Shown here piece after piece: positions 1-64,000 of a stretch of 64,000 nt of DNA (positions within the stretch are counted from its first letter, which is position 1; each line of letters opens with the position of its first letter). Under the pieces are notes generated by a model. It did not search any database and had not been told where the DNA came from. It saw nothing but the letters and a program-made list of their open reading frames with translations. The position numbers were made by a program, and so were the translations under genes. The stretch covers positions 139,142 to 203,141 of the forward strand of contig NZ_QBKG01000003.1 of assembly GCF_003054025.1 (NCBI RefSeq), given 5' to 3'. Source of the stretch: Capnocytophaga leadbetteri. Its GTDB lineage: Bacteria > Bacteroidota > Bacteroidia > Flavobacteriales > Flavobacteriaceae.

Positions 1-3000
1 ACCACCTACCGTTACATTTCCTGTCGATGGGTCTAATACCGGTGCGTTTGGCGTTGTAGGCGTATGGGTTACATTGATAGTTACATTACCGCCTACACCT
101 ACTGTAGCCGACTGAGTACCTACCCTATCGTTAGTAAGTACATTACCAACAACTCCTGGTACTACTGTAGCTGTAGTAGTGCTTGCTGTAAAGCCATCTG
201 GTACTACTGTCGGAGTTACATTACCTACTACTACTGTTGTCACTCCTGTAGTGCAGTTAGTAGGAGTAGCGGTTGTACATACTGTATAGCTGATAGTATA
301 AGTGCCACTTGGCGTTGTCGGTGGTACTGTTACTATACCTGTCGATGGATTAAGCGTTGGCACTGGGGCTCCTGGTGTTTGTGGCGTTGGGTTCGTTACA
401 TTAGTAATCGATACTGTTCCGCCCACTCCTACCGTTGCCGATTGAGTGCCGCCATTTACTGTAGCGCCATCTAATATATTACGAGTCGTAGTAGTCGTAC
501 CACTATGCGTGATAGTCGTATTAGGTACATATGGTTTAAGCTGTGGCACTGTTACTGTTGCTACACCTGGCACACAAGTACTTACTGCACTACATAGGTT
601 ATAAGTAATAGTATAAACTCCCGGAGGGGTATTACCACTTACTCTTACATTACCTGTCGATGGGTCTAATACCGGTGCGTTTGGCGTTGTTGGCGTATGG
701 GTAAGCGTAATAGTTACATTACCGCCTACTCCTACTGTAGCCGATTGAGTGCCTACTGTTGCATTAGTAAGTATATTACCTATCACACCTGGTACTACTG
801 TTGCTGTAGTAGTGCTCGCTGTAAAGGTTTCTGTACTTACAGTAGGGGTTGCTGCGCCTATTACCAAAGTAGTAGTTACTGTCTTGCAATTGTTATGACC
901 TGCGGTTTCGCATACTCTATAAGTAATAGTATGAGTACCCGCTGGAGTGCCTGCTGGTATTACAAGCTGACCGTTAGTATTAGTGGTTACCCCTGTTGGT
1001 AGACCGCTAAAGGTTATCGTTACTGAGTTGGTACTTGGACTTGCCACACCGCCTAAAGTGATATTAGGCACTACACTGCTGGTGGTACCTCCTGTAGCTC
1101 CGTTAGGTACACTAAGCGCTGTTGGCGTAACTGTAAGGGTCATAGTACCAAAAGTAATCACTCTAGTACCGGTAGTTACATTACCAAAAGCATCTGTCGT
1201 AGTGAAAGTAACACTCACCGCATTACCGCTTACATTACATAGGTTAGACGGATAACTATAGTTATGCGTTACAGTAGCTGTACCACAAGTACTTGTAGTG
1301 GTAGCCGAAGCTATCCAGCTGCTGATAGTAGCCGAAGCCGTTGGCGCACTACATACTACTGTTAAGTTAGCAGGTAGCGTAAGCGTTGGTGTCGCTACAT
1401 CTGCCTTAGTAAGAGTAGCGGTTACTGTAGTAGCACAAGCCGATAGCTTTTGAGTAATAACAATATTATCTACTGCCAAATCATGACCGCTATGTTGCAA
1501 ATTATACATTTTTATAACTGCAAACAATTTAGTGCGATTACCTACTTCAGTACTGCTAAGTGTAAGGGTTTGTGTTTTCCAATCAGCTACTGTAGCAGTA
1601 CTACCTGCAGGTACATGATAAATATTAGTTTGTTTCAAAGGTGCATTGCCATCTTTAAAAGCTTTTTCGCTTTCATACAATTGCAAACGTACTTGTGGTT
1701 GTACAATAGGATTATTTGCAAGAGCTGTTTTAGCTAGTGAAATAACATTGAAAAAGTCTGTTGTAAAAGTTAATGGTTGATTAGGCAATACTCCTATTTC
1801 ACGCAAGTAAAGATTTGCTTCAGTAGTAAGTGTTGCATGACCATCTACAAAGAGTTTCCTACCATTGGCATTCCCTGATTTATCTACTGGTTTCATCCAG
1901 TCATTTGAGTTAGAATTCAAGATAAATTCTGGCGCAATAGTATACTCTTGATTATCTAAGTACTTATTAGCAGGGTGTACTTTAGATTGTCCTTTACCAT
2001 TAGAGGTACTATAAGATTCTGTTGTATTCTTATTGAAATACCAATCTTCTCCTATATATGGGCTCTTCACTGCATCGGTAGCTGTTGTTCCTACACCAAA
2101 ATCTTCATTCAGCAAGGTAACCGTGTTGCTTACCGCTTGGTAATTCACTGTTACAGTATAGGTTTGCTCTAAATTTAAACCTGTAAAGGTAGCGGTAGTA
2201 CTTGTATAGGTAGTACTACCCAAAGTATAAGTATAAGTAAAGCCTGTAGTAGCTGTTGGCGTTACGGTTAGAACTCCTTTACCTGTTGCACAGTCATAAG
2301 TCTTACTTACTGTAAAGGCAGGTATATCTTGACTATTAGCTGTTACTATTTGTGTAGTACTTACTACCTGACCGCAAGCCTTTGGTACTTGGTATACAGT
2401 GATATCATCTATACAGAAATCATTTCCCCAAGCATGTGAAGATGAACCGTTAGAACGGAATTCAATAGTAAATTCGGTGTGAGTACCTGAGTTAAATGTT
2501 CCTTCATATTTATGCCAGTTATTAAGCCCTGCACCACAGATAGAGTTAGGTACTTCTCCTGTATTTTTAGAAGCTATCACAGTATTATCATTTGCTACTA
2601 ATACTACGCGAATATTAGGCTTAATCGCATTTTGAGAACCTCCCATTTTTTCATCTTCACGGAATAAGTTCAAAATAAAGAACTCCCATTTTATTTCAGA
2701 ATTAGGAGCTATTCCTGTAACTTTCTTTTTATAGAACACATCACCATCAGAAAGAACTGCTTGCGCATTTGTTAAGAAGAAGCGTCCTTGTGTATCTGTA
2801 CCTCCTGAAGTATGATCAGGAACAGGTACCCATACATGATTTGGAGCGCAAGTTAATGACAACATACTTTTTCCATATCCAGCACCACCTGCCATAGGAG
2901 TATAAGTAGCATTATATTGAGTAGGATTAGTTACTTCATAAGCTCCCACTCCTAATCCAAAAGGCATCGGTGTTGTTGTTGCTGGTAAACTTGTTCTTGG

Positions 3001-5514
3001 CCCACTACCAAAAGTCTCTTTCAATAGCATCACTGGCGAAGGAGCATTTCTATACTCATATTGTACACTAACCGTATGAGTCCCTGTCGATATATTAGTA
3101 TATAGATAAGTAGTTGTATAAGCAGCACCATCCAAACTGTACATATAAGTAAGTTCAGGGTCTGGGTTTTCTACTCCTACATTTAAGATAGCCTTACCAT
3201 CGCAAGCATAAAATACCTCTGTTTTAATAGTAGGCTGAGCCAAAGCTGCAGGTACTGTTACACTCATATCGTATTGGCAGCTATTGCCTGTACCTGCTGC
3301 ACGTACCGAAACTGTATGCGTGCCTGCCGGTAACCAACCTATATTAGTTGTTGTCCAAGTACCATCAAAATTATATTCATAAGCTGTACCTCCTTGTACA
3401 TTAGCTATGGTTACCTCAGCTTTGTTTGTACTAGCCCCTGTACCACAACCTATTAGCTTAGTAACTCCCGCAAAGGCTTGCGTTACCTTAGGCGCTACTG
3501 TAGCGGTAATGGTGCTAGTACAAGTCTCATAAGCCTGCGTTACCAGTATATCGTCAATAACAAAGTCATTAGCACTTACATTGTTATTATCATTAATAAG
3601 TCTTAGCTGCAAGTCGCTAACATTTGGAGTAAAAGTAAAAGTAACTTCTTTCCAGTCTGTGTCACTCGTGTTAGCAGGAACATTATACGGAGTCGATGTA
3701 TAAATAACAGCACTATTAGCTTTATTAACTAAAACTGCCTTTATTGTTGGTGGGGTTCCTCCTGTATTAAGGCTATACAAATAATATTTTACCGTTACAG
3801 GCTTATTAGCTTCTACCTTAATATCTTGTTGGTAGAAAACTTTACCTCCATTAGCCCCATAGTTAAAGGCTAAATAACGCCCTTTTGAATCCCCACTATT
3901 AGTATGGTCTTTAGGATTAACCCAACTCCATCCAGTATTCTTGGTAAGGTTTTCACGGTTAGCTACCTGATAATGCCCTTCCGGAAGTATGTCAGCTGGA
4001 AAACCATAAAGCACATCTTTACACACAAAGTCCTTAGGTACTACCGTTTCAGGTAATGAGTATGGAGCTCCCGAACCAAAATCTTCTTTAAAAATCTCCT
4101 TAACTGTAGCTCCAGTATACCTTGAGGTAACGGTTAGAGTATGTACCCCCACCGCTACGTTATTAAAGGTATTAACACTACCTGCTACCCCGTTGTCCAA
4201 TTTATAAGTATAAGTATAGCCTGTAGTAACAGAAGGTGTTACTACCACAGTCGCATCATTGGCAGCACAGTTATAGGTTACAGTAGTAGAGTAAGCGTTG
4301 CCTGTTATATTTACAGGCACTGCAACTGTTTGTTCACAAGTTGTAGTAGGCTGTGTAACCAATATGTTATCAAGAGCTATATCATTACCAAGTCCTCCTC
4401 CTGAAGTACCATACATTCTTACTACGAATACCAATTCTGAATAACCTCCTCCTATATTGGCTGTAACATTCATCGGGTGCCATTCATTAGGGTTTGTACC
4501 TGCTGTAGGGACATCATAAGCGTACGAAGTAAAAAGACGATTAGTGCGTGCCTTAGCATCTGCTTCTGTAGCATAAATATCAAGGGTAACCCTTACTTTA
4601 TAAGCAGCATTAAAAGAGGTTTTTACTGTATTGAAAAGGTAAGCCGAAAAATTAATAGGAGTATTAGGTGTTACTTTTGCTTTTCGGGTGTACAAATTCT
4701 GATCTGCTGTATGAGCATCATAATACAAATAACGCCCGTTAGCATTTCCGTCTTTATCATTAGGGTAAAGCCAAGTACCAGTACTACCTTCAGTATCTGC
4801 ATCGGCTTTAGTCGCTACAGTATAACAAGCGTCATTAGTTAAATTTTTTCCTGTTAAAACAGTACCATCAGGCTTCACCTGTGTGTTGTTCAGAGGAGCA
4901 AAGTTCATAGTAGAAATAGCATACTTGCTGCGTACCGCTTTATCGCCTCCTGTAGGCTTTACTCCGAAATCATCATAGAAAACAATATCTCGTGTAGTAG
5001 TTGTAGCGGTGTATTTCACCGTTATAGTATGTTGTCCTACCGCTAAGCCCCTAAAATAAGGACTATTATGGGTACTGCCTCCATACGTATAGGTGTAATT
5101 ATACGTACCTTGGTTATTGGTAAGACGTACATCAGCTGTACCATTACAATTATACGTAATAGTAGGTGTAAAACTAGGGGTAACCTTTGCAGGCACTGTG
5201 ATAGGTAAGTTATAGGGTGTCCCCCCTTTACTTACCACTATCGTTCGAGCCCCCGCAGGCACCCAAGCCGTATTATTGCTAATGTCTGTCGCATTAGCTC
5301 CAAAATTATAGCTATAGCCTACTCCGTCGTGTATCACCTGTATTTGGGCTTTATCAGCCTTATTACCTGTGCCACAACCTATCTGCTTGATAATTCCTAC
5401 TTTGGGCGTAGCTTCAGAATATGTATAACTCTGAGCGCCAACGGGCTTCGAAGCAAATAAGAAAATCGCCAATAGCCATAAAGGCAATAACTGCATTGTT
5501 ACAATCTTTTTCAT
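1..5514 (-). CDS. Giant secreted repetitive surface protein, 3' end outside window
   Basis: The reading frame is open from an ATG at 5514 to the window edge, giving 1838 residues with no stop, so the C-terminus is missing. The first 27 or so residues form a signal peptide (MKKIVTMQLLPLWLLAIFLF, then a small-residue cleavage region ending AQS). About four long modules of 270-380 residues follow, each ending in a similar motif such as NDIALDNILVTQ or NDFVIDDILVTQ followed by a Cys (near residues 380, 650, 1035 and 1350). A Cys-containing HYR-like segment lies around 1370-1460. The last 330 residues are Thr/Val/Pro-rich repeats with a 211-residue period. Composition and layout fit an adhesin or other cell-surface protein. 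Flavobacterial proteins like this commonly end in a type IX secretion sorting domain, but that part is not visible. Function is inferred only. Confidence 0.85.
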   Translation of the reverse strand, partial: MKKIVTMQLLPLWLLAIFLFASKPVGAQSYTYSEATPKVGIIKQIGCGTGNKADKAQIQVIHDGVGYSYNFGANATDISNNTAWVPAGARTIVVSKGGTPYNLPITVPAKVTPSFTPTITYNCNGTADVRLTNNQGTYNYTYTYGGSTHNSPYFRGLAVGQHTITVKYTATTTTRDIVFYDDFGVKPTGGDKAVRSKYAISTMNFAPLNNTQVKPDGTVLTGKNLTNDACYTVATKADADTEGSTGTWLYPNDKDGNANGRYLYYDAHTADQNLYTRKAKVTPNTPINFSAYLFNTVKTSFNAAYKVRVTLDIYATEADAKARTNRLFTSYAYDVPTAGTNPNEWHPMNVTANIGGGYSELVFVVRMYGTSGGGLGNDIALDNILVTQPTTTCEQTVAVPVNITGNAYSTTVTYNCAANDATVVVTPSVTTGYTYTYKLDNGVAGSVNTFNNVAVGVHTLTVTSRYTGATVKEIFKEDFGSGAPYSLPETVVPKDFVCKDVLYGFPADILPEGHYQVANRENLTKNTGWSWVNPKDHTNSGDSKGRYLAFNYGANGGKVFYQQDIKVEANKPVTVKYYLYSLNTGGTPPTIKAVLVNKANSAVIYTSTPYNVPANTSDTDWKEVTFTFTPNVSDLQLRLINDNNNVSANDFVIDDILVTQAYETCTSTITATVAPKVTQAFAGVTKLIGCGTGASTNKAEVTIANVQGGTAYEYNFDGTWTTTNIGWLPAGTHTVSVRAAGTGNSCQYDMSVTVPAALAQPTIKTEVFYACDGKAILNVGVENPDPELTYMYSLDGAAYTTTYLYTNISTGTHTVSVQYEYRNAPSPVMLLKETFGSGPRTSLPATTTPMPFGLGVGAYEVTNPTQYNATYTPMAGGAGYGKSMLSLTCAPNHVWVPVPDHTSGGTDTQGRFFLTNAQAVLSDGDVFYKKKVTGIAPNSEIKWEFFILNLFREDEKMGGSQNAIKPNIRVVLVANDNTVIASKNTGEVPNSICGAGLNNWHKYEGTFNSGTHTEFTIEFRSNGSSSHAWGNDFCIDDITVYQVPKACGQVVSTTQIVTANSQDIPAFTVSKTYDCATGKGVLTVTPTATTGFTYTYTLGSTTYTSTTATFTGLNLEQTYTVTVNYQAVSNTVTLLNEDFGVGTTATDAVKSPYIGEDWYFNKNTTESYSTSNGKGQSKVHPANKYLDNQEYTIAPEFILNSNSNDWMKPVDKSGNANGRKLFVDGHATLTTEANLYLREIGVLPNQPLTFTTDFFNVISLAKTALANNPIVQPQVRLQLYESEKAFKDGNAPLKQTNIYHVPAGSTATVADWKTQTLTLSSTEVGNRTKLFAVIKMYNLQHSGHDLAVDNIVITQKLSACATTVTATLTKADVATPTLTLPANLTVVCSAPTASATISSWIASATTTSTCGTATVTHNYSYPSNLCNVSGNAVSVTFTTTDAFGNVTTGTRVITFGTMTLTVTPTALSVPNGATGGTTSSVVPNITLGGVASPSTNSVTITFSGLPTGVTTNTNGQLVIPAGTPAGTHTITYRVCETAGHNNCKTVTTTLVIGAATPTVSTETFTASTTTATVVPGVIGNILTNATVGTQSATVGVGGNVTITLTHTPTTPNAPVLDPSTGNVRVSGNTPPGVYTITYNLCSAVSTCVPGVATVTVPQLKPYVPNTTITHSGTTTTTRNILDGATVNGGTQSATVGVGGTVSITNVTNPTPQTPGAPVPTLNPSTGIVTVPPTTPSGTYTISYTVCTTATPTNCTTGVTTVVVGNVTPTVVPDGFTASTTTATVVPGVVGNVLTNDRVGTQSATVGVGGNVTINVTHTPTTPNAPVLDPSTGNVTVGG

Positions 5515-5574
5515 TGTCTTTTCTATTGTTTTACTTATGGTTCTTAAAATAAAATTACTACTCACTTTGAGCAG

Positions 5575-5583
5575 GCAAATATA
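5575..5583 (-). promoter_or_regulatory. -7 promoter element of the giant surface protein gene
   Basis: On the minus strand this reads TATATTTGC, matching the Bacteroidota -7 consensus TAnnTTTG. It lies about 60 bases upstream of the ATG at 5514. No clear TTG -33 element was found at the expected distance. Confidence 0.55.
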
Positions 5584-5794
5584 CAACCTTTTTTTGAAAT
5601 GAGAAATTTTTCACCAAAAAAAATCACCCTTTCATTTCTTTAGTAAATTTACGTTCTTTTCTAAAACATTCTTTATGCCCACCTGTCCCACTCGTCCCAC
5701 CTGTCCCACTCGTCCCACCTGTCCCACTCGTCCCAAACCTCCCAGCCTTCCCAGCCCTCTCAAACCTCCCATCAACAAATTAACAAATTATCCC

Positions 5795-5803
5795 TACCTT
5801 TGC
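5795..5803 (+). promoter_or_regulatory. Orphan -7 promoter element
   Basis: TACCTTTGC is a perfect TAnnTTTGC box, but it lies 262 bases before the nearest plus-strand gene and fires into the 11-mer repeat. It could be a leftover of the duplicated promoter region, an upstream promoter for the DUF1599 gene, or the start of an untranslated RNA. Confidence 0.4.
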
Positions 5804-6035
5804 GAAGTAATTAAAACCAGATCACATAGCCTCTCACCGAACGTTAAGCGAAGGATTAGCGAACAATTAGCGAAGAATAAACATCTTACAAACGCCCTTT
5901 CTGCTCGCCCTCCCACCTGTCTCACTCGTCCCACTCGTCTCAAACCTCCCAGCCTTCCCAGCCCTCTCAAATCGCCTCATCGGCAAATTAGCAAATTGAC
6001 AAATTGACAAATTTGCTTGTTTGCTAATTAATTAC

Positions 6036-6044
6036 TACCTTTGC
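6036..6044 (+). promoter_or_regulatory. -7 promoter element of DUF1599-gpsA
   Basis: TACCTTTGC ends 20 bases before the ATG at 6065 and directly follows the octamer array. It is the likely promoter of the two-gene unit. Confidence 0.65.
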
Positions 6045-6064
6045 ATTAAATTCAATAAAAAGAA

Positions 6065-6604
6065 ATGAACACCATAGACCAATATAACTCGGTAATCGAC
6101 AGATGTCGCTCACTTTTTATCAATAAGATGAAGGACTACGGCAGTGCGTGGCGTATCTTGCGCTTGCCTTCGCTTACCGACCAGCTCTATATCAAAGCCC
6201 AGCGCATACGCGGGTTGCAAGAAAATACTGAACACAAAATAGACGAAGACGAAACGGCTGAGTTTATCGGCATTATCAACTATGCCCTAATGGCACTCAT
6301 TCAAATAGAAAAAGGTATAGCGGCACAACCTGACCTAACCCTTGAGGAAGCAACTGCCCTATACGACCGGAAAGTAATGGAAGCCCGCAGCCTAATGGAA
6401 GCCAAAAACCACGACTATGGCGAGGCGTGGCGCGATATGCGCGTAAGTTCCCTCACCGACCTTATCCTACAGAAACTCCTACGCGTCAAGCAAATAGAAG
6501 ACAACCAAGGCAAAACCCTCGTAAGTGAGGGGATAGAGGCTAACTACCAAGATATGGTCAATTATGCCGTTTTTTCCCTTATCCATCTGACAACTAATAC
6601 CTAA
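6065..6604 (+). CDS. DUF1599 (nucleotide modification associated domain 1) protein with duplicated domain
   Basis: The 179-residue protein is an internal duplication. Residues about 7-85 and 99-176 share a pattern of helix, K(D/N)xDYGxAWR, (L/V)xSLTD, an Arg/Lys-rich helix, and a final motif (I/V)NYAxxxLI(Q/H). DYGSAWR (residues 24-30) and DYGEAWR (117-123) are the clearest matches. This is the DUF1599 family, common in Bacteroidota and of unknown biochemical role. The stop is followed 4 bases later by gpsA, so the two are probably cotranscribed from the promoter at 6036. The conserved polar residues lie in helical repeats, and no catalytic triad of a familiar enzyme is visible. Confidence 0.85.
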   Translation: MNTIDQYNSVIDRCRSLFINKMKDYGSAWRILRLPSLTDQLYIKAQRIRGLQENTEHKIDEDETAEFIGIINYALMALIQIEKGIAAQPDLTLEEATALYDRKVMEARSLMEAKNHDYGEAWRDMRVSSLTDLILQKLLRVKQIEDNQGKTLVSEGIEANYQDMVNYAVFSLIHLTTNT

Positions 6605-6608
6605 CATA

Positions 6609-7604
6609 ATGGAAACCAAAATATCTGTAATAGGCGGAGGTAGTTGGGCTACTGCCCTTGTTAAGATCCTTACCGCCAATATCGACCAAGTGTGCTGGTA
6701 TATGCGCAATGAGCAGTCCATCGAGCACATCAAAGCTACCAAGCACAACCCTAATTACTTAAGCGATGTACACCTAAACATCAATAAACTACACCTCACC
6801 AGCCACCTTGATGAGGCAGTAGCTTTTAGCGATTACATCATTTTTTGTATCCCTTCGGCTTTCTTAAGCGATGAGTTAAGCAAACTCACCCTACCGCTGA
6901 CCGATAAAACTATCTTTTCAGCTATCAAAGGCATCGAACCTAAAAGCGGACTGATAGTAGGCGAGTATTTCAACAAAATACACCACGTACCCTATGCCCA
7001 GATAGGCATTATAGCAGGCCCTTGTCACGCCGAAGAGGTAGCCCTTGAGCGGTTGTCATACCTCACTATTGCCTGCCTCGACGAGGAGAAAGCGCGCTTT
7101 ATGGCTGAGGCGATGAGTCGCCATTATGTAAAGACGAAAATATCAGACGACGTTATTGGCATAGAGTATGCTGCGATGCTAAAGAATATCTATGCCTTAG
7201 CAGCGGGTATAGCCCACGGATTAGGCTATGGCGACAACTTCCAGAGTGTGCTGATGAGCAATGCCATTCGCGAGATGCGTCGCTACATCAAGCACATTTA
7301 CAAGATAAAGCGCAATATCAACAACTCGGCTTACTTAGGCGACCTATTAGTGACCTCGTACTCACTTTTCAGCCGCAATCGTATGTTTGGTACGATGATA
7401 GGCAAAGGTTACACCGTGAAGAGCACAATGGCCGAGATGAATATGGTAGCCGAGGGGTATTACGCCACTAAGAGTGCTTACCTTATCAACAAAAACCAAG
7501 AAAACCCCAGTCGTACCCCTATACTCGATGCCGTGTATAAGGTGCTATACGAAGGCAAAAGAGCCAAAGCCGTATTTGCTGAACTCACAGCAGAACTCGA
7601 TTAA
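6609..7604 (+). CDS. gpsA: Glycerol-3-phosphate dehydrogenase [NAD(P)+]
   Basis: GpsA reduces dihydroxyacetone phosphate to sn-glycerol-3-phosphate in the cytosol, supplying the backbone for membrane phospholipids. The N-terminus carries the Rossmann motif VIGGGSWATAL (residues 7-17). The family signatures GPCHAEEV and EYAAMLKNIYALAAG, which contains the catalytic Lys, are present, followed by GLGYGDNFQS and SRNRMFG. At 331 residues it is full length. It begins 4 bases after the DUF1599 gene. An octamer repeat array starts immediately at its stop codon and separates it from the toxin-antitoxin pair downstream. Confidence 0.95.
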   Translation: METKISVIGGGSWATALVKILTANIDQVCWYMRNEQSIEHIKATKHNPNYLSDVHLNINKLHLTSHLDEAVAFSDYIIFCIPSAFLSDELSKLTLPLTDKTIFSAIKGIEPKSGLIVGEYFNKIHHVPYAQIGIIAGPCHAEEVALERLSYLTIACLDEEKARFMAEAMSRHYVKTKISDDVIGIEYAAMLKNIYALAAGIAHGLGYGDNFQSVLMSNAIREMRRYIKHIYKIKRNINNSAYLGDLLVTSYSLFSRNRMFGTMIGKGYTVKSTMAEMNMVAEGYYATKSAYLINKNQENPSRTPILDAVYKVLYEGKRAKAVFAELTAELD

Positions 7605-7640
7605 TTTGTCAATTTGCCGATTTGCTAATTTGCCAATTAA
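7603..7640. repeat. Octamer array between gpsA and the Panacea gene
   Basis: Four to five 8-base units (GTCAATTT, GCCGATTT, GCTAATTT, GCCAATTA) start at the gpsA stop codon and end 6 bases before the Panacea ATG. A second array of the same family closes the module at 8656. Confidence 0.7.
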
Positions 7641-7645
7641 AGAAT

Positions 7646-8212
7646 ATGAAGAACAATACTTACACACAATACAATGAAGCTCAACTCAATAAAATAGGGA
7701 ATACCGCTATTTATTTGAGTGAAAGAATACCGAATTTGTCAAAAACAAAGTTTCTAAAATTACTGTATATTTTAGATGAGCTTTCTATTAAGCAATCAGG
7801 AATTCCATTCTTAAATTTAGATTATAAAGTATGGAAATTTGGTCCTGTAGCCGAACCTATTTTTATTGATTTATCATCAGAAATGAGCCTTTTAGCTCCA
7901 TTTATAAAAAGTAATCAAAAAGGACATTTATCAGCTAAAAAAGCCTTTAAAGATGATGAATTTTCAGATAATGACATAGAATTATTAGACGAAGTTATTA
8001 AGAGCTTTGGCAATAAAACAGCCAAAGAATTAGTTGCTTATACACATAACGAAGAGTCTTTATGGAATAAGACTGCCAAAGAAAATAAGGTGTTAAACCT
8101 TTTAGAAAATGAAACCATAAACAGTACCAACCTTTATCTTAATTTAGCCGATTTAGTAGCCAATGACCCACGCAAAAAAGCTATTTATGAAGATTATATC
8201 GAACAGTTTTAA
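7646..8212 (+). CDS. Panacea-domain (DUF4065) protein, probable antitoxin
   Basis: The 188-residue protein carries the Panacea/SocA-like domain: SKTKFLKLLYILDE (residues 32-45), YKVWKFGPVAEPI (60-72) and a C-terminal helical region with SLWNKTAKE. Panacea domains are known as versatile antitoxin domains that neutralise unrelated toxins encoded beside them. The ATG at 7646 is preferred over an in-frame TTG at 7622, which lies inside the octamer array. The gene is AT-rich compared with gpsA and ribE. The partner gene starts 2 bases after the stop, and the pair is bracketed by octamer arrays, which suggests insertion as a unit. The antitoxin role is inferred from family and context. Confidence 0.75.
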   Translation: MKNNTYTQYNEAQLNKIGNTAIYLSERIPNLSKTKFLKLLYILDELSIKQSGIPFLNLDYKVWKFGPVAEPIFIDLSSEMSLLAPFIKSNQKGHLSAKKAFKDDEFSDNDIELLDEVIKSFGNKTAKELVAYTHNEESLWNKTAKENKVLNLLENETINSTNLYLNLADLVANDPRKKAIYEDYIEQF

Positions 8213-8214
8213 AA

Positions 8215-8655
8215 ATGTTTACAGAAAGAACCATTATATATTTCACTCCTTTTTACTTTAAAAATGGGAATACAGCTAAGAACAAATATTTTGTAGTACT
8301 AAAAAATATTGATAACAAAAGTATTCTTGCTTCTTTACCTACTAGTAAAGATTATATCCCTGAGAAATTGGTAATTGAACAAGGTTGTATAGAATGCGAA
8401 AGTAGTAACCTCAATTGTTTTGTACTCTCTCCTTCTACTAAAATCACAGAAGACGGAAAATGTTTCAGTGTTTCTACTTATTTATACGGACATCTATTAG
8501 ATGAGTACTCTATAGATACATTAACAGAACTTTACCCTTATGAAGCCTCTGATTACCAGATATGGGGACAAATGAAAATATCATTATTTAACGATCTTAT
8601 TGAATGCTTAAAAAGCTCGAAATCAGTAAAGAGAAAATACAAAAAAATACTATAA
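8215..8655 (+). CDS. Putative toxin partner of the Panacea antitoxin
   Basis: The 146-residue protein follows the Panacea gene by 2 bases. Its N-terminal half (KYFVVLKNIDNKSILASLP, about residues 23-41) has the strand-rich look of PemK/MazF-type or related beta-barrel toxins, but no family signature is certain. It lacks a signal peptide and membrane segments and ends in a basic tail (KSVKRKYKKIL). Gene order, spacing and shared low GC support a two-gene toxin-antitoxin operon. The alternative is an uncharacterised partner that is not a toxin. Confidence 0.6.
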   Translation: MFTERTIIYFTPFYFKNGNTAKNKYFVVLKNIDNKSILASLPTSKDYIPEKLVIEQGCIECESSNLNCFVLSPSTKITEDGKCFSVSTYLYGHLLDEYSIDTLTELYPYEASDYQIWGQMKISLFNDLIECLKSSKSVKRKYKKIL

Positions 8656-8705
8656 TCAATTAGCCGATTTGCTAATTTGCTAATTTGCTAATTTACTAAT
8701 TAATT
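8656..8705. repeat. Octamer array between the toxin gene and ribE
   Basis: Five 8-base units, GCCGATTT then GCTAATTT three times and ACTAATTA, fill nearly the whole gap between the toxin stop and the ribE ATG at 8708. The unit matches the array on the other side of the module. Confidence 0.75.
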
Positions 8706-8707
8706 TT

Positions 8708-9295
8708 ATGTTTACAGGAATTATAGAAGAAATAGGCGAGGTAGTACGCGTAGTGCGCGAGGGTGCTAATCTGCATCTTTTCGTAAAGTGTACTTTTACT
8801 AAAGAACTGAAGATTGACCAGAGTGTGGCACACAATGGCGTGTGCCTAACGGTGGTAGCTATTGACGACGATGTGTACCAAGTGACAGCCATAGCCGAGA
8901 CTTTAGCCAAAACCCACTTAGGAAGTCTGCAAGCAGGCGATATTGTAAATTTAGAACGCGGTATGCTGCTAAACACGCGCTTAGACGGACATATAGTGCA
9001 AGGTCACATCGACCAGACCGCTACTTGTACTGCCATAAAAGAAGAAGGTGGCAGCAAGCGTTTTAGCTTTGCTTACGACCCCTCGACTGGCAATGTAGTG
9101 ATAGAAAAAGGGTCAGTAACCGTTAATGGGGTAAGCCTAACAGTGGTAGATGCCACTCGCGATGGTTTTTCGGTAGCGGTTATCCCCTACACTTTAGCAC
9201 ATACCAATTTGCACCGCTTAGCTGTAGGCAGTGTCGTAAATTTAGAATTCGATGTTATCGGGAAGTATGTAGCGCGCTTGGTACAGCAGCGGTAA
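8708..9295 (+). CDS. ribE: Riboflavin synthase, alpha chain
   Basis: The enzyme dismutates two 6,7-dimethyl-8-ribityllumazine molecules into riboflavin and 5-amino-6-ribitylaminouracil, the last step of riboflavin synthesis. The start MFTGIIEEIG is the family hallmark. The protein (195 residues) is two lumazine-binding domains in tandem: the first has VCLTVVAID and LNTRLDGHIVQGHID, the second has GSVTVNGVSLTVVDA and the VNLEFDVIGKYVARL tail. No FMN riboswitch fits into the 50-base gap upstream, which is repeat DNA. The 3' end overlaps the convergent acyltransferase gene by 41 bases. Confidence 0.95.
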   Translation: MFTGIIEEIGEVVRVVREGANLHLFVKCTFTKELKIDQSVAHNGVCLTVVAIDDDVYQVTAIAETLAKTHLGSLQAGDIVNLERGMLLNTRLDGHIVQGHIDQTATCTAIKEEGGSKRFSFAYDPSTGNVVIEKGSVTVNGVSLTVVDATRDGFSVAVIPYTLAHTNLHRLAVGSVVNLEFDVIGKYVARLVQQR

Positions 9296-10022
9296 GTCGT
9301 TGTAGTATAAGGCTGCGCACCTCTTCGCGTAGCGCATCTTTATCATCAAGAGTTTTACCTTCGGTAGAAATAGGTGGCAGTATATCTACGCGCATTCGCC
9401 CTGTACTACCGGCAAAGAAACGAAACGGGAAACGCTTTTTAGTATCGTACAGCACCATAGGCACTATAGGTATCTGGCACTGAATAGCGATGCGAAAAGC
9501 TCCGTCTTTGAAGTTATCAAGTACTATACTCTCATCATCAGGCACACCTCCTTCGGGGAAGATGCAGATACTCAATCCGCTTTGTATGCGCTGTAGAGCG
9601 TGTTTATATACCTCACGCCTACTCTGCGGATTTTTGCGGTCTACTAATATAGCCGCGCGTTTGTAGAAATACCCAAACAGAGGTAGTTTAGCCAATTCCT
9701 TTTTGCCTACAAACACAAACGGATTTTTGCTGCAATAAAGCATCAGCATAATATCCATCATACTGTAGTGGTTAGCCACGAGCATATAGCTATGATGGTC
9801 GTTAGTTACGGCAAATGCCCTCCTGAGTCTGGGGTAAAAGCCCATAGCGTAGAGGATAGGGGTAGCCCATAGCTGTCGCGCTACCCAATAGAGTGCCGGA
9901 TACCAACGCTGACGAGCGGTAAGCACCAAGAGTAGTGGCAGTAGTAAAAGAATCAAGCTGGTTACTACTACATAGAACCAGCTTTTCCATATTATCCAAA
10001 AAAAGTATTTAAGTACTTTCAT
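9255..10022 (-). CDS. 1-acyl-sn-glycerol-3-phosphate acyltransferase (PlsC family)
   Basis: This membrane-bound acyltransferase of phospholipid synthesis has 255 residues. An N-terminal membrane segment (about residues 8-36) is followed by the catalytic NHYSMMD motif (H85, D90) and the substrate-binding FPEGG motif (155-159). Both match the HxxxxD/FPEG signature of the PlsC family. The exact acyl acceptor cannot be told from sequence. It lies 7 bases downstream of the small membrane protein gene, probably in one transcript, and converges on ribE with a 41-base overlap of coding ends. Confidence 0.88.
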   Translation of the reverse strand: MKVLKYFFWIIWKSWFYVVVTSLILLLLPLLLVLTARQRWYPALYWVARQLWATPILYAMGFYPRLRRAFAVTNDHHSYMLVANHYSMMDIMLMLYCSKNPFVFVGKKELAKLPLFGYFYKRAAILVDRKNPQSRREVYKHALQRIQSGLSICIFPEGGVPDDESIVLDNFKDGAFRIAIQCQIPIVPMVLYDTKKRFPFRFFAGSTGRMRVDILPPISTEGKTLDDKDALREEVRSLILQRLTAAVPSALHTSR

Positions 10023-10029
10023 TTCTTCA

Positions 10030-10473
10030 TTATATTAGTCCCCACCACAATTTCCAAGGAAGACGCGAGAGCACCAACACCAAAGCAATACCGTAGAAAA
10101 GAGCTATTTTGGCGAACTTAGCACGAGGTGTATCTTGCTTTTTGTGTTTTGACCAGCCAATAGTAATAAGCACTACTGCAGTAATCATTATTAGAGGGTG
10201 TTCCAAAAGCAAAAGACGCAACAGACTGGTTTTCATTACCATCTTGCCCTCTTGCCACGATGCCAAAAGCGGCGTAAGCACATAGAGCAGTAAGCCTAAT
10301 AGCAGCTGTATATGGGCAAAAATAAGAGCAAACAACCCTAAGCGTAGGTCTTTCACCTGATAAGTTTCTTTTTTAGTGAAATAGCCAATAAGTGCATTGG
10401 TTGTAGACAAAAATAGTACCACTAGCACTATGTAAGCACTCAGCGAGTGCACTTCTTTAATTAATTGATACAT
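10030..10473 (-). CDS. Four-helix membrane protein of unknown function
   Basis: The protein has about 147 residues with four hydrophobic segments (after MYQLIKEVHS; FALIFAHIQLLLGLLLYVL; LIMITAVVLITIGW; IALFYGIALVLVL). Conserved-looking His residues near the first helix and in AHIQ and EHPL could bind haem, and relatives in flavobacteria are sometimes named cytochrome b-like, but this is not proven. I chose the ATG at 10473. A longer reading to 10536 would start upstream of the TATTTTTGC promoter box at 10496-10504 and begin with a Lys/Ile-rich stretch that looks like leader DNA. Confidence 0.75.
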   Translation of the reverse strand: MYQLIKEVHSLSAYIVLVVLFLSTTNALIGYFTKKETYQVKDLRLGLFALIFAHIQLLLGLLLYVLTPLLASWQEGKMVMKTSLLRLLLLEHPLIMITAVVLITIGWSKHKKQDTPRAKFAKIALFYGIALVLVLSRLPWKLWWGLI

Positions 10474-10495
10474 AACGTTTTTTATAAAATTGAGC

Positions 10496-10504
10496 GCAAA
10501 AATA
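10496..10504 (-). promoter_or_regulatory. -7 promoter element for the membrane protein-plsC unit
   Basis: The minus strand reads TATTTTTGC, a TAnnTTTGC match 23 bases upstream of the ATG at 10473. Its place between the two possible starts favours the shorter protein. Confidence 0.6.
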
Positions 10505-10546
10505 CAAATCTTTTTTATTTTATGCGGTATCTTCAAGTATTTTTCG

Positions 10547-10555
10547 TACTTTTGC
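10547..10555 (+). promoter_or_regulatory. -7 promoter element of the DinB-thiL-phosphatase unit
   Basis: TACTTTTGC matches the -7 consensus. It lies 134 bases before the DinB ATG, and most of the resulting leader is the 7-mer repeat array. Confidence 0.6.
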
Positions 10556-10563
10556 CTCTGATT

Positions 10564-10680
10564 TTAGTCGTTAGTGATTAGTCGCTAGTCGTTAGAAAGC
10601 GACTCTATTCTAGCGACTAAAGACTAAAGACTAACACCATCTAGCGACTAAAGACTAGCGACTAAAGACTAAACACTAAG
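10564..10680. repeat. Heptamer array in the leader of the DinB gene
   Basis: About five units of TTAGTCG type (10564-10598) are followed by about eight units of the opposite-strand form GACTAAA (10612-10680). The two halves are self-complementary (for example TAGTCGCTAG against CTAGCGACTA), so the leader RNA could form a strong hairpin. A related array begins at 30871 upstream of fabH. Confidence 0.75.
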
Positions 10681-10689
10681 AACCAATAT

Positions 10690-11154
10690 ATGAAAGAACA
10701 AGTATTTGCCCTACACGTGGCAACCCGCAACAACCTACTAACCTATTTAGAAAATGTAACGCCTGAAAAATTGGCACAAATACCAGCAGGTTTCCACAAT
10801 AGCATCTGGTGGAATATCGCCCATTGCGTAGCTACACAGCAGATATTGTGCTACAAACTCTCTGGGGTGAAACCCGTAGTACCTGAGGCTTTTATAGAAA
10901 CTTACAAAAAAGGTACTTTCCCTGACGGGCACGTACCCACTGCTAACGAAATACAAGAGCTGCGCGCACTGCTTATCAGCACCCAAAAGCAGCTACAAGC
11001 CGACTATGAGCAAGGCGTATTTGCAAACTTTACTCCTTACACCACCAGCTACGGCTATGCGCTGACTTGTATAGAAGATGCTATCCATTTCAACAATACC
11101 CACGAGGGAATGCACCTTGGGGTAGTGATTGCTTTAAACTATTTTGCTAAATGA
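10690..11154 (+). CDS. DinB-family metal-binding protein
   Basis: The 154-residue protein has the DinB/YfiT-like four-helix bundle layout with the three expected metal-ligand histidines: H45 (NIAHC), H138 and H142 (NNTHEGMHLG). Family members include metal-dependent thiol transferases and many proteins of unknown role, so the reaction cannot be assigned. Its stop overlaps the thiL start (ATGA, 11151-11154), implying translational coupling. The leader holds the heptamer array. Confidence 0.85.
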   Translation: MKEQVFALHVATRNNLLTYLENVTPEKLAQIPAGFHNSIWWNIAHCVATQQILCYKLSGVKPVVPEAFIETYKKGTFPDGHVPTANEIQELRALLISTQKQLQADYEQGVFANFTPYTTSYGYALTCIEDAIHFNNTHEGMHLGVVIALNYFAK

Positions 11155-12203
11155 TAGAAGACAAAACACCCCACCGCACCCAGCTAAGCGATTTGGGAGA
11201 ATTCGGACTTATAGACCGCCTAACAGCAGGTTTTGAGGCAAAGCAGCCTTCTACCCTCAAAGGTGTAGGCGATGATGCTGCTGTAATCAATTTTAAGGAT
11301 AAAAAAGCGGTCATCTCAACCGATTTGCTCATCGAGGGCGTCCATTTCGACCTCAGCTATGTACCGCTGAAACATTTGGGCTACAAGGCTGTAAGCGTAA
11401 ATGTATCGGACATCTACGCGATGAATGCTCGTGCTACCCAAATCACCGTTTCGATAGCTGTTTCTAACCGCTTTCCGTTAGAAGCTTTAGAAGAGCTCTA
11501 TGCAGGTATACACCTAGCTTGTAAGCGTTATGAGGTAGATTTGGTAGGAGGCGATACCACTTCTTCTACACGCGGACTCATCATCTCGGTTACTGCTATA
11601 GGCGAAGCAGATGAACAAGACCTCGTGTTCCGCAATGGTGCTAAAGAAAACGACCTTATCGTGCTAACAGGCGATATAGGAGGGGCTTATATGGGCTTGC
11701 AGATATTAGAGCGCGAGAAAGCGGTCTTTCAGGTAAATCCGAACTCGCAGCCCGATATAGAGATGTATTCGTACATCTTAGAGCGGCAGCTCAAACCCGA
11801 AGCCCGAAAAGACATTCCGCCATTGCTAAAAAAGTTAGGCGTAAAGCCTACTGCTATGATGGACGTAAGCGACGGACTGTCGTCTGAAATACTGCATATT
11901 TGCACCCAATCAGAGGTAGGTTGCAGGCTGTATGAAGACAAAATCCCTCTCGACCCACAAGTGATAAGCACCTGTGAGGAGTTTAATTTAGACAGTACCA
12001 CTATTGCGCTAAGTGGCGGTGAGGACTACGAATTGCTTTTCACCATAAAGCAAGCCGATTACGACAAGATAAAAGGCAATCCGCACTTTAGCGTAATTGG
12101 TTACATCACCGATAAGAGCGAAGGAGTAAACCTCATCACCCGCTCAGGGCAGTCTATCCCTATCATTGCAAGAGGGTGGAATGCTTTAACTAATGACAAT
12201 TAA
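11151..12203 (+). CDS. thiL: Thiamine-monophosphate kinase
   Basis: ThiL uses ATP to convert thiamine phosphate to the cofactor thiamine diphosphate. The 350-residue protein shows GVGDDAAVI (near residue 39), STDLLIEGVHFDL, SDIYAMNA, VDLVGGDTTSS, TGDIGGAYMGLQ and MDVSDGLSSE, the conserved order of the AIR synthase/ThiL superfamily. The N-terminal half binds the nucleotide and the C-terminal half completes the site. It overlaps the DinB gene by 4 bases. The next gene starts 25 bases after its stop. No TPP riboswitch is visible upstream. Confidence 0.95.
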   Translation: MIEDKTPHRTQLSDLGEFGLIDRLTAGFEAKQPSTLKGVGDDAAVINFKDKKAVISTDLLIEGVHFDLSYVPLKHLGYKAVSVNVSDIYAMNARATQITVSIAVSNRFPLEALEELYAGIHLACKRYEVDLVGGDTTSSTRGLIISVTAIGEADEQDLVFRNGAKENDLIVLTGDIGGAYMGLQILEREKAVFQVNPNSQPDIEMYSYILERQLKPEARKDIPPLLKKLGVKPTAMMDVSDGLSSEILHICTQSEVGCRLYEDKIPLDPQVISTCEEFNLDSTTIALSGGEDYELLFTIKQADYDKIKGNPHFSVIGYITDKSEGVNLITRSGQSIPIIARGWNALTNDN

Positions 12204-12228
12204 TATAAATTTAAAGAAAAAATACACG

Positions 12229-13638
12229 ATGAAAAGAAGAGCATTTTTTAGAAACGGAACATTAGCTGCATTAGGAGGGTTAGTACTCCCTTCTTTTGAT
12301 TTACAAGCCCAAACACTTGGTGAAGCCAACAGAGGCAAACGTACTAAGAACATCATTTTTTTGGTGAGTGATGGGATGAGCACCGGCACTATGGTAATGG
12401 CTGACTTATACCTAAAACGCAAATACGGTCGCCCTTCAAGCTGGATGGATTTATACGAAAGCAATCTGGGGCAGCGCGCGCTAATGGATATGGCCTCTGC
12501 AAGCTCGGTAGTAACCGACTCATCAGCAGCAAGTTCTTCGTGGGGAGGAGGCGTACGCGTGAACAACGGCAGTCTAAATATAAGCCCTAATGGCAAAGAG
12601 AATATGCCTATCTTGCAAAAGTTTAAAAAAGCAGGCAAGAAAGTAGGTTGTATAACGACCGTGATGATTAACCACGCTACTCCGGCAGGTTTCTGTACGT
12701 GGAGCAAGAGTCGCAATGCAATGGACGAAATTGCCCTCAACTACACCGAATTAGGTTTTGATGTGATGCTGGGGGGCGGTAGCAAATATTTCGACCCTGC
12801 CCATCGCAAAGATAAAAAAGATCTTTTTGACACTTTGAAGAAAAAAGGTTATACAGTAGCTCGCACCCGCAATGAGATGCTAAAAGCCCCAACTAACAAA
12901 CCCTTATACGGTATGTTTGCTGAGGAAGCCCTACCCTACTCTATCGACCGCGCCCAAAGTAGTGAAGACCAAGCAGCTATCCCTACACTTGCCGAGATGA
13001 CAACTAAGGCTATTGAGCAGCTAAAAAGTCACCCTAACGGCTTTGTGATACAAGTAGAAGGAGGAAAAGTAGACTGGGCAGCGCACGGCAACGATATAGG
13101 GGCATTGCTCTATGACCAAGTAGCTTTTGACGAGGCAGTGAAAGTAGCCTTAGAGTTTGCTAAAGCCGATGGCAACACCCTTGTAGTTATCACCTCAGAC
13201 CACGGCAATGCTAACCCAGGGCTTATCTATGGCAAAGAGTGCAATAACAATTTTGATAGATTGCAAAACTTCACCCATTCTAACGACTGGATATTGCAAC
13301 AAATCAACCCTAACGACTCTATAGACAAGGTAAGAGAACATATCGCTCAGCATTGTGGCGGAATGAATATCAATGAAGATCAGGCAAAAGAGCTATTAGC
13401 TTATTACGCCAAGACAGAAAGAAAAGAAGACGGACTTTACAACTATAAACACCTGCCTTATCGACTTTTTGCCGAAATTCAAAAAGCACATACCTCAGTA
13501 GGCTGGATTAGTATGGACCACTCGTCAGACTATACCGAATTAGGAATGTACGGACCTGGAAGTGAAAAGTTAAAGCCTTTTATGCGCAATACCGATATGC
13601 ACAAATTCTTGTTAGAAGTAGCCGAAGTCAGTCTTTAG
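12229..13638 (+). CDS. Alkaline phosphatase (PhoA family), Tat-type signal
   Basis: This is a 469-residue periplasmic or surface phosphomonoesterase. From the ATG at 12229 the N-terminus is MKRRAFFRNG followed by a hydrophobic stretch ending LQAQ, a twin-arginine-like signal. The upstream in-frame start at 12193 would bury that signal, so it is rejected. Metal and catalytic motifs are SDGMS (D48), TDSSAAS (D97 and nucleophile S98), EGGKVDWAAHGND and SDHGN, with a late MDHSSDYTELG motif. The family normally releases phosphate from extracellular esters. It is followed 10 bases later by the CDF transporter and probably shares its transcript. Confidence 0.9.
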   Translation: MKRRAFFRNGTLAALGGLVLPSFDLQAQTLGEANRGKRTKNIIFLVSDGMSTGTMVMADLYLKRKYGRPSSWMDLYESNLGQRALMDMASASSVVTDSSAASSSWGGGVRVNNGSLNISPNGKENMPILQKFKKAGKKVGCITTVMINHATPAGFCTWSKSRNAMDEIALNYTELGFDVMLGGGSKYFDPAHRKDKKDLFDTLKKKGYTVARTRNEMLKAPTNKPLYGMFAEEALPYSIDRAQSSEDQAAIPTLAEMTTKAIEQLKSHPNGFVIQVEGGKVDWAAHGNDIGALLYDQVAFDEAVKVALEFAKADGNTLVVITSDHGNANPGLIYGKECNNNFDRLQNFTHSNDWILQQINPNDSIDKVREHIAQHCGGMNINEDQAKELLAYYAKTERKEDGLYNYKHLPYRLFAEIQKAHTSVGWISMDHSSDYTELGMYGPGSEKLKPFMRNTDMHKFLLEVAEVSL

Positions 13639-13648
13639 TGAGTAACAA

Positions 13649-14623
13649 ATGAAGACGTTTCAGTTTCAGAAGCTCGTTACTTTTGTAGGGATAATACTCT
13701 TCATCGTGAAATTGATAGCGTGGCGCATCACCAATTCTAACGCTATCTTTTCAGACGCAATGGAGAGCATCGTGAATATTATTGCCGCATTTATGGGGTT
13801 GTACTCCCTCTATTTATGCAATAAGCCACGCGATACCGACCACCCTTATGGGCACGGCAAGGTAGAGTTTGTAACTGCAAGTATTGAGGGAATGCTCATT
13901 GCTATTGCGGGGATACTTATCCTTATCGAAGCCTTTTCATCACTTATAAAAGGAATACATCTCGACAAATTAGATTGGGGGATTGCCCTTTTTGGGTCGA
14001 CTGCCATAGTCAATTACGCTATGGGGTATATTTCCTACCAAAAAGGGAAGAAAGAAAACTCTTTAGTACTGATGAGCGCAGGCAAGCACTTGCAGTCTGA
14101 TACTTATGCCACCTCAGCTATTGTATTGAGCTTACTATTGGTGCATTTTACCGGCTGGCGATGGCTCGACCCTTTAATTGCCATCGGTTTTGGTAGTTAC
14201 ATTATAGTAATAGGCTGGAAGATAGTGCGCAAAGCCCTCAGTGGTATTATGGACGAGCGCAATGAAGCCCTCTTTGCCAACGTAGTGGAAATACTCCAAA
14301 CCTACCGACATATCGAGTGGATTGACATACACAATATGCGCATACAGCAGTTTGGAGCGCATCTACACATTGATGCCCATATCACTCTGCCGTATTACTA
14401 CCCCCTACAGCAGGCACACCAAGAAATGGAAAAGGTAATACACCTATTAGCAGAAAAAGTAGATCGCTCTATAGAGTTTAATTTTCACTTAGATTACTGC
14501 AAAGACTTTTCGTGCGAACTATGTAGCATAGACTGCCCCAACAGGCGCAAGCCCTTTGTAAAAACAATAGTGTGGAACAAAGAAAATATAGGAGGCATAT
14601 CCAAACACAGAATTAACAATTAA
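13649..14623 (+). CDS. Cation diffusion facilitator family transporter
   Basis: This 324-residue inner-membrane divalent cation exporter probably handles Zn2+, Fe2+ or similar ions. It has several hydrophobic helices over residues 10-195, the CDF signature around NAIFSDAMESIVN (31-43) and DHPYGHGK (64-71), and a cytoplasmic domain. A distinctive C-terminal tail carries C284, C289, C292 and C296 (CxxxxCxxCxxxC), which could bind metal. The gene lies between the phosphatase and the DUF4139 gene with gaps of 10 and 8 bases. Confidence 0.9.
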   Translation: MKTFQFQKLVTFVGIILFIVKLIAWRITNSNAIFSDAMESIVNIIAAFMGLYSLYLCNKPRDTDHPYGHGKVEFVTASIEGMLIAIAGILILIEAFSSLIKGIHLDKLDWGIALFGSTAIVNYAMGYISYQKGKKENSLVLMSAGKHLQSDTYATSAIVLSLLLVHFTGWRWLDPLIAIGFGSYIIVIGWKIVRKALSGIMDERNEALFANVVEILQTYRHIEWIDIHNMRIQQFGAHLHIDAHITLPYYYPLQQAHQEMEKVIHLLAEKVDRSIEFNFHLDYCKDFSCELCSIDCPNRRKPFVKTIVWNKENIGGISKHRINN

Positions 14624-14631
14624 TACATAAA

Positions 14632-16524
14632 ATGAAAAAGATATTGTTTTTATCGGGCTTAGCCCTTAGCACTCTACTCAGTGCGCAAGAAGCCCCTAAA
14701 GAAATTAAAACCACTGTTGATGCGGTAACCGTTTTTACTAACGGAGCACAAATTACGCGCAAAAAGACCATTATGCTACCTAAAGGGGTGAGCGAACTCA
14801 AATTCACCGACTTATCTCCTTATATAGCTCCTGAAAGTGTAAATGTAAAAGCTGTAAAAGGGATAACCATCCTTTCTGTAAGCCATAAAATCAACTTTTT
14901 AGACAAGTTAAAGCCTTCTGCAGAGGTAGAAACTCTTGACAAAGAAATAGAACAGCTGAAAAAGCAGATAGAAACAGAGCAAACCCACTTAGAAATTATC
15001 AGGGATAACATCGACCTATTGCAAAGGAACAAAGAGCTAAGCGGTAAAAATGCTCCTATACAATTGGCAAACTTACAGCAAATAGCCGATTACTATCACA
15101 AACGACTAACAGAGCTAAAGTTTGATGCTAACAACCGAATAGCAAAATTAGAAGATTTAAATGCTCAGCTCAAAAAATTAGAGAATCAGAAACGCACCGT
15201 TATAGGCAAAACCAACACTGAAAAAGGAGAAATATATGTGAAAGTAAATGCCGAAAGTGCTAAGAACTATCCGCTAGAGCTACAGTACATAGTTGATAAT
15301 GCCCGCTGGACACCCTCATACGACCTCAGAGCCACTGACATTAGTCAGCCTATCAATCTCATCTACAAAGCTAATGTACAGCAAGATACTAAAGAAGAAT
15401 GGAACCAAGTGAAGCTTACCTTCTCATCTGCTGACCCTAATATCTCGGGTGAAGCCCCTACCCTACAGACTTACTTCCTAAATTACAATACGATAGACCC
15501 TAATTTCGCTAAAAAACCTAAAATGAGAATAGGGTTAGGCAATAAAAATATACAAGGAGTAGTGGTAGACGAAAAAGGAGAGCCCCTGCCTGGTGCTAGT
15601 GTACTAATAAAAGGCACTGCCATAGGCACTTCTACTGATTTTGACGGTAATTTTCAGCTGAATATGACTAATTATGAAGATAGAATGCTCGAAATATCAT
15701 ATCTCGGTTATCAAACAGCCACCTTATCTCCACAAAAAACAATGACTGTAAGGTTAAAAGATGAATCTCAACAGTTAGAGGAAGTAGTGGTAGTAGGCTA
15801 TGGTAATAAAAGAAAGAGTAGCGTAACAGGTAGCCTCAGTGGTCATAGTGCTGCTAAAATGAGAAGTGGCAGTAGCCCTGAAGCTGACCTCATCCCTGTA
15901 AAAGCAGCTGACATCCAAACTAATGTACAGTTTGAAATAGCTACCCCTTACACCGTAAAATCTGACAATCAAGTATATTCAGTAGATATGAAATCAATAC
16001 AAGTACCTGCTGATTATAACTACTACGTAGTGCCAAAAGTAAAGCAAACGGCCTATTTAATAGGTTATGTGACCAACTGGCAACAGTACAACCTATTAGA
16101 AGGAGAAGCTAACATCTTTTTTGAAGATACTTTTGTAGGAAAAACTAATATACAACCCACCCAAACCGCTGACACCCTGAAACTCTCTTTAGGGCAAGAC
16201 AAGAAAGTATCAGTAACTCGCGAAAAGGTAAAACAATTTGCCTCTCGCCAGTTTATGGGCAGCAAGAAAGAGGATGTTCGCCTATATAAAACCGTGATTC
16301 GCAATAACAAACAGCAACCTATACACCTCACCGTTCTCGACCAAATACCTATTCCTACCCTCAAAGAAATAGAAGTAAATGTATTAAACAGTTCAGAAGG
16401 GAAGTACAATAAAGAAACAGGAGAACTTAAATGGGAATTTGGGTTACAACCTACTGAAAAGAAGGAAATTAATGTAGAATTTTCAGTAAAATACCCAAAG
16501 AATAGGTCAATATGGTTAGAGTAA
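14632..16524 (+). CDS. DUF4140/DUF4139 (MuiA-like) protein with an inserted SusC-type N-terminal segment
   Basis: The 630-residue protein is secreted (signal MKKILFLSGLALSTLLSA). DUF4140 covers residues about 28-130, and a coiled coil rich in Glu/Lys covers 98-190. DUF4139 begins near residue 200 and resumes after an insert at about 308-401. The insert looks like the start of a SusC/RagA TonB-dependent receptor: a carboxypeptidase-regulatory-like fold (GVVVDEKGEPLPGASVLIKG, DFDGNFQL, ISYLGYQ), then LEEVVVVGYGNKRKSSVTGS. MuiA-like proteins were named for affecting mucoidy, but their molecular role is unknown. The insert suggests a surface or TonB-linked signalling role, which is inference. Confidence 0.85.
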   Translation: MKKILFLSGLALSTLLSAQEAPKEIKTTVDAVTVFTNGAQITRKKTIMLPKGVSELKFTDLSPYIAPESVNVKAVKGITILSVSHKINFLDKLKPSAEVETLDKEIEQLKKQIETEQTHLEIIRDNIDLLQRNKELSGKNAPIQLANLQQIADYYHKRLTELKFDANNRIAKLEDLNAQLKKLENQKRTVIGKTNTEKGEIYVKVNAESAKNYPLELQYIVDNARWTPSYDLRATDISQPINLIYKANVQQDTKEEWNQVKLTFSSADPNISGEAPTLQTYFLNYNTIDPNFAKKPKMRIGLGNKNIQGVVVDEKGEPLPGASVLIKGTAIGTSTDFDGNFQLNMTNYEDRMLEISYLGYQTATLSPQKTMTVRLKDESQQLEEVVVVGYGNKRKSSVTGSLSGHSAAKMRSGSSPEADLIPVKAADIQTNVQFEIATPYTVKSDNQVYSVDMKSIQVPADYNYYVVPKVKQTAYLIGYVTNWQQYNLLEGEANIFFEDTFVGKTNIQPTQTADTLKLSLGQDKKVSVTREKVKQFASRQFMGSKKEDVRLYKTVIRNNKQQPIHLTVLDQIPIPTLKEIEVNVLNSSEGKYNKETGELKWEFGLQPTEKKEINVEFSVKYPKNRSIWLE

Positions 16525-16570
16525 TAACGTTAAAAAAACTATAAAAATGAGTTCAAAAGAAAGATAATAG

Positions 16571-16601
16571 TTGCTATTCAAAGTTTTTTTCTTACTTTTG
16601 C
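16571..16601 (+). promoter_or_regulatory. Promoter of the small ORF-sugar transferase unit
   Basis: TTG (16571-16573), a 19-base spacer and TACTTTTG (16593-16600) followed by C form a textbook Bacteroidota promoter. It lies 28 bases before the small ORF at 16629. Confidence 0.75.
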
Positions 16602-16628
16602 TGAAAATACCACACACAATAAGATGAT

Positions 16629-16751
16629 ATGATCACTAATTTATTTTCAGAGAACCTATGGTTTACGGTTGTTTTTGTGTTTTTACTATCGTTTTTTAAA
16701 AAGCTCACTTTCTTTTTGACAAAAATTAACATTCACTTAACATATAAGTAA
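16629..16751 (+). CDS. Predicted 40-residue single-pass membrane protein
   Basis: This short ORF starts MITNLFSENLW and ends INIHLTYK. It contains one hydrophobic helix (WFTVVFVFLLSFF, residues 11-23) followed by Lys residues, a typical inside-positive anchor. It sits directly behind a consensus promoter, and its stop is 2 bases before the sugar transferase ATG, so it would be cotranscribed and probably translationally coupled. No homologue is recognised. It could be a membrane partner of the transferase, which here lacks the N-terminal membrane helices of larger relatives. It could also be a leader peptide. Confidence 0.55.
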   Translation: MITNLFSENLWFTVVFVFLLSFFKKLTFFLTKINIHLTYK

Positions 16752-16753
16752 CT

Positions 16754-17689
16754 ATGAAAATCTTTAACACACATAGAACTCCTTGTCTTTTTATAAATAT
16801 AGGAGGAATCCTTCAGAAGTTATTAGAAGAATCTCATATATCAAAATCTTATAGGATTATTAAATATGATATTTCTATTAACAAAAGAAGCATTACGACT
16901 ATTATCGAGAAACTAAAAATAGGTGTTATCGTTATAGAAACATCTAAAATTAAAGAATTTCCAGATGATATTATTCGTGAAATTATAGACTTAAGAACTA
17001 AAGGTGTAATCGTCTACGAAGCTGAAGAGTTCTATGAAGTTATCAATAAACGTATTCCAATAGTTAAGCTAGAAGCTAAAAAATATATTGGAGACGATAT
17101 TTTCTCTATAAAACAACGTATCAGACATCGTTTGGTAAAACGTGCTTTCGATTTGGCTATTGTATTTTTTGCTTTCCCTTTTGCTCTTCCTCTCACTATC
17201 TTAGGAATAATACTTACTCTATTGAGTTCAAAAGGAGGTGCTTTCTTCTCTCAAGAACGTGTAGGAAGAAAAGGGAAACCTTTTAAAATATATAAAATAC
17301 GAACTATGGTCATTAATAATGGTGGTTTCACCCAAGCTAATGACTCTCGAATTACCCCTATTGGGAAGATACTCAGATTTACAAAAATTGATGAGTTGCC
17401 CCAGTTATATAATGTTCTCATAGGTGATATGAGTATCATTGGACCTCGCCCTGAAATACCAGAATATGTAGAAAAATGTGCAGAACAAATGCCTTTCTTT
17501 AAGCTAAGACATATGATAAAACCTGGCGTTACAGGATGGGCACAAATTCACATACCCAAAGCAACTCCTGAAGATAATATCAAAAAATTAGAATATGATT
17601 TATACTATATCAAACGCTATTCATTATCTCTTGATATTAGAATAGTACTTCAAACAGCAAAAATCATATTAACCTTAAATAGTAACTAA
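16754..17689 (+). CDS. Bacterial sugar transferase (WcaJ/PssY-type, undecaprenyl-phosphate sugar-1-P transferase)
   Basis: The enzyme transfers a sugar-1-phosphate from a UDP-sugar to undecaprenyl phosphate, starting a polysaccharide or glycan repeat. The 311-residue protein has an N-terminal soluble region (1-120), a membrane segment (FDLAIVFFAFPFALPLTILG) and the catalytic domain with FSQERVGRKGKPF, KIYKIRTM, KIDELPQLYNVL, MSIIGPRPE, KPGVTGWAQI and YDLYYIKRYS. The four-helix N-terminal domain of WcaJ is absent. No glycosyltransferase, flippase or polymerase genes flank it, so its glycan pathway lies elsewhere. AT-rich relative to neighbours. Confidence 0.9.
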   Translation: MKIFNTHRTPCLFINIGGILQKLLEESHISKSYRIIKYDISINKRSITTIIEKLKIGVIVIETSKIKEFPDDIIREIIDLRTKGVIVYEAEEFYEVINKRIPIVKLEAKKYIGDDIFSIKQRIRHRLVKRAFDLAIVFFAFPFALPLTILGIILTLLSSKGGAFFSQERVGRKGKPFKIYKIRTMVINNGGFTQANDSRITPIGKILRFTKIDELPQLYNVLIGDMSIIGPRPEIPEYVEKCAEQMPFFKLRHMIKPGVTGWAQIHIPKATPEDNIKKLEYDLYYIKRYSLSLDIRIVLQTAKIILTLNSN

Positions 17690-17698
17690 TTTTTTTCG

Positions 17699-17707
17699 TA
17701 CCTTTGC
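17699..17707 (+). promoter_or_regulatory. -7 promoter element of rpoN
   Basis: TACCTTTGC lies 17 bases before the rpoN ATG, just after the sugar transferase stop. Confidence 0.65.
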
Positions 17708-17724
17708 GCCCTATATAATAAGAA

Positions 17725-19191
17725 ATGCTAAAACAAAATTTACAACTTAAGCTCTCTCAAAAGCTCTCTCCTCAACAAATACAGCTAATGAAGCTCGTGC
17801 AGCTTCCTACTCTTGCTTTTGAGCAACGCGTAAAGCAGGAAATGGAAGAAAACCCTGCTTTAGAGTCAGGGCGTGAAGAAGAAACTCTTGACGACTTTCA
17901 CGATGAATTCGACAACTCAGCTGATGAGTATAACGATAGTGATATCATTGATATGAATGACATCAATATAGATGAATACCTCAGCGATGATGAAATACCC
18001 GACTACCGATTACACGCTAATAACTACAGCGATGATGATGAAGAACGCGAAGTGCCTTTTAGCGCAGAGGTCTCTTTTCACCAATCGCTTATTAACCAAT
18101 TAAACACTTTTACTATCTCAGACGAAGACTACCTTATAGCTGAGTTTCTCATAGGCAGTATAGATGATAGTGGCTACATACGTCGCTCTATACAAGATCT
18201 CACTGATGACTTGGCTTTCACCCAAAATATCTATACCGAAGAAAAACATGTAGAGCAAATACGTGAACAAATCATCTTTCAGCTCGACCCTGCAGGTGTA
18301 GGTGCTTTTGACCTACAAGAGTGTTTGCTCATACAACTACGCCGTAAAAAACAAACTCCAGCAGTAACCTTAGCTATAAAAATGCTTACCGAAGCTTTTG
18401 AGTCTTTCACCAAAAAACACTATAGCAAACTACAGCAACGCTTCTTAGTTAGTGAAGAGGAGCTAAAAGATGCTGTACAAGAGGTGGAGCGGCTAAACCC
18501 TAAACCTGGTAGCTCCTATGCAGGCAACAATGTACATATTGAGCAAATCATTCCTGACTTCACAGTAAAGGTTGTTGACAATGAATTAGAACTCTCGCTA
18601 AACGGACGTAATGCTCCTGAACTACACGTATCAAAAGAGTATAGTACGATGTTAGACACCTACAAGAAGAGTAAAGAGAAAAGCAACTCGCAGAAAGAAG
18701 CCGTACTATTTATTAAACAGAAATTAGATTCTGCTAAATGGTTTATTGATGCTATACGCCAGCGACAACAGACCCTGCTTATTACTATGGAGGCTATTAT
18801 GGAGCACCAGCGCGAATACTTCCTCACAGGTGATGAACTGAAAATAAAACCGCTTATCCTTAAAGATATTGCTGATAAAGTAGGAATGGATATTTCTACC
18901 GTATCGCGTGTGGCTAGCAGCAAATATGTGACTACACCATACGGTACTAAACTCATCAAAGATTTCTTTTCAGAGGCAATGAAAAACGACCAAGGAGAAG
19001 ATGTTTCAACCCGAGAAATCAAGCAGATACTGCAGCATATTATCGCTAAGGAGGACAAAAGCAAACCACTACCTGATGACGAACTTGCCCAACTGCTCAA
19101 AGAAAAAGGCTACCCTATAGCACGGCGTACTATCGCTAAATACCGCGAACAGTTAGATATTCCTGTAGCACGCTTGCGCAAAGAATTATAG
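17725..19191 (+). CDS. rpoN: RNA polymerase sigma-54 factor
   Basis: RpoN directs RNA polymerase to -24/-12 promoters that need an AAA+ activator. The 488-residue protein has the Gln-rich activator-contact region at the N-terminus (LSQKLSPQQIQLMKLVQLP, ending MEENPAL), a long acidic linker (about 50-105, rich in Asp and Glu), the core-binding domain, the helix-turn-helix (DIADKVGMDISTVSRVASSK) and the RpoN box ARRTIAKYRE near the C-terminus. No sigma-54 activator gene is present in the window. It has its own promoter and ends at a shared terminator facing dnaJ. Confidence 0.96.
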   Translation: MLKQNLQLKLSQKLSPQQIQLMKLVQLPTLAFEQRVKQEMEENPALESGREEETLDDFHDEFDNSADEYNDSDIIDMNDINIDEYLSDDEIPDYRLHANNYSDDDEEREVPFSAEVSFHQSLINQLNTFTISDEDYLIAEFLIGSIDDSGYIRRSIQDLTDDLAFTQNIYTEEKHVEQIREQIIFQLDPAGVGAFDLQECLLIQLRRKKQTPAVTLAIKMLTEAFESFTKKHYSKLQQRFLVSEEELKDAVQEVERLNPKPGSSYAGNNVHIEQIIPDFTVKVVDNELELSLNGRNAPELHVSKEYSTMLDTYKKSKEKSNSQKEAVLFIKQKLDSAKWFIDAIRQRQQTLLITMEAIMEHQREYFLTGDELKIKPLILKDIADKVGMDISTVSRVASSKYVTTPYGTKLIKDFFSEAMKNDQGEDVSTREIKQILQHIIAKEDKSKPLPDDELAQLLKEKGYPIARRTIAKYREQLDIPVARLRKEL

Positions 19192-19236
19192 CTTTTACCC
19201 CAATATATCAATAAGGAAATAATCTGAAGAGAATAT

Positions 19237-19274
19237 AAAAAGAGGAACTACTCAATAGAGTGGTTCCTCTTTTT
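19237..19274. terminator. Bidirectional terminator between rpoN and dnaJ
   Basis: Arms 19237-19253 and 19258-19274 pair over about 17 bases with one G-U pair and a 4-base loop. They are flanked by A and T runs, so the hairpin can end transcripts from both sides. Confidence 0.85.
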
Positions 19275-19290
19275 AGTTATAATCAATAAC

Positions 19291-20412
19291 CTATGAAAAC
19301 ATTTCTTTTACTTTCTCGAAAAATGACTTGTCATTTTTGTCGGGTTGGGGCGTAAAACCATCGTTATCAAGCATTTCTTTGAAAAAGGCTTTCTGCTTGT
19401 CAGTTAGGTTTTTAGGCGTCCAAACGTTTACGTGGATAATAAGGTCGCCAGTGTAGTGCGTGCGAAGATTAGGTACCCCCTTGCCTCGCAAACGAAGTAT
19501 CTTGCCTGACTGTATACCCTCATCTAACTTAATACGTACCTTTCCGGTAACCGTTTCTATCTCTTTAGTAGCCCCTAATACTGCTTCAGGGACACTAATA
19601 TAAAGGTCATAATGCAGGTTATCACCCTCACGTTTAAGGGTGCTGTGCTCTTGCTCTTCAATAATAACCAATAAATCGCCTGCTACCCCATTTTTTACCG
19701 GAGCTTCGTTCCCTTTGCCATTGACTTGCAGTTGAATACCATCTACTACCCCTGCAGGAATATTGATTGGAATGGTTTCTTCTACCGTTTTAAGTCCTTG
19801 TGCATCGGTATCGGCAGCACGTTTGTCTATCACCTCGCCTGCCCCTCCACAAGTGCTACAAGTGGTGGCCGTCTGCATCATTCCGAGCATAGTATTCACT
19901 TGTCGCACAATCTGTCCTTGTCCGTTGCAGGTAGGACAAGTTTTATAGGTAGTGCCTTCAGCCTTTACTTTACGGCGTACTTTTATTTTCTTCTCTGTTC
20001 CTTTTACGATATCTTCGAGAGTGACTTTGACACGTATGCGCAGGTTATCACCTTTGACATACATTTGTTGCTGTCTGCCTCCTCCAAAACCACCAAATCC
20101 ACCGCTAAAGCCAGAGAAATGTCCGCCGAATATGTCGCCGAATTGACTGAAAATATCGTCCATTGAGAAGCCTCCGCCACCCATACCGCCTTCGAAAGCT
20201 GCGTGACCAAATCGGTCGTATTGGGTGCGTTTGTTTTCGTCGCTTAGGACTTCGTAGGCTTCAGCTGCTTGTTTGAACTTTTCTTCTGCTTCCTTATCAC
20301 CTGGGTTCTTATCGGGGTGATATTTCAAGGCTTGTTTGCGATAGGCTTTCTTTATTTCGGCTGCACTGGCCGTCTTGGATACTTCTAAAATTTCGTAGTA
20401 ATCTTTTTTCAT
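19291..20412 (-). CDS. dnaJ: Chaperone protein DnaJ
   Basis: This co-chaperone stimulates DnaK ATPase and delivers substrates. Domains: J domain with HPD (32-34), a Gly/Phe-rich region (about 70-112), a Cys region, and the C-terminal substrate domains to residue 373. The Cys region has only two CxxCxGxG motifs (C159/C162 and C185/C188). The first and last of the usual four are replaced by KKIKVRRKV and [11 protein letters not shown]. It can therefore hold only one zinc centre. I believe flavobacterial DnaJ proteins commonly look like this. It follows grpE by 11 bases. Confidence 0.96.
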
Positions 20413-20423
20413 TTTTTAGTTAG

Positions 20424-20963
20424 TTATTGTGCTACCACTACTTTAGGAAAACGGATAATCTTATCGCCCAACTTATACCCTGTTTGTACTACATCGATGA
20501 TTTTGCCTTTGGCATCGGGAGTAGGAGCAGGTATTTGGGTAACAGCATCGTGGTGCTCGCTGTCGAACACATCATTAGGTGCTACCTCCATTTTCTCTAA
20601 TCCTTTCTGTTTGAGGGTAGTCATAAGTTTGTTATAGATAAGCTCAACCCCCATCAGTGTATTTTTGTCGCTTGACTTAGATAGTTCTGCCAAAGCGCGG
20701 TCGAAATCATCGACTACGGGCAGCATAGCTGACAAAATGTCTTGTCCGGCAGTTTTAAATAACTCAACACGCTCTTTAGCAGTGCGCTTTTTGTAGTTTT
20801 CGAACTCGGCAAAAAGTCGCAAGTATTTGTCTTTTTCTTTTGCTAATAGGTCTTCTGCCGTCTCTTCAGCAGGTGTGTTGGCTTCTGCTGTAGCTTCAGC
20901 AGTTGTTTTTTCTACTTCAGGAGTGTTCTTCACTTCCTCGTCTTTGATATCTTCGGTATTCAT
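20424..20963 (-). CDS. grpE: Nucleotide exchange factor GrpE
   Basis: GrpE releases ADP from DnaK. The 179-residue protein has an acidic, Ala/Glu/Thr-rich N-terminal tail (1-40), a long helix (KEKDKYLRLFAEFENYKKRTAKE) and the C-terminal beta domain ending VVQTGYKLGDKIIRFPKVVVAQ, the family signature. It is first in the grpE-dnaJ unit; dnaK is not in the window. Upstream, a near-consensus box (AATAATTTGC on the minus strand, about 20996-21005) may be its promoter. No CIRCE-type operator was seen. Confidence 0.95.
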   Translation of the reverse strand: MNTEDIKDEEVKNTPEVEKTTAEATAEANTPAEETAEDLLAKEKDKYLRLFAEFENYKKRTAKERVELFKTAGQDILSAMLPVVDDFDRALAELSKSSDKNTLMGVELIYNKLMTTLKQKGLEKMEVAPNDVFDSEHHDAVTQIPAPTPDAKGKIIDVVQTGYKLGDKIIRFPKVVVAQ

Positions 20964-21411
20964 ACTGTTTTTCTGTTATTGTCCCTTTTATTATAGCAAA
21001 TTATTTGCCATAGTGTAAAAACTGACAAAATGACAGGGTTATTATTGAGAAATGGGAGGTTTTAGAGGGCTGAGAAGGCTGGGAAATAGGATTTTTTTCT
21101 GGTTTTGAGATGATAAGGAGACGTTTATACTTTGTTCATCTTTCGCTTATCGTTCGCTCTTCCTAAAGGGTAGCTATATCTAAAGTAAAGGGTAGGACTA
21201 TAAGTAGGTTTTTTTTATAAAATTAGCAAATGGGAAGAATGGGAGGCTTGGGAGGGCTAGGAAGGCTGGGAAGATTGGGAAAGCTGGGAAGAATGGGAAG
21301 GCTGAGAGGATTGGGGGGCTAGGAAAACTGGGAAAGTTGGGAGGGCTGGGAGGTTTGGGAAATTGGGGGATTATTATTATCTTTGCGGCATAATTTTGTA
21401 TTATAGGAAGT
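20964..21411. repeat. Repeat-rich spacer between grpE and hsdR
   Basis: No gene is supported here. The spacer holds a short 9-mer array (21054-21089, units such as GGGAGGTTT), one copy of a 70-bp composite element (21123-21192), a few octamer units near 21222, and a long array of about 16 units of a 9-base G-rich repeat such as GGGAAGGCT (21232-21372). The hsdR promoter box follows at 21378. Confidence 0.8.
21378..21386 (+). promoter_or_regulatory. -7 promoter element of hsdRMS
   Basis: TATCTTTGC lies 25 bases before the hsdR ATG and 5 bases after the end of the G-rich 9-mer array, so the array occupies the upstream promoter region. Confidence 0.65.
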
Positions 21412-23799
21412 ATGGGCGATTTTCTAAATATGTCGGAAGAAGATATAAAACTCAAATTCATAACTCCCAGCATAATGGATAAAGGATGGGGTTATGATAA
21501 TATTTCTATGGAAAAAATGGTTAAATTTACCGATGGTAAGATTAACCTTCGAGGCAATCTTTTCTCTCGTAGTAAAGCAAAATATGCCGATTATATGCTT
21601 TACTATAATAAGGCTACCCCTATTGCTATTGTAGAAGCTAAAGATGCTACTCACTCTATAAGCTACGGAATGCAACAAGCAAAAGAATATGCTATGATGA
21701 TGAATATCCCTTTTGCTTATAGTTCTAACGGACAAGGTTTTCAGGAATATGATTTCCTTACAGGAAAAGAAAGAACTCTCGCGATGGATGAATTCCCTAC
21801 TAAAGAGGAGCTTTACAAACGTTTTACGGGTGAAAATCATAATGGAGAAGGATTATCGGAAAAAGAACTTAAAGTCATCAATCAACCGTTTTGTGTAGGT
21901 CAGGACATCTTCCCTCCTCGATACTACCAGCGCAATGCGGTTAATAATACGGTAAATGCCGTCGCTCAAGGCAAAAAACGACTTTTATTAGTAATGGCTA
22001 CTGGTACTGGCAAAACTTATACGGCTTTCCAAATTGTTTACCGACTATTGAAAGCAGGATTGGTAAAGAAAGTATTGTATTTAGCTGACCGCAATGTATT
22101 AGTAGACCAATCTATTCAGCAGGATTTTAAACCTCTTCAGAAAACTATACACAAGGTTGATTATCAGAAAGATTTAAACAGCGGCATCACAGCGTATGAG
22201 GTTTATTTTTCACTTTACCAACAACTTATAGGACAAGGAGGAAAACAGCAGTACAAAGAGCTGTTCAGACCTGATTTTTTTGATTTGGTAATTGTAGATG
22301 AGTGTCACAGAGGAAGTGCCAAAGACGACAGCAACTGGCGTGAAATTTTAGAATATTTTGATAGCGCAATACAGTTAGGGATGACCGCAACTCCTAAAGA
22401 AACTAAATACCAATCCAGCATCAATTACTTTGGCGAGCCTGTTTATACCTATAGCTTAAAGCAGGGCATTGAAGACGGATTTTTAGCTCCTTTTAGAGTT
22501 GTAAATATCACCACTAACATTGGTGATGAGTGGAGACCTACTGTGGGGCAAGTAGATGTTTATGGCAATGAAATAGAAGATCGTATTTATAATAATTCGG
22601 ACTACGACTATAAGATTATTATAGAAGACCGCATTAGGGAAGTAGCTGAACAAATTACTCATTACCTCAAGCATACTGACCGAATGGGAAAAACAATTGT
22701 TTTTTGTGCCGATGAAGATCACGCTGAGAGAATGCGCATAGCCCTTGTAAATGCCAATTCGGATATGTGTCAAAAAAATCCTGATTATGTAGTGCGCATT
22801 ACGGGAAGCGACCCTTATGGACAATCAAAACTAGATTATTTTATTTCGGTAGCTGAAAAATATCCTGTTATTGCCACTACCAGTAAGCTTTTATCTACAG
22901 GAGTGGACTGTAAAATGGTGAAGCTGATAGTGCTTGACCAGCGTATCAGCTCTATGACTGAATTTAAGCAGATTGTAGGGCGTGGCACTCGTATTCGTGA
23001 AAAAGAGGGGAAAACGCACTTTACTATAATGGATTTTCGGAATGTTACCCGCCTATTTGCTGACCCTGATTGGGATGGTGAAGCAGAGATAGACCCTAAC
23101 TATCCGCCTGATGACACGGTGATTCCTCCTGCTGAGCCCTGCCCTGTATGTGGGCAATTCCCTTGTGTATGTCCGTGTCCTATTTGTGGGCATTATCCTT
23201 GTGAATGTAAGGTTACAAATAAATCGCCTAAACCTATTGTAGATAAAAACGGTTGTTCTGTGACAGTGATTAACAAAGTTGTATCGGTGTATGATACGAA
23301 TGGCAAACTTTTGCGAACTGAGAGTGTTACCGATTATACTAAGAAGAATATCAACGACAATTATACAAACCTTGATGACTTTATCCTGCATTGGAATAAA
23401 GCAGAAAAAAAAGCTGAGATAACTGATTTGCTGCGCGAAAGCGGTATTGATTTGCAAGCCCTAAAAGAAGACCAAGGAATGGCTGAGGTAGATGATTTTG
23501 ATTTTATCTGCCATATAGCTTACGGCAAAAAGCCTCTTACACGCAAAGAACGTGCTGAAAATGTAAAAAAACGAGATGTTTTTAACAAGTATGGTGCTGA
23601 AGCCCGAAAAGTATTGGAGGCTCTGCTTGAAAAATATGCTACTGATGGTATCACACAATTAGAAAACACCACAGTTCTGAAACTTGACCCTTTCCGACAA
23701 ATGGGAGCTCCTGCCCATATAGCCAAATTCTTTGGAGGTAAAGAACAGTATTTTTTGGCGGTGAAAGAATTAGAAAAATTGATATATAACATAGCTTAA
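21412..23799 (+). CDS. hsdR: Type I restriction enzyme, R (motor/nuclease) subunit
   Basis: HsdR translocates DNA and cleaves it when the target is unmethylated. The 795-residue protein has an N-terminal nuclease domain (YADYML near 58, VEAKDA at 74-79), Walker A MATGTGKT (195-202), DECH box (296-299), later helicase motifs (STGVDCKMV, QIVGRGTRIREKEG) and a C-terminal domain. A Cys cluster at 577-599 is a tandem CPxCGxxPCxC repeat (eight Cys), which looks like an inserted zinc knuckle. An in-frame ATG at 21430 (MSEEDIK) is an alternative start. hsdM follows by 3 bases. Confidence 0.94.
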   Translation: MGDFLNMSEEDIKLKFITPSIMDKGWGYDNISMEKMVKFTDGKINLRGNLFSRSKAKYADYMLYYNKATPIAIVEAKDATHSISYGMQQAKEYAMMMNIPFAYSSNGQGFQEYDFLTGKERTLAMDEFPTKEELYKRFTGENHNGEGLSEKELKVINQPFCVGQDIFPPRYYQRNAVNNTVNAVAQGKKRLLLVMATGTGKTYTAFQIVYRLLKAGLVKKVLYLADRNVLVDQSIQQDFKPLQKTIHKVDYQKDLNSGITAYEVYFSLYQQLIGQGGKQQYKELFRPDFFDLVIVDECHRGSAKDDSNWREILEYFDSAIQLGMTATPKETKYQSSINYFGEPVYTYSLKQGIEDGFLAPFRVVNITTNIGDEWRPTVGQVDVYGNEIEDRIYNNSDYDYKIIIEDRIREVAEQITHYLKHTDRMGKTIVFCADEDHAERMRIALVNANSDMCQKNPDYVVRITGSDPYGQSKLDYFISVAEKYPVIATTSKLLSTGVDCKMVKLIVLDQRISSMTEFKQIVGRGTRIREKEGKTHFTIMDFRNVTRLFADPDWDGEAEIDPNYPPDDTVIPPAEPCPVCGQFPCVCPCPICGHYPCECKVTNKSPKPIVDKNGCSVTVINKVVSVYDTNGKLLRTESVTDYTKKNINDNYTNLDDFILHWNKAEKKAEITDLLRESGIDLQALKEDQGMAEVDDFDFICHIAYGKKPLTRKERAENVKKRDVFNKYGAEARKVLEALLEKYATDGITQLENTTVLKLDPFRQMGAPAHIAKFFGGKEQYFLAVKELEKLIYNIA

Positions 23800-23802
23800 T
23801 AT

Positions 23803-25302
23803 ATGGCACTTAACAACTTTGTAAAAAGCATTCGGAATATTATGCGCAACGATGCGGGTATCAATGGTGATGCCCAACGCATTGAGCAAATTGCGTGGAT
23901 GCTTTTCCTTAAAATATACGATGTAAAAGAGGAGGATTGGGAATTTAATGAGGATAGTTATCAATCGTTTATTCCTAAAAAATGTCGTTGGCGTTCGTGG
24001 GCAACAGACAAGGGTGATGGCAATGCCCTAACCGCTGACGCCTTGTTGGATTTTGTAAACAATACTCTCTTCCCTACCCTAAAAAGTTTGGAAGTTACCC
24101 CTGATACTCCTATACGCAGTAGCATTGTATTTACGACATTCCAAGATGCTAACCAATATATGAAAGATGGTGTATTACTTCGCCAAGTGGTGAATGTAAT
24201 AGACCAGCTGAATTTTTCCGATTATGAAGAGAACCACGCTTTTGGAGAAATTTATGAAGCAATCTTGAAGGAAATGCAGTCAGCAGGTTCAGCGGGTGAG
24301 TTTTATACCCCAAGGGCACTTACGGATTTTATGGCAGAAATTATAGAGCCCCAAATAGGAGAAAAGATGGCTGATTTTGCCTGCGGGACAGGAGGCTTCA
24401 TCACAAGTTGGCTAAACACTCTTGATAAAAAAGTTACCACGGCAGAGGCTAAAGAAGCTTGGGCTCAATCTATCTATGGAATAGAGAAAAAGCAATTCCC
24501 CTATATGCTTTGTGTAACTAATTTGTTACTACATAATATTGATGCCCCTGCGGTAGTACACGACAATTCACTTACAAAAGATGTACTTAACTATACCGAT
24601 GACGACAAGTTTGATGTGGTGCTGATGAATCCGCCTTATGGGGGTAGTGAAAAGAACGATATCAAACAGCATTTTCCGTCAGACCTTTCTTCCAGCGAAA
24701 CTGCTGACTTATTTATGGTACTGATAATGTATCGCTTAAAACAAAATGGACGTGCTGCGGTGATTCTTCCTGATGGGTTTCTCTTTGGTGCTGACAATGC
24801 TAAATTGGCTATAAAAGAAAGGCTTTTGAGAAAGTTCAACTTACACACTATTATCCGCTTGCCAGGTAGTGTATTTTCTCCTTACACAAGTATTGCTACT
24901 AATATCTTGTTTTTTGACAATGTGCAAGCAGAAGGAGCTGAAGAAGGTTTTTGCACCCATAAAACGTGGTTTTACCGCTTGGATATGCCCGAAGGGTATA
25001 AGCATTTTTCAAAAACCAAACCTATGCAAGCTGTACATTGTCAGCCTATTAAAGACTGGTGGCACAACCGTGTAGAAATTGTTAGCGAAGATGGTAAAGA
25101 TGAGAAGTCGAGAGTATTTACCGCGCAAGAGCTCTTAGCGATGGATTGCAACCTCGACCAATGTAAATTCCCCAAAGATGAGGAGGAAATACTACCCCCA
25201 GCAGAGCTTTTGGACAACTACTACAAAAGACGTGCTGCCCTTGAGCACGAAATAGACAAAACTCTTTCGGAAATACAACAGATTTTAGGAATAGAAAGAT
25301 GA
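23803..25302 (+). CDS. hsdM: Type I restriction-modification methyltransferase, M subunit
   Basis: HsdM transfers a methyl group from SAM to N6 of adenine in the site chosen by HsdS. The 499-residue protein has an N-terminal helical domain, SAM-binding motif I DFACGTGGF (191-199) and catalytic motif IV NPPYGG (276-281), then a C-terminal region (FPKDEEEILPPAELL) that contacts HsdS. It lies in the hsdRMS operon and overlaps hsdS by 4 bases (ATGA). It must be shared by every HsdS variant made by the invertible locus downstream. Confidence 0.95.
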   Translation: MALNNFVKSIRNIMRNDAGINGDAQRIEQIAWMLFLKIYDVKEEDWEFNEDSYQSFIPKKCRWRSWATDKGDGNALTADALLDFVNNTLFPTLKSLEVTPDTPIRSSIVFTTFQDANQYMKDGVLLRQVVNVIDQLNFSDYEENHAFGEIYEAILKEMQSAGSAGEFYTPRALTDFMAEIIEPQIGEKMADFACGTGGFITSWLNTLDKKVTTAEAKEAWAQSIYGIEKKQFPYMLCVTNLLLHNIDAPAVVHDNSLTKDVLNYTDDDKFDVVLMNPPYGGSEKNDIKQHFPSDLSSSETADLFMVLIMYRLKQNGRAAVILPDGFLFGADNAKLAIKERLLRKFNLHTIIRLPGSVFSPYTSIATNILFFDNVQAEGAEEGFCTHKTWFYRLDMPEGYKHFSKTKPMQAVHCQPIKDWWHNRVEIVSEDGKDEKSRVFTAQELLAMDCNLDQCKFPKDEEEILPPAELLDNYYKRRAALEHEIDKTLSEIQQILGIER

Positions 25303-26795
25303 CAGCAGACCAATTACGCAAATCTATACTTCAGCAAGCTATACAGGGCAAACTTGTGCCACAAGACCCTAATGATGAGCCTACCTCTGTACTTCTTGAA
25401 CGCATTCGGGAAGAGAAAGCTCGGCTTGTGGAAGAAAAGAAAATCAAGAAGGAAAAGAACCCTTCTGTTATTTTTAGAGGAGAGGATAATTCCTATTATG
25501 AGAAGTTAGGGGAGAAAATTATTGAAATAGAAAGTGATTACAACTTTCCAAATAGTTGGTCTGTAGTTAGATTATCATTTATTTGCATTCTCACTGACGG
25601 AGAGAAAAAAGAAGGACAGAATATATGTCTTGATGCTAAGTTTTTACGAGGAAAAACAGAAGGTAATTACTTAAAAAATGGGAGATTCATAACGAAAGGA
25701 GATAATATAATTTTGGTGGACGGAGAAAACTCTGGAGAGGTTTTTACAGTTCCATGCGATGGTTATATGGGAAGTACATTTAAAAAACTATGGGTAAGTT
25801 CTGTAATGAATTTACAATATGTACTTTACTTTATACAGTTCTATAAAGACCTACTTCGTAATTCAAAAAAAGGAGCTGCTATACCACATCTTAATAAGGA
25901 ATTATTTTATTCACTTTTTATAGGTCTCCCTCCTTTAAAAGAGCAACAGCGTATTGTAGAAAAAATAGAGGAACTTATCCCTCATATTGAACATTATAGC
26001 AAAGCACAAGCAGAACTTGATTTGCTTAACAGAAACATTAAAGAACAGTTAAAAAAGTCTGTTCTGCAATATGCGATAGAGGGGAAACTTGTACCACAAG
26101 ATGAAACAGAAGGCACGGCTGAAGAACTATTACTGCAAATACAGAAAGAGAAGCAAAAACTATATGAAGAAAATAAGCTAAAGAAAAAAGACCTTGAACA
26201 CAGCATTATTTTTAAAGGTGAGGATAACAAGTACTATGAGAAGATAGGGAAAAATGTTACCTGTATAGATGAGGAAATACCTTTTGAAATACCTAATGGG
26301 TGGGTGTGGGCAAGAATGGGGCAGATAGGAGATTGGGGAGCTGGGTCAACTCCTTCTCGTAGTAATCCTAATTATTACAATGGCAAAATATTATGGTTAA
26401 AAACAGGAGAATTAAATAATGGAATTGTTTTTGATACCGAAGAAAAAATTACAGAAAAAGCTTTTCAAGAATGCTCTTTACGTATAAATAAAGTAGGTAA
26501 TGTACTTATAGCAATGTATGGAGCTACAATTGGTAAATTAGCAATAGCAGGCAAAGAACTCACTACTAATCAAGCTTGTTGTGGATGTTCTCCCTATCTA
26601 ATAAATAATTGGTATCTTTTTTATTTTTTAATGGCAAGTAGAGAACAATTCATAAAGAGAGGAGAAGGAGGTGCTCAACCAAATATATCTCGCGTTAAAT
26701 TAGTCGAACATCTAATTCCTCTTCCACCCCTATCTGAACAGCAAAGAATAGTAAATACCATTCAAAATATTTTTCGTTGTATAGAAAAGAATTAG
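25299..26795 (+). CDS. hsdS: Type I restriction specificity subunit (expressed copy)
   Basis: HsdS recognises the bipartite target. The 498-residue protein has a fixed N-terminal part (1-64, up to the first repeat), target domain 1 (about 65-215, ending PPLKEQQRIV), a conserved central spacer (about 216-325, EELIPHIEHYSKAQ through KNVTCIDEE) and target domain 2 (about 330-480, ending PPLSEQQRIV). Three inverted repeats shared with the opposite-facing copy mark the edges: 25490-25507, 26219-26269 and the central 26768-26816. It is translationally coupled to hsdM and is the only copy with a start in the operon. Confidence 0.93.
   Translation: MTADQLRKSILQQAIQGKLVPQDPNDEPTSVLLERIREEKARLVEEKKIKKEKNPSVIFRGEDNSYYEKLGEKIIEIESDYNFPNSWSVVRLSFICILTDGEKKEGQNICLDAKFLRGKTEGNYLKNGRFITKGDNIILVDGENSGEVFTVPCDGYMGSTFKKLWVSSVMNLQYVLYFIQFYKDLLRNSKKGAAIPHLNKELFYSLFIGLPPLKEQQRIVEKIEELIPHIEHYSKAQAELDLLNRNIKEQLKKSVLQYAIEGKLVPQDETEGTAEELLLQIQKEKQKLYEENKLKKKDLEHSIIFKGEDNKYYEKIGKNVTCIDEEIPFEIPNGWVWARMGQIGDWGAGSTPSRSNPNYYNGKILWLKTGELNNGIVFDTEEKITEKAFQECSLRINKVGNVLIAMYGATIGKLAIAGKELTTNQACCGCSPYLINNWYLFYFLMASREQFIKRGEGGAQPNISRVKLVEHLIPLPPLSEQQRIVNTIQNIFRCIEKN
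25490..25507 (+). repeat. Outer inverted repeat IR1, left arm
   Basis: The 18-base sequence TTCCTATTATGAGAAGTT is repeated exactly in reverse complement at 28140-28157. It lies at the boundary between the fixed 5' part of hsdS and target domain 1, where an inversion would exchange both target domains. Confidence 0.8.
26219..26269 (+). repeat. Inner inverted repeat IR2, left arm
   Basis: These 51 bases in the central conserved region of hsdS match the reverse complement of 27315-27365 exactly. They form the core of a longer similar stretch (about 25950-26300 against 27290-27640). Recombination here would exchange only target domain 2. Confidence 0.85.
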
Positions 26796-26816
26796 TTTTC
26801 TATACAACGAAAAATA
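26768..26816. repeat. Central 21-bp perfect inverted repeat at the hsdS/hsdS' junction
   Basis: Arms 26768-26788 and 26796-26816 are exact reverse complements around a 7-base loop that holds both stop codons. It is the symmetry centre of the inverted pair and may also act as a terminator hairpin for both directions. Confidence 0.85.
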
Positions 26817-27997
26817 GCATCAATAGATTCTACAATACGTTGTTGTTCAGCAAGTGGAGGAAGAGGAAATAATAATCGTTCCCAATTTCCCTTATTTATA
26901 ATTGGAGTAGCGGTTCCTGTTGATTTTTCAATCATAGCAAGAAAAAAAGTATTAGAAAGTAAATAGTAATATAGAAATTTGGGTTCACATAAAATAGGAG
27001 TAATAGAGTTGATTTGTTGATTGAAAGTTACAGATTTATTAACAATAGCACATTTACCTATTGAGCCTCCTATACATACTTGGAGAATAGAATTACAGGG
27101 AACTACTCTACCATACAACATTCCTTCCTTAGATAACCATTGATTTTCATTAACAATCCTATTTTGTTGTATATTAGCTGGACTTAGAAAAGGAATATGA
27201 TCACCAAAAAAATTAGGATTACTTTTTGGAGGAGTTGTACCTGTTTCTGTAAGTCCCAAATCTCTTACTCTACACCACCTCCAATTTTTAGGTATTTCAA
27301 AAGATATTTCCTCGTCTATACAGGTAACATTTTTCCCTATCTTCTCATAGTACTTGTTATCCTCATCTTTAAAGATAGTGCTGTGTTCTAGGTCTTTCTT
27401 CTTTAGCTTATTTTCTTCATATAGTTTTTGCTTTTCTTTCTGTATTTGTTCTAATAATACCTCAGCCGTGCCTTCTGTTTCATCTTGAGGTACAAGTTTC
27501 CCTTCAATAGCGTATTGCAGAACAGACTTTTTTAGCTGTTCTTTAATGTTTCTGTTGAGCAAATCAAGTTCTGTTTGTGCTTTGCTATAGTGCTCAATAT
27601 GAGGGATAAGTTTCTCTATTTTTTCTACAATACGTTGCTGTTCAGCAAGTGGGGGAAGAGGAACGCGTGTTGTATGTAGAGTTTGAGATGAAAAACCTTG
27701 TATGCCTATTCCTTTACCCCCAATTAATCCAGAAAGATTATATAAATAAAAAATATAGTAAAAGTATCGTGTACATAAAGGAAGATATGCACGAAGTTTA
27801 TGTATGTGATTTTGAAGCATTATGGGTTCATCGTTTTCCCAAATACAAGAACGTCCTATATCTCCTCCTTCACAAACCAACAAATCTCCTTTAATTGCTT
27901 GACAACGCTCAATCTCTTTAATCTCAAAAGGCATTTTTTTGAGATTGTTGAGTATAAAACCATTCCAATAAAGATTAGAAGTTGTAATATAACTCAT
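26792..27997 (-). CDS. hsdS: Silent inverted hsdS' cassette (type I specificity subunit)
   Basis: This copy faces hsdS, and their stops overlap by 4 bases. From the internal ATG at 27997 it encodes 401 residues: part of a first target domain, a central spacer nearly identical to that of hsdS (IEHYSKAQTELDLLNRNIKE and so on), and a second target domain ending PPLAEQQRIV. The frame stays open upstream with hsdS-like sequence (CIDEEIPFEIPNGW) as far as IR1 at 28157, and stops just beyond it. It thus lacks the fixed N-terminus, a proper start and a promoter. It is best read as a storage copy that donates target domains to hsdS by inversion. Confidence 0.88.
   Translation of the reverse strand: MSYITTSNLYWNGFILNNLKKMPFEIKEIERCQAIKGDLLVCEGGDIGRSCIWENDEPIMLQNHIHKLRAYLPLCTRYFYYIFYLYNLSGLIGGKGIGIQGFSSQTLHTTRVPLPPLAEQQRIVEKIEKLIPHIEHYSKAQTELDLLNRNIKEQLKKSVLQYAIEGKLVPQDETEGTAEVLLEQIQKEKQKLYEENKLKKKDLEHSTIFKDEDNKYYEKIGKNVTCIDEEISFEIPKNWRWCRVRDLGLTETGTTPPKSNPNFFGDHIPFLSPANIQQNRIVNENQWLSKEGMLYGRVVPCNSILQVCIGGSIGKCAIVNKSVTFNQQINSITPILCEPKFLYYYLLSNTFFLAMIEKSTGTATPIINKGNWERLLFPLPPLAEQQRIVESIDAIFRCIEN
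27315..27365 (-). repeat. Inner inverted repeat IR2, right arm
   Basis: Exact 51-base reverse complement of 26219-26269, in the central spacer of the silent hsdS' copy. Confidence 0.85.
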
Positions 27998-28139
27998 TAA
28001 CTCCCCTGAAGAATTACTTCTGTTTAACTGTTTCCCATTGTTGTGATTAAATAGATTTCCAATAATACACCACTCCCACCCGTTAGGTATCTCAAAAGGT
28101 ATTTCCTCATCAATACATTTTACCTCGCCTGATAGGGTG

Positions 28140-28157
28140 AACTTCTCATAATAGGAA
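28140..28157 (-). repeat. Outer inverted repeat IR1, right arm
   Basis: Exact 18-base reverse complement of 25490-25507. Similarity to hsdS ends here, so it marks the outer edge of the silent cassette. Confidence 0.8.
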
Positions 28158-28222
28158 ACTTAGGAAATATTATCTGCTGTTTCTTATATTGTACCCATTA
28201 ATATATAAAAAAACAAAACGAT

Positions 28223-29026
28223 ATGGTTACAAACTTTGAAACTGCTCTGAAAGAGCGCAATATGGCAGAAAATACTATTACTGCTTATCTGTATGCTGTA
28301 AATGATTTTTATAGTAAATATTCCGTCTTGAATAAACGGCATTTGTTACTTTACAAAACTTACCTGATAGAGCATTTTAAACCTAAAACGGTGAACTTGC
28401 GCATTCAGGCTCTTAATAAATTCCTGGAACATATCGGTAAGCCTAAACTTCGACTTAAATCGGTAAAAGTACAACAACGCACTTATTTGGAAAACGTGAT
28501 TAGTCAGGCGGATTACCTTTTCTTGAAAGAGCAGCTGCGACAGGAAGAGAACCCTATGTGGTACTTCGTGGTGCGCTTTTTGGCTGCTACTGGTGCAAGA
28601 GTTAGCGAGCTTATCCAAATAAAAGCTGAACACGTGCAGATTGGTTATTTTGACCTTTATACTAAGGGTGGCAAAGTGAGGCGGCTGTTTATTCCTGAAC
28701 AACTGCGCAATGAGGCTACAGAATGGCTCAAAGCACAAGAGAAAACATCGGGCTATCTTTTCGTTAACCGCTTAGGAGAACGTATCACTACGCGTGGCAT
28801 TGCTCAAAAACTTAAGTTTTTTGCTGAGAAATATGGTATGAATACTCAAGTGGTCTATCCGCATTCATTTAGGCATAGATATGCTAAGAATTTCTTGGAG
28901 GCTTTTAATGATATTTCGCTTCTGGCTGACCTTATGGGGCACGAGAGTATTGAGACTACTCGTATCTATTTGCGTAGAACGGCTTCGGAGCAGCAAGCTA
29001 TAGTAGATAAAATTATCACTTGGTAA
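28223..29026 (+). CDS. Tyrosine recombinase, likely hsdS invertase
   Basis: The 267-residue phage-integrase-family protein has an N-terminal SAM-like DNA-binding domain (1-85) and a catalytic domain with the complete active site: R126 (TGARVSE), K149, H214 and R217 (PHSFRHR), H240 (LMGHESIETT) and nucleophile Y249. It begins 66 bases beyond the outer inverted repeat of the hsdS pair. Comparable recombinases next to inverted hsdS genes invert them and switch methylation specificity. It is too short to carry an extra arm-binding domain and has no phage neighbours, which favours a local role. Confidence 0.88.
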   Translation: MVTNFETALKERNMAENTITAYLYAVNDFYSKYSVLNKRHLLLYKTYLIEHFKPKTVNLRIQALNKFLEHIGKPKLRLKSVKVQQRTYLENVISQADYLFLKEQLRQEENPMWYFVVRFLAATGARVSELIQIKAEHVQIGYFDLYTKGGKVRRLFIPEQLRNEATEWLKAQEKTSGYLFVNRLGERITTRGIAQKLKFFAEKYGMNTQVVYPHSFRHRYAKNFLEAFNDISLLADLMGHESIETTRIYLRRTASEQQAIVDKIITW

Positions 29027-29053
29027 GACTGTAAGTTTTTAGATTTTATTTTG

Positions 29054-29061
29054 TACTTTTG
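29054..29061 (+). promoter_or_regulatory. -7 promoter element of the nitroreductase gene
   Basis: TACTTTTG follows the recombinase stop and lies 61 bases before the ATG at 29123. Confidence 0.5.
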
Positions 29062-29122
29062 TCCGCTGAAGCTAAAGCTCTTGCTACTAATTTGACTTAA
29101 TTTATTAACACCTAACAACTAT

Positions 29123-29839
29123 ATGTTAAAAGATATTTTAAACTTCCGTAGGGCGGTGCGTTATTACGCTCCTACGCCCATTAGTGAGGAAAAGGTGCGT
29201 GAATGCCTTAGACTCGCTACACTAGCTCCTACTGGTTTCAATATGCAACTGTATGAGTTGTACCATATTACTGATAAGGCTTTGTTAGAAAAATTAGCAC
29301 AAGCCTGCTTGGGGCAGCTTACAGCAAGCACGGCACAACAGATGGTGGTTTTCGTGACTCGACAAGACAAACACCGCCAGCACGCCAAGATGATTTTGGA
29401 ATTTGAACGCGGTAATATACAGCGCAATAGTCCGCCTGAAAGGCAAGCTAAGCGCATTAAAGATAAAGAGAGCCTTTACGAGAAACTAATTCCTTTTGTA
29501 TACAGTCGTTTTTTTGGCTTATTAGGTGCTTTTCGCAAACTCTCTGGGGTAATCGGTTGGTTTCGCCCTATGGTGCGAGAACTCTCTGAAAGTGATATAC
29601 GCGTAGAAGTACATAAAAGCTGCGGGCTTGTAGCGCAAACTTTTATGCTTGCAATGGCAGAGGAAGGGTATGATACTTGTCCGTTAGGGGGATATGATAG
29701 CCATCGTATTAAGAAACTGCTACACCTACCTTATGGAGCTGAAGTGTGTATGGTGGTGACTTGTGGGCTTCGTGAAGAGCGTGGCATATGGGGAGAAAGA
29801 TTTAGATTGCCTTTCGAGGAAGTTTATAGAAATAATTAG
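29123..29839 (+). CDS. Nitroreductase family protein
   Basis: This 238-residue FMN-dependent oxidoreductase of the nitroreductase fold starts with the family hallmark FRRAVRYYAPTPISEEKV (residues 8-25), followed by ATLAPTGFNMQ. The C-terminal part has AQTFMLAMAEEGYDTCPLGGYD and a closing VVTCGLREERGIWGERFRLP. The middle (about 95-150) is longer and more basic than in small nitroreductases. The physiological substrate cannot be told. It stands alone, with an octamer array overlapping its stop codon. Confidence 0.85.
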   Translation: MLKDILNFRRAVRYYAPTPISEEKVRECLRLATLAPTGFNMQLYELYHITDKALLEKLAQACLGQLTASTAQQMVVFVTRQDKHRQHAKMILEFERGNIQRNSPPERQAKRIKDKESLYEKLIPFVYSRFFGLLGAFRKLSGVIGWFRPMVRELSESDIRVEVHKSCGLVAQTFMLAMAEEGYDTCPLGGYDSHRIKKLLHLPYGAEVCMVVTCGLREERGIWGERFRLPFEEVYRNN

Positions 29840-29871
29840 CAAATGGGAAAATTGGCAAATTAGCAAATTAT
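29836..29871. repeat. Octamer array between the nitroreductase gene and manA
   Basis: Units of the GCAAATTA type run from the nitroreductase stop codon (the TAG is part of the repeat) to 4 bases before the manA promoter box. Confidence 0.7.
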
Positions 29872-29874
29872 TTG

Positions 29875-29883
29875 TATCTTTGC
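29875..29883 (+). promoter_or_regulatory. -7 promoter element of manA
   Basis: TATCTTTGC lies 28 bases before the manA ATG, immediately after an octamer array. Confidence 0.65.
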
Positions 29884-29911
29884 GGTGTTTAATTAACAAA
29901 CCTTAATAAAA

Positions 29912-30874
29912 ATGTATCCTATAAAATTTAAACCTATCCTCAAAGAACGTCTTTGGGGTGGTACTAAACTAAAAACTTTATTCAACAAACCTATTGAAAG
30001 CGACATTACTGGCGAAAGCTGGGAGGTATCGGGCGTTCCTGGTGATATTTCAGTAGTAGCCAACGGGGCTCTTGAGGGCAAGAGTCTGCAAGAACTGATT
30101 GATTTATATCCTAATGAGTTGCTTGGCAAGCACGTACACGAGCGTTTTGGTCGTGATTTTCCTATCCTTATTAAATTTATAGATGCACGCGAAGACCTTT
30201 CTATACAGGTGCATCCTAACGATAAATTGGCTAAAGAACGTCATAATTCTTTTGGCAAAACAGAAATGTGGTATGTGCTTCACGCTGATGCTGAGGCTGA
30301 ACTGATTGTGGGTTTCAACAAAACGGTTAGCAAAGAAGAGTACCAACAGCACCTCAACAATGGTACACTTACTGATATTCTGAACTACGAAAAGGTGAAA
30401 GATGGCGATACTTTCTTCATCAATACGGGTAAAGTGCACGCTATTGGCAAGGGGATTATCATTGCTGAAATTCAGCAAACTAGCGATATTACTTATCGCG
30501 TGTATGACTTCGACAGAAGAGATAAAAATGGCAACCTGCGCGAATTGCACACCGAATTAGCGCTTGATGCTATTGATTACGAGAAGAAAGATGACTTCAA
30601 AGTAAAATACACTAATACGGCTAATGAGGTGAACAAAGTGGTGAATTGCCCTTATTTTATTACTAATTTGTTGCCTCTTACAGCTGGTTTTGAGAAATCT
30701 CTTGCTCAAGATGACTCTTTTCACATCTATATGTGCGTAAAAGGAGAGGGTACAATAGGTGATGGTACGACTGAGTTGCCTATCAAACAAGGTGAAACTG
30801 TGCTTTTCCCTGCCTCTTGTAACAAATTAGAGGTTAAAACTAAGGGAATGGACTTGTTAGAGGTGTTTATTTAG
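29912..30874 (+). CDS. manA: Mannose-6-phosphate isomerase, class I
   Basis: This zinc enzyme interconverts mannose-6-phosphate and fructose-6-phosphate, feeding GDP-mannose and glycan synthesis or mannose use. The 320-residue protein shows the short bacterial form: KERLWGGTKL, FPILIKFIDA, SIQVHPNDKLA (His ligand), KTEMWYVL (Glu ligand) and TGKVHAIGKG (His ligand). A C-terminal cupin-like part ends KQGETVLFPASCNKLEV. It has its own promoter. Its stop codon TAG is also the start of a heptamer repeat array that fills the gap to fabH. Confidence 0.94.
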   Translation: MYPIKFKPILKERLWGGTKLKTLFNKPIESDITGESWEVSGVPGDISVVANGALEGKSLQELIDLYPNELLGKHVHERFGRDFPILIKFIDAREDLSIQVHPNDKLAKERHNSFGKTEMWYVLHADAEAELIVGFNKTVSKEEYQQHLNNGTLTDILNYEKVKDGDTFFINTGKVHAIGKGIIIAEIQQTSDITYRVYDFDRRDKNGNLRELHTELALDAIDYEKKDDFKVKYTNTANEVNKVVNCPYFITNLLPLTAGFEKSLAQDDSFHIYMCVKGEGTIGDGTTELPIKQGETVLFPASCNKLEVKTKGMDLLEVFI

Positions 30875-30960
30875 TCGTTAGTGATTAGTCCGTTAGAGGT
30901 TAGAAGGTGACTCTATGCTAAGACTAAGAAGCTGAAGAATAACAACTAAAAACTAAAAAT
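30871..30960. repeat. Heptamer array between manA and fabH
   Basis: Units TTAGTCG, TTAGTGA and TTAGTCC begin at the manA stop codon. A degenerate reverse-strand form (ACTAAAA) ends at the fabH ATG. The 19 bases at 30872-30890 equal 10565-10583 exactly, and the following GACTCTAT core is also shared. Confidence 0.75.
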
Positions 30961-31968
30961 ATGTATATATCAAGAATTAAGGGATTAGGGTTTTACGTCC
31001 CTGACAATGTAGTAACTAACGATGATTTATCGAAGCTAATGGATACTAGCGACGAGTGGATACAAGAGCGTACTGGCATAAAAGAACGCCGACACGTGCT
31101 AAAAGGGACTGATACCACTACCTCGATGGGAGTGAAAGCCAGTCTTAAAGCCCTTGAAGCTGCGCAAGTGAGTAAAGATGAGATTGACTTTGTTATCTTT
31201 GCAACTCTTAGTCCGGATTATTACTTCCCTGGGTGTGGGGTATTAGTCCAAAAAGAATTAGGACTAAGAACAGTGGGTGCTTTAGACATTCGCAACCAGT
31301 GTTCGGGTTTTATCTATGCGCTATCGGTAGCTGACCAGTTTATCAAAACTGGTATGTACAAAAATATCCTTGTGATAGGTGCTGAAACGCAATCGCCTGC
31401 GCTGGATATGAGTACACGCGGACGCAATATGGCGGTACTTTTTGGCGATGGTGCTGGGGCTGCTGTGGTGTCTCGCTCTGATGACCCTGCTCGCGGTATT
31501 CTCTCTACACACTTGCACAGTCAAGGGGAACACGCTACTGAATTGGCGATGATTACTCCTGGTGTAGGTACTAAATGGGTGCCTCAGATTTTGGCTGAAA
31601 ATGACCCTGACGATGTGAGTTATTACCCTTATATGAATGGTCAGTTTGTATTTAAGAATGCTGTAGTACGCTTTGCAGAGGTAATAGAAGAGGGATTGAA
31701 AGCTAATGGGCTTAGTCGTAAAGATATTAGTATATTGATTCCTCATCAAGCAAATTACCGTATATCGCAATTTGTTCAGCACCAATTTAAACTCTCTGAT
31801 AAACAAATATTTAACAATATAATGAAGTATGGTAATACTACCGCTGCCTCTGTGCCTATTGCTCTTACTGAAGCAGTACAACAGGGCAGAATAAAAGAGG
31901 GCGACTTAGTGGTACTCGCTGCTTTTGGTAGTGGCTTTACGTGGGGTAGTGCTATCATTCGTTGGTAA
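30961..31968 (+). CDS. fabH: 3-oxoacyl-ACP synthase III (KAS III)
   Basis: KAS III condenses acetyl-CoA (or a branched acyl-CoA) with malonyl-ACP to begin fatty acid synthesis. The 335-residue protein carries the complete Cys-His-Asn triad: C114 (RNQCSGFIYA), H262 (PHQANYRI) and N292 (YGNTTAASVP). The N-terminal SDEWIQERTGIKERR is typical. No other fab genes adjoin, so this may be one of several KAS III copies, as Bacteroidota often have. The only upstream sequence is the heptamer array, so its promoter is unclear. A strong terminator follows. Confidence 0.93.
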   Translation: MYISRIKGLGFYVPDNVVTNDDLSKLMDTSDEWIQERTGIKERRHVLKGTDTTTSMGVKASLKALEAAQVSKDEIDFVIFATLSPDYYFPGCGVLVQKELGLRTVGALDIRNQCSGFIYALSVADQFIKTGMYKNILVIGAETQSPALDMSTRGRNMAVLFGDGAGAAVVSRSDDPARGILSTHLHSQGEHATELAMITPGVGTKWVPQILAENDPDDVSYYPYMNGQFVFKNAVVRFAEVIEEGLKANGLSRKDISILIPHQANYRISQFVQHQFKLSDKQIFNNIMKYGNTTAASVPIALTEAVQQGRIKEGDLVVLAAFGSGFTWGSAIIRW

Positions 31969-31999
31969 TCAAAGCGTTATAGCTGCTATAAATAATCAT

Positions 32000-32036
32000 A
32001 AAAAGGCTGTTGAACAATTGGTTCAACAGCCTTTTT
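32000..32036. terminator. Intrinsic terminator between fabH and xth
   Basis: Arms 32000-32015 and 32021-32036 pair perfectly (GGCTGTTGAAC and its complement) with a 5-base loop and A/T tracts on both sides. It serves the convergent fabH and xth transcripts. Confidence 0.9.
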
Positions 32037-32054
32037 TTATTGATTTACTATTTA

Positions 32055-32822
32055 TTATTTGTCACTAACCTCTAATACTATAGGGCAATGGTCGCTATGT
32101 TTTGCCTCAGGAAGGATAAGTGCGCGCTCCATACGGTTTTCTAAAGGAGCTGATACTAAGTGATAATCAATACGCCATCCTTTGTTGTTATTGCGGGCAT
32201 TGGCTCGATAACTCCACCAAGAGTACTGATGAGGTTCTTTGTGAAAGTACCTAAAACTATCTATAAACCCACTCTTCATAAACTTATCTAACCATTCGCG
32301 CTCTATAGGTAAGAAGCCCGATACAGTAGCATTGCGCACAGGGTCGTGTATGTCTATCGCTTCGTGACAGATATTGTAGTCGCCACAGATAACAAGATTA
32401 GGTATTGTTTGTTTCAACTTGTCAATATATTTCTGAAAGTCTGCCATAAAGGTTAGCTTGAAGTCTAAACGGTCGGGATTGGTACCTGAAGGCAGATAAA
32501 GACTCATCACTGAGAGGGTATCGAAGTCCGCACGGAGTACTCGTCCTTCTTTATCCATATAGTCAATACCTGTACCTACCTCTACGTGTTTAGGCTTTAT
32601 TTTAGAGAGAATAGCCACCCCACTATACCCTTTCTTTTCGGCACTGTGGTAATACTGGTAAGTATAGCCTAACTCTGTAAATACTTCAGTAGGTATTTGT
32701 GCTTCTAAAGCCTTAATCTCTTGCAGACAAAGCACATCGGGGTTAGCACTTTTCAACCACTCTGTAAAACCTTTAGTAAGAGCAGCACGAATGCCATTTA
32801 CATTATAACTGATAATCTTCAT
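32055..32822 (-). CDS. xth: Exodeoxyribonuclease III
   Basis: This AP endonuclease and 3'-5' exonuclease acts in base excision repair. The 255-residue protein starts MKIISYNVNGIRAA and contains LCLQEIKA (metal-binding Glu), GYSGVAILSK, GDYNICHEAID, SWWSYRANARNNNKGWRIDY and the closing SDHCPIVLEV with catalytic Asp and His. This is the complete exonuclease III pattern. Its ATG overlaps the deoC stop (TAATG), so the two are translationally coupled. Confidence 0.95.
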   Translation of the reverse strand: MKIISYNVNGIRAALTKGFTEWLKSANPDVLCLQEIKALEAQIPTEVFTELGYTYQYYHSAEKKGYSGVAILSKIKPKHVEVGTGIDYMDKEGRVLRADFDTLSVMSLYLPSGTNPDRLDFKLTFMADFQKYIDKLKQTIPNLVICGDYNICHEAIDIHDPVRNATVSGFLPIEREWLDKFMKSGFIDSFRYFHKEPHQYSWWSYRANARNNNKGWRIDYHLVSAPLENRMERALILPEAKHSDHCPIVLEVSDK

Positions 32823-33484
32823 TAGTAACCTGTTCCTTTTTCACCTTTTAAAATAGCGATACCATTAGAGGTGCCTATGCGCTCTACCCCAAGGGCTACA
32901 TACTGCATAGCAGTCTCGTAATCGCGGATACCTCCGGAGGCTTTTACCTTTGCCTTGCCTTGTACGCACTCTTTCATCAGTTTTACATCAGCAAGAGTAG
33001 CTCCACCTGTGCCAAAACCAGTAGAGGTCTTTACGAAATCGGCGTGCGCCTCAAGGGCTAACTTGCAAACTAAGCGTTTTTCCTCGTCTGTGAGGTAGCA
33101 AGTCTCAAGTATTACCTTTAGCACGCGATTTTTGCCTACACACTGTTTTAAAGTAGCAATATCGTCTAATACCTTTTGTGTTTCCCCCGATTTAAGCCAA
33201 CCTACATTGAGCACCATATCTATCTCATCGGCACCATCAGCAAGGGCTTCGCTCGTTTCAAAATACTTAGCTTTGGCTGACATTGCTCCTAAAGGGAAGC
33301 CTACCACACTGCAAACCTTGATATCAGTGTCTGCTAAGAATTTCTTAGCAGCAGCCACATAACAACTATTCACACATACCGAATAGAAATCGTACTCTAC
33401 CGCTTCTTTGCAAAGGGTTTCTATCTCAGCAAGAGTAGCTGTTGCTTTTAGAAGCGTGTGGTCTATTAGTTTATTTAATTTCAT
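32822..33484 (-). CDS. deoC: Deoxyribose-phosphate aldolase
   Basis: DeoC cleaves 2-deoxyribose-5-phosphate to glyceraldehyde-3-phosphate and acetaldehyde in nucleoside salvage. The 220-residue class I aldolase has the Schiff-base lysine K152 in FVKTSTGF, the proton-relay K181 in KVKASGGIRD, and DEIDMVLNVGWLKSG (86-100). It precedes xth with a 1-base overlap. No other nucleoside catabolism genes are adjacent. Confidence 0.95.
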   Translation of the reverse strand: MKLNKLIDHTLLKATATLAEIETLCKEAVEYDFYSVCVNSCYVAAAKKFLADTDIKVCSVVGFPLGAMSAKAKYFETSEALADGADEIDMVLNVGWLKSGETQKVLDDIATLKQCVGKNRVLKVILETCYLTDEEKRLVCKLALEAHADFVKTSTGFGTGGATLADVKLMKECVQGKAKVKASGGIRDYETAMQYVALGVERIGTSNGIAILKGEKGTGY

Positions 33485-33535
33485 ATATTGTTTGGTTTTT
33501 AGTTCTTTGATAAATCAACTTTGGCGAAATACGTG

Positions 33536-35692
33536 CTATTTTACCAGCTTCATCTCGTCAATCAGATAGCCTGCCCCCGCATATTTATCAATAATAAAGA
33601 GTACATAGCGAATGTCTACCATTATATTGCGACAGATATTGGGGTCGTAATGTATGTCGCTCATAGTGCCTTCCCATACACGGTCGAAGTTAAGCCCTAT
33701 CAGATTGCCTTTGGCGTCAATAGCGGGACTTCCTGAGTTACCTCCTGTTGTGTGGTTAGTAGCTACAAAGCACACAGGCATCTTTCCGTTTTTACCATAA
33801 ATGCCATAATCTTTCTTCTCGTAGAGCTCGCGCAACTTAGCTGGTACATCAAACTCATAGTCATTAGGCACATATTTCTCCATTACCCCATCTAAATAAG
33901 TCATATAATCGTAAGTTACTGCATCGCTAGGTGAGTAACCTGCTACCTTGCCATAAGTTACGCGAAGAGTGCTATTAGCATCAGGGAAAAGACGATCTTC
34001 AGGTTTAGCAAACTCTAAAAGAGCTTTCATATAAGTTCGTTGCAGTGCAGTAATCTCATCATTTAAACGATAGTAATACGGACTTACCTTTTCGATATAG
34101 TGCAACACCAATTCGCGTACAAACTGTACTCCTGCATCTTGTTGCATACGCGCTTCAAAATCCTCTTGAGGTAGATTGAGCACCTTTTCTATTTCGCTAT
34201 AAGAAGTTAAAAATGATTCGTTGTACAGTTTATCTGCTAAGGCTGAAGCATTAAGATTTTGCAAGTTAGCTGACAGTAAGTGTGCTGGCATCGCTTGGGC
34301 GTAGTAAGCTACCGCTTTCTCAAATACAGCTTTGTCTACCGCCTTATCATTGTTTTTAAATACCGTTTGAAGGCTGTTTAAAAGATTCTGACGGCGGTCA
34401 GCAAATGATTGTGCTCCTTTTTGATGTAGGGCATTTTGCAATTGTAATACCCTATAACCATTGCTCAAAAGGTCTATATTGCGCAATACTAACTCTGAAA
34501 AGAGATCATTAGCCAAAGCGTAATCTTGCATTTGTGCATATTTCTCAGCAAATTGTGGTAATAATTGTCCGTAAACAACTGTTTTACCATTCTTTTCAAG
34601 AGTTTTTTGGAATTTTTCTTCTTGTTTTCTCTTCAAAGCTACCGCTCCTGATTTCTTCAAACCTTGCGTTTCGCCTATCCATTTCTTCCAATAGTTAGCC
34701 ACGCTAGCGTATTTAGAGGCATATTTTATTTTTATTTCAGGGTTGGTACGCATAAAACCATCTTGAGTTTTAAGTACCACATCGCGAATACCTATTTTAG
34801 CAGGATTCAACACATTTACAATTTGCTCCACAGCTACAGCAGGCAGATACTCCTGAGTGCGACCAGGATAACCGAATACCATCGTAAAATCGCCTGCTTT
34901 TACCCCTTTTAATGAAATAGGGAAAAAATGCTTAGGATGATATGGTACATTGTCTTTTGAATACTCTGCAGGACGATTGTTTTTATCAGCATATACACGG
35001 AAAAGAGAGAAGTCACCTGTATGGCGTGGCCATACCCAGTTATCAGTATCTGAGCCAAATTTGCCTATAGCTGAAGGAGGCGCCCCTACCAAACGTACAT
35101 CTTTAAATGTTTCTACTACGAAGAGAATATACTGATTGCCTTCATAGAAAGCACGAATGCGATTCTCTTGCCAAGATTCTTTGGGTGAACTTTTCACTAA
35201 CGAAGCTACATTGCGCTCTATCTTAGCCGCACGCTCATTCTCATCGCTAATGGAAGCCGTTCCTTCTAATACTTTCTGCGTAACATCTTCAATGCGTACG
35301 ATAAAAGTGACTTCTAAGTGCTTGTTAGGCAACTCTTCGGATAAGTTTTTAGCCCAAAAACCATTCGTTAGGTAATCGTTTTGCAAAGACGAATGCGATT
35401 GTATTTGCGAATATCCGCAGTGATGATTGGTAAGCAAGAGCCCTCTGCTCGAAATCATCTCAGAAGTACAGCCTCCGTTGAAGTGCGGTACCGCATCTTT
35501 CAAACTCGATTTGTTCACGCTATAAATATCGCTTACCGACATTTTCATTCCCAAAGACTTCATCTCTTTGGCATTCATCCCTTCTAAAAGCGAAGGAATC
35601 CACATACCTCCTTGCTGCGCAGTTAAGCTCATAGGTAACCAACTGCAAATAAGCAATAAAAGAATAAATTTTACTTGTTTTTTAGTATTCAT
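33536..35692 (-). CDS. S46 family dipeptidyl-peptidase, DPP11-like (Asp/Glu-specific)
   Basis: This periplasmic serine peptidase removes dipeptides from peptide N-termini, important in bacteria that feed on peptides. The 718-residue protein has a signal peptide (to about residue 25), LTNHHCGY with the catalytic His (90 or 91) and GGNSGSPAID with nucleophile S655. The nearby LNFDRVWEG motif has Arg (R671) where DPP7-type enzymes have Gly. That Arg is the known determinant of acidic P1 preference in DPP11. It follows the LOG gene by 13 bases and may be read from the same transcript. Confidence 0.9.
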   Translation of the reverse strand: MNTKKQVKFILLLLICSWLPMSLTAQQGGMWIPSLLEGMNAKEMKSLGMKMSVSDIYSVNKSSLKDAVPHFNGGCTSEMISSRGLLLTNHHCGYSQIQSHSSLQNDYLTNGFWAKNLSEELPNKHLEVTFIVRIEDVTQKVLEGTASISDENERAAKIERNVASLVKSSPKESWQENRIRAFYEGNQYILFVVETFKDVRLVGAPPSAIGKFGSDTDNWVWPRHTGDFSLFRVYADKNNRPAEYSKDNVPYHPKHFFPISLKGVKAGDFTMVFGYPGRTQEYLPAVAVEQIVNVLNPAKIGIRDVVLKTQDGFMRTNPEIKIKYASKYASVANYWKKWIGETQGLKKSGAVALKRKQEEKFQKTLEKNGKTVVYGQLLPQFAEKYAQMQDYALANDLFSELVLRNIDLLSNGYRVLQLQNALHQKGAQSFADRRQNLLNSLQTVFKNNDKAVDKAVFEKAVAYYAQAMPAHLLSANLQNLNASALADKLYNESFLTSYSEIEKVLNLPQEDFEARMQQDAGVQFVRELVLHYIEKVSPYYYRLNDEITALQRTYMKALLEFAKPEDRLFPDANSTLRVTYGKVAGYSPSDAVTYDYMTYLDGVMEKYVPNDYEFDVPAKLRELYEKKDYGIYGKNGKMPVCFVATNHTTGGNSGSPAIDAKGNLIGLNFDRVWEGTMSDIHYDPNICRNIMVDIRYVLFIIDKYAGAGYLIDEMKLVK

Positions 35693-35705
35693 TATTTTAA
35701 TAGTT

Positions 35706-36392
35706 TTAAAAATTCGGTTTCAACTGATGTTTATTATTATAGAACTCTTCAATAACCCTAATAACTTCATCTTCTGTATCTACCAAATGTACAAGATTCA
35801 TATCTTCAGCATTGATATTGCCAAATTTCTCTAATAATACCGTCTTTATCCATTCTAATAGCCCTCCCCAATAGTCAGTCCCTACTAAAATAATAGGTAT
35901 TTGATCTATTTTTCGGGTTTGTACGAGAGTTAGCGTCTCAAAAAGCTCATCAAGAGTACCAAAACCACCCGGCATAGCTACAAATGCCTTAGAATATTTT
36001 ACGAACATCACCTTGCGGGCAAAGAAATAATTAAATTTTATATTCTTATCGTGGTCTATATAGCTATTATTAGTTTGTTCAAAAGGTAAGTCGATATTGA
36101 GGCCTGCCGATACACCTTTATTGAGGTGCGCCCCTTTGTTGCCTGCCTCCATAATACCAGGCCCCCCGCCTGTGATAATGCCAAACCCCTCATCTACAAT
36201 CTTTTGGGCGATACGCACCGTCAGTTCGTAATAAGGCGTTTCGGGCTTGATACGTGCCGACCCAAAGATACACACACACGGACCTATAGAGCTCATTTGC
36301 TCATAGCCGTGTACAAATTCTCCCATTATTTTAAATATCGACCAAGAGTCATTCGTCTTGATTTCATTCCAAACTTTTGAATGTTTTTTCAT
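35706..36392 (-). CDS. LOG family protein (TIGR00730-type nucleotide phosphoribohydrolase)
   Basis: The 228-residue protein has the Rossmann-like LOG domain: VCIFGSARI, IITGGGPGIMEAGNKGA (which binds the nucleotide phosphate) and the signature PGGFGTLDELFE with catalytic Glu. LOG enzymes split nucleoside monophosphates such as cytokinin ribotides into base and ribose phosphate, and older annotations call them lysine decarboxylases. The bacterial substrate is not known. It sits between the VWA gene and the peptidase gene with 13-base gaps on each side. Confidence 0.88.
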   Translation of the reverse strand: MKKHSKVWNEIKTNDSWSIFKIMGEFVHGYEQMSSIGPCVCIFGSARIKPETPYYELTVRIAQKIVDEGFGIITGGGPGIMEAGNKGAHLNKGVSAGLNIDLPFEQTNNSYIDHDKNIKFNYFFARKVMFVKYSKAFVAMPGGFGTLDELFETLTLVQTRKIDQIPIILVGTDYWGGLLEWIKTVLLEKFGNINAEDMNLVHLVDTEDEVIRVIEEFYNNKHQLKPNF

Positions 36393-36405
36393 CTTTTACA
36401 ATTTA

Positions 36406-37557
36406 TCATTTGTCATTTCCTTTAGGTAATAAAGGATTGCCTTTCAGCGCATTTTCGACGAGTTCAGGCAAACGGTCAGGCGTACAAGCAAAGCAGGCAA
36501 TACCCAATTTGCTAATCTCTTTACCGAGTTTTTCATCATAATAAGGCTTACCGTTGTCCGAGAGAGCTAAGAGCACTATCACCTTTACCCCATCTTCGTG
36601 CATCTCGTTTAGGCGACGCAAGAGCCCCGCACGCACGCCTCCCTCATAAAGGTCAGAGATTAGAATAAACATCGTCTTACGCGGATTTTCTATCAAACTC
36701 TGGCAGTAAGCCACCGACTTATTAATGTCAGTCCCCCCACCCAACTGTACCCCAAAAAGCATATCCACAGGGTCTTGCCTACATAGCTCAGTTAGGTCTG
36801 TTACTTGGGTGTCAAATGCCACTACGTGCGTGTCGAGCGCAGGCATACTCGCAAAGATAGCCCCCATTACCGACGAATAGATAATAGAATCACACATCGA
36901 ACCACTCTGGTCTATATCCAATATCACCGTCCAATTCTTCTGCTTTTGGGTACGTTCAAAGAAATAGAATTTCTCCGGAATAAGCCGCTTGGTAGCTGTG
37001 TCGTAGTTTTTAAGGTTGCGCTGAATAGTGCGTTTCCAGTCAGTAGACGAAAAATTAGCGATAGGCGTATGCGCTTTCTTGTTCAGTGCTCCCGTCACTG
37101 CTCTGCGCAAATTCTGTTCCATACGCTTCATAATCTCATCTACCACCTCTTTTACTAACTCTCGTGCTGTATCCTTCGATTTTGCAGGTATCTGGTCTTT
37201 CAGAGCCATCAGCGTACCTACCATCGAGAGGTCTGGCTTCACATTCTTGAGGGTTTCAGGCTCAAAGAGCAATTTAGTAAGCCCTTTGCGCTCTATCGCA
37301 TCTGTTTGTATAACGCTCACCACATCTGGCGGAAAGAACGAGCGAACATCTGTCAGCCATTTAGCCAAGTTAGGAGCCGAGTTCCCCAATCCTGCTGAGC
37401 GCTTACCACCAGCATTACCCCCTTTCCCATCGGTATGGTCATACAGAGCAGCCAGCGTAGCGTCCATAAGCGACTGCTGTTCGTCTAAGGCAACCCCTTC
37501 CATAGCAGGAGCATCTTGCCCCAATATGAGGCGCCAACGTGTAAAATGAGCTTCCAT
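36406..37557 (-). CDS. VWA domain (CoxE-like) protein
   Basis: The 383-residue cytoplasmic protein has an N-terminal helical region (1-200) and a C-terminal von Willebrand A domain with a complete MIDAS: DIDQSGSM, GGGTDIN and ISDLYEGG. Relatives are usually encoded beside a MoxR-type AAA+ ATPase and large partner proteins. None of those is here. The upstream neighbours are mcrC and mcrB, and mcrB supplies an AAA+ ATPase. It starts 29 bases after mcrC and ends 13 bases before the LOG gene. Function is unknown. Confidence 0.8.
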   Translation of the reverse strand: MEAHFTRWRLILGQDAPAMEGVALDEQQSLMDATLAALYDHTDGKGGNAGGKRSAGLGNSAPNLAKWLTDVRSFFPPDVVSVIQTDAIERKGLTKLLFEPETLKNVKPDLSMVGTLMALKDQIPAKSKDTARELVKEVVDEIMKRMEQNLRRAVTGALNKKAHTPIANFSSTDWKRTIQRNLKNYDTATKRLIPEKFYFFERTQKQKNWTVILDIDQSGSMCDSIIYSSVMGAIFASMPALDTHVVAFDTQVTDLTELCRQDPVDMLFGVQLGGGTDINKSVAYCQSLIENPRKTMFILISDLYEGGVRAGLLRRLNEMHEDGVKVIVLLALSDNGKPYYDEKLGKEISKLGIACFACTPDRLPELVENALKGNPLLPKGNDK

Positions 37558-37586
37558 TTATTTTATTTATTTGTTTATTATTTGGT

Positions 37587-38930
37587 TTACCTCTCAGAAA
37601 AATATTCTCTTAAAACACGTTCATTTTCTCTCATTTTGGAGGCAAAAATACCAAAACTTTCTGTATGTTGAGGAATTGTCATTCCTATTTTTTCTAAAAT
37701 TCTATTTTCTGCATTCCCGTCTATATAGAGTTCTTCAGAAAAAAATGGTTTGTCGCTATCTTTTTTGCTACAAGGATAAAGTAGAAAACCTCTATTTGTT
37801 TCAAAACGGTACATATACGTAATCGTTTTGTAGTAGATGCTAATAGCTCTTTCTGAATCTTCTCCATAACTTTTATGCTCATCTAAAGGTATATATTTAG
37901 CATCTCCTACAAGTTTTGGAGAGCCACTTCTGCTGATAAAGTCGGGGTAGATAGGTTGTTTTCTTTTTTTAAAAAGGTATTTTCTTCCATTACCTTTGAG
38001 ATTTTCAGGATGTTTAAAATCTTCATCTAAAAAAGTATTTAGGTATTCTTCCCACAGCCAAGCACCATCAAAAAGAAGTCCGTATATTTTATCTTTTTCT
38101 TCGCCAAATGTCAGTTTTTCGTGGTTTAGGATGTTCAAACATATTTTTTGCAGAGGAGCATATTCTGTAAAATAAGGATGTACAAAGGGTTTGGTGTTTG
38201 CCATTATCACTTTATACCGAGCATTTTTGTTATAGGTGTTTTGAGTGTGAAAAACAAATTGGCTAACCATAGTACGCATTTCGGAATCTGTATTCAGCAA
38301 GGCATTACCTATAGGATGTGTTCTTAGGTACTCAATAGTATGGCGGATGAGTTGTGATAAAGGATTATCGTAGCTATGTTCTTTGGTTGTATAAGCTATT
38401 TTGCCTGCAAAAGGTAGGTTTTTAAGTAGATGACGTTTTACATCTATAGTTCCTTTTACATTTGCATCATTATATTGCTTGCGTTGGTAAGCTTTATAAA
38501 GCCCTTGTGCATAAGCTTTTTTTAAGCAATAAGGAAATAAGTAGAGCCAAAAATCCCAAATAGTTTCTTTGTTATTAGGGCTCTGTTCAAAATTAAACAC
38601 ATTAGCAGCCAATACTTTTTGCAGCATATAGTGCAAAAAGAAATCATTCTCATCATCTTTTGCAAAACGAGAAGTGATAGTAACCTTACTTGTGTTGCGT
38701 CCTACAAATCCCATTATGTTGTTAGTGTACAACTTGCCTCCTTCAATCTTGAGAATAGGTTTGTTGAGATAATTCTCTAAAGATTGTGGAAAAACTAACA
38801 AATTAGGATTTTCATTTAGTAAGTGTGTTATACTATGATTGGCAATAGGGGTTAGGTCTGCTATATACTGAGAATTAAGTTTTTCACCGTTATAATTATT
38901 GTCCGTTATCCTCATTATCAAAGAAAGCAT
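37587..38930 (-). CDS. mcrC: McrC, nuclease subunit of the 5-methylcytosine restriction system
   Basis: McrC is the endonuclease that works with the McrB GTPase to cut modified DNA. The 447-residue protein has the N-terminal McrC domain and a PD-(D/E)xK nuclease core: PDFISR (D330) and VGDAKY (D343, K345). The long ORF start overlaps mcrB by 35 bases; an in-frame ATG at 38915 (MRITDNN) may be the true start, with a 20-base overlap. Either way, translation is probably coupled to mcrB. Confidence 0.9.
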   Translation of the reverse strand: MLSLIMRITDNNYNGEKLNSQYIADLTPIANHSITHLLNENPNLLVFPQSLENYLNKPILKIEGGKLYTNNIMGFVGRNTSKVTITSRFAKDDENDFFLHYMLQKVLAANVFNFEQSPNNKETIWDFWLYLFPYCLKKAYAQGLYKAYQRKQYNDANVKGTIDVKRHLLKNLPFAGKIAYTTKEHSYDNPLSQLIRHTIEYLRTHPIGNALLNTDSEMRTMVSQFVFHTQNTYNKNARYKVIMANTKPFVHPYFTEYAPLQKICLNILNHEKLTFGEEKDKIYGLLFDGAWLWEEYLNTFLDEDFKHPENLKGNGRKYLFKKRKQPIYPDFISRSGSPKLVGDAKYIPLDEHKSYGEDSERAISIYYKTITYMYRFETNRGFLLYPCSKKDSDKPFFSEELYIDGNAENRILEKIGMTIPQHTESFGIFASKMRENERVLREYFSER

Positions 38931-40521
38931 TTTTTAATTTTTCTAACTCATCTTTTCCATTAGGTATACTGCGTAAATATTCCTTTAATAAAGGTTCTAT
39001 GCGATAATCCCATACATTTTCTAACTCTTCGTCTTGAATGCACTTACCTTTAGTATTCAGAAAATAAGCACCTCCTATATGGTAAGCACTGCTGAAACCT
39101 ACTATATTCTCAATAGCCTCATTGAGTCTTTCCATAGCTTTTGTTATTGGTTCAGTTAGTCCCATATTTATAGCGCTTTCTTGAGCAGTAACTTCTATCC
39201 AAGTAAAGCGGCGTCGCATAGCAAAATCAAAACTTTCCACACTTCGGTCAATATCATTCATACAGCCGATGATATAGACGTTTTCGGGCACGTAGAAAGA
39301 CTCGTCTTCACCTTGCATATTCGCATATTGAGTTTTGACGGCTCCTTTTACTCCTCTGTAAGTAGGGTCAATACTAAAAAAGAGCTCTCCAAAAATTTTA
39401 GAGATTTCACCTCTGTTGATTTCGTCGATTACAAAAACGTAGTTTTTATCATTTCCTATTTTTTCGGGTTTGAAATTATAAGTATTTTTGAAATACTCGG
39501 CTACCGATACTAAATAAGGTTTCCAATCTCTTATCACACCATTGTAAAGATAAGCTGCTATCATTTCTTTGGTGATTGATAGACGTGTACCAACTTCTGT
39601 TTGAGGAATAGCCACACAAGAGTTTTTACTATTAGCTTCTAAGGTAAAAGGCTTTTTCTGGGTTGGTGTTGAAAGTGTTATAGGATTTTGTAATAAATCG
39701 TCTATAAAGTTATTATACAATACATCAAAGTTATCTTTCTTTTTATTAGCTTGTTGGCAGAATTTTTTGAAAATGCCGTCTTTTAATTCAAAGCCAACAT
39801 TTCCATTGTCGTTATTAGCAGGGCGAAGTCCTTCTACAAAATCAGTATAATCGTAAGAAGGGTGAAATTGTACAAAACCAAACTGAGGACTCTTTACGAA
39901 AATTTCATCGTCTTGTACACCTATCATTTGTTTAGCAATTTCTTTAGCTAAAAAAGTTTTACCAGTACCAGGAGCTCCTGTAAGAATAATGTTTTTAGAG
40001 TTTTTTAGCTTTTGAACGTACTGAAAAACATTCCCTTTTCCTTTTTCTTCCATAATTAACTCATTAAATTTATCAAAAAAATGTTGCAACTTATCATTGG
40101 GTTCTTGATCATCAAAGAGTCCTAACTTTTGTACACTAACAGTCAAAACTTCTTCTGCATTTGTAATAGGATATGAGTTTTTTACAATTCTTAGACATTC
40201 AATACTATTAGCATCCTTTTGCCAAACAGCAATTACATTTATTGAAGTGTGTATCCAATTTAAATAACTACCTCTATTGGTGTAAGAAGAAGCTAATATA
40301 TTTATAGTAATTCTACCATTTTGATAGTTTTCCCAATTCTTAACTTGGTTTTGTATTTTTTCTTCTTTACGACCAAAACCACTCCATTTAAAACTCCCTT
40401 TTTCTTCAAAAGGTTTGATGTATTTATCATAGCCTCTATTATTCTTGTTTTCGGTAACGCAATACTCCAAGTGCGCTACAAAATATTCTAATAAACATTT
40501 AAACTTTTCGTAATCGTTCAT
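38896..40521 (-). CDS. mcrB: McrB, AAA+ GTPase subunit of the 5-methylcytosine restriction system
   Basis: McrB binds modified DNA and drives McrC. The 541-residue protein has an N-terminal domain (1-160) of no recognised family, which should decide what modification is sensed. The motor has Walker A GAPGTGKT (182-189), Walker B VFVIDEINRGE (362-372) and the McrB signature MNDIDRS (421-427, usually MNTxDRS), followed by RRRF. An insert of about 90 residues lies between Walker A and B. A 9-bp inverted repeat lies about 34 bases upstream. No TAnnTTTG promoter was found. Confidence 0.9.
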   Translation of the reverse strand: MNDYEKFKCLLEYFVAHLEYCVTENKNNRGYDKYIKPFEEKGSFKWSGFGRKEEKIQNQVKNWENYQNGRITINILASSYTNRGSYLNWIHTSINVIAVWQKDANSIECLRIVKNSYPITNAEEVLTVSVQKLGLFDDQEPNDKLQHFFDKFNELIMEEKGKGNVFQYVQKLKNSKNIILTGAPGTGKTFLAKEIAKQMIGVQDDEIFVKSPQFGFVQFHPSYDYTDFVEGLRPANNDNGNVGFELKDGIFKKFCQQANKKKDNFDVLYNNFIDDLLQNPITLSTPTQKKPFTLEANSKNSCVAIPQTEVGTRLSITKEMIAAYLYNGVIRDWKPYLVSVAEYFKNTYNFKPEKIGNDKNYVFVIDEINRGEISKIFGELFFSIDPTYRGVKGAVKTQYANMQGEDESFYVPENVYIIGCMNDIDRSVESFDFAMRRRFTWIEVTAQESAINMGLTEPITKAMERLNEAIENIVGFSSAYHIGGAYFLNTKGKCIQDEELENVWDYRIEPLLKEYLRSIPNGKDELEKLKNAFFDNEDNGQ

Positions 40522-40554
40522 ATTATTCTTCTTTTTATAATTCTATAGTATCAT

Positions 40555-40581
40555 AGTCAATCAGAATTAGTTTGATTGACT
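40555..40581. promoter_or_regulatory. Inverted repeat upstream of mcrB, possible operator
   Basis: AGTCAATCA (40555-40563) and TGATTGACT (40573-40581) are perfect complements around a 9-base spacer. A further TGACT half-site follows at about 40586. The place and symmetry suggest a dimeric repressor site, but no regulator gene is nearby. Confidence 0.35.
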
Positions 40582-40780
40582 TTTTTGACTGATTTCTTAC
40601 ATTTAGCCCCTCCCTCTAAAATACACAACATTTACATTTAAACTTTTTTGCACTTCTCTCTGTGAAAATCCAGCAGTGGAAGCTGCTACTCCGTACGTAT
40701 CTCTCTTGTAACTCAAAGAACATCTGTGTTTTCAGTGTAATTAGTGTGAGATTTTAAACAAGCAACTTGCTGCCCTCTCC

Positions 40781-41524
40781 TTATAAAATATAAAACATCA
40801 GCCCTATCTGCAAGATATTCGATTTCAGGCTTGTACCATCGGTAGTCTCGGCATTTTTAAGTAGCGGAGTAAGGTTGTACTGTACAAAAAAGTTCAGCGC
40901 ATTATAGCCAAACGCTATATAAGGTTTCAGCTGAAACTCCCTATTCAGCTGACTGTTAGCAAACGAAGTAGAAACATCATCGGCAGTGTACAAACTCTTA
41001 CTGCTGAAGATATACGCCAATCGCACCCCCGCATACACACGCCAAAACTTATGCGAATAAGGCGTAGAGGTACGAAAACGAAACTCAGCCGGTATCTCTA
41101 TCGTATGCGTCTCGAAGAAATTGCGCGACAGATTCAAATCTCTAAAATGCTCTACAATTTCATAGCTAATACCCGCACTAGTCTTTTTTGCTAACATATT
41201 ATTATACACACGGTCATAAGCATAGCCAATCCCCAAACCGAACCCCAAATTGCGCTCCGCATTCAGAGGTAGGTCGCGTATATACCCCAAGTGCAAGCCC
41301 CTCGAAAGGTTGTGCTGCACCACATTAGACGCCTTCCCCGCCAGATAATCATAGGTAAAACCCAAATAAAATTGGTCTTCAAGGTAAAGCGAATCAACCA
41401 CTGAAGTTGGCGCCACCCGCTCTTTTTCAGTGTCAATCATACCGTCATCAGTATCCTCTTGCGCCACTGACCACAGAGAGATATGAAAACAAAAAACTAA
41501 CAGAAAAATATTTAGTTTATTCAT
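40781..41524 (-). CDS. Outer-membrane beta-barrel protein (PorT-like family)
   Basis: The 247-residue protein has a signal peptide (MNKLNIFLLVFCFHISLWSV, then AQ) and alternating hydrophobic strands with aromatic ends (FYLGFTYDYLAG, FGLGIGYAYDRVY, FWRVYAGVRLAYIF, ILQIGLMFYIL). The last residues form a typical barrel-closing strand. This resembles the OMP_b-brl_2/PorT-like families. A specific type IX secretion role cannot be claimed. It has its own promoter and stands alone between mcrB and secA. Confidence 0.7.
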   Translation of the reverse strand: MNKLNIFLLVFCFHISLWSVAQEDTDDGMIDTEKERVAPTSVVDSLYLEDQFYLGFTYDYLAGKASNVVQHNLSRGLHLGYIRDLPLNAERNLGFGLGIGYAYDRVYNNMLAKKTSAGISYEIVEHFRDLNLSRNFFETHTIEIPAEFRFRTSTPYSHKFWRVYAGVRLAYIFSSKSLYTADDVSTSFANSQLNREFQLKPYIAFGYNALNFFVQYNLTPLLKNAETTDGTSLKSNILQIGLMFYIL

Positions 41525-41549
41525 TCTAATCGTGTATACTATATTTTGG

Positions 41550-41558
41550 GCAAAGATA
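41550..41558 (-). promoter_or_regulatory. -7 promoter element of the outer-membrane protein gene
   Basis: TATCTTTGC on the minus strand, 26 bases upstream of the ATG at 41524. Confidence 0.6.
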
Positions 41559-41685
41559 AGAATAATTAATCAATTGGCAAACTGCTATCTTTACAAAAAA
41601 AACTTTGCCAAAGGGCGTAGCGTTGGTGCTATAACCTTTGGCAAAGTATCTTTTAAATCTGTAAATCTATAAATTAGCCAATTAA

Positions 41686-44600
41686 CTAATTAACCAATAT
41701 CCAATCACCTTCCAATAGCGGCATCGCTTGTTTGTATTTCATTTCTTTGCGTTCACCGGTACGGATGTGTTGTATCGTTACCTTTTCATTACGGTTTATT
41801 TTAGGTTGTTCGCGTATGATAGTCTCTACTGCCGAACGCCTTTGCGAAGCTTGTTGTCCTACCTCGCGTGCTTGGGCTGCCATTTCATCGCTGTTGAGCA
41901 CTTCCTCTTTGTTTGTTTGGTAGTGTTCATTACTGCGCTGAGGGGCGTGAGCCTCTTGTACGGCAGGAGCTTGTGTAGGTAGCTCTGCTCTGAAAAGGAA
42001 AGACACTATATCTTTGTTTACCTTATCTATCATTGCTTTGAAGAGTTGGAAAGCCTCAAACTTATAGATAAGTAGCGGGTCTTTCTGTTCGTGTACCGCC
42101 AACTGTACCGATTGTTTAAGCTCATCCATTTGGCGCAAATGCGTTTTCCACTCATCATCAATAATCGCTAAGGTAATATTCTTTTCAAAATCACTAATAA
42201 GTTTCTTACCTCCACTTTCGTATGCTTCTTTTAGGTCTGTTACTATGTTGAGCATCTTCTGACCATCGGTGAAAGGCACTACTATACGCTCATAAGTATT
42301 CGAAGGGTTTTCATATACCTCTCTTATCACAGGGAAAGCTTGTGCAGCACTGCGCTCTGTCTTTTGCTGATAGTGGTCTAACACTTCGCGATAAAGTCTG
42401 AAAGTCAGTTCGTTATTAGTAGCTTTAGCAAATTCAGCTTCTGATATTTGAGTCTTGAGCGAGAAGTATTTTATCAATTCAAACTCAAAATTCTTATAGT
42501 TATTAGTGCTCTTATTGCTTTCTACTATCACCTCGCAGGTGTCGAATATCATATTTGCCAAATCCACTTTTAGGCGTTCTCCCTCAAGGGCGTGGCGGCG
42601 ACGCTTGTATATCACCTCGCGCTGTGCGTTCATCACGTCATCATACTCTAACAGACGCTTACGGATACCGAAGTTATTCTCCTCTACTTTCTTCTGAGCG
42701 GTTTCTATACGTTTGGTCATTATAGAGTGCTCTATCACATCACCTTCTTTGTGTCCGAGTTTGTCCATTAAGCGCGCTATACGCTCTGAACCAAACAGAC
42801 GCATTAGGTTATCTTCTAATGATACGTAGAAAAGCGAACTTCCTGGGTCTCCCTGACGTCCTGAACGACCACGTAACTGACGGTCTACACGACGCGAATC
42901 ATGGCGCTCAGTACCTATGATAGCCAAACCTCCAGCAGCTTTCACTTCCGGACTTAGCTTAATGTCCGTACCACGTCCTGCCATATTGGTAGCGATAGTT
43001 ACTACTCCCGATTGCCCTGCTTCAGCTACAATCTCTGCCTCTTTCTTGTGCAACTTAGCGTTCAATACATTGTGTTTTATCTTGCGCATCGTTAGCATAC
43101 GGCTCAAAAGCTCCGATACCTCTACCGAAGTAGTACCTATAAGTACAGGACGTCCTGCTTCTGATAGTGATACTACTTTGTCAATCACCGCGTTGTACTT
43201 TTCACGCTTAGTTTTGTATATCAGGTCATTGTAGTCTTTACGAGCAATAGGACGGTTGGTAGGTATTTCCATCACATCCAATTTGTATATTTCCCAAAAC
43301 TCTCCCGCCTCGGTAATAGCCGTACCGGTCATACCCGATAACTTGCTATACATACGGAAGTAGTTTTGCAGCGTGATAGTAGCATAGGTTTGCGTAGCGG
43401 CCTCTATCTTCACGTTCTCTTTAGCCTCAATCGCTTGGTGCAATCCGTCAGAATAACGGCGCCCGTCCATTATACGACCTGTTTGCTCATCTACTATCAA
43501 CACTTTATTGTCTATAAGCACGTATTCCACATCTTTTTCAAAGAGTGTATAGGCTTTTAGCAACTGGTTAAGGGTGTGAATGCGTTCACTTTTTACGGTG
43601 AAGTCTTGCAATAGCTTTTCTTTTAGCTTAGCTTCCTCTTCTATCGGCAGATTTTGGCTCTCAATATTAGCAATTTCCACCCCTATATCAGGCAATACGA
43701 AGAAGTTTTTATCACCATCGTAAGAAGCTATATCAGCAAAACCTTTATCAGTAAGCTCTATTTGGTTGTTTTTCTCATCAATCACGAAGTAAAGTTCAGC
43801 ATCTACCTTAGGCATTTCGCGATTGTTATCCTGCATATAGTAGTTTTCGGTCTTCTGTAGCAGTTGTTTTACCCCTTCTTCACTGAGGAATTTTATAAGA
43901 GCTTTGTTCTTTGGCAAGCCGCGATATACGCGCAATAGTTGAAAACCACCCTCTTTAGTATTGCCTTCTGCTATTAGTTTACGAGCATCGGCAAGTACTT
44001 TAGTTAAGTAAGTACGCTGTTTTTCTACCAAATCGGCTACTAAAGGTTTTAATTCGTTAAACTCGTGGCGGTCGCCTTTAGGAGTAGGTCCCGAGATGAT
44101 AAGCGGTGTACGCGCATCGTCTATAAGCACTGAGTCCACCTCATCGACGATTGCGTAGTTATGTGCGCGTTGTACAAGGTCTTCAGAGGTGTGCGCCATA
44201 TTGTCGCGCAGATAGTCAAAACCAAATTCGTTGTTAGTACCATAGGTAATATCAGCGTTATACGCATTGCGACGAGCCTGTGAGTTTGGCTGGTGGTTGT
44301 CTATACAGTCCACTCGCAAGCCGTGAAACTCAAACAGAGGCCCCATCCACGCACTATCTCGGCGTGCCAAATAGTCGTTCACGGTTACTAAGTGCACCCC
44401 GTTACCTGTTAGGGCATTCAGATATACAGGCAGTGTAGCCACAAGGGTCTTACCTTCACCGGTTTGCATCTCAGCTATCTTACCTTGGTGTAGGGCAATA
44501 CCCCCGATAAGTTGCACATCATAGTGCACCATATCCCAAGTAACGTCTTTACCAGCCGCATCCCAATGGTTTTCCCATATTGCCTTATCCCCTTCTATGG

Positions 44601-45042
44601 TCACATAGTCGTGGGTAGCCGATAGCTCGCGGTCACGCGGAGTAGCTGTTACGCTGATAGTCTCGTTAGTAGCAAAACGTCTTGCGGTTTCCTTCATCGT
44701 AGCGAAGGCTTCAGGCAAAATATCGTTTAGCACTTTTTCAGAAGCCTGATAAGCCTCTGCACTGAGTTTATCAATTTCAGTATAAAGGTCTTCTTTCTTG
44801 TCTATATCTTCCGTAGCATTCGCTTGTGTTTGTAGGTCAGCTATTCGCGTGTCAAAAGCAGCCCGAGCCTCTTTTATTTTTTCTTTGAAGGCAATCGTCT
44901 TGCCGCGCAATTCGTCATTGCTAATATGCTCTAACTCTGCTGCATACGCCTTAATCTTTTCAACCAACGGCTGAATAGACTTCAAATCGTTTTTGGCTTT
45001 ATCGCCCACGAATAGCTTAATAAGTGAATTGATAATACTCAT
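41686..45042 (-). CDS. secA: Preprotein translocase ATPase SecA
   Basis: SecA drives unfolded proteins through SecYEG. The 1118-residue protein includes [23 protein letters not shown] (Walker A), [19 protein letters not shown] (DEAD-like box), [18 protein letters not shown] and [14 protein letters not shown]. It is longer than E. coli SecA (901), with an insert after the Walker B region (about 320-470), as is usual in Bacteroidota. The C-terminal Cys-rich zinc motif is absent; it ends [10 protein letters not shown]. It lies alone, with DUF2795 upstream. Confidence 0.97.
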
Positions 45043-45153
45043 TTATAATGGTCAATTATTAAATTATTAATATTTATTTTTCGTCTCTTGTTTTTAGTCA
45101 ATAAATATACCAAACTGACAGTTCCTGCCAAATTGTCATATCAACAAATCAAA

Positions 45154-45177
45154 AAAAAGTCTCTGTTGAGACTTTTT
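45154..45177. terminator. Terminator of the DUF2795 gene
   Basis: Arms 45154-45163 and 45168-45177 (AAAAAGTCTC and GAGACTTTTT) pair perfectly with a 4-base loop, directly beside the gene's stop codon on the minus strand. Confidence 0.85.
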
Positions 45178-45399
45178 CTAATACTCATCTTCATTCCAAA
45201 GATAGTCCTCTTCTGACGGATAATCAGGCCAGATTTCATCAATAGATTCATACATATCTCCTTCGTCTTCAATTTCCTGAAGGTTTTCTACCACCTCCAT
45301 AGGAGCACCTGTACGAATGGCATAATCAATAAGCTCATCTTTAGTAGCAGGCCACGGTGCATCACTTAAATAAGATGCAAGTTCTAATGTCCAATACAT
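45178..45399 (-). CDS. DUF2795 domain-containing protein
   Basis: The 73-residue acidic protein matches the small DUF2795 family: MYWTLELASYLSDAPWPATK, then ELIDYAIRTGAP and VVENLQEIEDEG, ending in an aromatic/acidic tail (IWPDYPSEEDYLWNEDEY). The family is highly conserved in flavobacteria and its function is unknown. It is monocistronic, with a -7 box at 45422 and a terminator touching its stop codon. Confidence 0.85.
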   Translation of the reverse strand: MYWTLELASYLSDAPWPATKDELIDYAIRTGAPMEVVENLQEIEDEGDMYESIDEIWPDYPSEEDYLWNEDEY

Positions 45400-45421
45400 A
45401 ATTATAGGTATTATAATTTTT

Positions 45422-45430
45422 GCAAAAGTA
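45422..45430 (-). promoter_or_regulatory. -7 promoter element of the DUF2795 gene
   Basis: TACTTTTGC on the minus strand, 23 bases upstream of the ATG at 45399. Confidence 0.65.
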
Positions 45431-45501
45431 ATACTTTTTATTTATTATACAAAATAATTTGCCAATTTGCCCCAGCGTGTATAGCCTTTCTTCATTTTGT
45501 G

Positions 45502-45924
45502 CTACTCACAAAATATCAGAGCAGGTTCTTTCAGATATACATTTAGCACTACCGAATCTTTCTCTTTCATCTTTATATTATTTATATACACACCTTTATA
45601 CCCTGAAAAAGTAGTGACTTGCACATCGTATTTTCTATTAGGAAGAAGATAAAAATTTTCTTTATAATTTGAAATAATAGGCAGTCCATTAATATGTAAA
45701 TACAAATTACTAGTTGACAAAGAGCCGTCTCCTTCAAAAATTTTAATATTTAAAATACTTTTAACCGACGCCCTTTTACTTTTATAATAAGACAATGAGT
45801 AATCATCGCCTTTCTTGCCAATTTTCTCTTGATAAGGATCTATTTGCCTTTTCATAGAATTGCAACTACTAAGAAATATTAGAAGACTAATTACAAAGAT
45901 TGTTAGGATTTGCTTCACGTTCAT
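45502..45924 (-). CDS. Putative lipoprotein of unknown function
   Basis: The 140-residue protein begins with a lipoprotein signal (MNVKQILTIFVISLLIFLSSC, lipobox LSSC with C21). The mature part is small and strand-rich and resembles a PEGA-like or Ig-like surface domain (LYLHINGLPIISNYKENFYL, KYDVQVTTFSGYKGVYI, DSVVLNVYLKEP). No specific family is recognised. It is separated from the upstream adaptor gene by an octamer repeat, and a TATATTTG box (45930-45937) almost touches its ATG. It may have its own promoter or read through from the adaptor gene. Confidence 0.65.
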   Translation of the reverse strand: MNVKQILTIFVISLLIFLSSCNSMKRQIDPYQEKIGKKGDDYSLSYYKSKRASVKSILNIKIFEGDGSLSTSNLYLHINGLPIISNYKENFYLLPNRKYDVQVTTFSGYKGVYINNIKMKEKDSVVLNVYLKEPALIFCE

Positions 45925-45926
45925 AT

Positions 45927-45962
45927 TGCCAAATATACTAATTTGCTAATTTGCTAATTTAC
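45927..45962. repeat. Octamer array overlapping the 3' end of the efflux adaptor gene
   Basis: Units of the GCTAATTT type fill the gap between the lipoprotein and adaptor genes and extend into the adaptor's last codons, so its C-terminal KLAN and its stop codon are written by repeat units. Confidence 0.65.
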
Positions 45963-47190
45963 TAACTTTCTCATTATTCTTAAGAGTCTTAGATATCACA
46001 TTATAAGGCCCTGTGATAATCTCTTCATCTTTAGCTACGCCCGAAAGAATTTCTATATTCAGATTATCCTGAATACCAGTAGTCACTGCTCTAAGCTCTG
46101 CCTTGCCATCTTTGTACACAAATACCGCCTCTTGTCGCTTATCAGCCTCTTCTTTAGGTGTCTTCTCGTCTATTTCCGACTTCTTTTTCACTATAATGGC
46201 ACTAATAGGCACCACTACTATATCTTTTTTCGTTTGGGTAAGAATATCAACTGTAGCTGTCATCCCTGGGCGGAAAGGAGAATACCCTTCTTTTTTATCT
46301 TTCACAAGGTCAGTATACGAACTTTCTTCTATATGTATTTTCACTTTGAAGTTCGTTACTTGGTCAGCACTTGCGGTTGCATTAGCGGTGTTAGCTATGT
46401 TGGTCACGGTACCTTTAAAAGTGCGTTTAGGATAAGCATCAACTTCTACATTCACCTCTGCCCCATTGTTCACTTTCACTATATCGTTTTCATTCACATC
46501 TACTTCTACTTCCATACTGCCGAGGTTAGCCACGCGCATAATCTCTGTACCGGTCATTTGTATCGTACCCACCACGCGCTCGCCCAACTCTACGCTAAGC
46601 TTAGAGATAGTACCATCAGAGGGCGAATATATCTGTGTTTTCTTTAGGTTATCTTGCGCTTCTGATACGCTTGCCATTGCACTCTGCACATTATAGCGCG
46701 CCGACTCACGGGCTGCTTTAGCCATCTCGTAAGCCGAAACTATCTTATCCCATTCAGCCTTCGAAATCACCCCTTTGTCAAAAAGCAACTTATTGCGCTT
46801 GTAGTTCTCTTCAGCCTCTTTATAGCTTGCTTCTGATTGTTGTTGCGAAGCGCGTACCGTTTCAAGGCTTGCCAACACCCTATTGAGTCCTGACTGGTAA
46901 ATATCAGGATTAATACGCACTAATAGGTCGCCCTTTTTCACCATTTGTCCCTCTTTTATAGGCAGTTCTATAATTTCACCCGATACCTCCGACGACAGTT
47001 TAATTTCCAACTCTGGTTGTATTTTACCAGTAGCCGATACTTTTTGCGTAAGGGTAGCCGCAGTAACCTTTTGAGTTTCAACTGATACCAATTCTTGGTC
47101 ATCGCCAAACCATCCTGCTTTTTTACCAGCGATAAGCACGATGATAAACAGCAGTAGTGCTAAAATGATAATAATAGTCTTTCTTTTCAT
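45946..47190 (-). CDS. Efflux periplasmic adaptor (MacA/HlyD family)
   Basis: This is a 414-residue membrane-fusion protein linking an inner-membrane pump to an outer-membrane channel. It has an N-terminal membrane anchor (IIIILALLLFIIVLIAGKK), a first lipoyl half (GQMVKKGDLLVRINP), a coiled-coil hairpin (about 100-190, rich in Gln, Glu and Ala), a second lipoyl half (QIYSPSDGTISKLSVELGE) and a beta-barrel region. Such genes usually come with an ABC or RND pump and a TolC homologue, but none is here, so this is an orphan. Its last codons are made by an octamer repeat. Confidence 0.88.
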   Translation of the reverse strand: MKRKTIIIILALLLFIIVLIAGKKAGWFGDDQELVSVETQKVTAATLTQKVSATGKIQPELEIKLSSEVSGEIIELPIKEGQMVKKGDLLVRINPDIYQSGLNRVLASLETVRASQQQSEASYKEAEENYKRNKLLFDKGVISKAEWDKIVSAYEMAKAARESARYNVQSAMASVSEAQDNLKKTQIYSPSDGTISKLSVELGERVVGTIQMTGTEIMRVANLGSMEVEVDVNENDIVKVNNGAEVNVEVDAYPKRTFKGTVTNIANTANATASADQVTNFKVKIHIEESSYTDLVKDKKEGYSPFRPGMTATVDILTQTKKDIVVVPISAIIVKKKSEIDEKTPKEEADKRQEAVFVYKDGKAELRAVTTGIQDNLNIEILSGVAKDEEIITGPYNVISKTLKNNEKVSKLAN

Positions 47191-47212
47191 AATACATAAT
47201 CCGTTTTATGCA

Positions 47213-47221
47213 GCAAAGATA
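47213..47221 (-). promoter_or_regulatory. -7 promoter element of the efflux adaptor gene
   Basis: TATCTTTGC on the minus strand, 23 bases upstream of the ATG at 47190. Confidence 0.6.
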
Positions 47222-47268
47222 AAAAATAACAAGCAATTATTAACAATGATTTATTATTTTTTTTGTAT

Positions 47269-47637
47269 TTATTCCGCAAAATAAGGCTTTACTTGATGCT
47301 GAGTAAAATAATCTGCTATCATTCCTATATCCGAAAGCTCCACATAATGAAGCATTTTTGTTTTTCTCAGCTCACTCCAAAGACGGTGATTTTCTTTTAA
47401 TCCTTTATCAGGCTCTTCACCTATAAGATAATACACTCCTTTACTTTTCTGATAGTCATCTATCACTTTTGAAAGAGATATAAAGCTATTGATATTATTA
47501 CCTATATGCTGGATACTACGGTGCAGGTTCAGTATATTCCCAGCTGTTGGCACTTCATTTTTACCTATAAAGCTAACTTTAGTAGCAATAAGAAGATTTT
47601 CTAAATCAGCACTCGTTATTTCTCTCTCTATATTCAC
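47269..47637 (-). CDS. Probable C-terminal part of a HipA-like kinase, separated by frameshifts
   Basis: Read alone this is a 122-residue ORF with a GTG start (MNIEREITSADLENLLIATK), no promoter and no recognised family. The upstream kinase ORF ends 102 bases earlier, and the gap is open in a third frame that reads like protein (FFDSGKQLQEHILF, ELIGLKGLSDYFFIK). Removing one T from the TTTTT run near 47749 and one A from the AAAAA run near 47655 joins all three parts into one protein of roughly 360 residues. I therefore read this as the tail of a broken or programmed-frameshift gene. A separate small gene is the alternative. Confidence 0.5.
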   Translation of the reverse strand: MNIEREITSADLENLLIATKVSFIGKNEVPTAGNILNLHRSIQHIGNNINSFISLSKVIDDYQKSKGVYYLIGEEPDKGLKENHRLWSELRKTKMLHYVELSDIGMIADYFTQHQVKPYFAE

Positions 47638-47738
47638 CCTTTCTGCTACTTTTTATAAAAAAATAATCTGAAAGACCTTTTAAGCCTATAAGTTCATTAT
47701 TCATAAACAATATATGCTCTTGCAATTGTTTTCCTGAA

Positions 47739-48377
47739 TCAAAGAACAAAAAGTTGTCTTTTATTGAAAAGTGTTGCTAAATCAGATTTTAACACACTAT
47801 CATTTTCTGTGATCTCAACAATTCCCTGAGTATACGCCATCGAAGAGTTAAAAATATCTGTATTATCAATAATGTATAAAAGCATATAACCTCCTTTTAC
47901 TGATTGCAATAAAAGATTATAATTTCCCGCGTTCCTATCTTCATTAGCTAACCATATATCAAAGAGAGCTATTTTTAGAAAGTCTTCTTTGTTCTTTATT
48001 CTTCGTATAATATTTTTATCTACAAATACCGACTGGTTAACATCTAAAGCATTATTTAAAAAGCGAGAGCCAAAACACTCTCTTTCAAAAAATCTGCGTT
48101 CTAAACCTTTTTTATCACCAAAAGGCACTATATGTCTGTCATAATCAATCTCTACTAAGGCACATTCAGGGATATTTATATGCCATAATTTAGCAAATTC
48201 TGAAGCTAACAACTCATTGAAAAGTTTATTCAAATCATTATACTTACACACCCATTGATTGAGGTCGTCCCCCATTACCAATATAGGGCTACTTCCTCTG
48301 GTATCATACTTTTCTATGATTGGTTGTATACTTCTTATTTGTTTCAAAAGATTGTTTTTTGTGGTTTGACACTGCAA
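47739..48377 (-). CDS. HipA-like kinase, N-terminal part (frameshifted)
   Basis: The ORF (212 residues) has the HipA-like kinase fold: a lysine strand (QWVCKYND), helix ELLASEFAKLWHINIPECALVEI, catalytic-loop-like FDIWLANEDRNAGNYNLLL and the metal-site-like YIIDNTDIF. Such kinases act as toxins or in phage-related systems by phosphorylating proteins. The TTG at 48377 lies inside the -7 promoter box, so the true start is probably the TTG at about 48347 (MKQIRSIQPIIEKYD). The frame ends early at TGA, and the rest of the protein continues in other frames downstream. The gene lies where rpoC would be expected. Confidence 0.65.
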   Translation of the reverse strand: MQCQTTKNNLLKQIRSIQPIIEKYDTRGSSPILVMGDDLNQWVCKYNDLNKLFNELLASEFAKLWHINIPECALVEIDYDRHIVPFGDKKGLERRFFERECFGSRFLNNALDVNQSVFVDKNIIRRIKNKEDFLKIALFDIWLANEDRNAGNYNLLLQSVKGGYMLLYIIDNTDIFNSSMAYTQGIVEITENDSVLKSDLATLFNKRQLFVL

Positions 48378-48405
48378 AGTTAAAAACTTTTTATCTATCT
48401 AACAA
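48375..48405 (-). promoter_or_regulatory. Promoter of the HipA-like kinase gene
   Basis: On the minus strand, TTG (48403-48405), a 20-base spacer and TAACTTTG (48375-48382) followed by C match the consensus. The box contains the first possible start codon, which excludes that start. Confidence 0.6.
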
Positions 48406-48419
48406 ACTTTAATCATCTA

Positions 48420-48597
48420 TATAACCTAACGTCTATTCCACCATCAAGGAATGAGCGAAGGATTAGCGAAGGACGAGCGAAGGAAAGTCGGCGAGCTGGC
48501 GCAGCCGAGTATGTGACAAAGAATTAGCAAAGGATAATCGGCGTTTCTCTCTCAGTCGAGTATGTAACGAAGGATAAAGGTATAATAAACCAAAAAA
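48420..48597. repeat. Spacer with 11-mer repeats downstream of rpoB
   Basis: Three 11-base units of the GCGAAGGATTA type lie at 48455-48487, with degenerate copies (for example GCAAAGGATAA) to about 48565. This spacer stands at the point where rpoC would normally follow rpoB. No gene is seen. Confidence 0.7.
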
Positions 48598-48632
48598 AAT
48601 CCGAACTACTGAATATCTCAATAGTTCGGAAT
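48598..48632 (-). terminator. Terminator of rpoB
   Basis: AATCCGAACTA (48598-48608) and TAGTTCGGAATT (48622-48632) form a hairpin with a 13-base loop, followed on the minus strand by a T-rich run. It lies 33 bases after the rpoB stop, so rpoB transcription ends here without rpoC. Confidence 0.8.
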
Positions 48633-48664
48633 TTTATCAACCATTAATTTTTAACAATTAATTC

Positions 48665-51600
48665 TTATTCTTCTAATCTTATATCTAATCCGAGACCTTT
48701 TAGCTCGTGCATCAATACGTTGAAAGACTCTGGCAATCCTGGTTCAGGCATTGTTTCACCTTTCACTATTGCCTCATAAGTCTTTGCACGACCTATTACG
48801 TCATCCGATTTTACAGTCAAGATTTCGCGTAGGGTACTCGAAGCACCATATGCCTCTAATGCCCATACCTCCATCTCTCCGAAACGTTGTCCACCGAATT
48901 GTGCTTTACCACCTAATGGCTGTTGGGTGATGAGTGAGTACGGACCGATAGAACGCGCGTGCATCTTATCGTCAATCATATGTCCGAGCTTAATCATATA
49001 AATCACCCCTACGGTAGCTTTTTGGTCAAAACGTTCACCAGTACCACCATCGTATAGGTAAGTGTGTCCAAAGCGTGGTACGCCTGCCTCATCAGTCAAC
49101 TCATTGATTTGCTCTAACGAAGCCCCGTCAAAGATAGGAGTGGCAAACTTCTTACCGAGTTTTTGTCCTGCCCAGCCGAGTACGGTTTCGTATATCTGAC
49201 CGATGTTCATACGCGAAGGCACCCCAAGAGGGTTCAACACTATGTCTACCGGAGTACCGTCTTCTAAGAATGGCATATCCTCATCGCGAACAATACGCGC
49301 TACGATACCCTTATTACCGTGGCGACCTGCCATCTTATCTCCCACTTTCAGCTTACGTTTCTTAGCGATGTATATCTTAGCCAATTTAAGGATACCTGCT
49401 GGCAACTCGTCTCCCACCGAAATGGTGAACTTGTCGCGGCGCAACATACCTTGCAAGTCGTTTTCGCGAATGCGGTAGTTGTGCAATAGGTCGTCTATTA
49501 AACTGTTGATGTGCTTATCATCTGTCCAGCCTGATGAGGTAAGGTGAGTGTAGTCTTCAATAGCCTCAAGCACTTTTTTGGTATATTTCTTACCTTTAGG
49601 TACAATTTCTTCGCCCAAATCATTCACTACTCCTTCTGAAGTCTTTTCGTTTACTAACGAGAAGATTTTGTCGAGCAATTTACCTCTAAGAGCTTCAAAT
49701 TTAGCTTGGTAATCAGCCTCTAAAGTAGCGATATCTTCTTTGTCTTTATTGCGTTTACGTTTGTCTTTTACCGCACGCGAGAAGAGTTTCTTATCGATTA
49801 CTACCCCATAGAGCGATGGAGAAGCTTTTAGCGAAGCATCTTTCACATCACCAGCCTTATCACCAAAGATAGCGCGTAGCAGTTTTTCTTCAGGGGTTGG
49901 GTCAGATTCTCCTTTTGGTGTGATTTTACCTATTAATATATCACCTGGGCGTACTTCAGCCCCGATGCGTATCATACCATTTTCGTCCAAATCTTTAGTA
50001 GCATCTTCTGATACGTTCGGAATGTCGTTGGTAAGCTCTTCAGCCCCTAACTTAGTATCGCGCACTTCCAATACATACTCGTCTATGTGAATAGAGGTGA
50101 ATATATCATCGCGTACAGCACGTTCCGAAATTACAATCGCATCCTCGAAGTTATACCCTTTCCAAGGCATAAACGCTACTTTCATATTGCGTCCTAGAGC
50201 CAATTCACCGTTTTCGGTAGCATAACCTTCGCAGAGTACTTGTCCTTTTTTCACACGTTCACCTTTGTGTACGATAGGTTTTAGGTTGATACAAGTACCT
50301 TGGTTCGTTTTTCTAAATTTGATAAGGTTATACACCGTTTCATCAGGGTCAAAACTTACTAATTTTTGCTCGTCTGTACGGTCGTAAGTAATGATGATTT
50401 TTTCAGCATCTACATAATCTACTGTACCATCGCCTTCAGCATTCATCAGTACGCGAGCATCAGAAGCCACACGGCGTTCCAAACCAGTACCCACGATAGG
50501 TGCTTCAGGTTTCAATAATGGCACCGCTTGGCGCATCATATTCGAACCCATCAGCGCACGGTTCGCATCATCGTGCTCAAGGAACGGAATCAAAGAAGCT
50601 GAAATAGAAGCAATCTGGTTAGGCGCCACGTCTATATATTGTACCTCATTAGGTTCAATTACAGGGAAGTCCCCGTCTTCTTTTACTACCACTTTCTCCT
50701 CAGTGATGTTGCCATCAGCGTCTAAAGCGATATTTGCCATACCAATCTTAAGTCCTTCTTCATCTTCAGCAGTAAGGTAGGTCATATCTTTAAGATCTAC
50801 ATTACCATTGCTCACTTTGTGATAAGGCGTTTCGATAAAGCCCATACCATTTACTTTAGAGAACACCGCTAATGACGAAATAAGCCCGATGTTCGGCCCC
50901 TCAGGGGTTTCAATAGGACACAAACGACCGTAGTGGGTATAGTGTACGTCTCGCACCTCAAAGCCCGCACGCTCACGCGATAGACCTCCAGGGCCTAAGG
51001 CAGACAAACGGCGTTTGTGGGTAATCTCAGCCAATGGGTTAGTTTGATCCATAAACTGAGAAAGCTGGTTCGTACCAAAGAATGAGTTGATAACTGACGA
51101 AAGTGTCTTAGCGTTAATCAAGTCGATAGGCGTAAAGACCTCGTTATCGCGTACGTTCATACGCTCGCGGATAGTGCGTGCCATACGCGAAAGTCCTACA
51201 CCAAATTGTGCTGCCAACTGCTCGCCTACCGTACGTACACGGCGGTTAGAAAGGTGGTCGATATCATCTACTTCAGCCTTAGAGTTGATAAGCTCGATAA
51301 GGTATTTTACGATAGTGATGATATCCTCTTTGGTAAGCACTTGCTTTTCCATAGGGGTATCAAGCCCTAATTTTTTATTGATACGATAACGCCCTACATC
51401 GCCCAAGTTATAACGTTGGTCTGAGAAGAACAGCTTATCAATGATACCGCGTGCCGTTTCTTCATCAGGTGGTTCAGCGTTACGCAGCTGTCGGTAGATG
51501 TGCTCTACCGCTTCTTTTTCAGAGTTGGTAGGGTCTTTTTGTAGGGTATTATGTATGATAGTATAATCGGTAGCCTGACTATCTTCTTTGTGTAGCAAGA

Positions 51601-52474
51601 TAGTTTTTACATCGGCATCGAGTATTTCTTGAATATTGTCTTCATCAAGCACCGTATCACGGTCGAGGATAATCTCATTACGCTCAATTGATACTACCTC
51701 TCCTGTATCTTCGTCTACGAAGTCTTCGTGCCAAGTGTTAAGTACACGAGCTGCTAAACGTCTGCCAATGTACTTTTTAAGCCCTGTTTTAGAAACTTTT
51801 ATCTCTTCAGCAAGGTCAAAAATCTCTAATATATCTTTATCGCGTTCAAAACCGATAGCGCGGAAAAGAGTAGTTACAGGCAATTTCTTTTTACGGTCGA
51901 TATAGGCGTACATCACGTTATTGATGTCGGTAGCAAATTCTATCCACGAACCTTTGAAAGGGATAATACGGGCAGAGTACAATTTAGTACCATTAGCGTG
52001 AAATGACTGGCCAAAGAAAACCCCTGGAGAGCGGTGCAATTGCGAAACTACCACGCGTTCGGCACCGTTGATAACGAATGTACCGCTAGTAGTCATATAA
52101 GGCACCGTACCCAAGTAAACGTCTTGTACGATAGTTTCGAAGTCTTCGTGTTCGGGGTCAGTGCAATAGAGCTTCAACCGAGCTTTTAGAGGGACGCTAT
52201 AAGTAAGGCCACGCTCAATACACTCTTCAATAGAGTATCTTGGGGGGTCTACGAAATAGTCGAGAAATTCCAGTACGAACTGGTTACGAGTATCGGTTAT
52301 AGGAAAGTTTTCTTTAAAAGTCTGATACAATCCTTCGTGCACTCGGTCTTCCGACTTAGTTTCCATCTGAAAGAACTCTTGAAACGATTTGATTTGAATA
52401 TCCAAAAAGTCAGGATATTCAGGGGTGTGTTTCACGGAAGCAAAATTCACTCTTGCGGTTTGATTCGTAAGCAT
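48665..52474 (-). CDS. rpoB: DNA-directed RNA polymerase subunit beta
   Basis: The beta subunit forms half of the RNA polymerase catalytic cleft and binds rifampicin. At 1269 residues it is full length: the N-terminal region ([12 protein letters not shown]), the rifampicin region ([30 protein letters not shown]), the catalytic segment [12 protein letters not shown], and the C-terminal signature [14 protein letters not shown]. Unusually, rplL is not its direct upstream neighbour and rpoC does not follow. A terminator and an unrelated kinase gene follow instead. Between its ATG and the next gene lies a 64-base spacer with heptamer repeats and no clear promoter box. Confidence 0.98.
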
Positions 52475-52498
52475 TTTCTTTACTTTAAATTATTATTT

Positions 52499-52545
52499 AG
52501 TGCGTTAGTAGTAAGTCGTTATCATTAATTGTTAGTCGTTATCCT
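52499..52545. repeat. Heptamer repeats upstream of rpoB
   Basis: Degenerate units of the TTAGTCG/GTTAGTA type fill the gap between the unknown gene at 52539 and rpoB and overlap the 3' end of that gene. They belong to the family seen at 10564 and 30871. Confidence 0.55.
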
Positions 52546-53033
52546 CCTGTATAAATATAGGCTATAGCTGTATTATCTTTATTTCTTGTTATTTCTACAC
52601 CTTCATAAAAGTTATCATCGCCTAAATCTTTATTCAATGTTTGAATATGTACTTTCATCAGAAATTCATATCCTGAAAAACACTGTCCATTATTCGGCTC
52701 AATAGTAGCAGTAATCTCAGCGTAATAACGCCCATCATACTCTTCTGATTCACGTTCAAAAATAGTTTCATTATCTTCAAGCGTACTAACTTCATTACTC
52801 GCTAAACGCTCATTTGATAATAAGTCATCAGGAAATACATATGCTGTATAAGTTACTTCAATTTTAGGTTCTTCAATAACCACATCATCTAATTGCCATT
52901 CTTTTTCATTCTGAAGCTCTTCATTCATTAAAATGACATCTTTCTTAAACTCTTCTACACTTGCATATTGATGTAAATCTCTTTCACGGAAGTCCCAAAA
53001 AACATTATTTAAACGTTCAAGGTGTTTGCTCAT
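52539..53033 (-). CDS. Unknown protein between the ParDE-like pair and rpoB
   Basis: The 164-residue acidic cytosolic protein starts MSKHLERLNNVFWDFRERDL and contains a long charged middle section (ERLASNEVSTLEDNETIFER) and two strand-like segments (YYAEITATIEPNNGQCF, FLMKVHIQTLNKDL). No family is recognised. There is no signal peptide or membrane segment. It lies 60 bases after the toxin gene and could belong to that transcript, as a third module component or as cargo. Its last codons fall in a heptamer repeat. AT-rich compared with the ribosomal protein genes around it. Confidence 0.6.
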   Translation of the reverse strand: MSKHLERLNNVFWDFRERDLHQYASVEEFKKDVILMNEELQNEKEWQLDDVVIEEPKIEVTYTAYVFPDDLLSNERLASNEVSTLEDNETIFERESEEYDGRYYAEITATIEPNNGQCFSGYEFLMKVHIQTLNKDLGDDNFYEGVEITRNKDNTAIAYIYTGG

Positions 53034-53093
53034 TTTGTTTTATGTTCATTTGGCAGAAGTATATTCTACCTAATATTGTTATTGTATTGTTTT

Positions 53094-53387
53094 CTAAAAT
53101 AAAGGTTCTTGATAACAGCTTCTAAAATCCCTTATTTCTATTACACCAAGTTCTTCATAAACCTTATAGTACACTATAAATCTTTTGTTTAAAAAATACT
53201 TTCTATATAAATCTAATTGCTCACTATATTTAGCTAAAAAATAGGGGGCTTCGGCTAACTCATCCTCTAAGGTTTCAACAGCTTGTATTATCTTAAATGA
53301 ATAATCAAAAGAACCATTATGCTCTTCCCAATAGTCGAGAGTATCATAATACTTCTTTTTAGCTTCTAATACCCAATTTACTCGCAT
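53094..53387 (-). CDS. RelE/ParE family toxin
   Basis: The 97-residue protein fits the ParE/RelE fold: an N-terminal strand (MRVNWVLEAKKKYYDTLDYW), two helices, then strands YRKYFLNKRFIVYYKVYEE and IEIRDFRSCYQEP. Toxins of this group poison gyrase (ParE) or cut mRNA on ribosomes (RelE), and sequence alone does not separate the two here. It overlaps the upstream antitoxin gene by 29 bases, typical of such operons. It sits inside what is usually the rplL-rpoB interval. Confidence 0.8.
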   Translation of the reverse strand: MRVNWVLEAKKKYYDTLDYWEEHNGSFDYSFKIIQAVETLEDELAEAPYFLAKYSEQLDLYRKYFLNKRFIVYYKVYEELGVIEIRDFRSCYQEPLF

Positions 53388-53565
53388 ATCTCTCTCTCAC
53401 TTCTCTGCGTACCTCTTCACTACTCATTACCAGCCCTAATCTTGATTGCTCTTCAGCAATAGCTAAACTCTTTAGCTCATCGGGTGTTAATTGGTAGTAA
53501 AAATCATCTCTTTCAATAGAAAGCTGACATTCGTCTATTTCTGTTTTCAATAGCATTGGCTCCAT
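53359..53565 (-). CDS. Antitoxin partner of the ParE/RelE toxin
   Basis: The 68-residue protein (MEPMLLKTEIDECQLSIERD) has an acidic first half and a helical second half (ELKSLAIAEEQSRLGLVMSSEEVRREVRERYASK) like the toxin-wrapping tail of small antitoxins. It is encoded just before the toxin with overlapping frames. The promoter box at 53594 should drive the pair, and the antitoxin could repress it. No DNA-binding fold is obvious. Confidence 0.7.
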   Translation of the reverse strand: MEPMLLKTEIDECQLSIERDDFYYQLTPDELKSLAIAEEQSRLGLVMSSEEVRREVRERYASKLGIRS

Positions 53566-53593
53566 ATCCTCAGTATTTTTTCTAATAAAAAAA

Positions 53594-53601
53594 CAAAGAT
53601 A
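53594..53601 (-). promoter_or_regulatory. -7 promoter element of the toxin-antitoxin pair (and possibly rpoB)
   Basis: TATCTTTG on the minus strand lies 29 bases upstream of the antitoxin ATG and downstream of the rplL terminator. It is the only consensus box seen between rplL and rpoB. Confidence 0.55.
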
Positions 53602-53631
53602 TATCAGTACCTTTTATTTAAATTACAAAAT

Positions 53632-53668
53632 GGTTTAGGTCTAATTCCTACTGAAAAAGACCTAAACC
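53632..53668 (-). terminator. Terminator after rplL
   Basis: GGTTTAGGTCT (53632-53642) and AGACCTAAACC (53658-53668) pair perfectly over 11 bases with a 15-base loop. A short T-rich stretch follows on the minus strand. It separates rplL from the genes leading to rpoB. The weak U-tract leaves some read-through possible. Confidence 0.65.
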
Positions 53669-53690
53669 TTATAGGGTTTACTTAGTAAAA

Positions 53691-54068
53691 TTATTTCAAC
53701 TCTACTTCAGCTCCAGCTTCTTCTAAAGATTTTTTAAGCCCTTCAGCTTCTTCTTTAGAAACACCTTCTTTTACTTTTGAAGGAGCACCATCAACTACTT
53801 CTTTAGCTTCTTTTAGTCCAAGACCAGTAAGATCTTTTACTAATTTAACTACTGCTAGTTTGTTAGCACCTGCTGATTTAAGAATTACGTCAAATTCAGT
53901 TTTTTCAGCTGCTGCTTCACCAGCACCTGCTGCTGGACCTGCTGCTACTGCTACTGCTGCTGCTGCTGGCTCGATACCATATTCGTCTTTAAGGATTTGA
54001 GCAAGCTCGTTTACTTCTTTAACGGTTAAGTTTACTAATTGTTCTGCGAAATTTTTTAAATCTGCCAT
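53691..54068 (-). CDS. rplL: 50S ribosomal protein L7/L12
   Basis: L7/L12 forms the flexible ribosomal stalk that recruits translation GTPases. The 125-residue protein has the N-terminal dimerisation helices ([20 protein letters not shown]), an Ala/Gly-rich hinge (about 35-53) and the C-terminal domain ([40 protein letters not shown]). It ends the secE-nusG-rplKAJL unit before a terminator. Confidence 0.97.
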
Positions 54069-54122
54069 TTTTCTATCGTTTTTGTTTAATTGTTTATAAA
54101 TAATTTTTGTGCGTTCTGTTTA

Positions 54123-54638
54123 TTATTTTTCAGATAAAGTCTTGATGATACCGGCCAATTTGCCACCTCCTGACTTAAGAGCTGATACCACATTCTTAGC
54201 AGGTGATTGAAGCAATCCGATGATATCGCCAATAACTTCATTCTTAGACTTGATAGCTACTAACGCATCTAATTGGTTATCGCCTACATATACTGCTGAA
54301 TCAATATAAGCTCCTTTTAAGATAGGTTTATCTGACTTTTTGCGAAACTCTTTAATAAGCTTAGCAGGTGCATTACCTACTTCGGCATACATAAGTGAAG
54401 AGTTTCCTTTTAGGATATTAGGTAGTTCACCAAATTCCTTTTCTGAGGCTTCCATTGCTTTGGCAAGCAAGGTATTTTTAACTACTGCTAACTTGATATT
54501 CGCTTTGAAGCAAGCACGGCGTAAAGCACTTGTTTCTTGAGCGTTCAAACCAGTTAGGTCTGCTACATAAATAACACTATTTTCAGCTAACTGAGCAGTT
54601 AAATTGTCTATTACTAATGATTTTTCTTCTCTTGTCAT
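54123..54638 (-). CDS. rplJ: 50S ribosomal protein L10
   Basis: L10 anchors the L7/L12 dimers on the large subunit. The 171-residue protein shows MTREEKSLVIDNLTAQLAEN, YVADLTGLNAQETSALRR and KVVKNT-type sequence (LAVVKNTLLAKAM), with a C-terminal helix for L12 binding. The 23-base gap from rplA leaves no room for the L10 autoregulatory leader known from other bacteria. Confidence 0.96.
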   Translation of the reverse strand: MTREEKSLVIDNLTAQLAENSVIYVADLTGLNAQETSALRRACFKANIKLAVVKNTLLAKAMEASEKEFGELPNILKGNSSLMYAEVGNAPAKLIKEFRKKSDKPILKGAYIDSAVYVGDNQLDALVAIKSKNEVIGDIIGLLQSPAKNVVSALKSGGGKLAGIIKTLSEK

Positions 54639-54661
54639 AATTTCGTTTTTTAACTAATCAA

Positions 54662-55351
54662 TTAAACTGTTTTAGTATCTACAGCTACACTAGGGCTCAT
54701 AGTTGATGATAAGTATATCGATTTCATATAAGTACCCTTAGCAGCAGTAGGTTTCATTTTTATCAACGTTTGCAATAGTTCATTGGCGTTGTCTACTAAT
54801 TTCTCGGCAGAGAAAGACACTTTGCCAATAGAAGCGTGTACGATACCGGTTTTATCTACGCGGAAGTCAATCTTACCAGCTTTTACCTCTTGTACAGCTT
54901 TACCTATTTCCATAGTAACAGTACCTGTTTTAGGGTTTGGCATCAAGCCACGCGGACCAAGCACACGCCCTAAAGGACCTAATTTACCCATTACGGCAGG
55001 CATAGTTACGATTACGTCTACGTCTGTCCAACCGTCTTTTATCTTTTGTAGATATTCGTCTAACCCTACATAGTCAGCTCCAGCTGCTTTAGCTTCAGCC
55101 TCTTTATCTGGGGTTACCAAGGCGAGCACTCGCACATCTTTACCTGTTCCGTGAGGTAGCGTAACTACGCCACGCACCATTTGGTTTGCTTTACGAGGGT
55201 CTACCCCTAAACGCACTGCAATATCCACAGAAGCATCAAATTTAGTGTAAGTGATTTCTTTGAGTAATGCAGAAGCCTCTTTAAGCGTGTAGAGCTTGTT
55301 TCTGTCTACTTTAGCAAGCGCTTCTTTGTGTTTCTTTGTCAATTTTGCCAT
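54662..55351 (-). CDS. rplA: 50S ribosomal protein L1
   Basis: L1 forms the mobile stalk at the ribosomal E site and in many bacteria represses its own operon. The 229-residue protein has the conserved [56 protein letters not shown] and [10 protein letters not shown] stretches. It follows rplK by 12 bases. Confidence 0.97.
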
Positions 55352-55363
55352 AATGCTTTCCGA

Positions 55364-55801
55364 TTAAAAAGGTTTTTCACCAGTTACTGTTATACCCATT
55401 GAGCGTGCCGTACCAGCAATCATACTCATTGCAGATTCGAGTGTAAATGCACTTAGGTCAGGCATTTTGTCTTCTGCAATCGCTTTCACTTGATCCCAAG
55501 TGATACTTGCTACTTTTTTACGGTTTGGCTCTCCGGAACCTCCTTTAACCTTAGCGGCTTCCAATAGCTGAACGGCAGCAGGCGCTGTTTTGATAATAAA
55601 GTCGAATGACTTATCTTTGTACACGGTGATAACTACAGGAATTACTTTTCCTTGTTTGTCCTGCGTACGAGCGTTGAACTGCTTGCAGAACTCCATAATA
55701 TTAACACCGGCAGCACCTAATGCGGGTCCAATTGGTGGCGATGGGTTCGCTTGACCTCCCCGAGCTTGTAGTTTAACTACTTTACTAATTTCTTTTGCCA
55801 T
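55364..55801 (-). CDS. rplK: 50S ribosomal protein L11
   Basis: L11 is part of the GTPase-associated centre. The 145-residue protein has [33 protein letters not shown] and the C-terminal RNA-binding domain ending [20 protein letters not shown]. The second stretch ([14 protein letters not shown]) is the usual L11 N-terminal signature. It lies between nusG and rplA in the standard order. Confidence 0.97.
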
Positions 55802-55868
55802 TGTTTATTATTAATAAATTATTTAAAATATACCCCTTTAAAGAATTACCTTTTCAGGGACTTATAAG

Positions 55869-56420
55869 TTACAATTTTTCAACTTGGGTATAGTTGAGCT
55901 CTAAAGGTGTTTTTCTACCGAAAATCTTCACCATTACTTCCAATTTTCGCTTCTCTTCATTCACACGCTCTATCGTACCGTTAAAGCCGTTGAAAGGCCC
56001 CTCGATAAGTTTTACTACCTCACCTACTTCAAAAGGTATTGCTACCGTTTCAACAGTTTCTGATAGCTCATCTACTTGCCCTAACATACGGTTTACATCG
56101 GCTTTGCGCAAAGGCAGCGGGTCGCCACCTTTAGTCTCGCTTAAGAAGCCCACTACCCCTGGTATTGATTTGATGATATGCACCACCTCACCTGCTAAAT
56201 GAGCTTTCACCATTACGTAGCCAGGCATATGCACTCTATCTTTGGTAGTTTTTTTACCATTGCGCACTTGCACCACTTTCTCGGTAGGCACCAACACCTC
56301 TTCTACATAGTCGGCATAGCCCAAGCGAGCAGATTCCGTTTCTACGTAGTTCTTAATCTTGTTTTCCTGACCGGTAACGGTTTTGATTACATACCATTTT
56401 TTTTCTAACAATCCAGACAT
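55869..56420 (-). CDS. nusG: Transcription termination/antitermination factor NusG
   Basis: NusG binds elongating RNA polymerase and links it to Rho or the ribosome. The 183-residue protein has the NGN domain (KKWYVIKTVTGQENKIKNYV, MPGYVMVKAHL, GVVGFLSETKGGDPLPL) and the KOW domain (FEVGEVVKLIEGPFNGFNGT, VMVKIFGRKTPLEL). It is 12 bases after secE. Confidence 0.97.
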   Translation of the reverse strand: MSGLLEKKWYVIKTVTGQENKIKNYVETESARLGYADYVEEVLVPTEKVVQVRNGKKTTKDRVHMPGYVMVKAHLAGEVVHIIKSIPGVVGFLSETKGGDPLPLRKADVNRMLGQVDELSETVETVAIPFEVGEVVKLIEGPFNGFNGTIERVNEEKRKLEVMVKIFGRKTPLELNYTQVEKL

Positions 56421-56432
56421 TCTCCGTTGTTT

Positions 56433-56618
56433 TTATTGCATAAATTTAAAATACTCAGCTATTATCCATTCAAAGAACGAATCCATTCCCCAGATAACTA
56501 ATGAGAATAAGATAGAGAATACCACTACTACCACCATTTCGCGTTGCGAATCGGCAAGAGTAGGCCACGTAACGTGGTTCTTTAGTTCTTCGTAAGATTC
56601 TTTAACATACTGAACCAT
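56433..56618 (-). CDS. secE: Preprotein translocase subunit SecE
   Basis: This is the small 61-residue form of SecE with an amphipathic helix (YVKESYEELKNHVTWPTLAD) and one membrane helix (MVVVVVFSILFSLVIWGMDS). It opens the operon secE-nusG-rplK-rplA-rplJ-rplL. The elongation factor Tu and tRNA-Trp genes that often precede it are not present; a secreted LRR protein gene lies upstream. Confidence 0.95.
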   Translation of the reverse strand: MVQYVKESYEELKNHVTWPTLADSQREMVVVVVFSILFSLVIWGMDSFFEWIIAEYFKFMQ

Positions 56619-56675
56619 AATGTATTAATTTATTTGGTGAGTTATTAAGCGCCCTATTATGTACGCTTTTGGGTG

Positions 56676-56684
56676 GCAAAAGTA
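56676..56684 (-). promoter_or_regulatory. -7 promoter element of the secE-nusG-rplKAJL operon
   Basis: TACTTTTGC on the minus strand, 58 bases upstream of the secE ATG. Confidence 0.65.
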
Positions 56685-56725
56685 CTGCAAATATTTTAAT
56701 CTGCAAAACTTTTTTTAATATTTTT

Positions 56726-58111
56726 TTATTCTAAGGCACAATCTTGCCAACCTATCGCCGCTTTGTAGGCGTCTAACGAACGGAAAGGCACTACTACTTT
56801 CCCCTTATATCCAAAACTTCTGTTCACCTCTGGCGGTGCGGTGGCTTTGCAGTGCAATTCGGTAAGTCCCGTATTTTCAAAGGCTCCTAAATCAATCTTT
56901 TCTACTGAAGGGGGAAGGCGTAAGTCTTTTAGATTCGTACAGCCGTAAAAAGCCTGTACCCCTATAGTAGCGGTGAATTTAGAGAGCTTCACCTCGCTAA
57001 GACTTGTACAGTTATAAAACACTTTGGCAGCTATATCGACCACCGCACGGGGCAGCTCTATATACGCTAAACTCTCGCATTCAGCAAAAGCAAACATACC
57101 TATATATTTTACCTCGTCGGGCAGGGTAACTTCTTGCAACTTTTTGCAACCGTAAAAAGCGGCATAGAGTATGTCGGTTAGTGCCAAAGGGAACTGTACC
57201 GCCTCTAACGAACTACAGTTGCGAAACACCTGCATATCAATCTTTTCTACCGTATCGGGTATGAGAATAGCCTTAAGCGAAGTGCAATCTAAAAAAGTAT
57301 CGTTGAGCAAATGGCGCAAGCCGTAGGGCAACTTCACATCGGTTAGCGAACTACAACTATGAAAGGCACTCGCCCCTATAAACACCACACTATCAGGAAT
57401 ATCGATAGCGCGCAGACTCTTGCAGTACTCAAAACTATCATCGCCTATAGCCTCTAACTGTTCCGGCAGCACTACCCTACCGAGGCTTTCGCAATAAGCA
57501 AATGCACTGCTTTTGATGCGCCGCACACTGGCAGGCAGCAACGCCTCTTTGAGCTGCTTGCATTGGTAAAAAATTCCTGAAGGAAGTATCGACAATTGGT
57601 TAGTGAGAAAAGTAACCTGCTGTAGCGAACTGCAATCTAAAAAAGCATTATCACCTATATTAGTAGTACTTTCGGGGATAGTGATAGCGTTAAGAGCAAA
57701 ACAAGCGCGAAACGCCTCAGTGCCAATAGTAGCCACCGAGTTGGGCAAGTTAGCACTGCTGAGCTTCCCACAAAAAGCAAAGGCTTGTTCGCCTATAGCG
57801 GTAACCGTATTGGGCAGGAACTCAGCTTTAGTAAGGGTATTACATCCGTAGAAAGCACGGTCGCCTATGAGAGTCACGCTCCCCCCTATGTTGATAGATT
57901 TGAGTCGGGAGCAATCCTTAAACGCCTCAGGGGCAATGATTTTAACTGTACGTGGTAACTCTATACGACCGTCAGCAGGAATGCGGCTGTTCTCACATTT
58001 GAGTAGCGTACCTTCTTTGATAAACAGTGCCTCCTCCCCTTTTTGGGCAAAGCAGAGTTGTAGCGCAAAGAAAAGGATACATACATAAGTTTTATAGATA
58101 GTGGTAGGCAT
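56726..58111 (-). CDS. Secreted leucine-rich repeat protein (BspA-like, LRR_5)
   Basis: The 461-residue protein has a signal peptide (MPTTIYKTYVCILFFALQLC, then FAQ) and about 15 repeats of roughly 23 residues with the pattern (V)xxIGxxAFxxCxxLxxVxLPxxV, the treponemal/BspA LRR_5 type. The Cys in each repeat (DCSRL, GCNTL, FCGKL and so on) is regular. Such proteins bind host matrix or other bacteria in oral species. The short non-repeat C-terminus (VVPFRSLDAYKAAIGWQDCALE) contains no obvious sorting domain. It has its own promoter. Confidence 0.9.
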   Translation of the reverse strand: MPTTIYKTYVCILFFALQLCFAQKGEEALFIKEGTLLKCENSRIPADGRIELPRTVKIIAPEAFKDCSRLKSINIGGSVTLIGDRAFYGCNTLTKAEFLPNTVTAIGEQAFAFCGKLSSANLPNSVATIGTEAFRACFALNAITIPESTTNIGDNAFLDCSSLQQVTFLTNQLSILPSGIFYQCKQLKEALLPASVRRIKSSAFAYCESLGRVVLPEQLEAIGDDSFEYCKSLRAIDIPDSVVFIGASAFHSCSSLTDVKLPYGLRHLLNDTFLDCTSLKAILIPDTVEKIDMQVFRNCSSLEAVQFPLALTDILYAAFYGCKKLQEVTLPDEVKYIGMFAFAECESLAYIELPRAVVDIAAKVFYNCTSLSEVKLSKFTATIGVQAFYGCTNLKDLRLPPSVEKIDLGAFENTGLTELHCKATAPPEVNRSFGYKGKVVVPFRSLDAYKAAIGWQDCALE

Positions 58112-58130
58112 TTTTTAGATATTTCAAAGC

Positions 58131-58139
58131 GCAAAGGTA
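58131..58139 (-). promoter_or_regulatory. -7 promoter element of the LRR protein gene
   Basis: TACCTTTGC on the minus strand, 19 bases upstream of the ATG at 58111. Confidence 0.65.
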
Positions 58140-58148
58140 GTAAAAATT

Positions 58149-58462
58149 TGATAATTAGCAAACTTTATTGATTTGGCAATTTGCCGATTTGTCAATTTGC
58201 CAATGAACACATAACGCTCAAATCTCCCAGAGCTCCATTAATTAGATTTTTTTTCTTCTATACTTTCCCTTTACTTTAGATATACCTACCCTTTAGCTTG
58301 AGCGAAGGATTATCGAAAGAGGAGCAAAGAATAAACAACTAATCATCACGCAAAAAGCAGCAAAACATTCTACACTCCATCTCGCTTGCTTTTTTCCTCC
58401 TCCATTAATCATCTCATTGGCAAATTGGCAAATTGACAAATCGGCAAATTAACCAATCAATA
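58149..58462. repeat. Repeat-rich spacer between the LRR gene and the PpiD-like gene
   Basis: No gene is supported. Octamer arrays occupy about 58149-58205 (units GGCAATTT, GCCGATTT, GTCAATTT) and 58417-58462 (units GGCAAATT, GACAAATC). A 70-bp composite element lies at 58267-58336, containing three 11-mers (58302-58334). It matches the reverse complement of 21123-21192 at about 60 of 70 positions by eye. Confidence 0.8.
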
Positions 58463-58503
58463 TTTTTTTTGCTAATTATTTTTGTATTTCAATAAAAAAG
58501 ATT

Positions 58504-58512
58504 ACTTTTGCC
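58504..58512 (+). promoter_or_regulatory. -7 promoter element of the PpiD-like gene
   Basis: TACTTTTGC lies 53 bases before the ATG at 58566. Confidence 0.6.
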
Positions 58513-58565
58513 GTTTGATTAATAACACCAAACAAATTTATACTTTTTATAAACGATTATAAACA

Positions 58566-60683
58566 ATGGCAGTACTTGAAAAAATCAGAAGTAAAACCGT
58601 ATTCTTGATTGCAATTATCGGGCTCGCTCTCTTTGCTTTTATCATCTCAGACTTTATTGGCAAAGGGCGCTTTAGTAACCATCAACCTACCGAAATAGGT
58701 ACGGTAAACGGTGAAGATGTACCTATCGACGCTTTCCGTCTACAGGTAGAAAATGCCGTGCATCAGGCTAACGGTCAGGCAAGTAGCATAGAAGCTGCAA
58801 AGTATGTGTGGGAGCAAAACGTTCAGCAAATACTTCTCAATCAGCAAATTGAGAAATTAGGACTCAGCGTGGAGAAAGACCAAATCATCTCTATACTCGC
58901 TAAAACCCCTCTTGCTCAAAACCCTCAGTTCGTAAACGAATACGGTGTATTTGACCCTTCTAAATTTACCGCTTACCTCAATACCCTTAAAAGCAACAAT
59001 CCGCAAGCCTATGCTCAGTGGAAAATGCAAGAAGACGCTATCATAGAAGGGGCTAAACAGCAAATGTACTTCAGCCTTATACGCGCTGGCTTAGGAGTAA
59101 CCAACGCTGAAGCTGAAATAGCTTATCATCAAGAAAAAGATATGGCTGACATTAGCTATGTTGCGCTACAATATAGCAGTATTGACGATAAAAACATAAA
59201 TGTTAGCGACAGCGAAATAAAAGATTATATCAAAAAACACGAAAAACAATTCAAACAAGAGGCTTACCGCAATATACAATATATAGTGGTGAACGAAAAA
59301 CCTTCGGCTGCCGATACGCAAGCTGAAAAAGAAGCTATCAACAAATTGCTTCAGCCAGAAATCGTGTTTAACAACCAAACACACGCCAACGATACTATCG
59401 CTGGTTTCGCTCAAACTAAAAACATAAAAGAGTTCGTAGACCGCCACTCTGATACTCCTTACGATACCCTTTTCGTAAGCAAAGAAGATTTGCGTTCTGC
59501 TTATGCTGATACTCTTTTCGCCCTACCTGTAGGCAAAGTATTTGGTCCTTATGAAGAAGACGGCAACCTAAAACTAAGTCGTATGGTAGCTAAAGACCCT
59601 AACGGAGCTGTAAAAGCAAGCCACATACTTATTGCTTACAAAGGTAGCCAAGCCGCTACTCCTAATACTACTCGTACTAAAGAGGAAGCTAAAGCAAAAG
59701 CTGAGTCGCTTTTGGCTGAGGCTAAAGCAGCAGGTGCTGACTTTGCCGCTTTGGCAAGTGAAAATTCTGACGAACCAGGAGCGAACTATCGCGGAGGCGA
59801 CCTCGGATTCTTCAAACGCGGGGCTATGGTAAAACCTTTCGAGCAATTCGTTTTTGCTAACCCTGTAGGTACTATAGGTATTGTAGAAACTGATTTTGGT
59901 TACCACGTAGTAAAAGTAACTGATAAAGCCCCTACTGTGCAGTTGGCTACTATCACTCGCAAGGTTGAGCCTTCTGAAGCTACCCTTAACGAACTTTTCT
60001 CTAAAGTGAGCAACTTCGAGATGAAAGCGAGTCAAAATCCTAAAGATTTTTCTAACATCGCTAAATCATCAGACTTGACTGTGCTTCGTGCAGATAACCT
60101 ACACAAAAACGACGACCAAATTATCGGACTTGGTGCTAATCGCCAAATAGTACAATGGTTGTTCAACCAAGAAACAAAAGTAGGAGACCTTAAGAAATTC
60201 ACTAACGGAGGTAACTATATAGTAGCTCAATTAGTGAAACAAGGAGAAGAAGGACTTAGCGACGTACAAGACGTAGCGCCATTTGTAAAACCTATTCTTA
60301 TACGCGAGAAAAAAGCCGCTATACTAAAAGAGAAAGCTAAAGGCAACAGTTTAGCAGCAATTGCTTCGGCTAACAAAACAGAAGTAAAAACCGCTACCGG
60401 ACTAACAATGAACAACCCTATCCTTATAGGAGAAGGACGTGAGCCTAAAGTAATCGGGGCTGCTTTCGGACTTAAGCAAGGTGCTATCTCTAAACCTATA
60501 GATGGAGAAAATGCTGTATATGTGATACAAGTATCGTCAGTATCAGTAGCACCTGCTACTAATGATTACAAAACGTATGCAGAGACTATCGAGAAGCTAC
60601 GCACAGAGCGTGCTGGACAAGGCATACTCAAATCGCTTGAAAATAGCGCTATTATCAAAGAAAACATAAGTGCTTTCTATTAA
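58566..60683 (+). CDS. Peptidylprolyl isomerase, PpiD/SurA-like periplasmic foldase
   Basis: The 705-residue protein is anchored by an N-terminal helix (TVFLIAIIGLALFAFIISDF, about residues 11-30), followed by the SurA_N-like region (GTVNGEDVPIDAFRLQVE). It carries one parvulin domain (about 345-455) with KASHILIAYKGS, DFAALASENSDEPGANYRGG, DLGFFKRGAMVKPFE and VETDFGYHVVKV. PpiD-type proteins assist folding of secreted and outer-membrane proteins at the Sec translocon exit. It is monocistronic with its own promoter and terminator. Confidence 0.93.
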   Translation: MAVLEKIRSKTVFLIAIIGLALFAFIISDFIGKGRFSNHQPTEIGTVNGEDVPIDAFRLQVENAVHQANGQASSIEAAKYVWEQNVQQILLNQQIEKLGLSVEKDQIISILAKTPLAQNPQFVNEYGVFDPSKFTAYLNTLKSNNPQAYAQWKMQEDAIIEGAKQQMYFSLIRAGLGVTNAEAEIAYHQEKDMADISYVALQYSSIDDKNINVSDSEIKDYIKKHEKQFKQEAYRNIQYIVVNEKPSAADTQAEKEAINKLLQPEIVFNNQTHANDTIAGFAQTKNIKEFVDRHSDTPYDTLFVSKEDLRSAYADTLFALPVGKVFGPYEEDGNLKLSRMVAKDPNGAVKASHILIAYKGSQAATPNTTRTKEEAKAKAESLLAEAKAAGADFAALASENSDEPGANYRGGDLGFFKRGAMVKPFEQFVFANPVGTIGIVETDFGYHVVKVTDKAPTVQLATITRKVEPSEATLNELFSKVSNFEMKASQNPKDFSNIAKSSDLTVLRADNLHKNDDQIIGLGANRQIVQWLFNQETKVGDLKKFTNGGNYIVAQLVKQGEEGLSDVQDVAPFVKPILIREKKAAILKEKAKGNSLAAIASANKTEVKTATGLTMNNPILIGEGREPKVIGAAFGLKQGAISKPIDGENAVYVIQVSSVSVAPATNDYKTYAETIEKLRTERAGQGILKSLENSAIIKENISAFY

Positions 60684-60704
60684 TAGAAACAACTGATAAA
60701 TGAT

Positions 60705-60746
60705 AAAATAAGAGGTAATAAGTGAGTGCTTATTGCCTCTTATTTT
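60705..60746 (+). terminator. Terminator of the PpiD-like gene
   Basis: Arms 60705-60722 and 60729-60746 pair over about 18 bases with one G-U pair and a 6-base loop, ending in a T run. Confidence 0.9.
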
Positions 60747-60779
60747 TATTTTATTAGTTGCCGATTTATAAATTATTAG

Positions 60780-60788
60780 TATATTTGC
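60780..60788 (+). promoter_or_regulatory. -7 promoter element of the PIN-domain module
   Basis: TATATTTGC ends 14 bases before the ATG at 60803 and lies downstream of an in-frame TTG at 60758, which rules out that longer start. Confidence 0.6.
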
Positions 60789-60802
60789 GAAAAAAAGAAG
60801 AT

Positions 60803-61069
60803 ATGCCTTATACACTTACTATCACCGATAATAACCCTCAGGCATTAGCCTTTGTGCAATATGCCAAAAAACTCGACTTTGTGAAAGTTACTAAAAATAA
60901 AGATTTTAAAGAAACAGTAACTCCGATAGACGATTTAGAGGAAGATGAATATGGTATTCCTGTGAAATACCGCGATAAGATTATGGCAATGTCTAAAGAA
61001 TCTAACAAGAATATTGCAAGGCGCTGGAGAGAAGATTTAGCTAAAAAGAGAGAGAAAGAAGCGATATGA
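60803..61069 (+). CDS. Probable antitoxin of the PIN-domain toxin
   Basis: The 88-residue protein (MPYTLTITDNNPQALAFVQY) has a short N-terminal strand, helices and a strongly charged C-terminal helix (ESNKNIARRWREDLAKKREK). No family is named with confidence. It overlaps the PIN gene by 4 bases (ATGA), and this order and size are usual for antitoxins preceding a VapC-type toxin. The start is fixed by the promoter box just upstream. Confidence 0.65.
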   Translation: MPYTLTITDNNPQALAFVQYAKKLDFVKVTKNKDFKETVTPIDDLEEDEYGIPVKYRDKIMAMSKESNKNIARRWREDLAKKREKEAI

Positions 61070-61521
61070 TAGTTATTTCTGACACCAACATTATTTATAG
61101 CTGTTTTTACAGCAGAAAAGGGGTAATTGCTACTATCTTAAATGATAAAAAGAAAAGTATCCAGTTCATAGCTCCTGATTATCTTTTGAATGAAGTAAAA
61201 GAGCATTTACCTGAAATTATGGAAGACAATAACCTAACTAAAACAGAAGCTAATGCTCTTCTGAAAGAATTTACTAAAAACATTACTTTTTTCAAAGTAG
61301 ATGATATTCCTCAGAAATATGTAGACAAAGCAGAAGAAATAGCGCAATCTATAGACCCTGATGACTTTCCTTTTATAGCGCTTCATTTAGAAAAAGGACA
61401 TAAAATTTGGACTTGCGACCTCAAACTCATTAATGGGTTGAAAGAGATGGGATATGATATATGTGTAACAACTAAAGATATTAAAGAAAAACGCTATAAG
61501 AAAACAAATGGACTTAAGTAA
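61066..61521 (+). CDS. PIN-domain protein, VapC-like toxin
   Basis: The 151-residue putative ribonuclease has the four acidic PIN residues: D6 (VISDTNII), E43 (LLNEVKEH), D99 or D100 (SIDPDDFPFIAL) and D118 (IWTCDLKLI). PIN toxins cut tRNA or rRNA and are held in check by a cognate antitoxin. Its last 14 bases overlap the pdxH start in another frame, so the module is locked into the pdxH transcript. Lower GC than pdxH suggests acquisition. Confidence 0.8.
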   Translation: MIVISDTNIIYSCFYSRKGVIATILNDKKKSIQFIAPDYLLNEVKEHLPEIMEDNNLTKTEANALLKEFTKNITFFKVDDIPQKYVDKAEEIAQSIDPDDFPFIALHLEKGHKIWTCDLKLINGLKEMGYDICVTTKDIKEKRYKKTNGLK

Positions 61522-62149
61522 TTATCGAAAAACCTATAATAAACGAGAGCTTTTAGAGAAAGATGCTCCTGAAAACCCAATGCAACTTTTTCAGACGTGG
61601 TTTTACGAAGCAGATGAAACGGATAGCATAGACGAAGCTAATGCTATGTCAGTTAGCACTATCGGACTTGACGGTTTTCCTAAAACGCGCGTAGTACTGC
61701 TCAAACAATACACTTACGAAGGGTTTATCTTCTACACCAACTACCACAGCGAAAAGGGCAGAGCAATAGAAGCTAATCCGCACCTTTGTTTATCATTTTT
61801 CTGGCCTTCTATTGAGCGGCAAGTCATCATAAAAGGGATAGCAGAGCGAGTGCCTGCCAACACCTCTGACGGTTATTTTGAGTCCCGCCCTTTGGGGAGC
61901 CGATTAGGTGCTATAGTATCGCCACAGAGCGAGGTAATACCCACGCGCGAGTACTTAGAAGAGCGACTACACGCCTTAGAAGCGCAATACGAAGGCAAGG
62001 AAGTACCGCGTCCTGCGCATTGGGGAGGCTACTTAGTGCGCCCTCAGAATATAGAGTTCTGGCAAGGACGCCCCAACCGCCTACACGACCGTCTGCGCTA
62101 CACCCTTACCGAAAACTACGATTGGAAAATAGAGCGCTTAGCACCGTAA
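61508..62149 (+). CDS. pdxH: Pyridoxamine 5'-phosphate oxidase
   Basis: This FMN enzyme oxidises pyridoxamine- or pyridoxine-5'-phosphate to the cofactor pyridoxal 5'-phosphate. The 213-residue protein is complete: NPMQLFQTWFYEA, AMSVSTIGLDGFPKTRVVLL, YTNYHSEKGRAIEANPH, LSFFWPSIERQVIIKG and the C-terminal signature IEFWQGRPNRLHDRLRY. The start MDLSNYRKTYNKRELLEKDA matches the usual PdxH N-terminus, so the 14-base overlap with the PIN gene is real. No separate promoter is visible between them. Confidence 0.95.
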   Translation: MDLSNYRKTYNKRELLEKDAPENPMQLFQTWFYEADETDSIDEANAMSVSTIGLDGFPKTRVVLLKQYTYEGFIFYTNYHSEKGRAIEANPHLCLSFFWPSIERQVIIKGIAERVPANTSDGYFESRPLGSRLGAIVSPQSEVIPTREYLEERLHALEAQYEGKEVPRPAHWGGYLVRPQNIEFWQGRPNRLHDRLRYTLTENYDWKIERLAP

Positions 62150-62170
62150 TAATTAGTTGATTATCTCGCT

Positions 62171-62290
62171 ATGAAAAATAATATAATATTTGAAGCGTTT
62201 AGTGCCTTATACCATATATTTTCAGGTTGTTTGTCTTGGATAATATTTCTGGCAATCATTTGGGCACTCGCAATGATTTTATATCCTTAG
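62171..62290 (+). CDS. Predicted 39-residue membrane peptide
   Basis: This short ORF begins MKNNIIFEAFSALYHIFSGC and has one hydrophobic helix (SWIIFLAIIWALAMILY). It starts 21 bases after the pdxH stop and could be cotranscribed. No homologue is recognised. The hydrophobic pattern is the only support. Possible roles are a small membrane regulator or a hydrophobic type I toxin-like peptide; chance is also possible. Confidence 0.35.
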   Translation: MKNNIIFEAFSALYHIFSGCLSWIIFLAIIWALAMILYP

Positions 62291-62434
62291 CTTATGGATT
62301 ATCAATGGGAAAACAAAGTTAAAAGAAATATATAAACCTCTTAAAAACAAACATATAAAAAGTAATAATAAGTTTTTCTTATGTCTTATAGTTAAAAAGT
62401 ATTATTGAAAATAAAATCCTTCAAAGTTTATTTG

Positions 62435-62443
62435 TACCTTTGC
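62435..62443 (+). promoter_or_regulatory. -7 promoter element of the YtxH operon
   Basis: TACCTTTGC lies 49 bases before the ATG at 62493. Confidence 0.6.
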
Positions 62444-62492
62444 ATCAAAGTTAATTTATATAACTAATTTAATAACATTAAATTTGAACACT

Positions 62493-62819
62493 ATGTCAAA
62501 AACAACAAATGCCGTATTAGGCTTAGCAGTAGGTACTGCTATAGGAGTAGGTTTGGGCATTCTTTTTGCACCAGACGAAGGTAAAAACACACGTAAAAAA
62601 ATTAAAGACTCTCTTAAAGACAAGTCTGATGAATTTAAGGAACAATTAGATAATCTTACAGAGAGCGTGCGTGAGAAATCTTTGGAACTAAAAGGTTCAT
62701 TAGAAGAAAAAGTAGATAGACTTTTCTCAAAAGCAAGTAATAAATCTGAAGATATGATTGCTATTCTAGAAAAGAAATTGGCATCATTGAAAGAAGAAGC
62801 CGCTAAAATTAAGAAGTAA
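62493..62819 (+). CDS. YtxH domain-containing protein
   Basis: The 108-residue protein has a Gly-rich hydrophobic N-terminal helix with the YtxH motif (GLAVGTAIGVGLGILFAPDE, then GKNTRKKI) and a long charged coiled coil (about 35-108). YtxH proteins are stress-linked membrane-associated proteins with no known enzymatic activity. In flavobacteria they are often followed by a holin-like gene and DUF6327, as here. The ATG at 62493 is chosen over a TTG 9 bases upstream. Confidence 0.85.
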   Translation: MSKTTNAVLGLAVGTAIGVGLGILFAPDEGKNTRKKIKDSLKDKSDEFKEQLDNLTESVREKSLELKGSLEEKVDRLFSKASNKSEDMIAILEKKLASLKEEAAKIKK

Positions 62820-62823
62820 TTTT

Positions 62824-63204
62824 ATGGCAATTTATTCTATTAAAGAAACGTTTGTAGAAGTCCCTACAAAAGCAAACACAGCCTTTAATTCGCAATTTGC
62901 TTACTATAAAATGATACTTTTCAGGTTTATAGCTAAGTCTTCGTATGGGCTTATAACTTTTTTTGTTTATGCTTTTGCCTGCTTATTAATATTATTTTTC
63001 CTATCACTTGCCGCTGCTTATGCTATAGGTGAAGCTTTAGGTAGTAATGGTTTAGGGTTTGCTATTGTAGGAGCGTTCTATATATTGTTATCGTTAGTAG
63101 TTTTATTGTTTCGCAAGAAACTAATTGAGAGGTCGCTATTGCAAAAACTATCAGAAATCTATTTTAAATCTGACCCAGAAGACGAAGAAGAAAATGAACA
63201 ATAA
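62824..63204 (+). CDS. Phage holin family (Act-holin-like/DUF1469) membrane protein
   Basis: The 126-residue protein has two membrane helices (ITFFVYAFACLLILFFLSLAAAYAIG and FAIVGAFYILLSLVVLLF in part) framed by amphipathic ends, as in the holin superfamily III/DUF1469 proteins of non-phage context. It lies 4 bases after ytxH and overlaps the next gene by 11 bases, so the three form one operon. The role is unknown, possibly envelope stress. Confidence 0.75.
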   Translation: MAIYSIKETFVEVPTKANTAFNSQFAYYKMILFRFIAKSSYGLITFFVYAFACLLILFFLSLAAAYAIGEALGSNGLGFAIVGAFYILLSLVVLLFRKKLIERSLLQKLSEIYFKSDPEDEEENEQ

Positions 63205-63442
63205 GACTTATTCATCATTTGAAGAAATTGATAATGAGATTAGACTACTTCGATTAGAAAAAGAGATTGATAGGCTATCTCTATCGCAACAAGTATCAGC
63301 TTCAGCAGAGAGTTTAACTCCAAAGAATTTATTAGCTAACACTTGGACATCTCTTTTATTTAGTAACAAAAGATGGATAAATATAGCTTTGGGCTATGGT
63401 ATGCAATTTTTAGCAAAAAGATATTTAAACAAAAATAGATAA
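63194..63442 (+). CDS. DUF6327 family protein
   Basis: The 82-residue protein starts MNNKTYSSFEEIDNEIRLLR, the pattern of DUF6327 proteins, and continues with a charged helix and a C-terminal amphipathic or membrane-near segment (RWINIALGYGMQFLAKRYL). The ATG at 63194 is chosen because it gives the family N-terminus; a longer reading from 63125 would duplicate the frame of the preceding gene. It completes the YtxH-holin-DUF6327 operon. Confidence 0.75.
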   Translation: MNNKTYSSFEEIDNEIRLLRLEKEIDRLSLSQQVSASAESLTPKNLLANTWTSLLFSNKRWINIALGYGMQFLAKRYLNKNR

Positions 63443-63581
63443 ATAAAAATGTTTGTTAAAAGGTGTGTTTTCTATAATATCAAAGAAATCTAACTTTTAA
63501 AATGTTAAAAATATCATTAAGTATTCCAATGGTATATTTTTTGCATCTAACTTTAATATTAATTTTTAAATTCAACCAAAA

Positions 63582-63968
63582 ATGAAAAAAATCTTTGCTT
63601 TAGTAACAGTGATTTGTTTATCACTAGTAGCTTTTTCTTGCATATCTTGCAGCAAGAATGATGACCCAGCAGACAATGACCTTTTTGTAGGAACCTATAA
63701 AGGTGAAATTTCTTTCTTAAAAGGAAAAGAAAAAAAATCTGTTGAAAATGGTTCAGTAACAGTTGTGAAAACAGGAAATGATTATTATTTCCGTTTTTCA
63801 GATGGTATTGAAGACCTAAAAGGTGTTAGTTTCAAAAAACAAGGAGATAACACTTTAGTAAATGTAGATTTGCAAGATGGTTTAAAAGTAATTAGAATAA
63901 ACGCATCTTCACTGTACATTCTGTATACTACAGACGGAAAGACCTGGATTGCTAACGCAAAAAGGTAA
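63582..63968 (+). CDS. Putative lipoprotein of unknown function
   Basis: The 128-residue protein has a lipoprotein signal (MKKIFALVTVICLSLVAFSC; acylated Cys 20 or 23) followed by an acidic linker (SKNDDPADND), which in Bacteroidota can act as a surface-export signal. The mature domain is a small beta-rich fold (FVGTYKGEISFLKG, SVTVVKTGNDYYFRFSDGI, GVSFKKQGDNTLVNVDL), lipocalin-like in appearance. It is preceded by a 139-base AT-rich spacer. The sequence after its stop (63969-64000) shows nothing beyond an A run. Confidence 0.75.
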   Translation: MKKIFALVTVICLSLVAFSCISCSKNDDPADNDLFVGTYKGEISFLKGKEKKSVENGSVTVVKTGNDYYFRFSDGIEDLKGVSFKKQGDNTLVNVDLQDGLKVIRINASSLYILYTTDGKTWIANAKR

Positions 63969-64000
63969 TTAAGAGAAAAAGTATACTAAAAAAAAAGCCC

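What the first reader, a model, noticed from the sequence alone, without database searches (positions are those of the whole stretch)
25490..29026. Invertible type I restriction specificity locus with two exchange points
Seen: expressed hsdS and an inverted start-less hsdS' share an 18-bp exact outer inverted repeat (25490-25507/28140-28157), a 51-bp exact inner repeat (26219-26269/27315-27365) and a 21-bp central palindrome. A tyrosine recombinase with a full active site lies 66 bp outside. Recombination at the outer or inner repeats would give four combinations of two first and two second target domains. Known: similar hsdS inversion systems change global methylation and gene expression. Inference: this population is a mix of methylation types.
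Basis: partly seen in the sequence, partly recalled or inferred. Interest (0 to 1): 0.7.

Follow-up and report, generated by a model that had tools for sequence, protein, structure and literature searches.

The report
Four-way invertible methylation-specificity switch
A bacterium of the genus Capnocytophaga carries what looks like a DNA-flipping switch that can rebuild the target-choosing part of a restriction enzyme in four ways; such switches are known from other bacteria, and this is a well-formed new example rather than a new kind.

Summary
An EcoAI-type type I R-M operon (hsdR, hsdM, hsdS) is followed tail-to-tail by an open but start-less hsdS' and a tyrosine recombinase with a complete active site. 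An 18-bp outer and a 51-bp inner exact inverted repeat lie before the first and between the two recognition domains. In-silico inversion gives four intact HsdS proteins (498, 497, 518, 519 aa). This is the published four-allele "inverting" type I layout, known in oral Bacteroidota; two searches with the genus name found no Capnocytophaga case. Switching is not shown for this genome, so "a mix of methylation types" stays inference. Indirect support: the C. periodontitidis assembly stops at both outer-repeat edges, and a related invertible type IIG-like locus lies in opposite orientation in two relatives. New detail: the sites fit arm, 6-bp spacer, arm, with different outer and inner spacers (TTCCTA, CAAGTA), which could keep the two exchanges apart. 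Close recombinases sit beside type I in some species and type IIG-like enzymes in others, and recombinase and cargo histories disagree. The same genome holds a second invertible-looking hsdS with a serine recombinase, so up to 4 x 2 states. New member of a known kind.

The parts
21412..23799 (+). hsdR, EcoAI/FtnUII-type type I restriction subunit (795 aa)
   Evidence: NCBIfam NF046051 1092.8 bits, cut-off 550; Pfam ResIII, EcoEI_R_C, HSDR_N
23803..25302 (+). hsdM, N6-adenine methyltransferase subunit (499 aa)
   Evidence: Pfam N6_Mtase 1.1e-64, HsdM_N
25299..26795 (+). hsdS, the copy in the presumably translated position (498 aa, two recognition domains); ATGA overlap with hsdM
   Evidence: Pfam Methylase_S, 2 stretches; overlap
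26792..28156 (-). hsdS', open but start-less inverted copy (454 aa from the outer repeat) with two other recognition domains
   Evidence: open frame; Methylase_S, 2 stretches
25490..25507 (+). outer inverted repeat, copy in hsdS: proposed 6-bp spacer TTCCTA plus arm TTATGAGAAGTT
   Evidence: exact, maximal; site model
28140..28157 (-). outer inverted repeat, copy at the 5' edge of hsdS'
   Evidence: exact, maximal
26219..26269 (+). inner inverted repeat, copy in hsdS (between the recognition domains); proposed spacer CAAGTA
   Evidence: exact, maximal; site model
27315..27365 (-). inner inverted repeat, copy in hsdS'
   Evidence: exact, maximal
26768..26816 (.). central palindrome, 21-bp arms around a 7-nt loop, formed by the two convergent hsdS 3' ends; possibly a two-way terminator (inference)
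   Evidence: arms, and RNA hairpin at -23.1 kcal/mol, no shuffle control
28223..29026 (+). tyrosine recombinase (267 aa), outside the invertible part; R126, K148, H214, R217, H240, Y249 fit the catalytic set
   Evidence: Pfam Phage_integrase 1.5e-24; residues; alignment to XerC-like 4a8e; roles of the residues recalled from XerD

Best explanation
A four-way inverting type I R-M locus. The tyrosine recombinase pairs either the two outer sites or the two inner sites and inverts the DNA between them. Outer inversion (25490-28157) puts both recognition domains of hsdS' into the translated gene; inner inversion (26219-27365) exchanges only the second domain; both together exchange only the first. 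Only the copy fused to the hsdM-coupled start is translated, so a cell makes one of four HsdS subunits and one of four methylation and restriction specificities. I propose that each site is a recombinase arm, a 6-bp spacer and a second arm, and that the different spacers of outer (TTCCTA) and inner (CAAGTA) sites hinder outer-inner exchange, which would leave a one-domain half HsdS (251 aa in silico). Shown: anatomy, intact products, a site motif shared with related loci. Inferred: activity, recombinase dependence, the spacer rule, the effect on methylation.
For: Exact repeats at the right places. Four intact products of 498, 497, 518, 519 aa, and an open silent frame (434-456 aa) in each state. 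Complete recombinase active site. A profile built from 11 sites of 7 loci outside the window's subgroup ranks the two outer sites 1 and 2 and the two inner sites 8 and 9 among 127,950 window positions. In the whole own genome the pattern GATAA-N6-YTATGAGAAG occurs without mismatch 3 times, all here. In 7 of 7 loci where both site classes were found, the spacer is identical within a class and differs between classes at 1 to 5 of 6 bases. C. periodontitidis: one contig ends at the equivalent of 25489 and another begins at 28158, the two outer-repeat edges. In the related type IIG-like loci a 2.3-kb block is inverted between C. bilenii and G013, so that the active C-terminal half of one equals the silent half of the other (96.7% over 951 bp).
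Against: No read, PCR or methylome evidence for this genome; its assembly shows one orientation. The C. periodontitidis breaks could have another cause, and its invertible segment was not found in the assembly (where 40 of 69 candidate places were scored). In the type IIG-like pair the other two halves do not match (37% protein identity, DNA alike only in the first 37 and about the last 136 bp), so the loci differ by more than an inversion. Sites were anchored by eye on repeats already chosen as exact, so spacer identity within a class is partly by construction; the window, P. crevioricanis and G980 loci are one subgroup; in L036 the spacers differ at one base only. Hits of the profile partly reflect shared hsdS coding sequence. 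Pneumococcal and S. suis hsdS inversions have been reported without a known or locus-encoded recombinase (PMC6620402 abstract; PMC6265453 passages).
Confidence: 0.85

Rival explanations
1. The inversions, at least at the inner repeat, are made by general homologous recombination in the 436-nt, 86% repeat; the recombinase matters only for the 18-bp outer repeat.
For: A long imperfect repeat exists; S. suis hsdS genes switch without a locus-associated recombinase (PMC6265453 passages); [quoted passage not shown]
Against: The longest exact run of the 436-nt repeat (51 bp) sits on a copy of the recombinase motif, 0.13% of random placements; the 18-bp outer repeat is short for general recombination (recalled); in pneumococcus IR2 and IR3 inversions rely on IR1-like sequences and fall strongly without PsrA (PMC7096588 passages).
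Confidence: 0.2
2. The locus is a locked relic: the structure is intact but the recombinase no longer acts, so the strain has one fixed specificity.
For: The own assembly holds one orientation across the locus.
Against: All frames, repeats and catalytic residues are intact; signs of rearrangement in close relatives.
Confidence: 0.09
3. The recombinase is the integrase of a mobile element and only by chance lies beside a duplicated hsdS.
For: The block from hsdR to recombinase has sharp edges and sits at different places in different species.
Against: Of the 15 relatives examined with 60% identity or more (11 at 65% or more, 4 at 60-63%), 14 lie on the same stretch as an R-M specificity gene, in S. 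buccae one cut by a gap; for the fifteenth, C. periodontitidis, the recombinase starts a contig and adjacency is inferred. In the 12 loci, the window included, where a repeat pair could be read, it carries a copy of the same motif. More distant relatives (34% identity or less) were not examined for context.
Confidence: 0.03

Closest known systems
Four-allele inverting type I R-M systems (scheme of Atack et al. 2020, PMC7394358; S. suis, PMC6265453)
   Same: Tail-to-tail hsdS pair; repeats before the 5' recognition domain and between the two domains; four alleles; a recombinase at some of the loci (passages).
   Different: The S. suis case is described without a locus-associated recombinase; the window has one. 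Capnocytophaga has 0 occurrences in the main text of PMC7394358; its supplements were not read.
Pneumococcal cod/SpnIII locus with PsrA (PMC7096588, abstract and passages; PMC4190663, search listing only)
   Same: Tyrosine recombinase at the locus; a short 15-bp repeat plus longer repeats that carry copies of its sequence; the target includes the repeat and the sequence just upstream.
   Different: Pneumococcus has three hsdS genes and six states; the window has two and four. Sequence relation of the recombinases was not tested here.
Phase-variable type I systems of P. gingivalis and P. intermedia (Haigh et al. 2017, PMC5690328, part 1 of 2 read)
   Same: Oral Bacteroidota with type I loci called phase-variable from sequence.
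   Different: Other families (recalled); no site or recombinase analysis in the part read.
Porphyromonas crevioricanis ATCC 55563 locus (L033)
   Same: HsdR 81%, HsdM 85%, recombinase 81% identical; outer and inner sites of the same type.
   Different: Carries a third, half-length S cassette.

Membership tests
Inverting (phase-variable) type I R-M system | hsdR, hsdM and hsdS of one type I system side by side | tested here: met
Inverting (phase-variable) type I R-M system | second, distinct hsdS in inverted orientation without a start codon at its 5' edge | tested here: met
   that it is silent was not tested
Inverting (phase-variable) type I R-M system | inverted repeats before the 5' TRD and between the TRDs | tested here: met
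Inverting (phase-variable) type I R-M system | every inversion product is an intact HsdS frame | tested here: met
   4 of 4
Inverting (phase-variable) type I R-M system | more than one orientation present in a population | not testable with these tools
   no reads; only indirect signs in relatives
Inverting (phase-variable) type I R-M system | methylation specificity changes with orientation | not testable with these tools
   needs methylomes
EcoAI-type HsdR (NCBIfam NF046051) | score above the curated cut-off | tested here: met
   1092.8 bits, cut-off 550
Tyrosine recombinase | catalytic domain and R-K-H-R-H-Y set | tested here: met
   PF00589 1.5e-24; residues
XerC / XerD / archaeal XerA recombinases | score above the curated NCBIfam cut-offs | tested here: not met
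   XerA 135.2 of 220, XerC 95.7 of 335.15, XerD 87.5 of 329.6 bits

The most novel reading that the evidence does not exclude
One recombinase lineage works as a portable switching engine for unrelated restriction enzymes. It recognises arm-spacer-arm sites; the 6-bp spacers act as an address code, one for each exchange point, so a single enzyme can shuffle several domain slots without mixing them. The R-M cargo next to the recombinase has been replaced at or near the outer site: type I (window, C. periodontitidis) and type IIG-like (C. bilenii, G013) cargoes sit beside recombinases whose tree pairs the window with C. bilenii and C. periodontitidis with G013.
Probability: 0.33. Interest if true: 0.62.

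Novelty: new member of a known kind. Interest (0 to 1): 0.42.

Why it matters
It adds an invertible, four-state type I system in Capnocytophaga; two literature searches with the genus name found no such report in the held library. If active, one strain would carry several methylomes, which would affect phage resistance, DNA uptake and perhaps gene expression, and would confuse methylome typing and genetic work. The spacer idea gives a short, testable rule for how one recombinase keeps two exchange points apart, and close recombinases beside both type I and type IIG-like enzymes suggest that switching engines move between enzyme types.

Tried and rejected
A fused HsdS-recombinase in Segatella buccae (932-aa frame) was an artefact of a run of N in the assembly. 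A test whether a profile from 17 type I sites finds the type IIG-like repeat was weak: the active copy ranked 4 of 14,152 positions in both loci; the silent copy was not in the top 8 in L035, and in L046 only an overlapping reading on the other strand was; the top hit in both was a sequence just upstream of the gene. The reverse test, a profile from two IIG-like sites on the window, ranked the outer hsdS site 23, the inner sites 384 and 385 and the hsdS' outer site 916 of 127,950. So the motif link between the two enzyme types is suggestive only. The profile run on the second hsdS locus of the own genome (L051) did not put its 42-bp repeat among the top 8.

A clean empty site for the module could not be shown: grpE-dnaJ, the nitroreductase and the mannose-6-phosphate isomerase gene (named by Pfam) are differently placed in G001, G010 and G013. 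The cargo boundary in the IIG-like pair is sharp on the recombinase side but lies about 700 bp before the site on the other side; in the C. periodontitidis pair it is only bracketed between 25489 and 28158. No repeat of 13 bp or more was found in the fetched stretches of G653 and G795, which are cut by contig ends; S. buccae and C. periodontitidis are gapped or broken, so sites come from 12 of 16 loci.

Surveys for the recombinase: close relatives (61% identity or more) in 8 of 20 genomes of the genus, own included; at E 1e-50 or better in 1 of 299 of the family sample (own only), 2 of 395 of the phylum sample (own and G653), 5 of 393 of the order of G653. Milman et al. 2023 on programmed inversions, the most relevant survey I recall, is not held, so an earlier listing of these loci cannot be excluded. 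Structure prediction, fold search and viral-contig scans were not run.
Full report
What is there. The window is G000:C3:139142-203141 of a 2.64-Mb genome in 40 contigs. Two other members of its genus in the search have contigs of the same length and place as records named Capnocytophaga bilenii (G001) and C. periodontitidis (G010), so I call it Capnocytophaga sp. The genes are hsdR 21412-23799, hsdM 23803-25302, hsdS 25299-26795 on the + strand; hsdS' is open on the - strand from the outer repeat to the stop at 26792-26794; the recombinase is 28223-29026 +. HsdR is EcoAI-type, 1092.8 bits against a cut-off of 550. hsdM and hsdS overlap by ATGA, so hsdS is probably translated by coupling, and hsdS', which has no start codon at its 5' edge, is probably silent; it does have an internal ATG at 27997.

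Repeats. The outer repeat (18 bp) and inner repeat (51 bp) are exact and cannot be extended. Of the 94 exact 18-mer inverted matches within 5 kb in the window, 84 lie here. The inner repeat is the longest exact run in a 436-nt repeat with 61 mismatches; random placement of mismatches gives so long a run in 1.7% of trials, and one covering the proposed site in 0.13%. The central palindrome has 21-bp arms and folds at -23.1 kcal/mol as RNA; it is made by the two convergent gene ends and may be a two-way terminator (inference).

Products. Inverting at the inner, outer, or both repeats gives HsdS proteins of 497, 518 and 519 aa besides the 498 aa present, all in frame, and leaves an open start-less frame of 434-456 aa in each state. 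An exchange between the outer site of hsdS and the inner site of hsdS' would give a 251-aa, one-domain HsdS.

Recombinase. It belongs to Phage_integrase (PF00589) and falls below the NCBIfam XerC, XerD and XerA cut-offs. R126, K148, H214, R217, H240 and Y249 fit the catalytic set; positions are, the alignment to 4a8e, and the roles of the residues are recalled from XerD (K151 is a second candidate lysine).

Sites. Read in the coding direction, the sites can be written as left arm, 6-bp spacer, right arm: GAGGATAA-TTCCTA-TTATGAGAAGTT (outer) and GAGGATAA-CAAGTA-CTATGAGAAGAT (inner). The 18-bp outer repeat is then exactly spacer plus right arm; the left arm at hsdS' differs. In pneumococcus, PsrA likewise depends on a 15-bp repeat plus its immediately upstream sequence, and on IR1-like sequences in the other repeats (PMC7096588, passages). 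In 7 of 7 loci with both site classes, spacers agree within a class and differ between classes at 4 (window), 5 (P. crevioricanis), 4 (G980), 1 (L036), 3 (G008), 4 (G983) and 4 (G986) positions. I take this as a likely address code that keeps outer and inner exchanges apart. Limits: anchors were set by eye, repeats were chosen as exact, and the first, second and third loci are one subgroup; five further loci (G002, G007, G012, and the two IIG-like) gave one site class only. Against strict separation, recognition domains do change position over evolution: residues 4-227 of the window HsdS align with residues 274-498 of the G980 HsdS at 62% identity. In the own genome GATAA-N6-YTATGAGAAG has 3 matches without mismatch, all in this locus, and 3 with one mismatch elsewhere; with two mismatches allowed the total is 28, against 21 for the control pattern read backwards.

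Signs of activity in relatives. C. periodontitidis has the same system (96.7% DNA identity over 4092 bp, 21400-25489). Its contig C12 ends at the equivalent of 25489, one base before the outer repeat, and C23 starts at 28158, one base after the other copy; the segment between was not found (2 matches only, both at these ends, 40 of 69 candidates scored; no Methylase_S match near them). In Segatella buccae a gap of N begins right after GAGGAC, which in the P. crevioricanis homologue lies two bases before the spacer. Contigs of G653 and G795 begin at the recombinase or inside an S frame beside it. So 4 of 16 recombinase loci are broken there. A population with both orientations would do this, but assembly breaks have other causes too.

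A second kind of cargo. In C. bilenii (L035) and G013 (L046) the recombinase (93% and 90% identical) lies beside no hsdS but a protein of about 1,300 aa with ResIII helicase and Eco57I methylase domains, best PADLOC match REase_MTase_IIG (L035 protein), and an inverted, start-less alternative C-terminal part of 343 or 320 aa. The 26-bp repeat encodes IDTIIGNPP and so runs into the NPPY methylase motif. Between the two species a 2276-bp block is inverted (96.7% identical), so that the active end of C. bilenii equals the silent end of G013 (96.7% over 951 bp). The other two ends are not the same: 37% protein identity, with DNA alike only in the first 37 and a 136-bp stretch near the end. G013 has no Methylase_S match in the whole genome.

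Cargo and recombinase histories. The recombinase tree joins the window with C. bilenii (84/81, not starred) and C. periodontitidis with G013 (97/97, starred); the IIG label needs two changes and starred branches force two, which is also what shuffled labels give (mean 1.9). DNA identity says the same: near the cargo end, 94.7-99.3% between window and C. periodontitidis in 150-bp steps but 73-85% in the recombinase; for the IIG-like pair 95-98% across the inverted block but 73-90% in the recombinase. Window and C. bilenii also share the nitroreductase gene behind the recombinase (90% over 1660 bp). Cargo exchange beside a resident recombinase is the simplest reading; ordinary homologous recombination after gene transfer could also do it.

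A second switch in the same genome. On G000:C7 (L051) a 732-aa methylase, a 530-aa HsdS, an inverted 201-aa half S and a serine recombinase (Resolvase, PF00239) lie together; the two S frames share a 42-bp inverted repeat, and inversion gives a 478-aa HsdS. With the window locus the strain could have 4 x 2 specificity states (inference).

What is known. The four-allele scheme with repeats before the 5' domain and between the domains is in PMC7394358 (abstract and passages). Phase-variable type I loci were reported in P. intermedia and P. gingivalis (PMC5690328, part 1 of 2), four alleles are expressed in S. suis (PMC6265453, passages), and signs of inversion in type I systems were seen in 13 species (PMC5903667, section 13, with 0 occurrences of Capnocytophaga). 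Searches with Capnocytophaga gave 0 papers and 1 (on CRISPR in B. fragilis, listing only). Searches for inverting type IIG enzymes held 62 papers with 20 listed, 8 with 8 listed and 73 with 20 listed; none showed one in its title or the start of its abstract, and most were not opened.

Verdict. Observation confirmed; a new member of a known kind, with a neat site logic and a portable recombinase as the parts worth following. On checking I lowered the main confidence from 0.86 to 0.85 and the novel case from 0.35 to 0.33, because the IIG-like pair differs by more than an inversion.

Noticed in passing
L051:6927-9784 (G000:C7): Second invertible-looking hsdS in the same genome: 530-aa HsdS, inverted 201-aa half S, 42-bp repeat 7584-7625/8918-8959, with a serine recombinase.
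   Followed up: partly
L035:3842-10801 and L046:7370-14344: Invertible type IIG-like helicase-methylase whose C-terminal part can switch at its NPPY motif, beside a recombinase 90-93% identical to the window's; a DUF1016/YhcG nuclease gene lies within the invertible part; the shared cassette is active in one species and silent in the other.
   Followed up: partly
L035:3825-3850 and L046:7410-7435: A further site-like sequence just upstream of the type IIG-like gene, top hit of the site profile in both loci (13-bp repeat match in L035).
   Followed up: no
window:28128-28157 (minus) and L035:9919-9950 (minus): Similarity of hsdS' and the type IIG-like gene runs past the site (shared CACCCTATCAGG, read in different frames); chance or a trace of past exchange.
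   Followed up: no
L033:7987-8568 and L065:5260-5841: P. crevioricanis and G980 carry a third, half-length S cassette with a CAAGTA inner site, which may allow more than four states.
   Followed up: no
window:21400-29025: The hsdR-to-recombinase block has sharp edges and other neighbours in C. periodontitidis and P. crevioricanis; 81-85% protein identity to the latter, of another order (recalled), suggests transfer as a unit.
   Followed up: partly
window:58178-58204 and 58424-58450: Exact 27-bp inverted repeat around 219 bp between two divergent genes (58111 minus, 58566 plus); could be an invertible promoter or a common intergenic repeat.
   Followed up: no
window:29829-29885: A short intergenic stretch behind the nitroreductase gene has many scattered matches in G001, G010 and G013, so it is probably a genus-wide dispersed repeat.
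   Followed up: no
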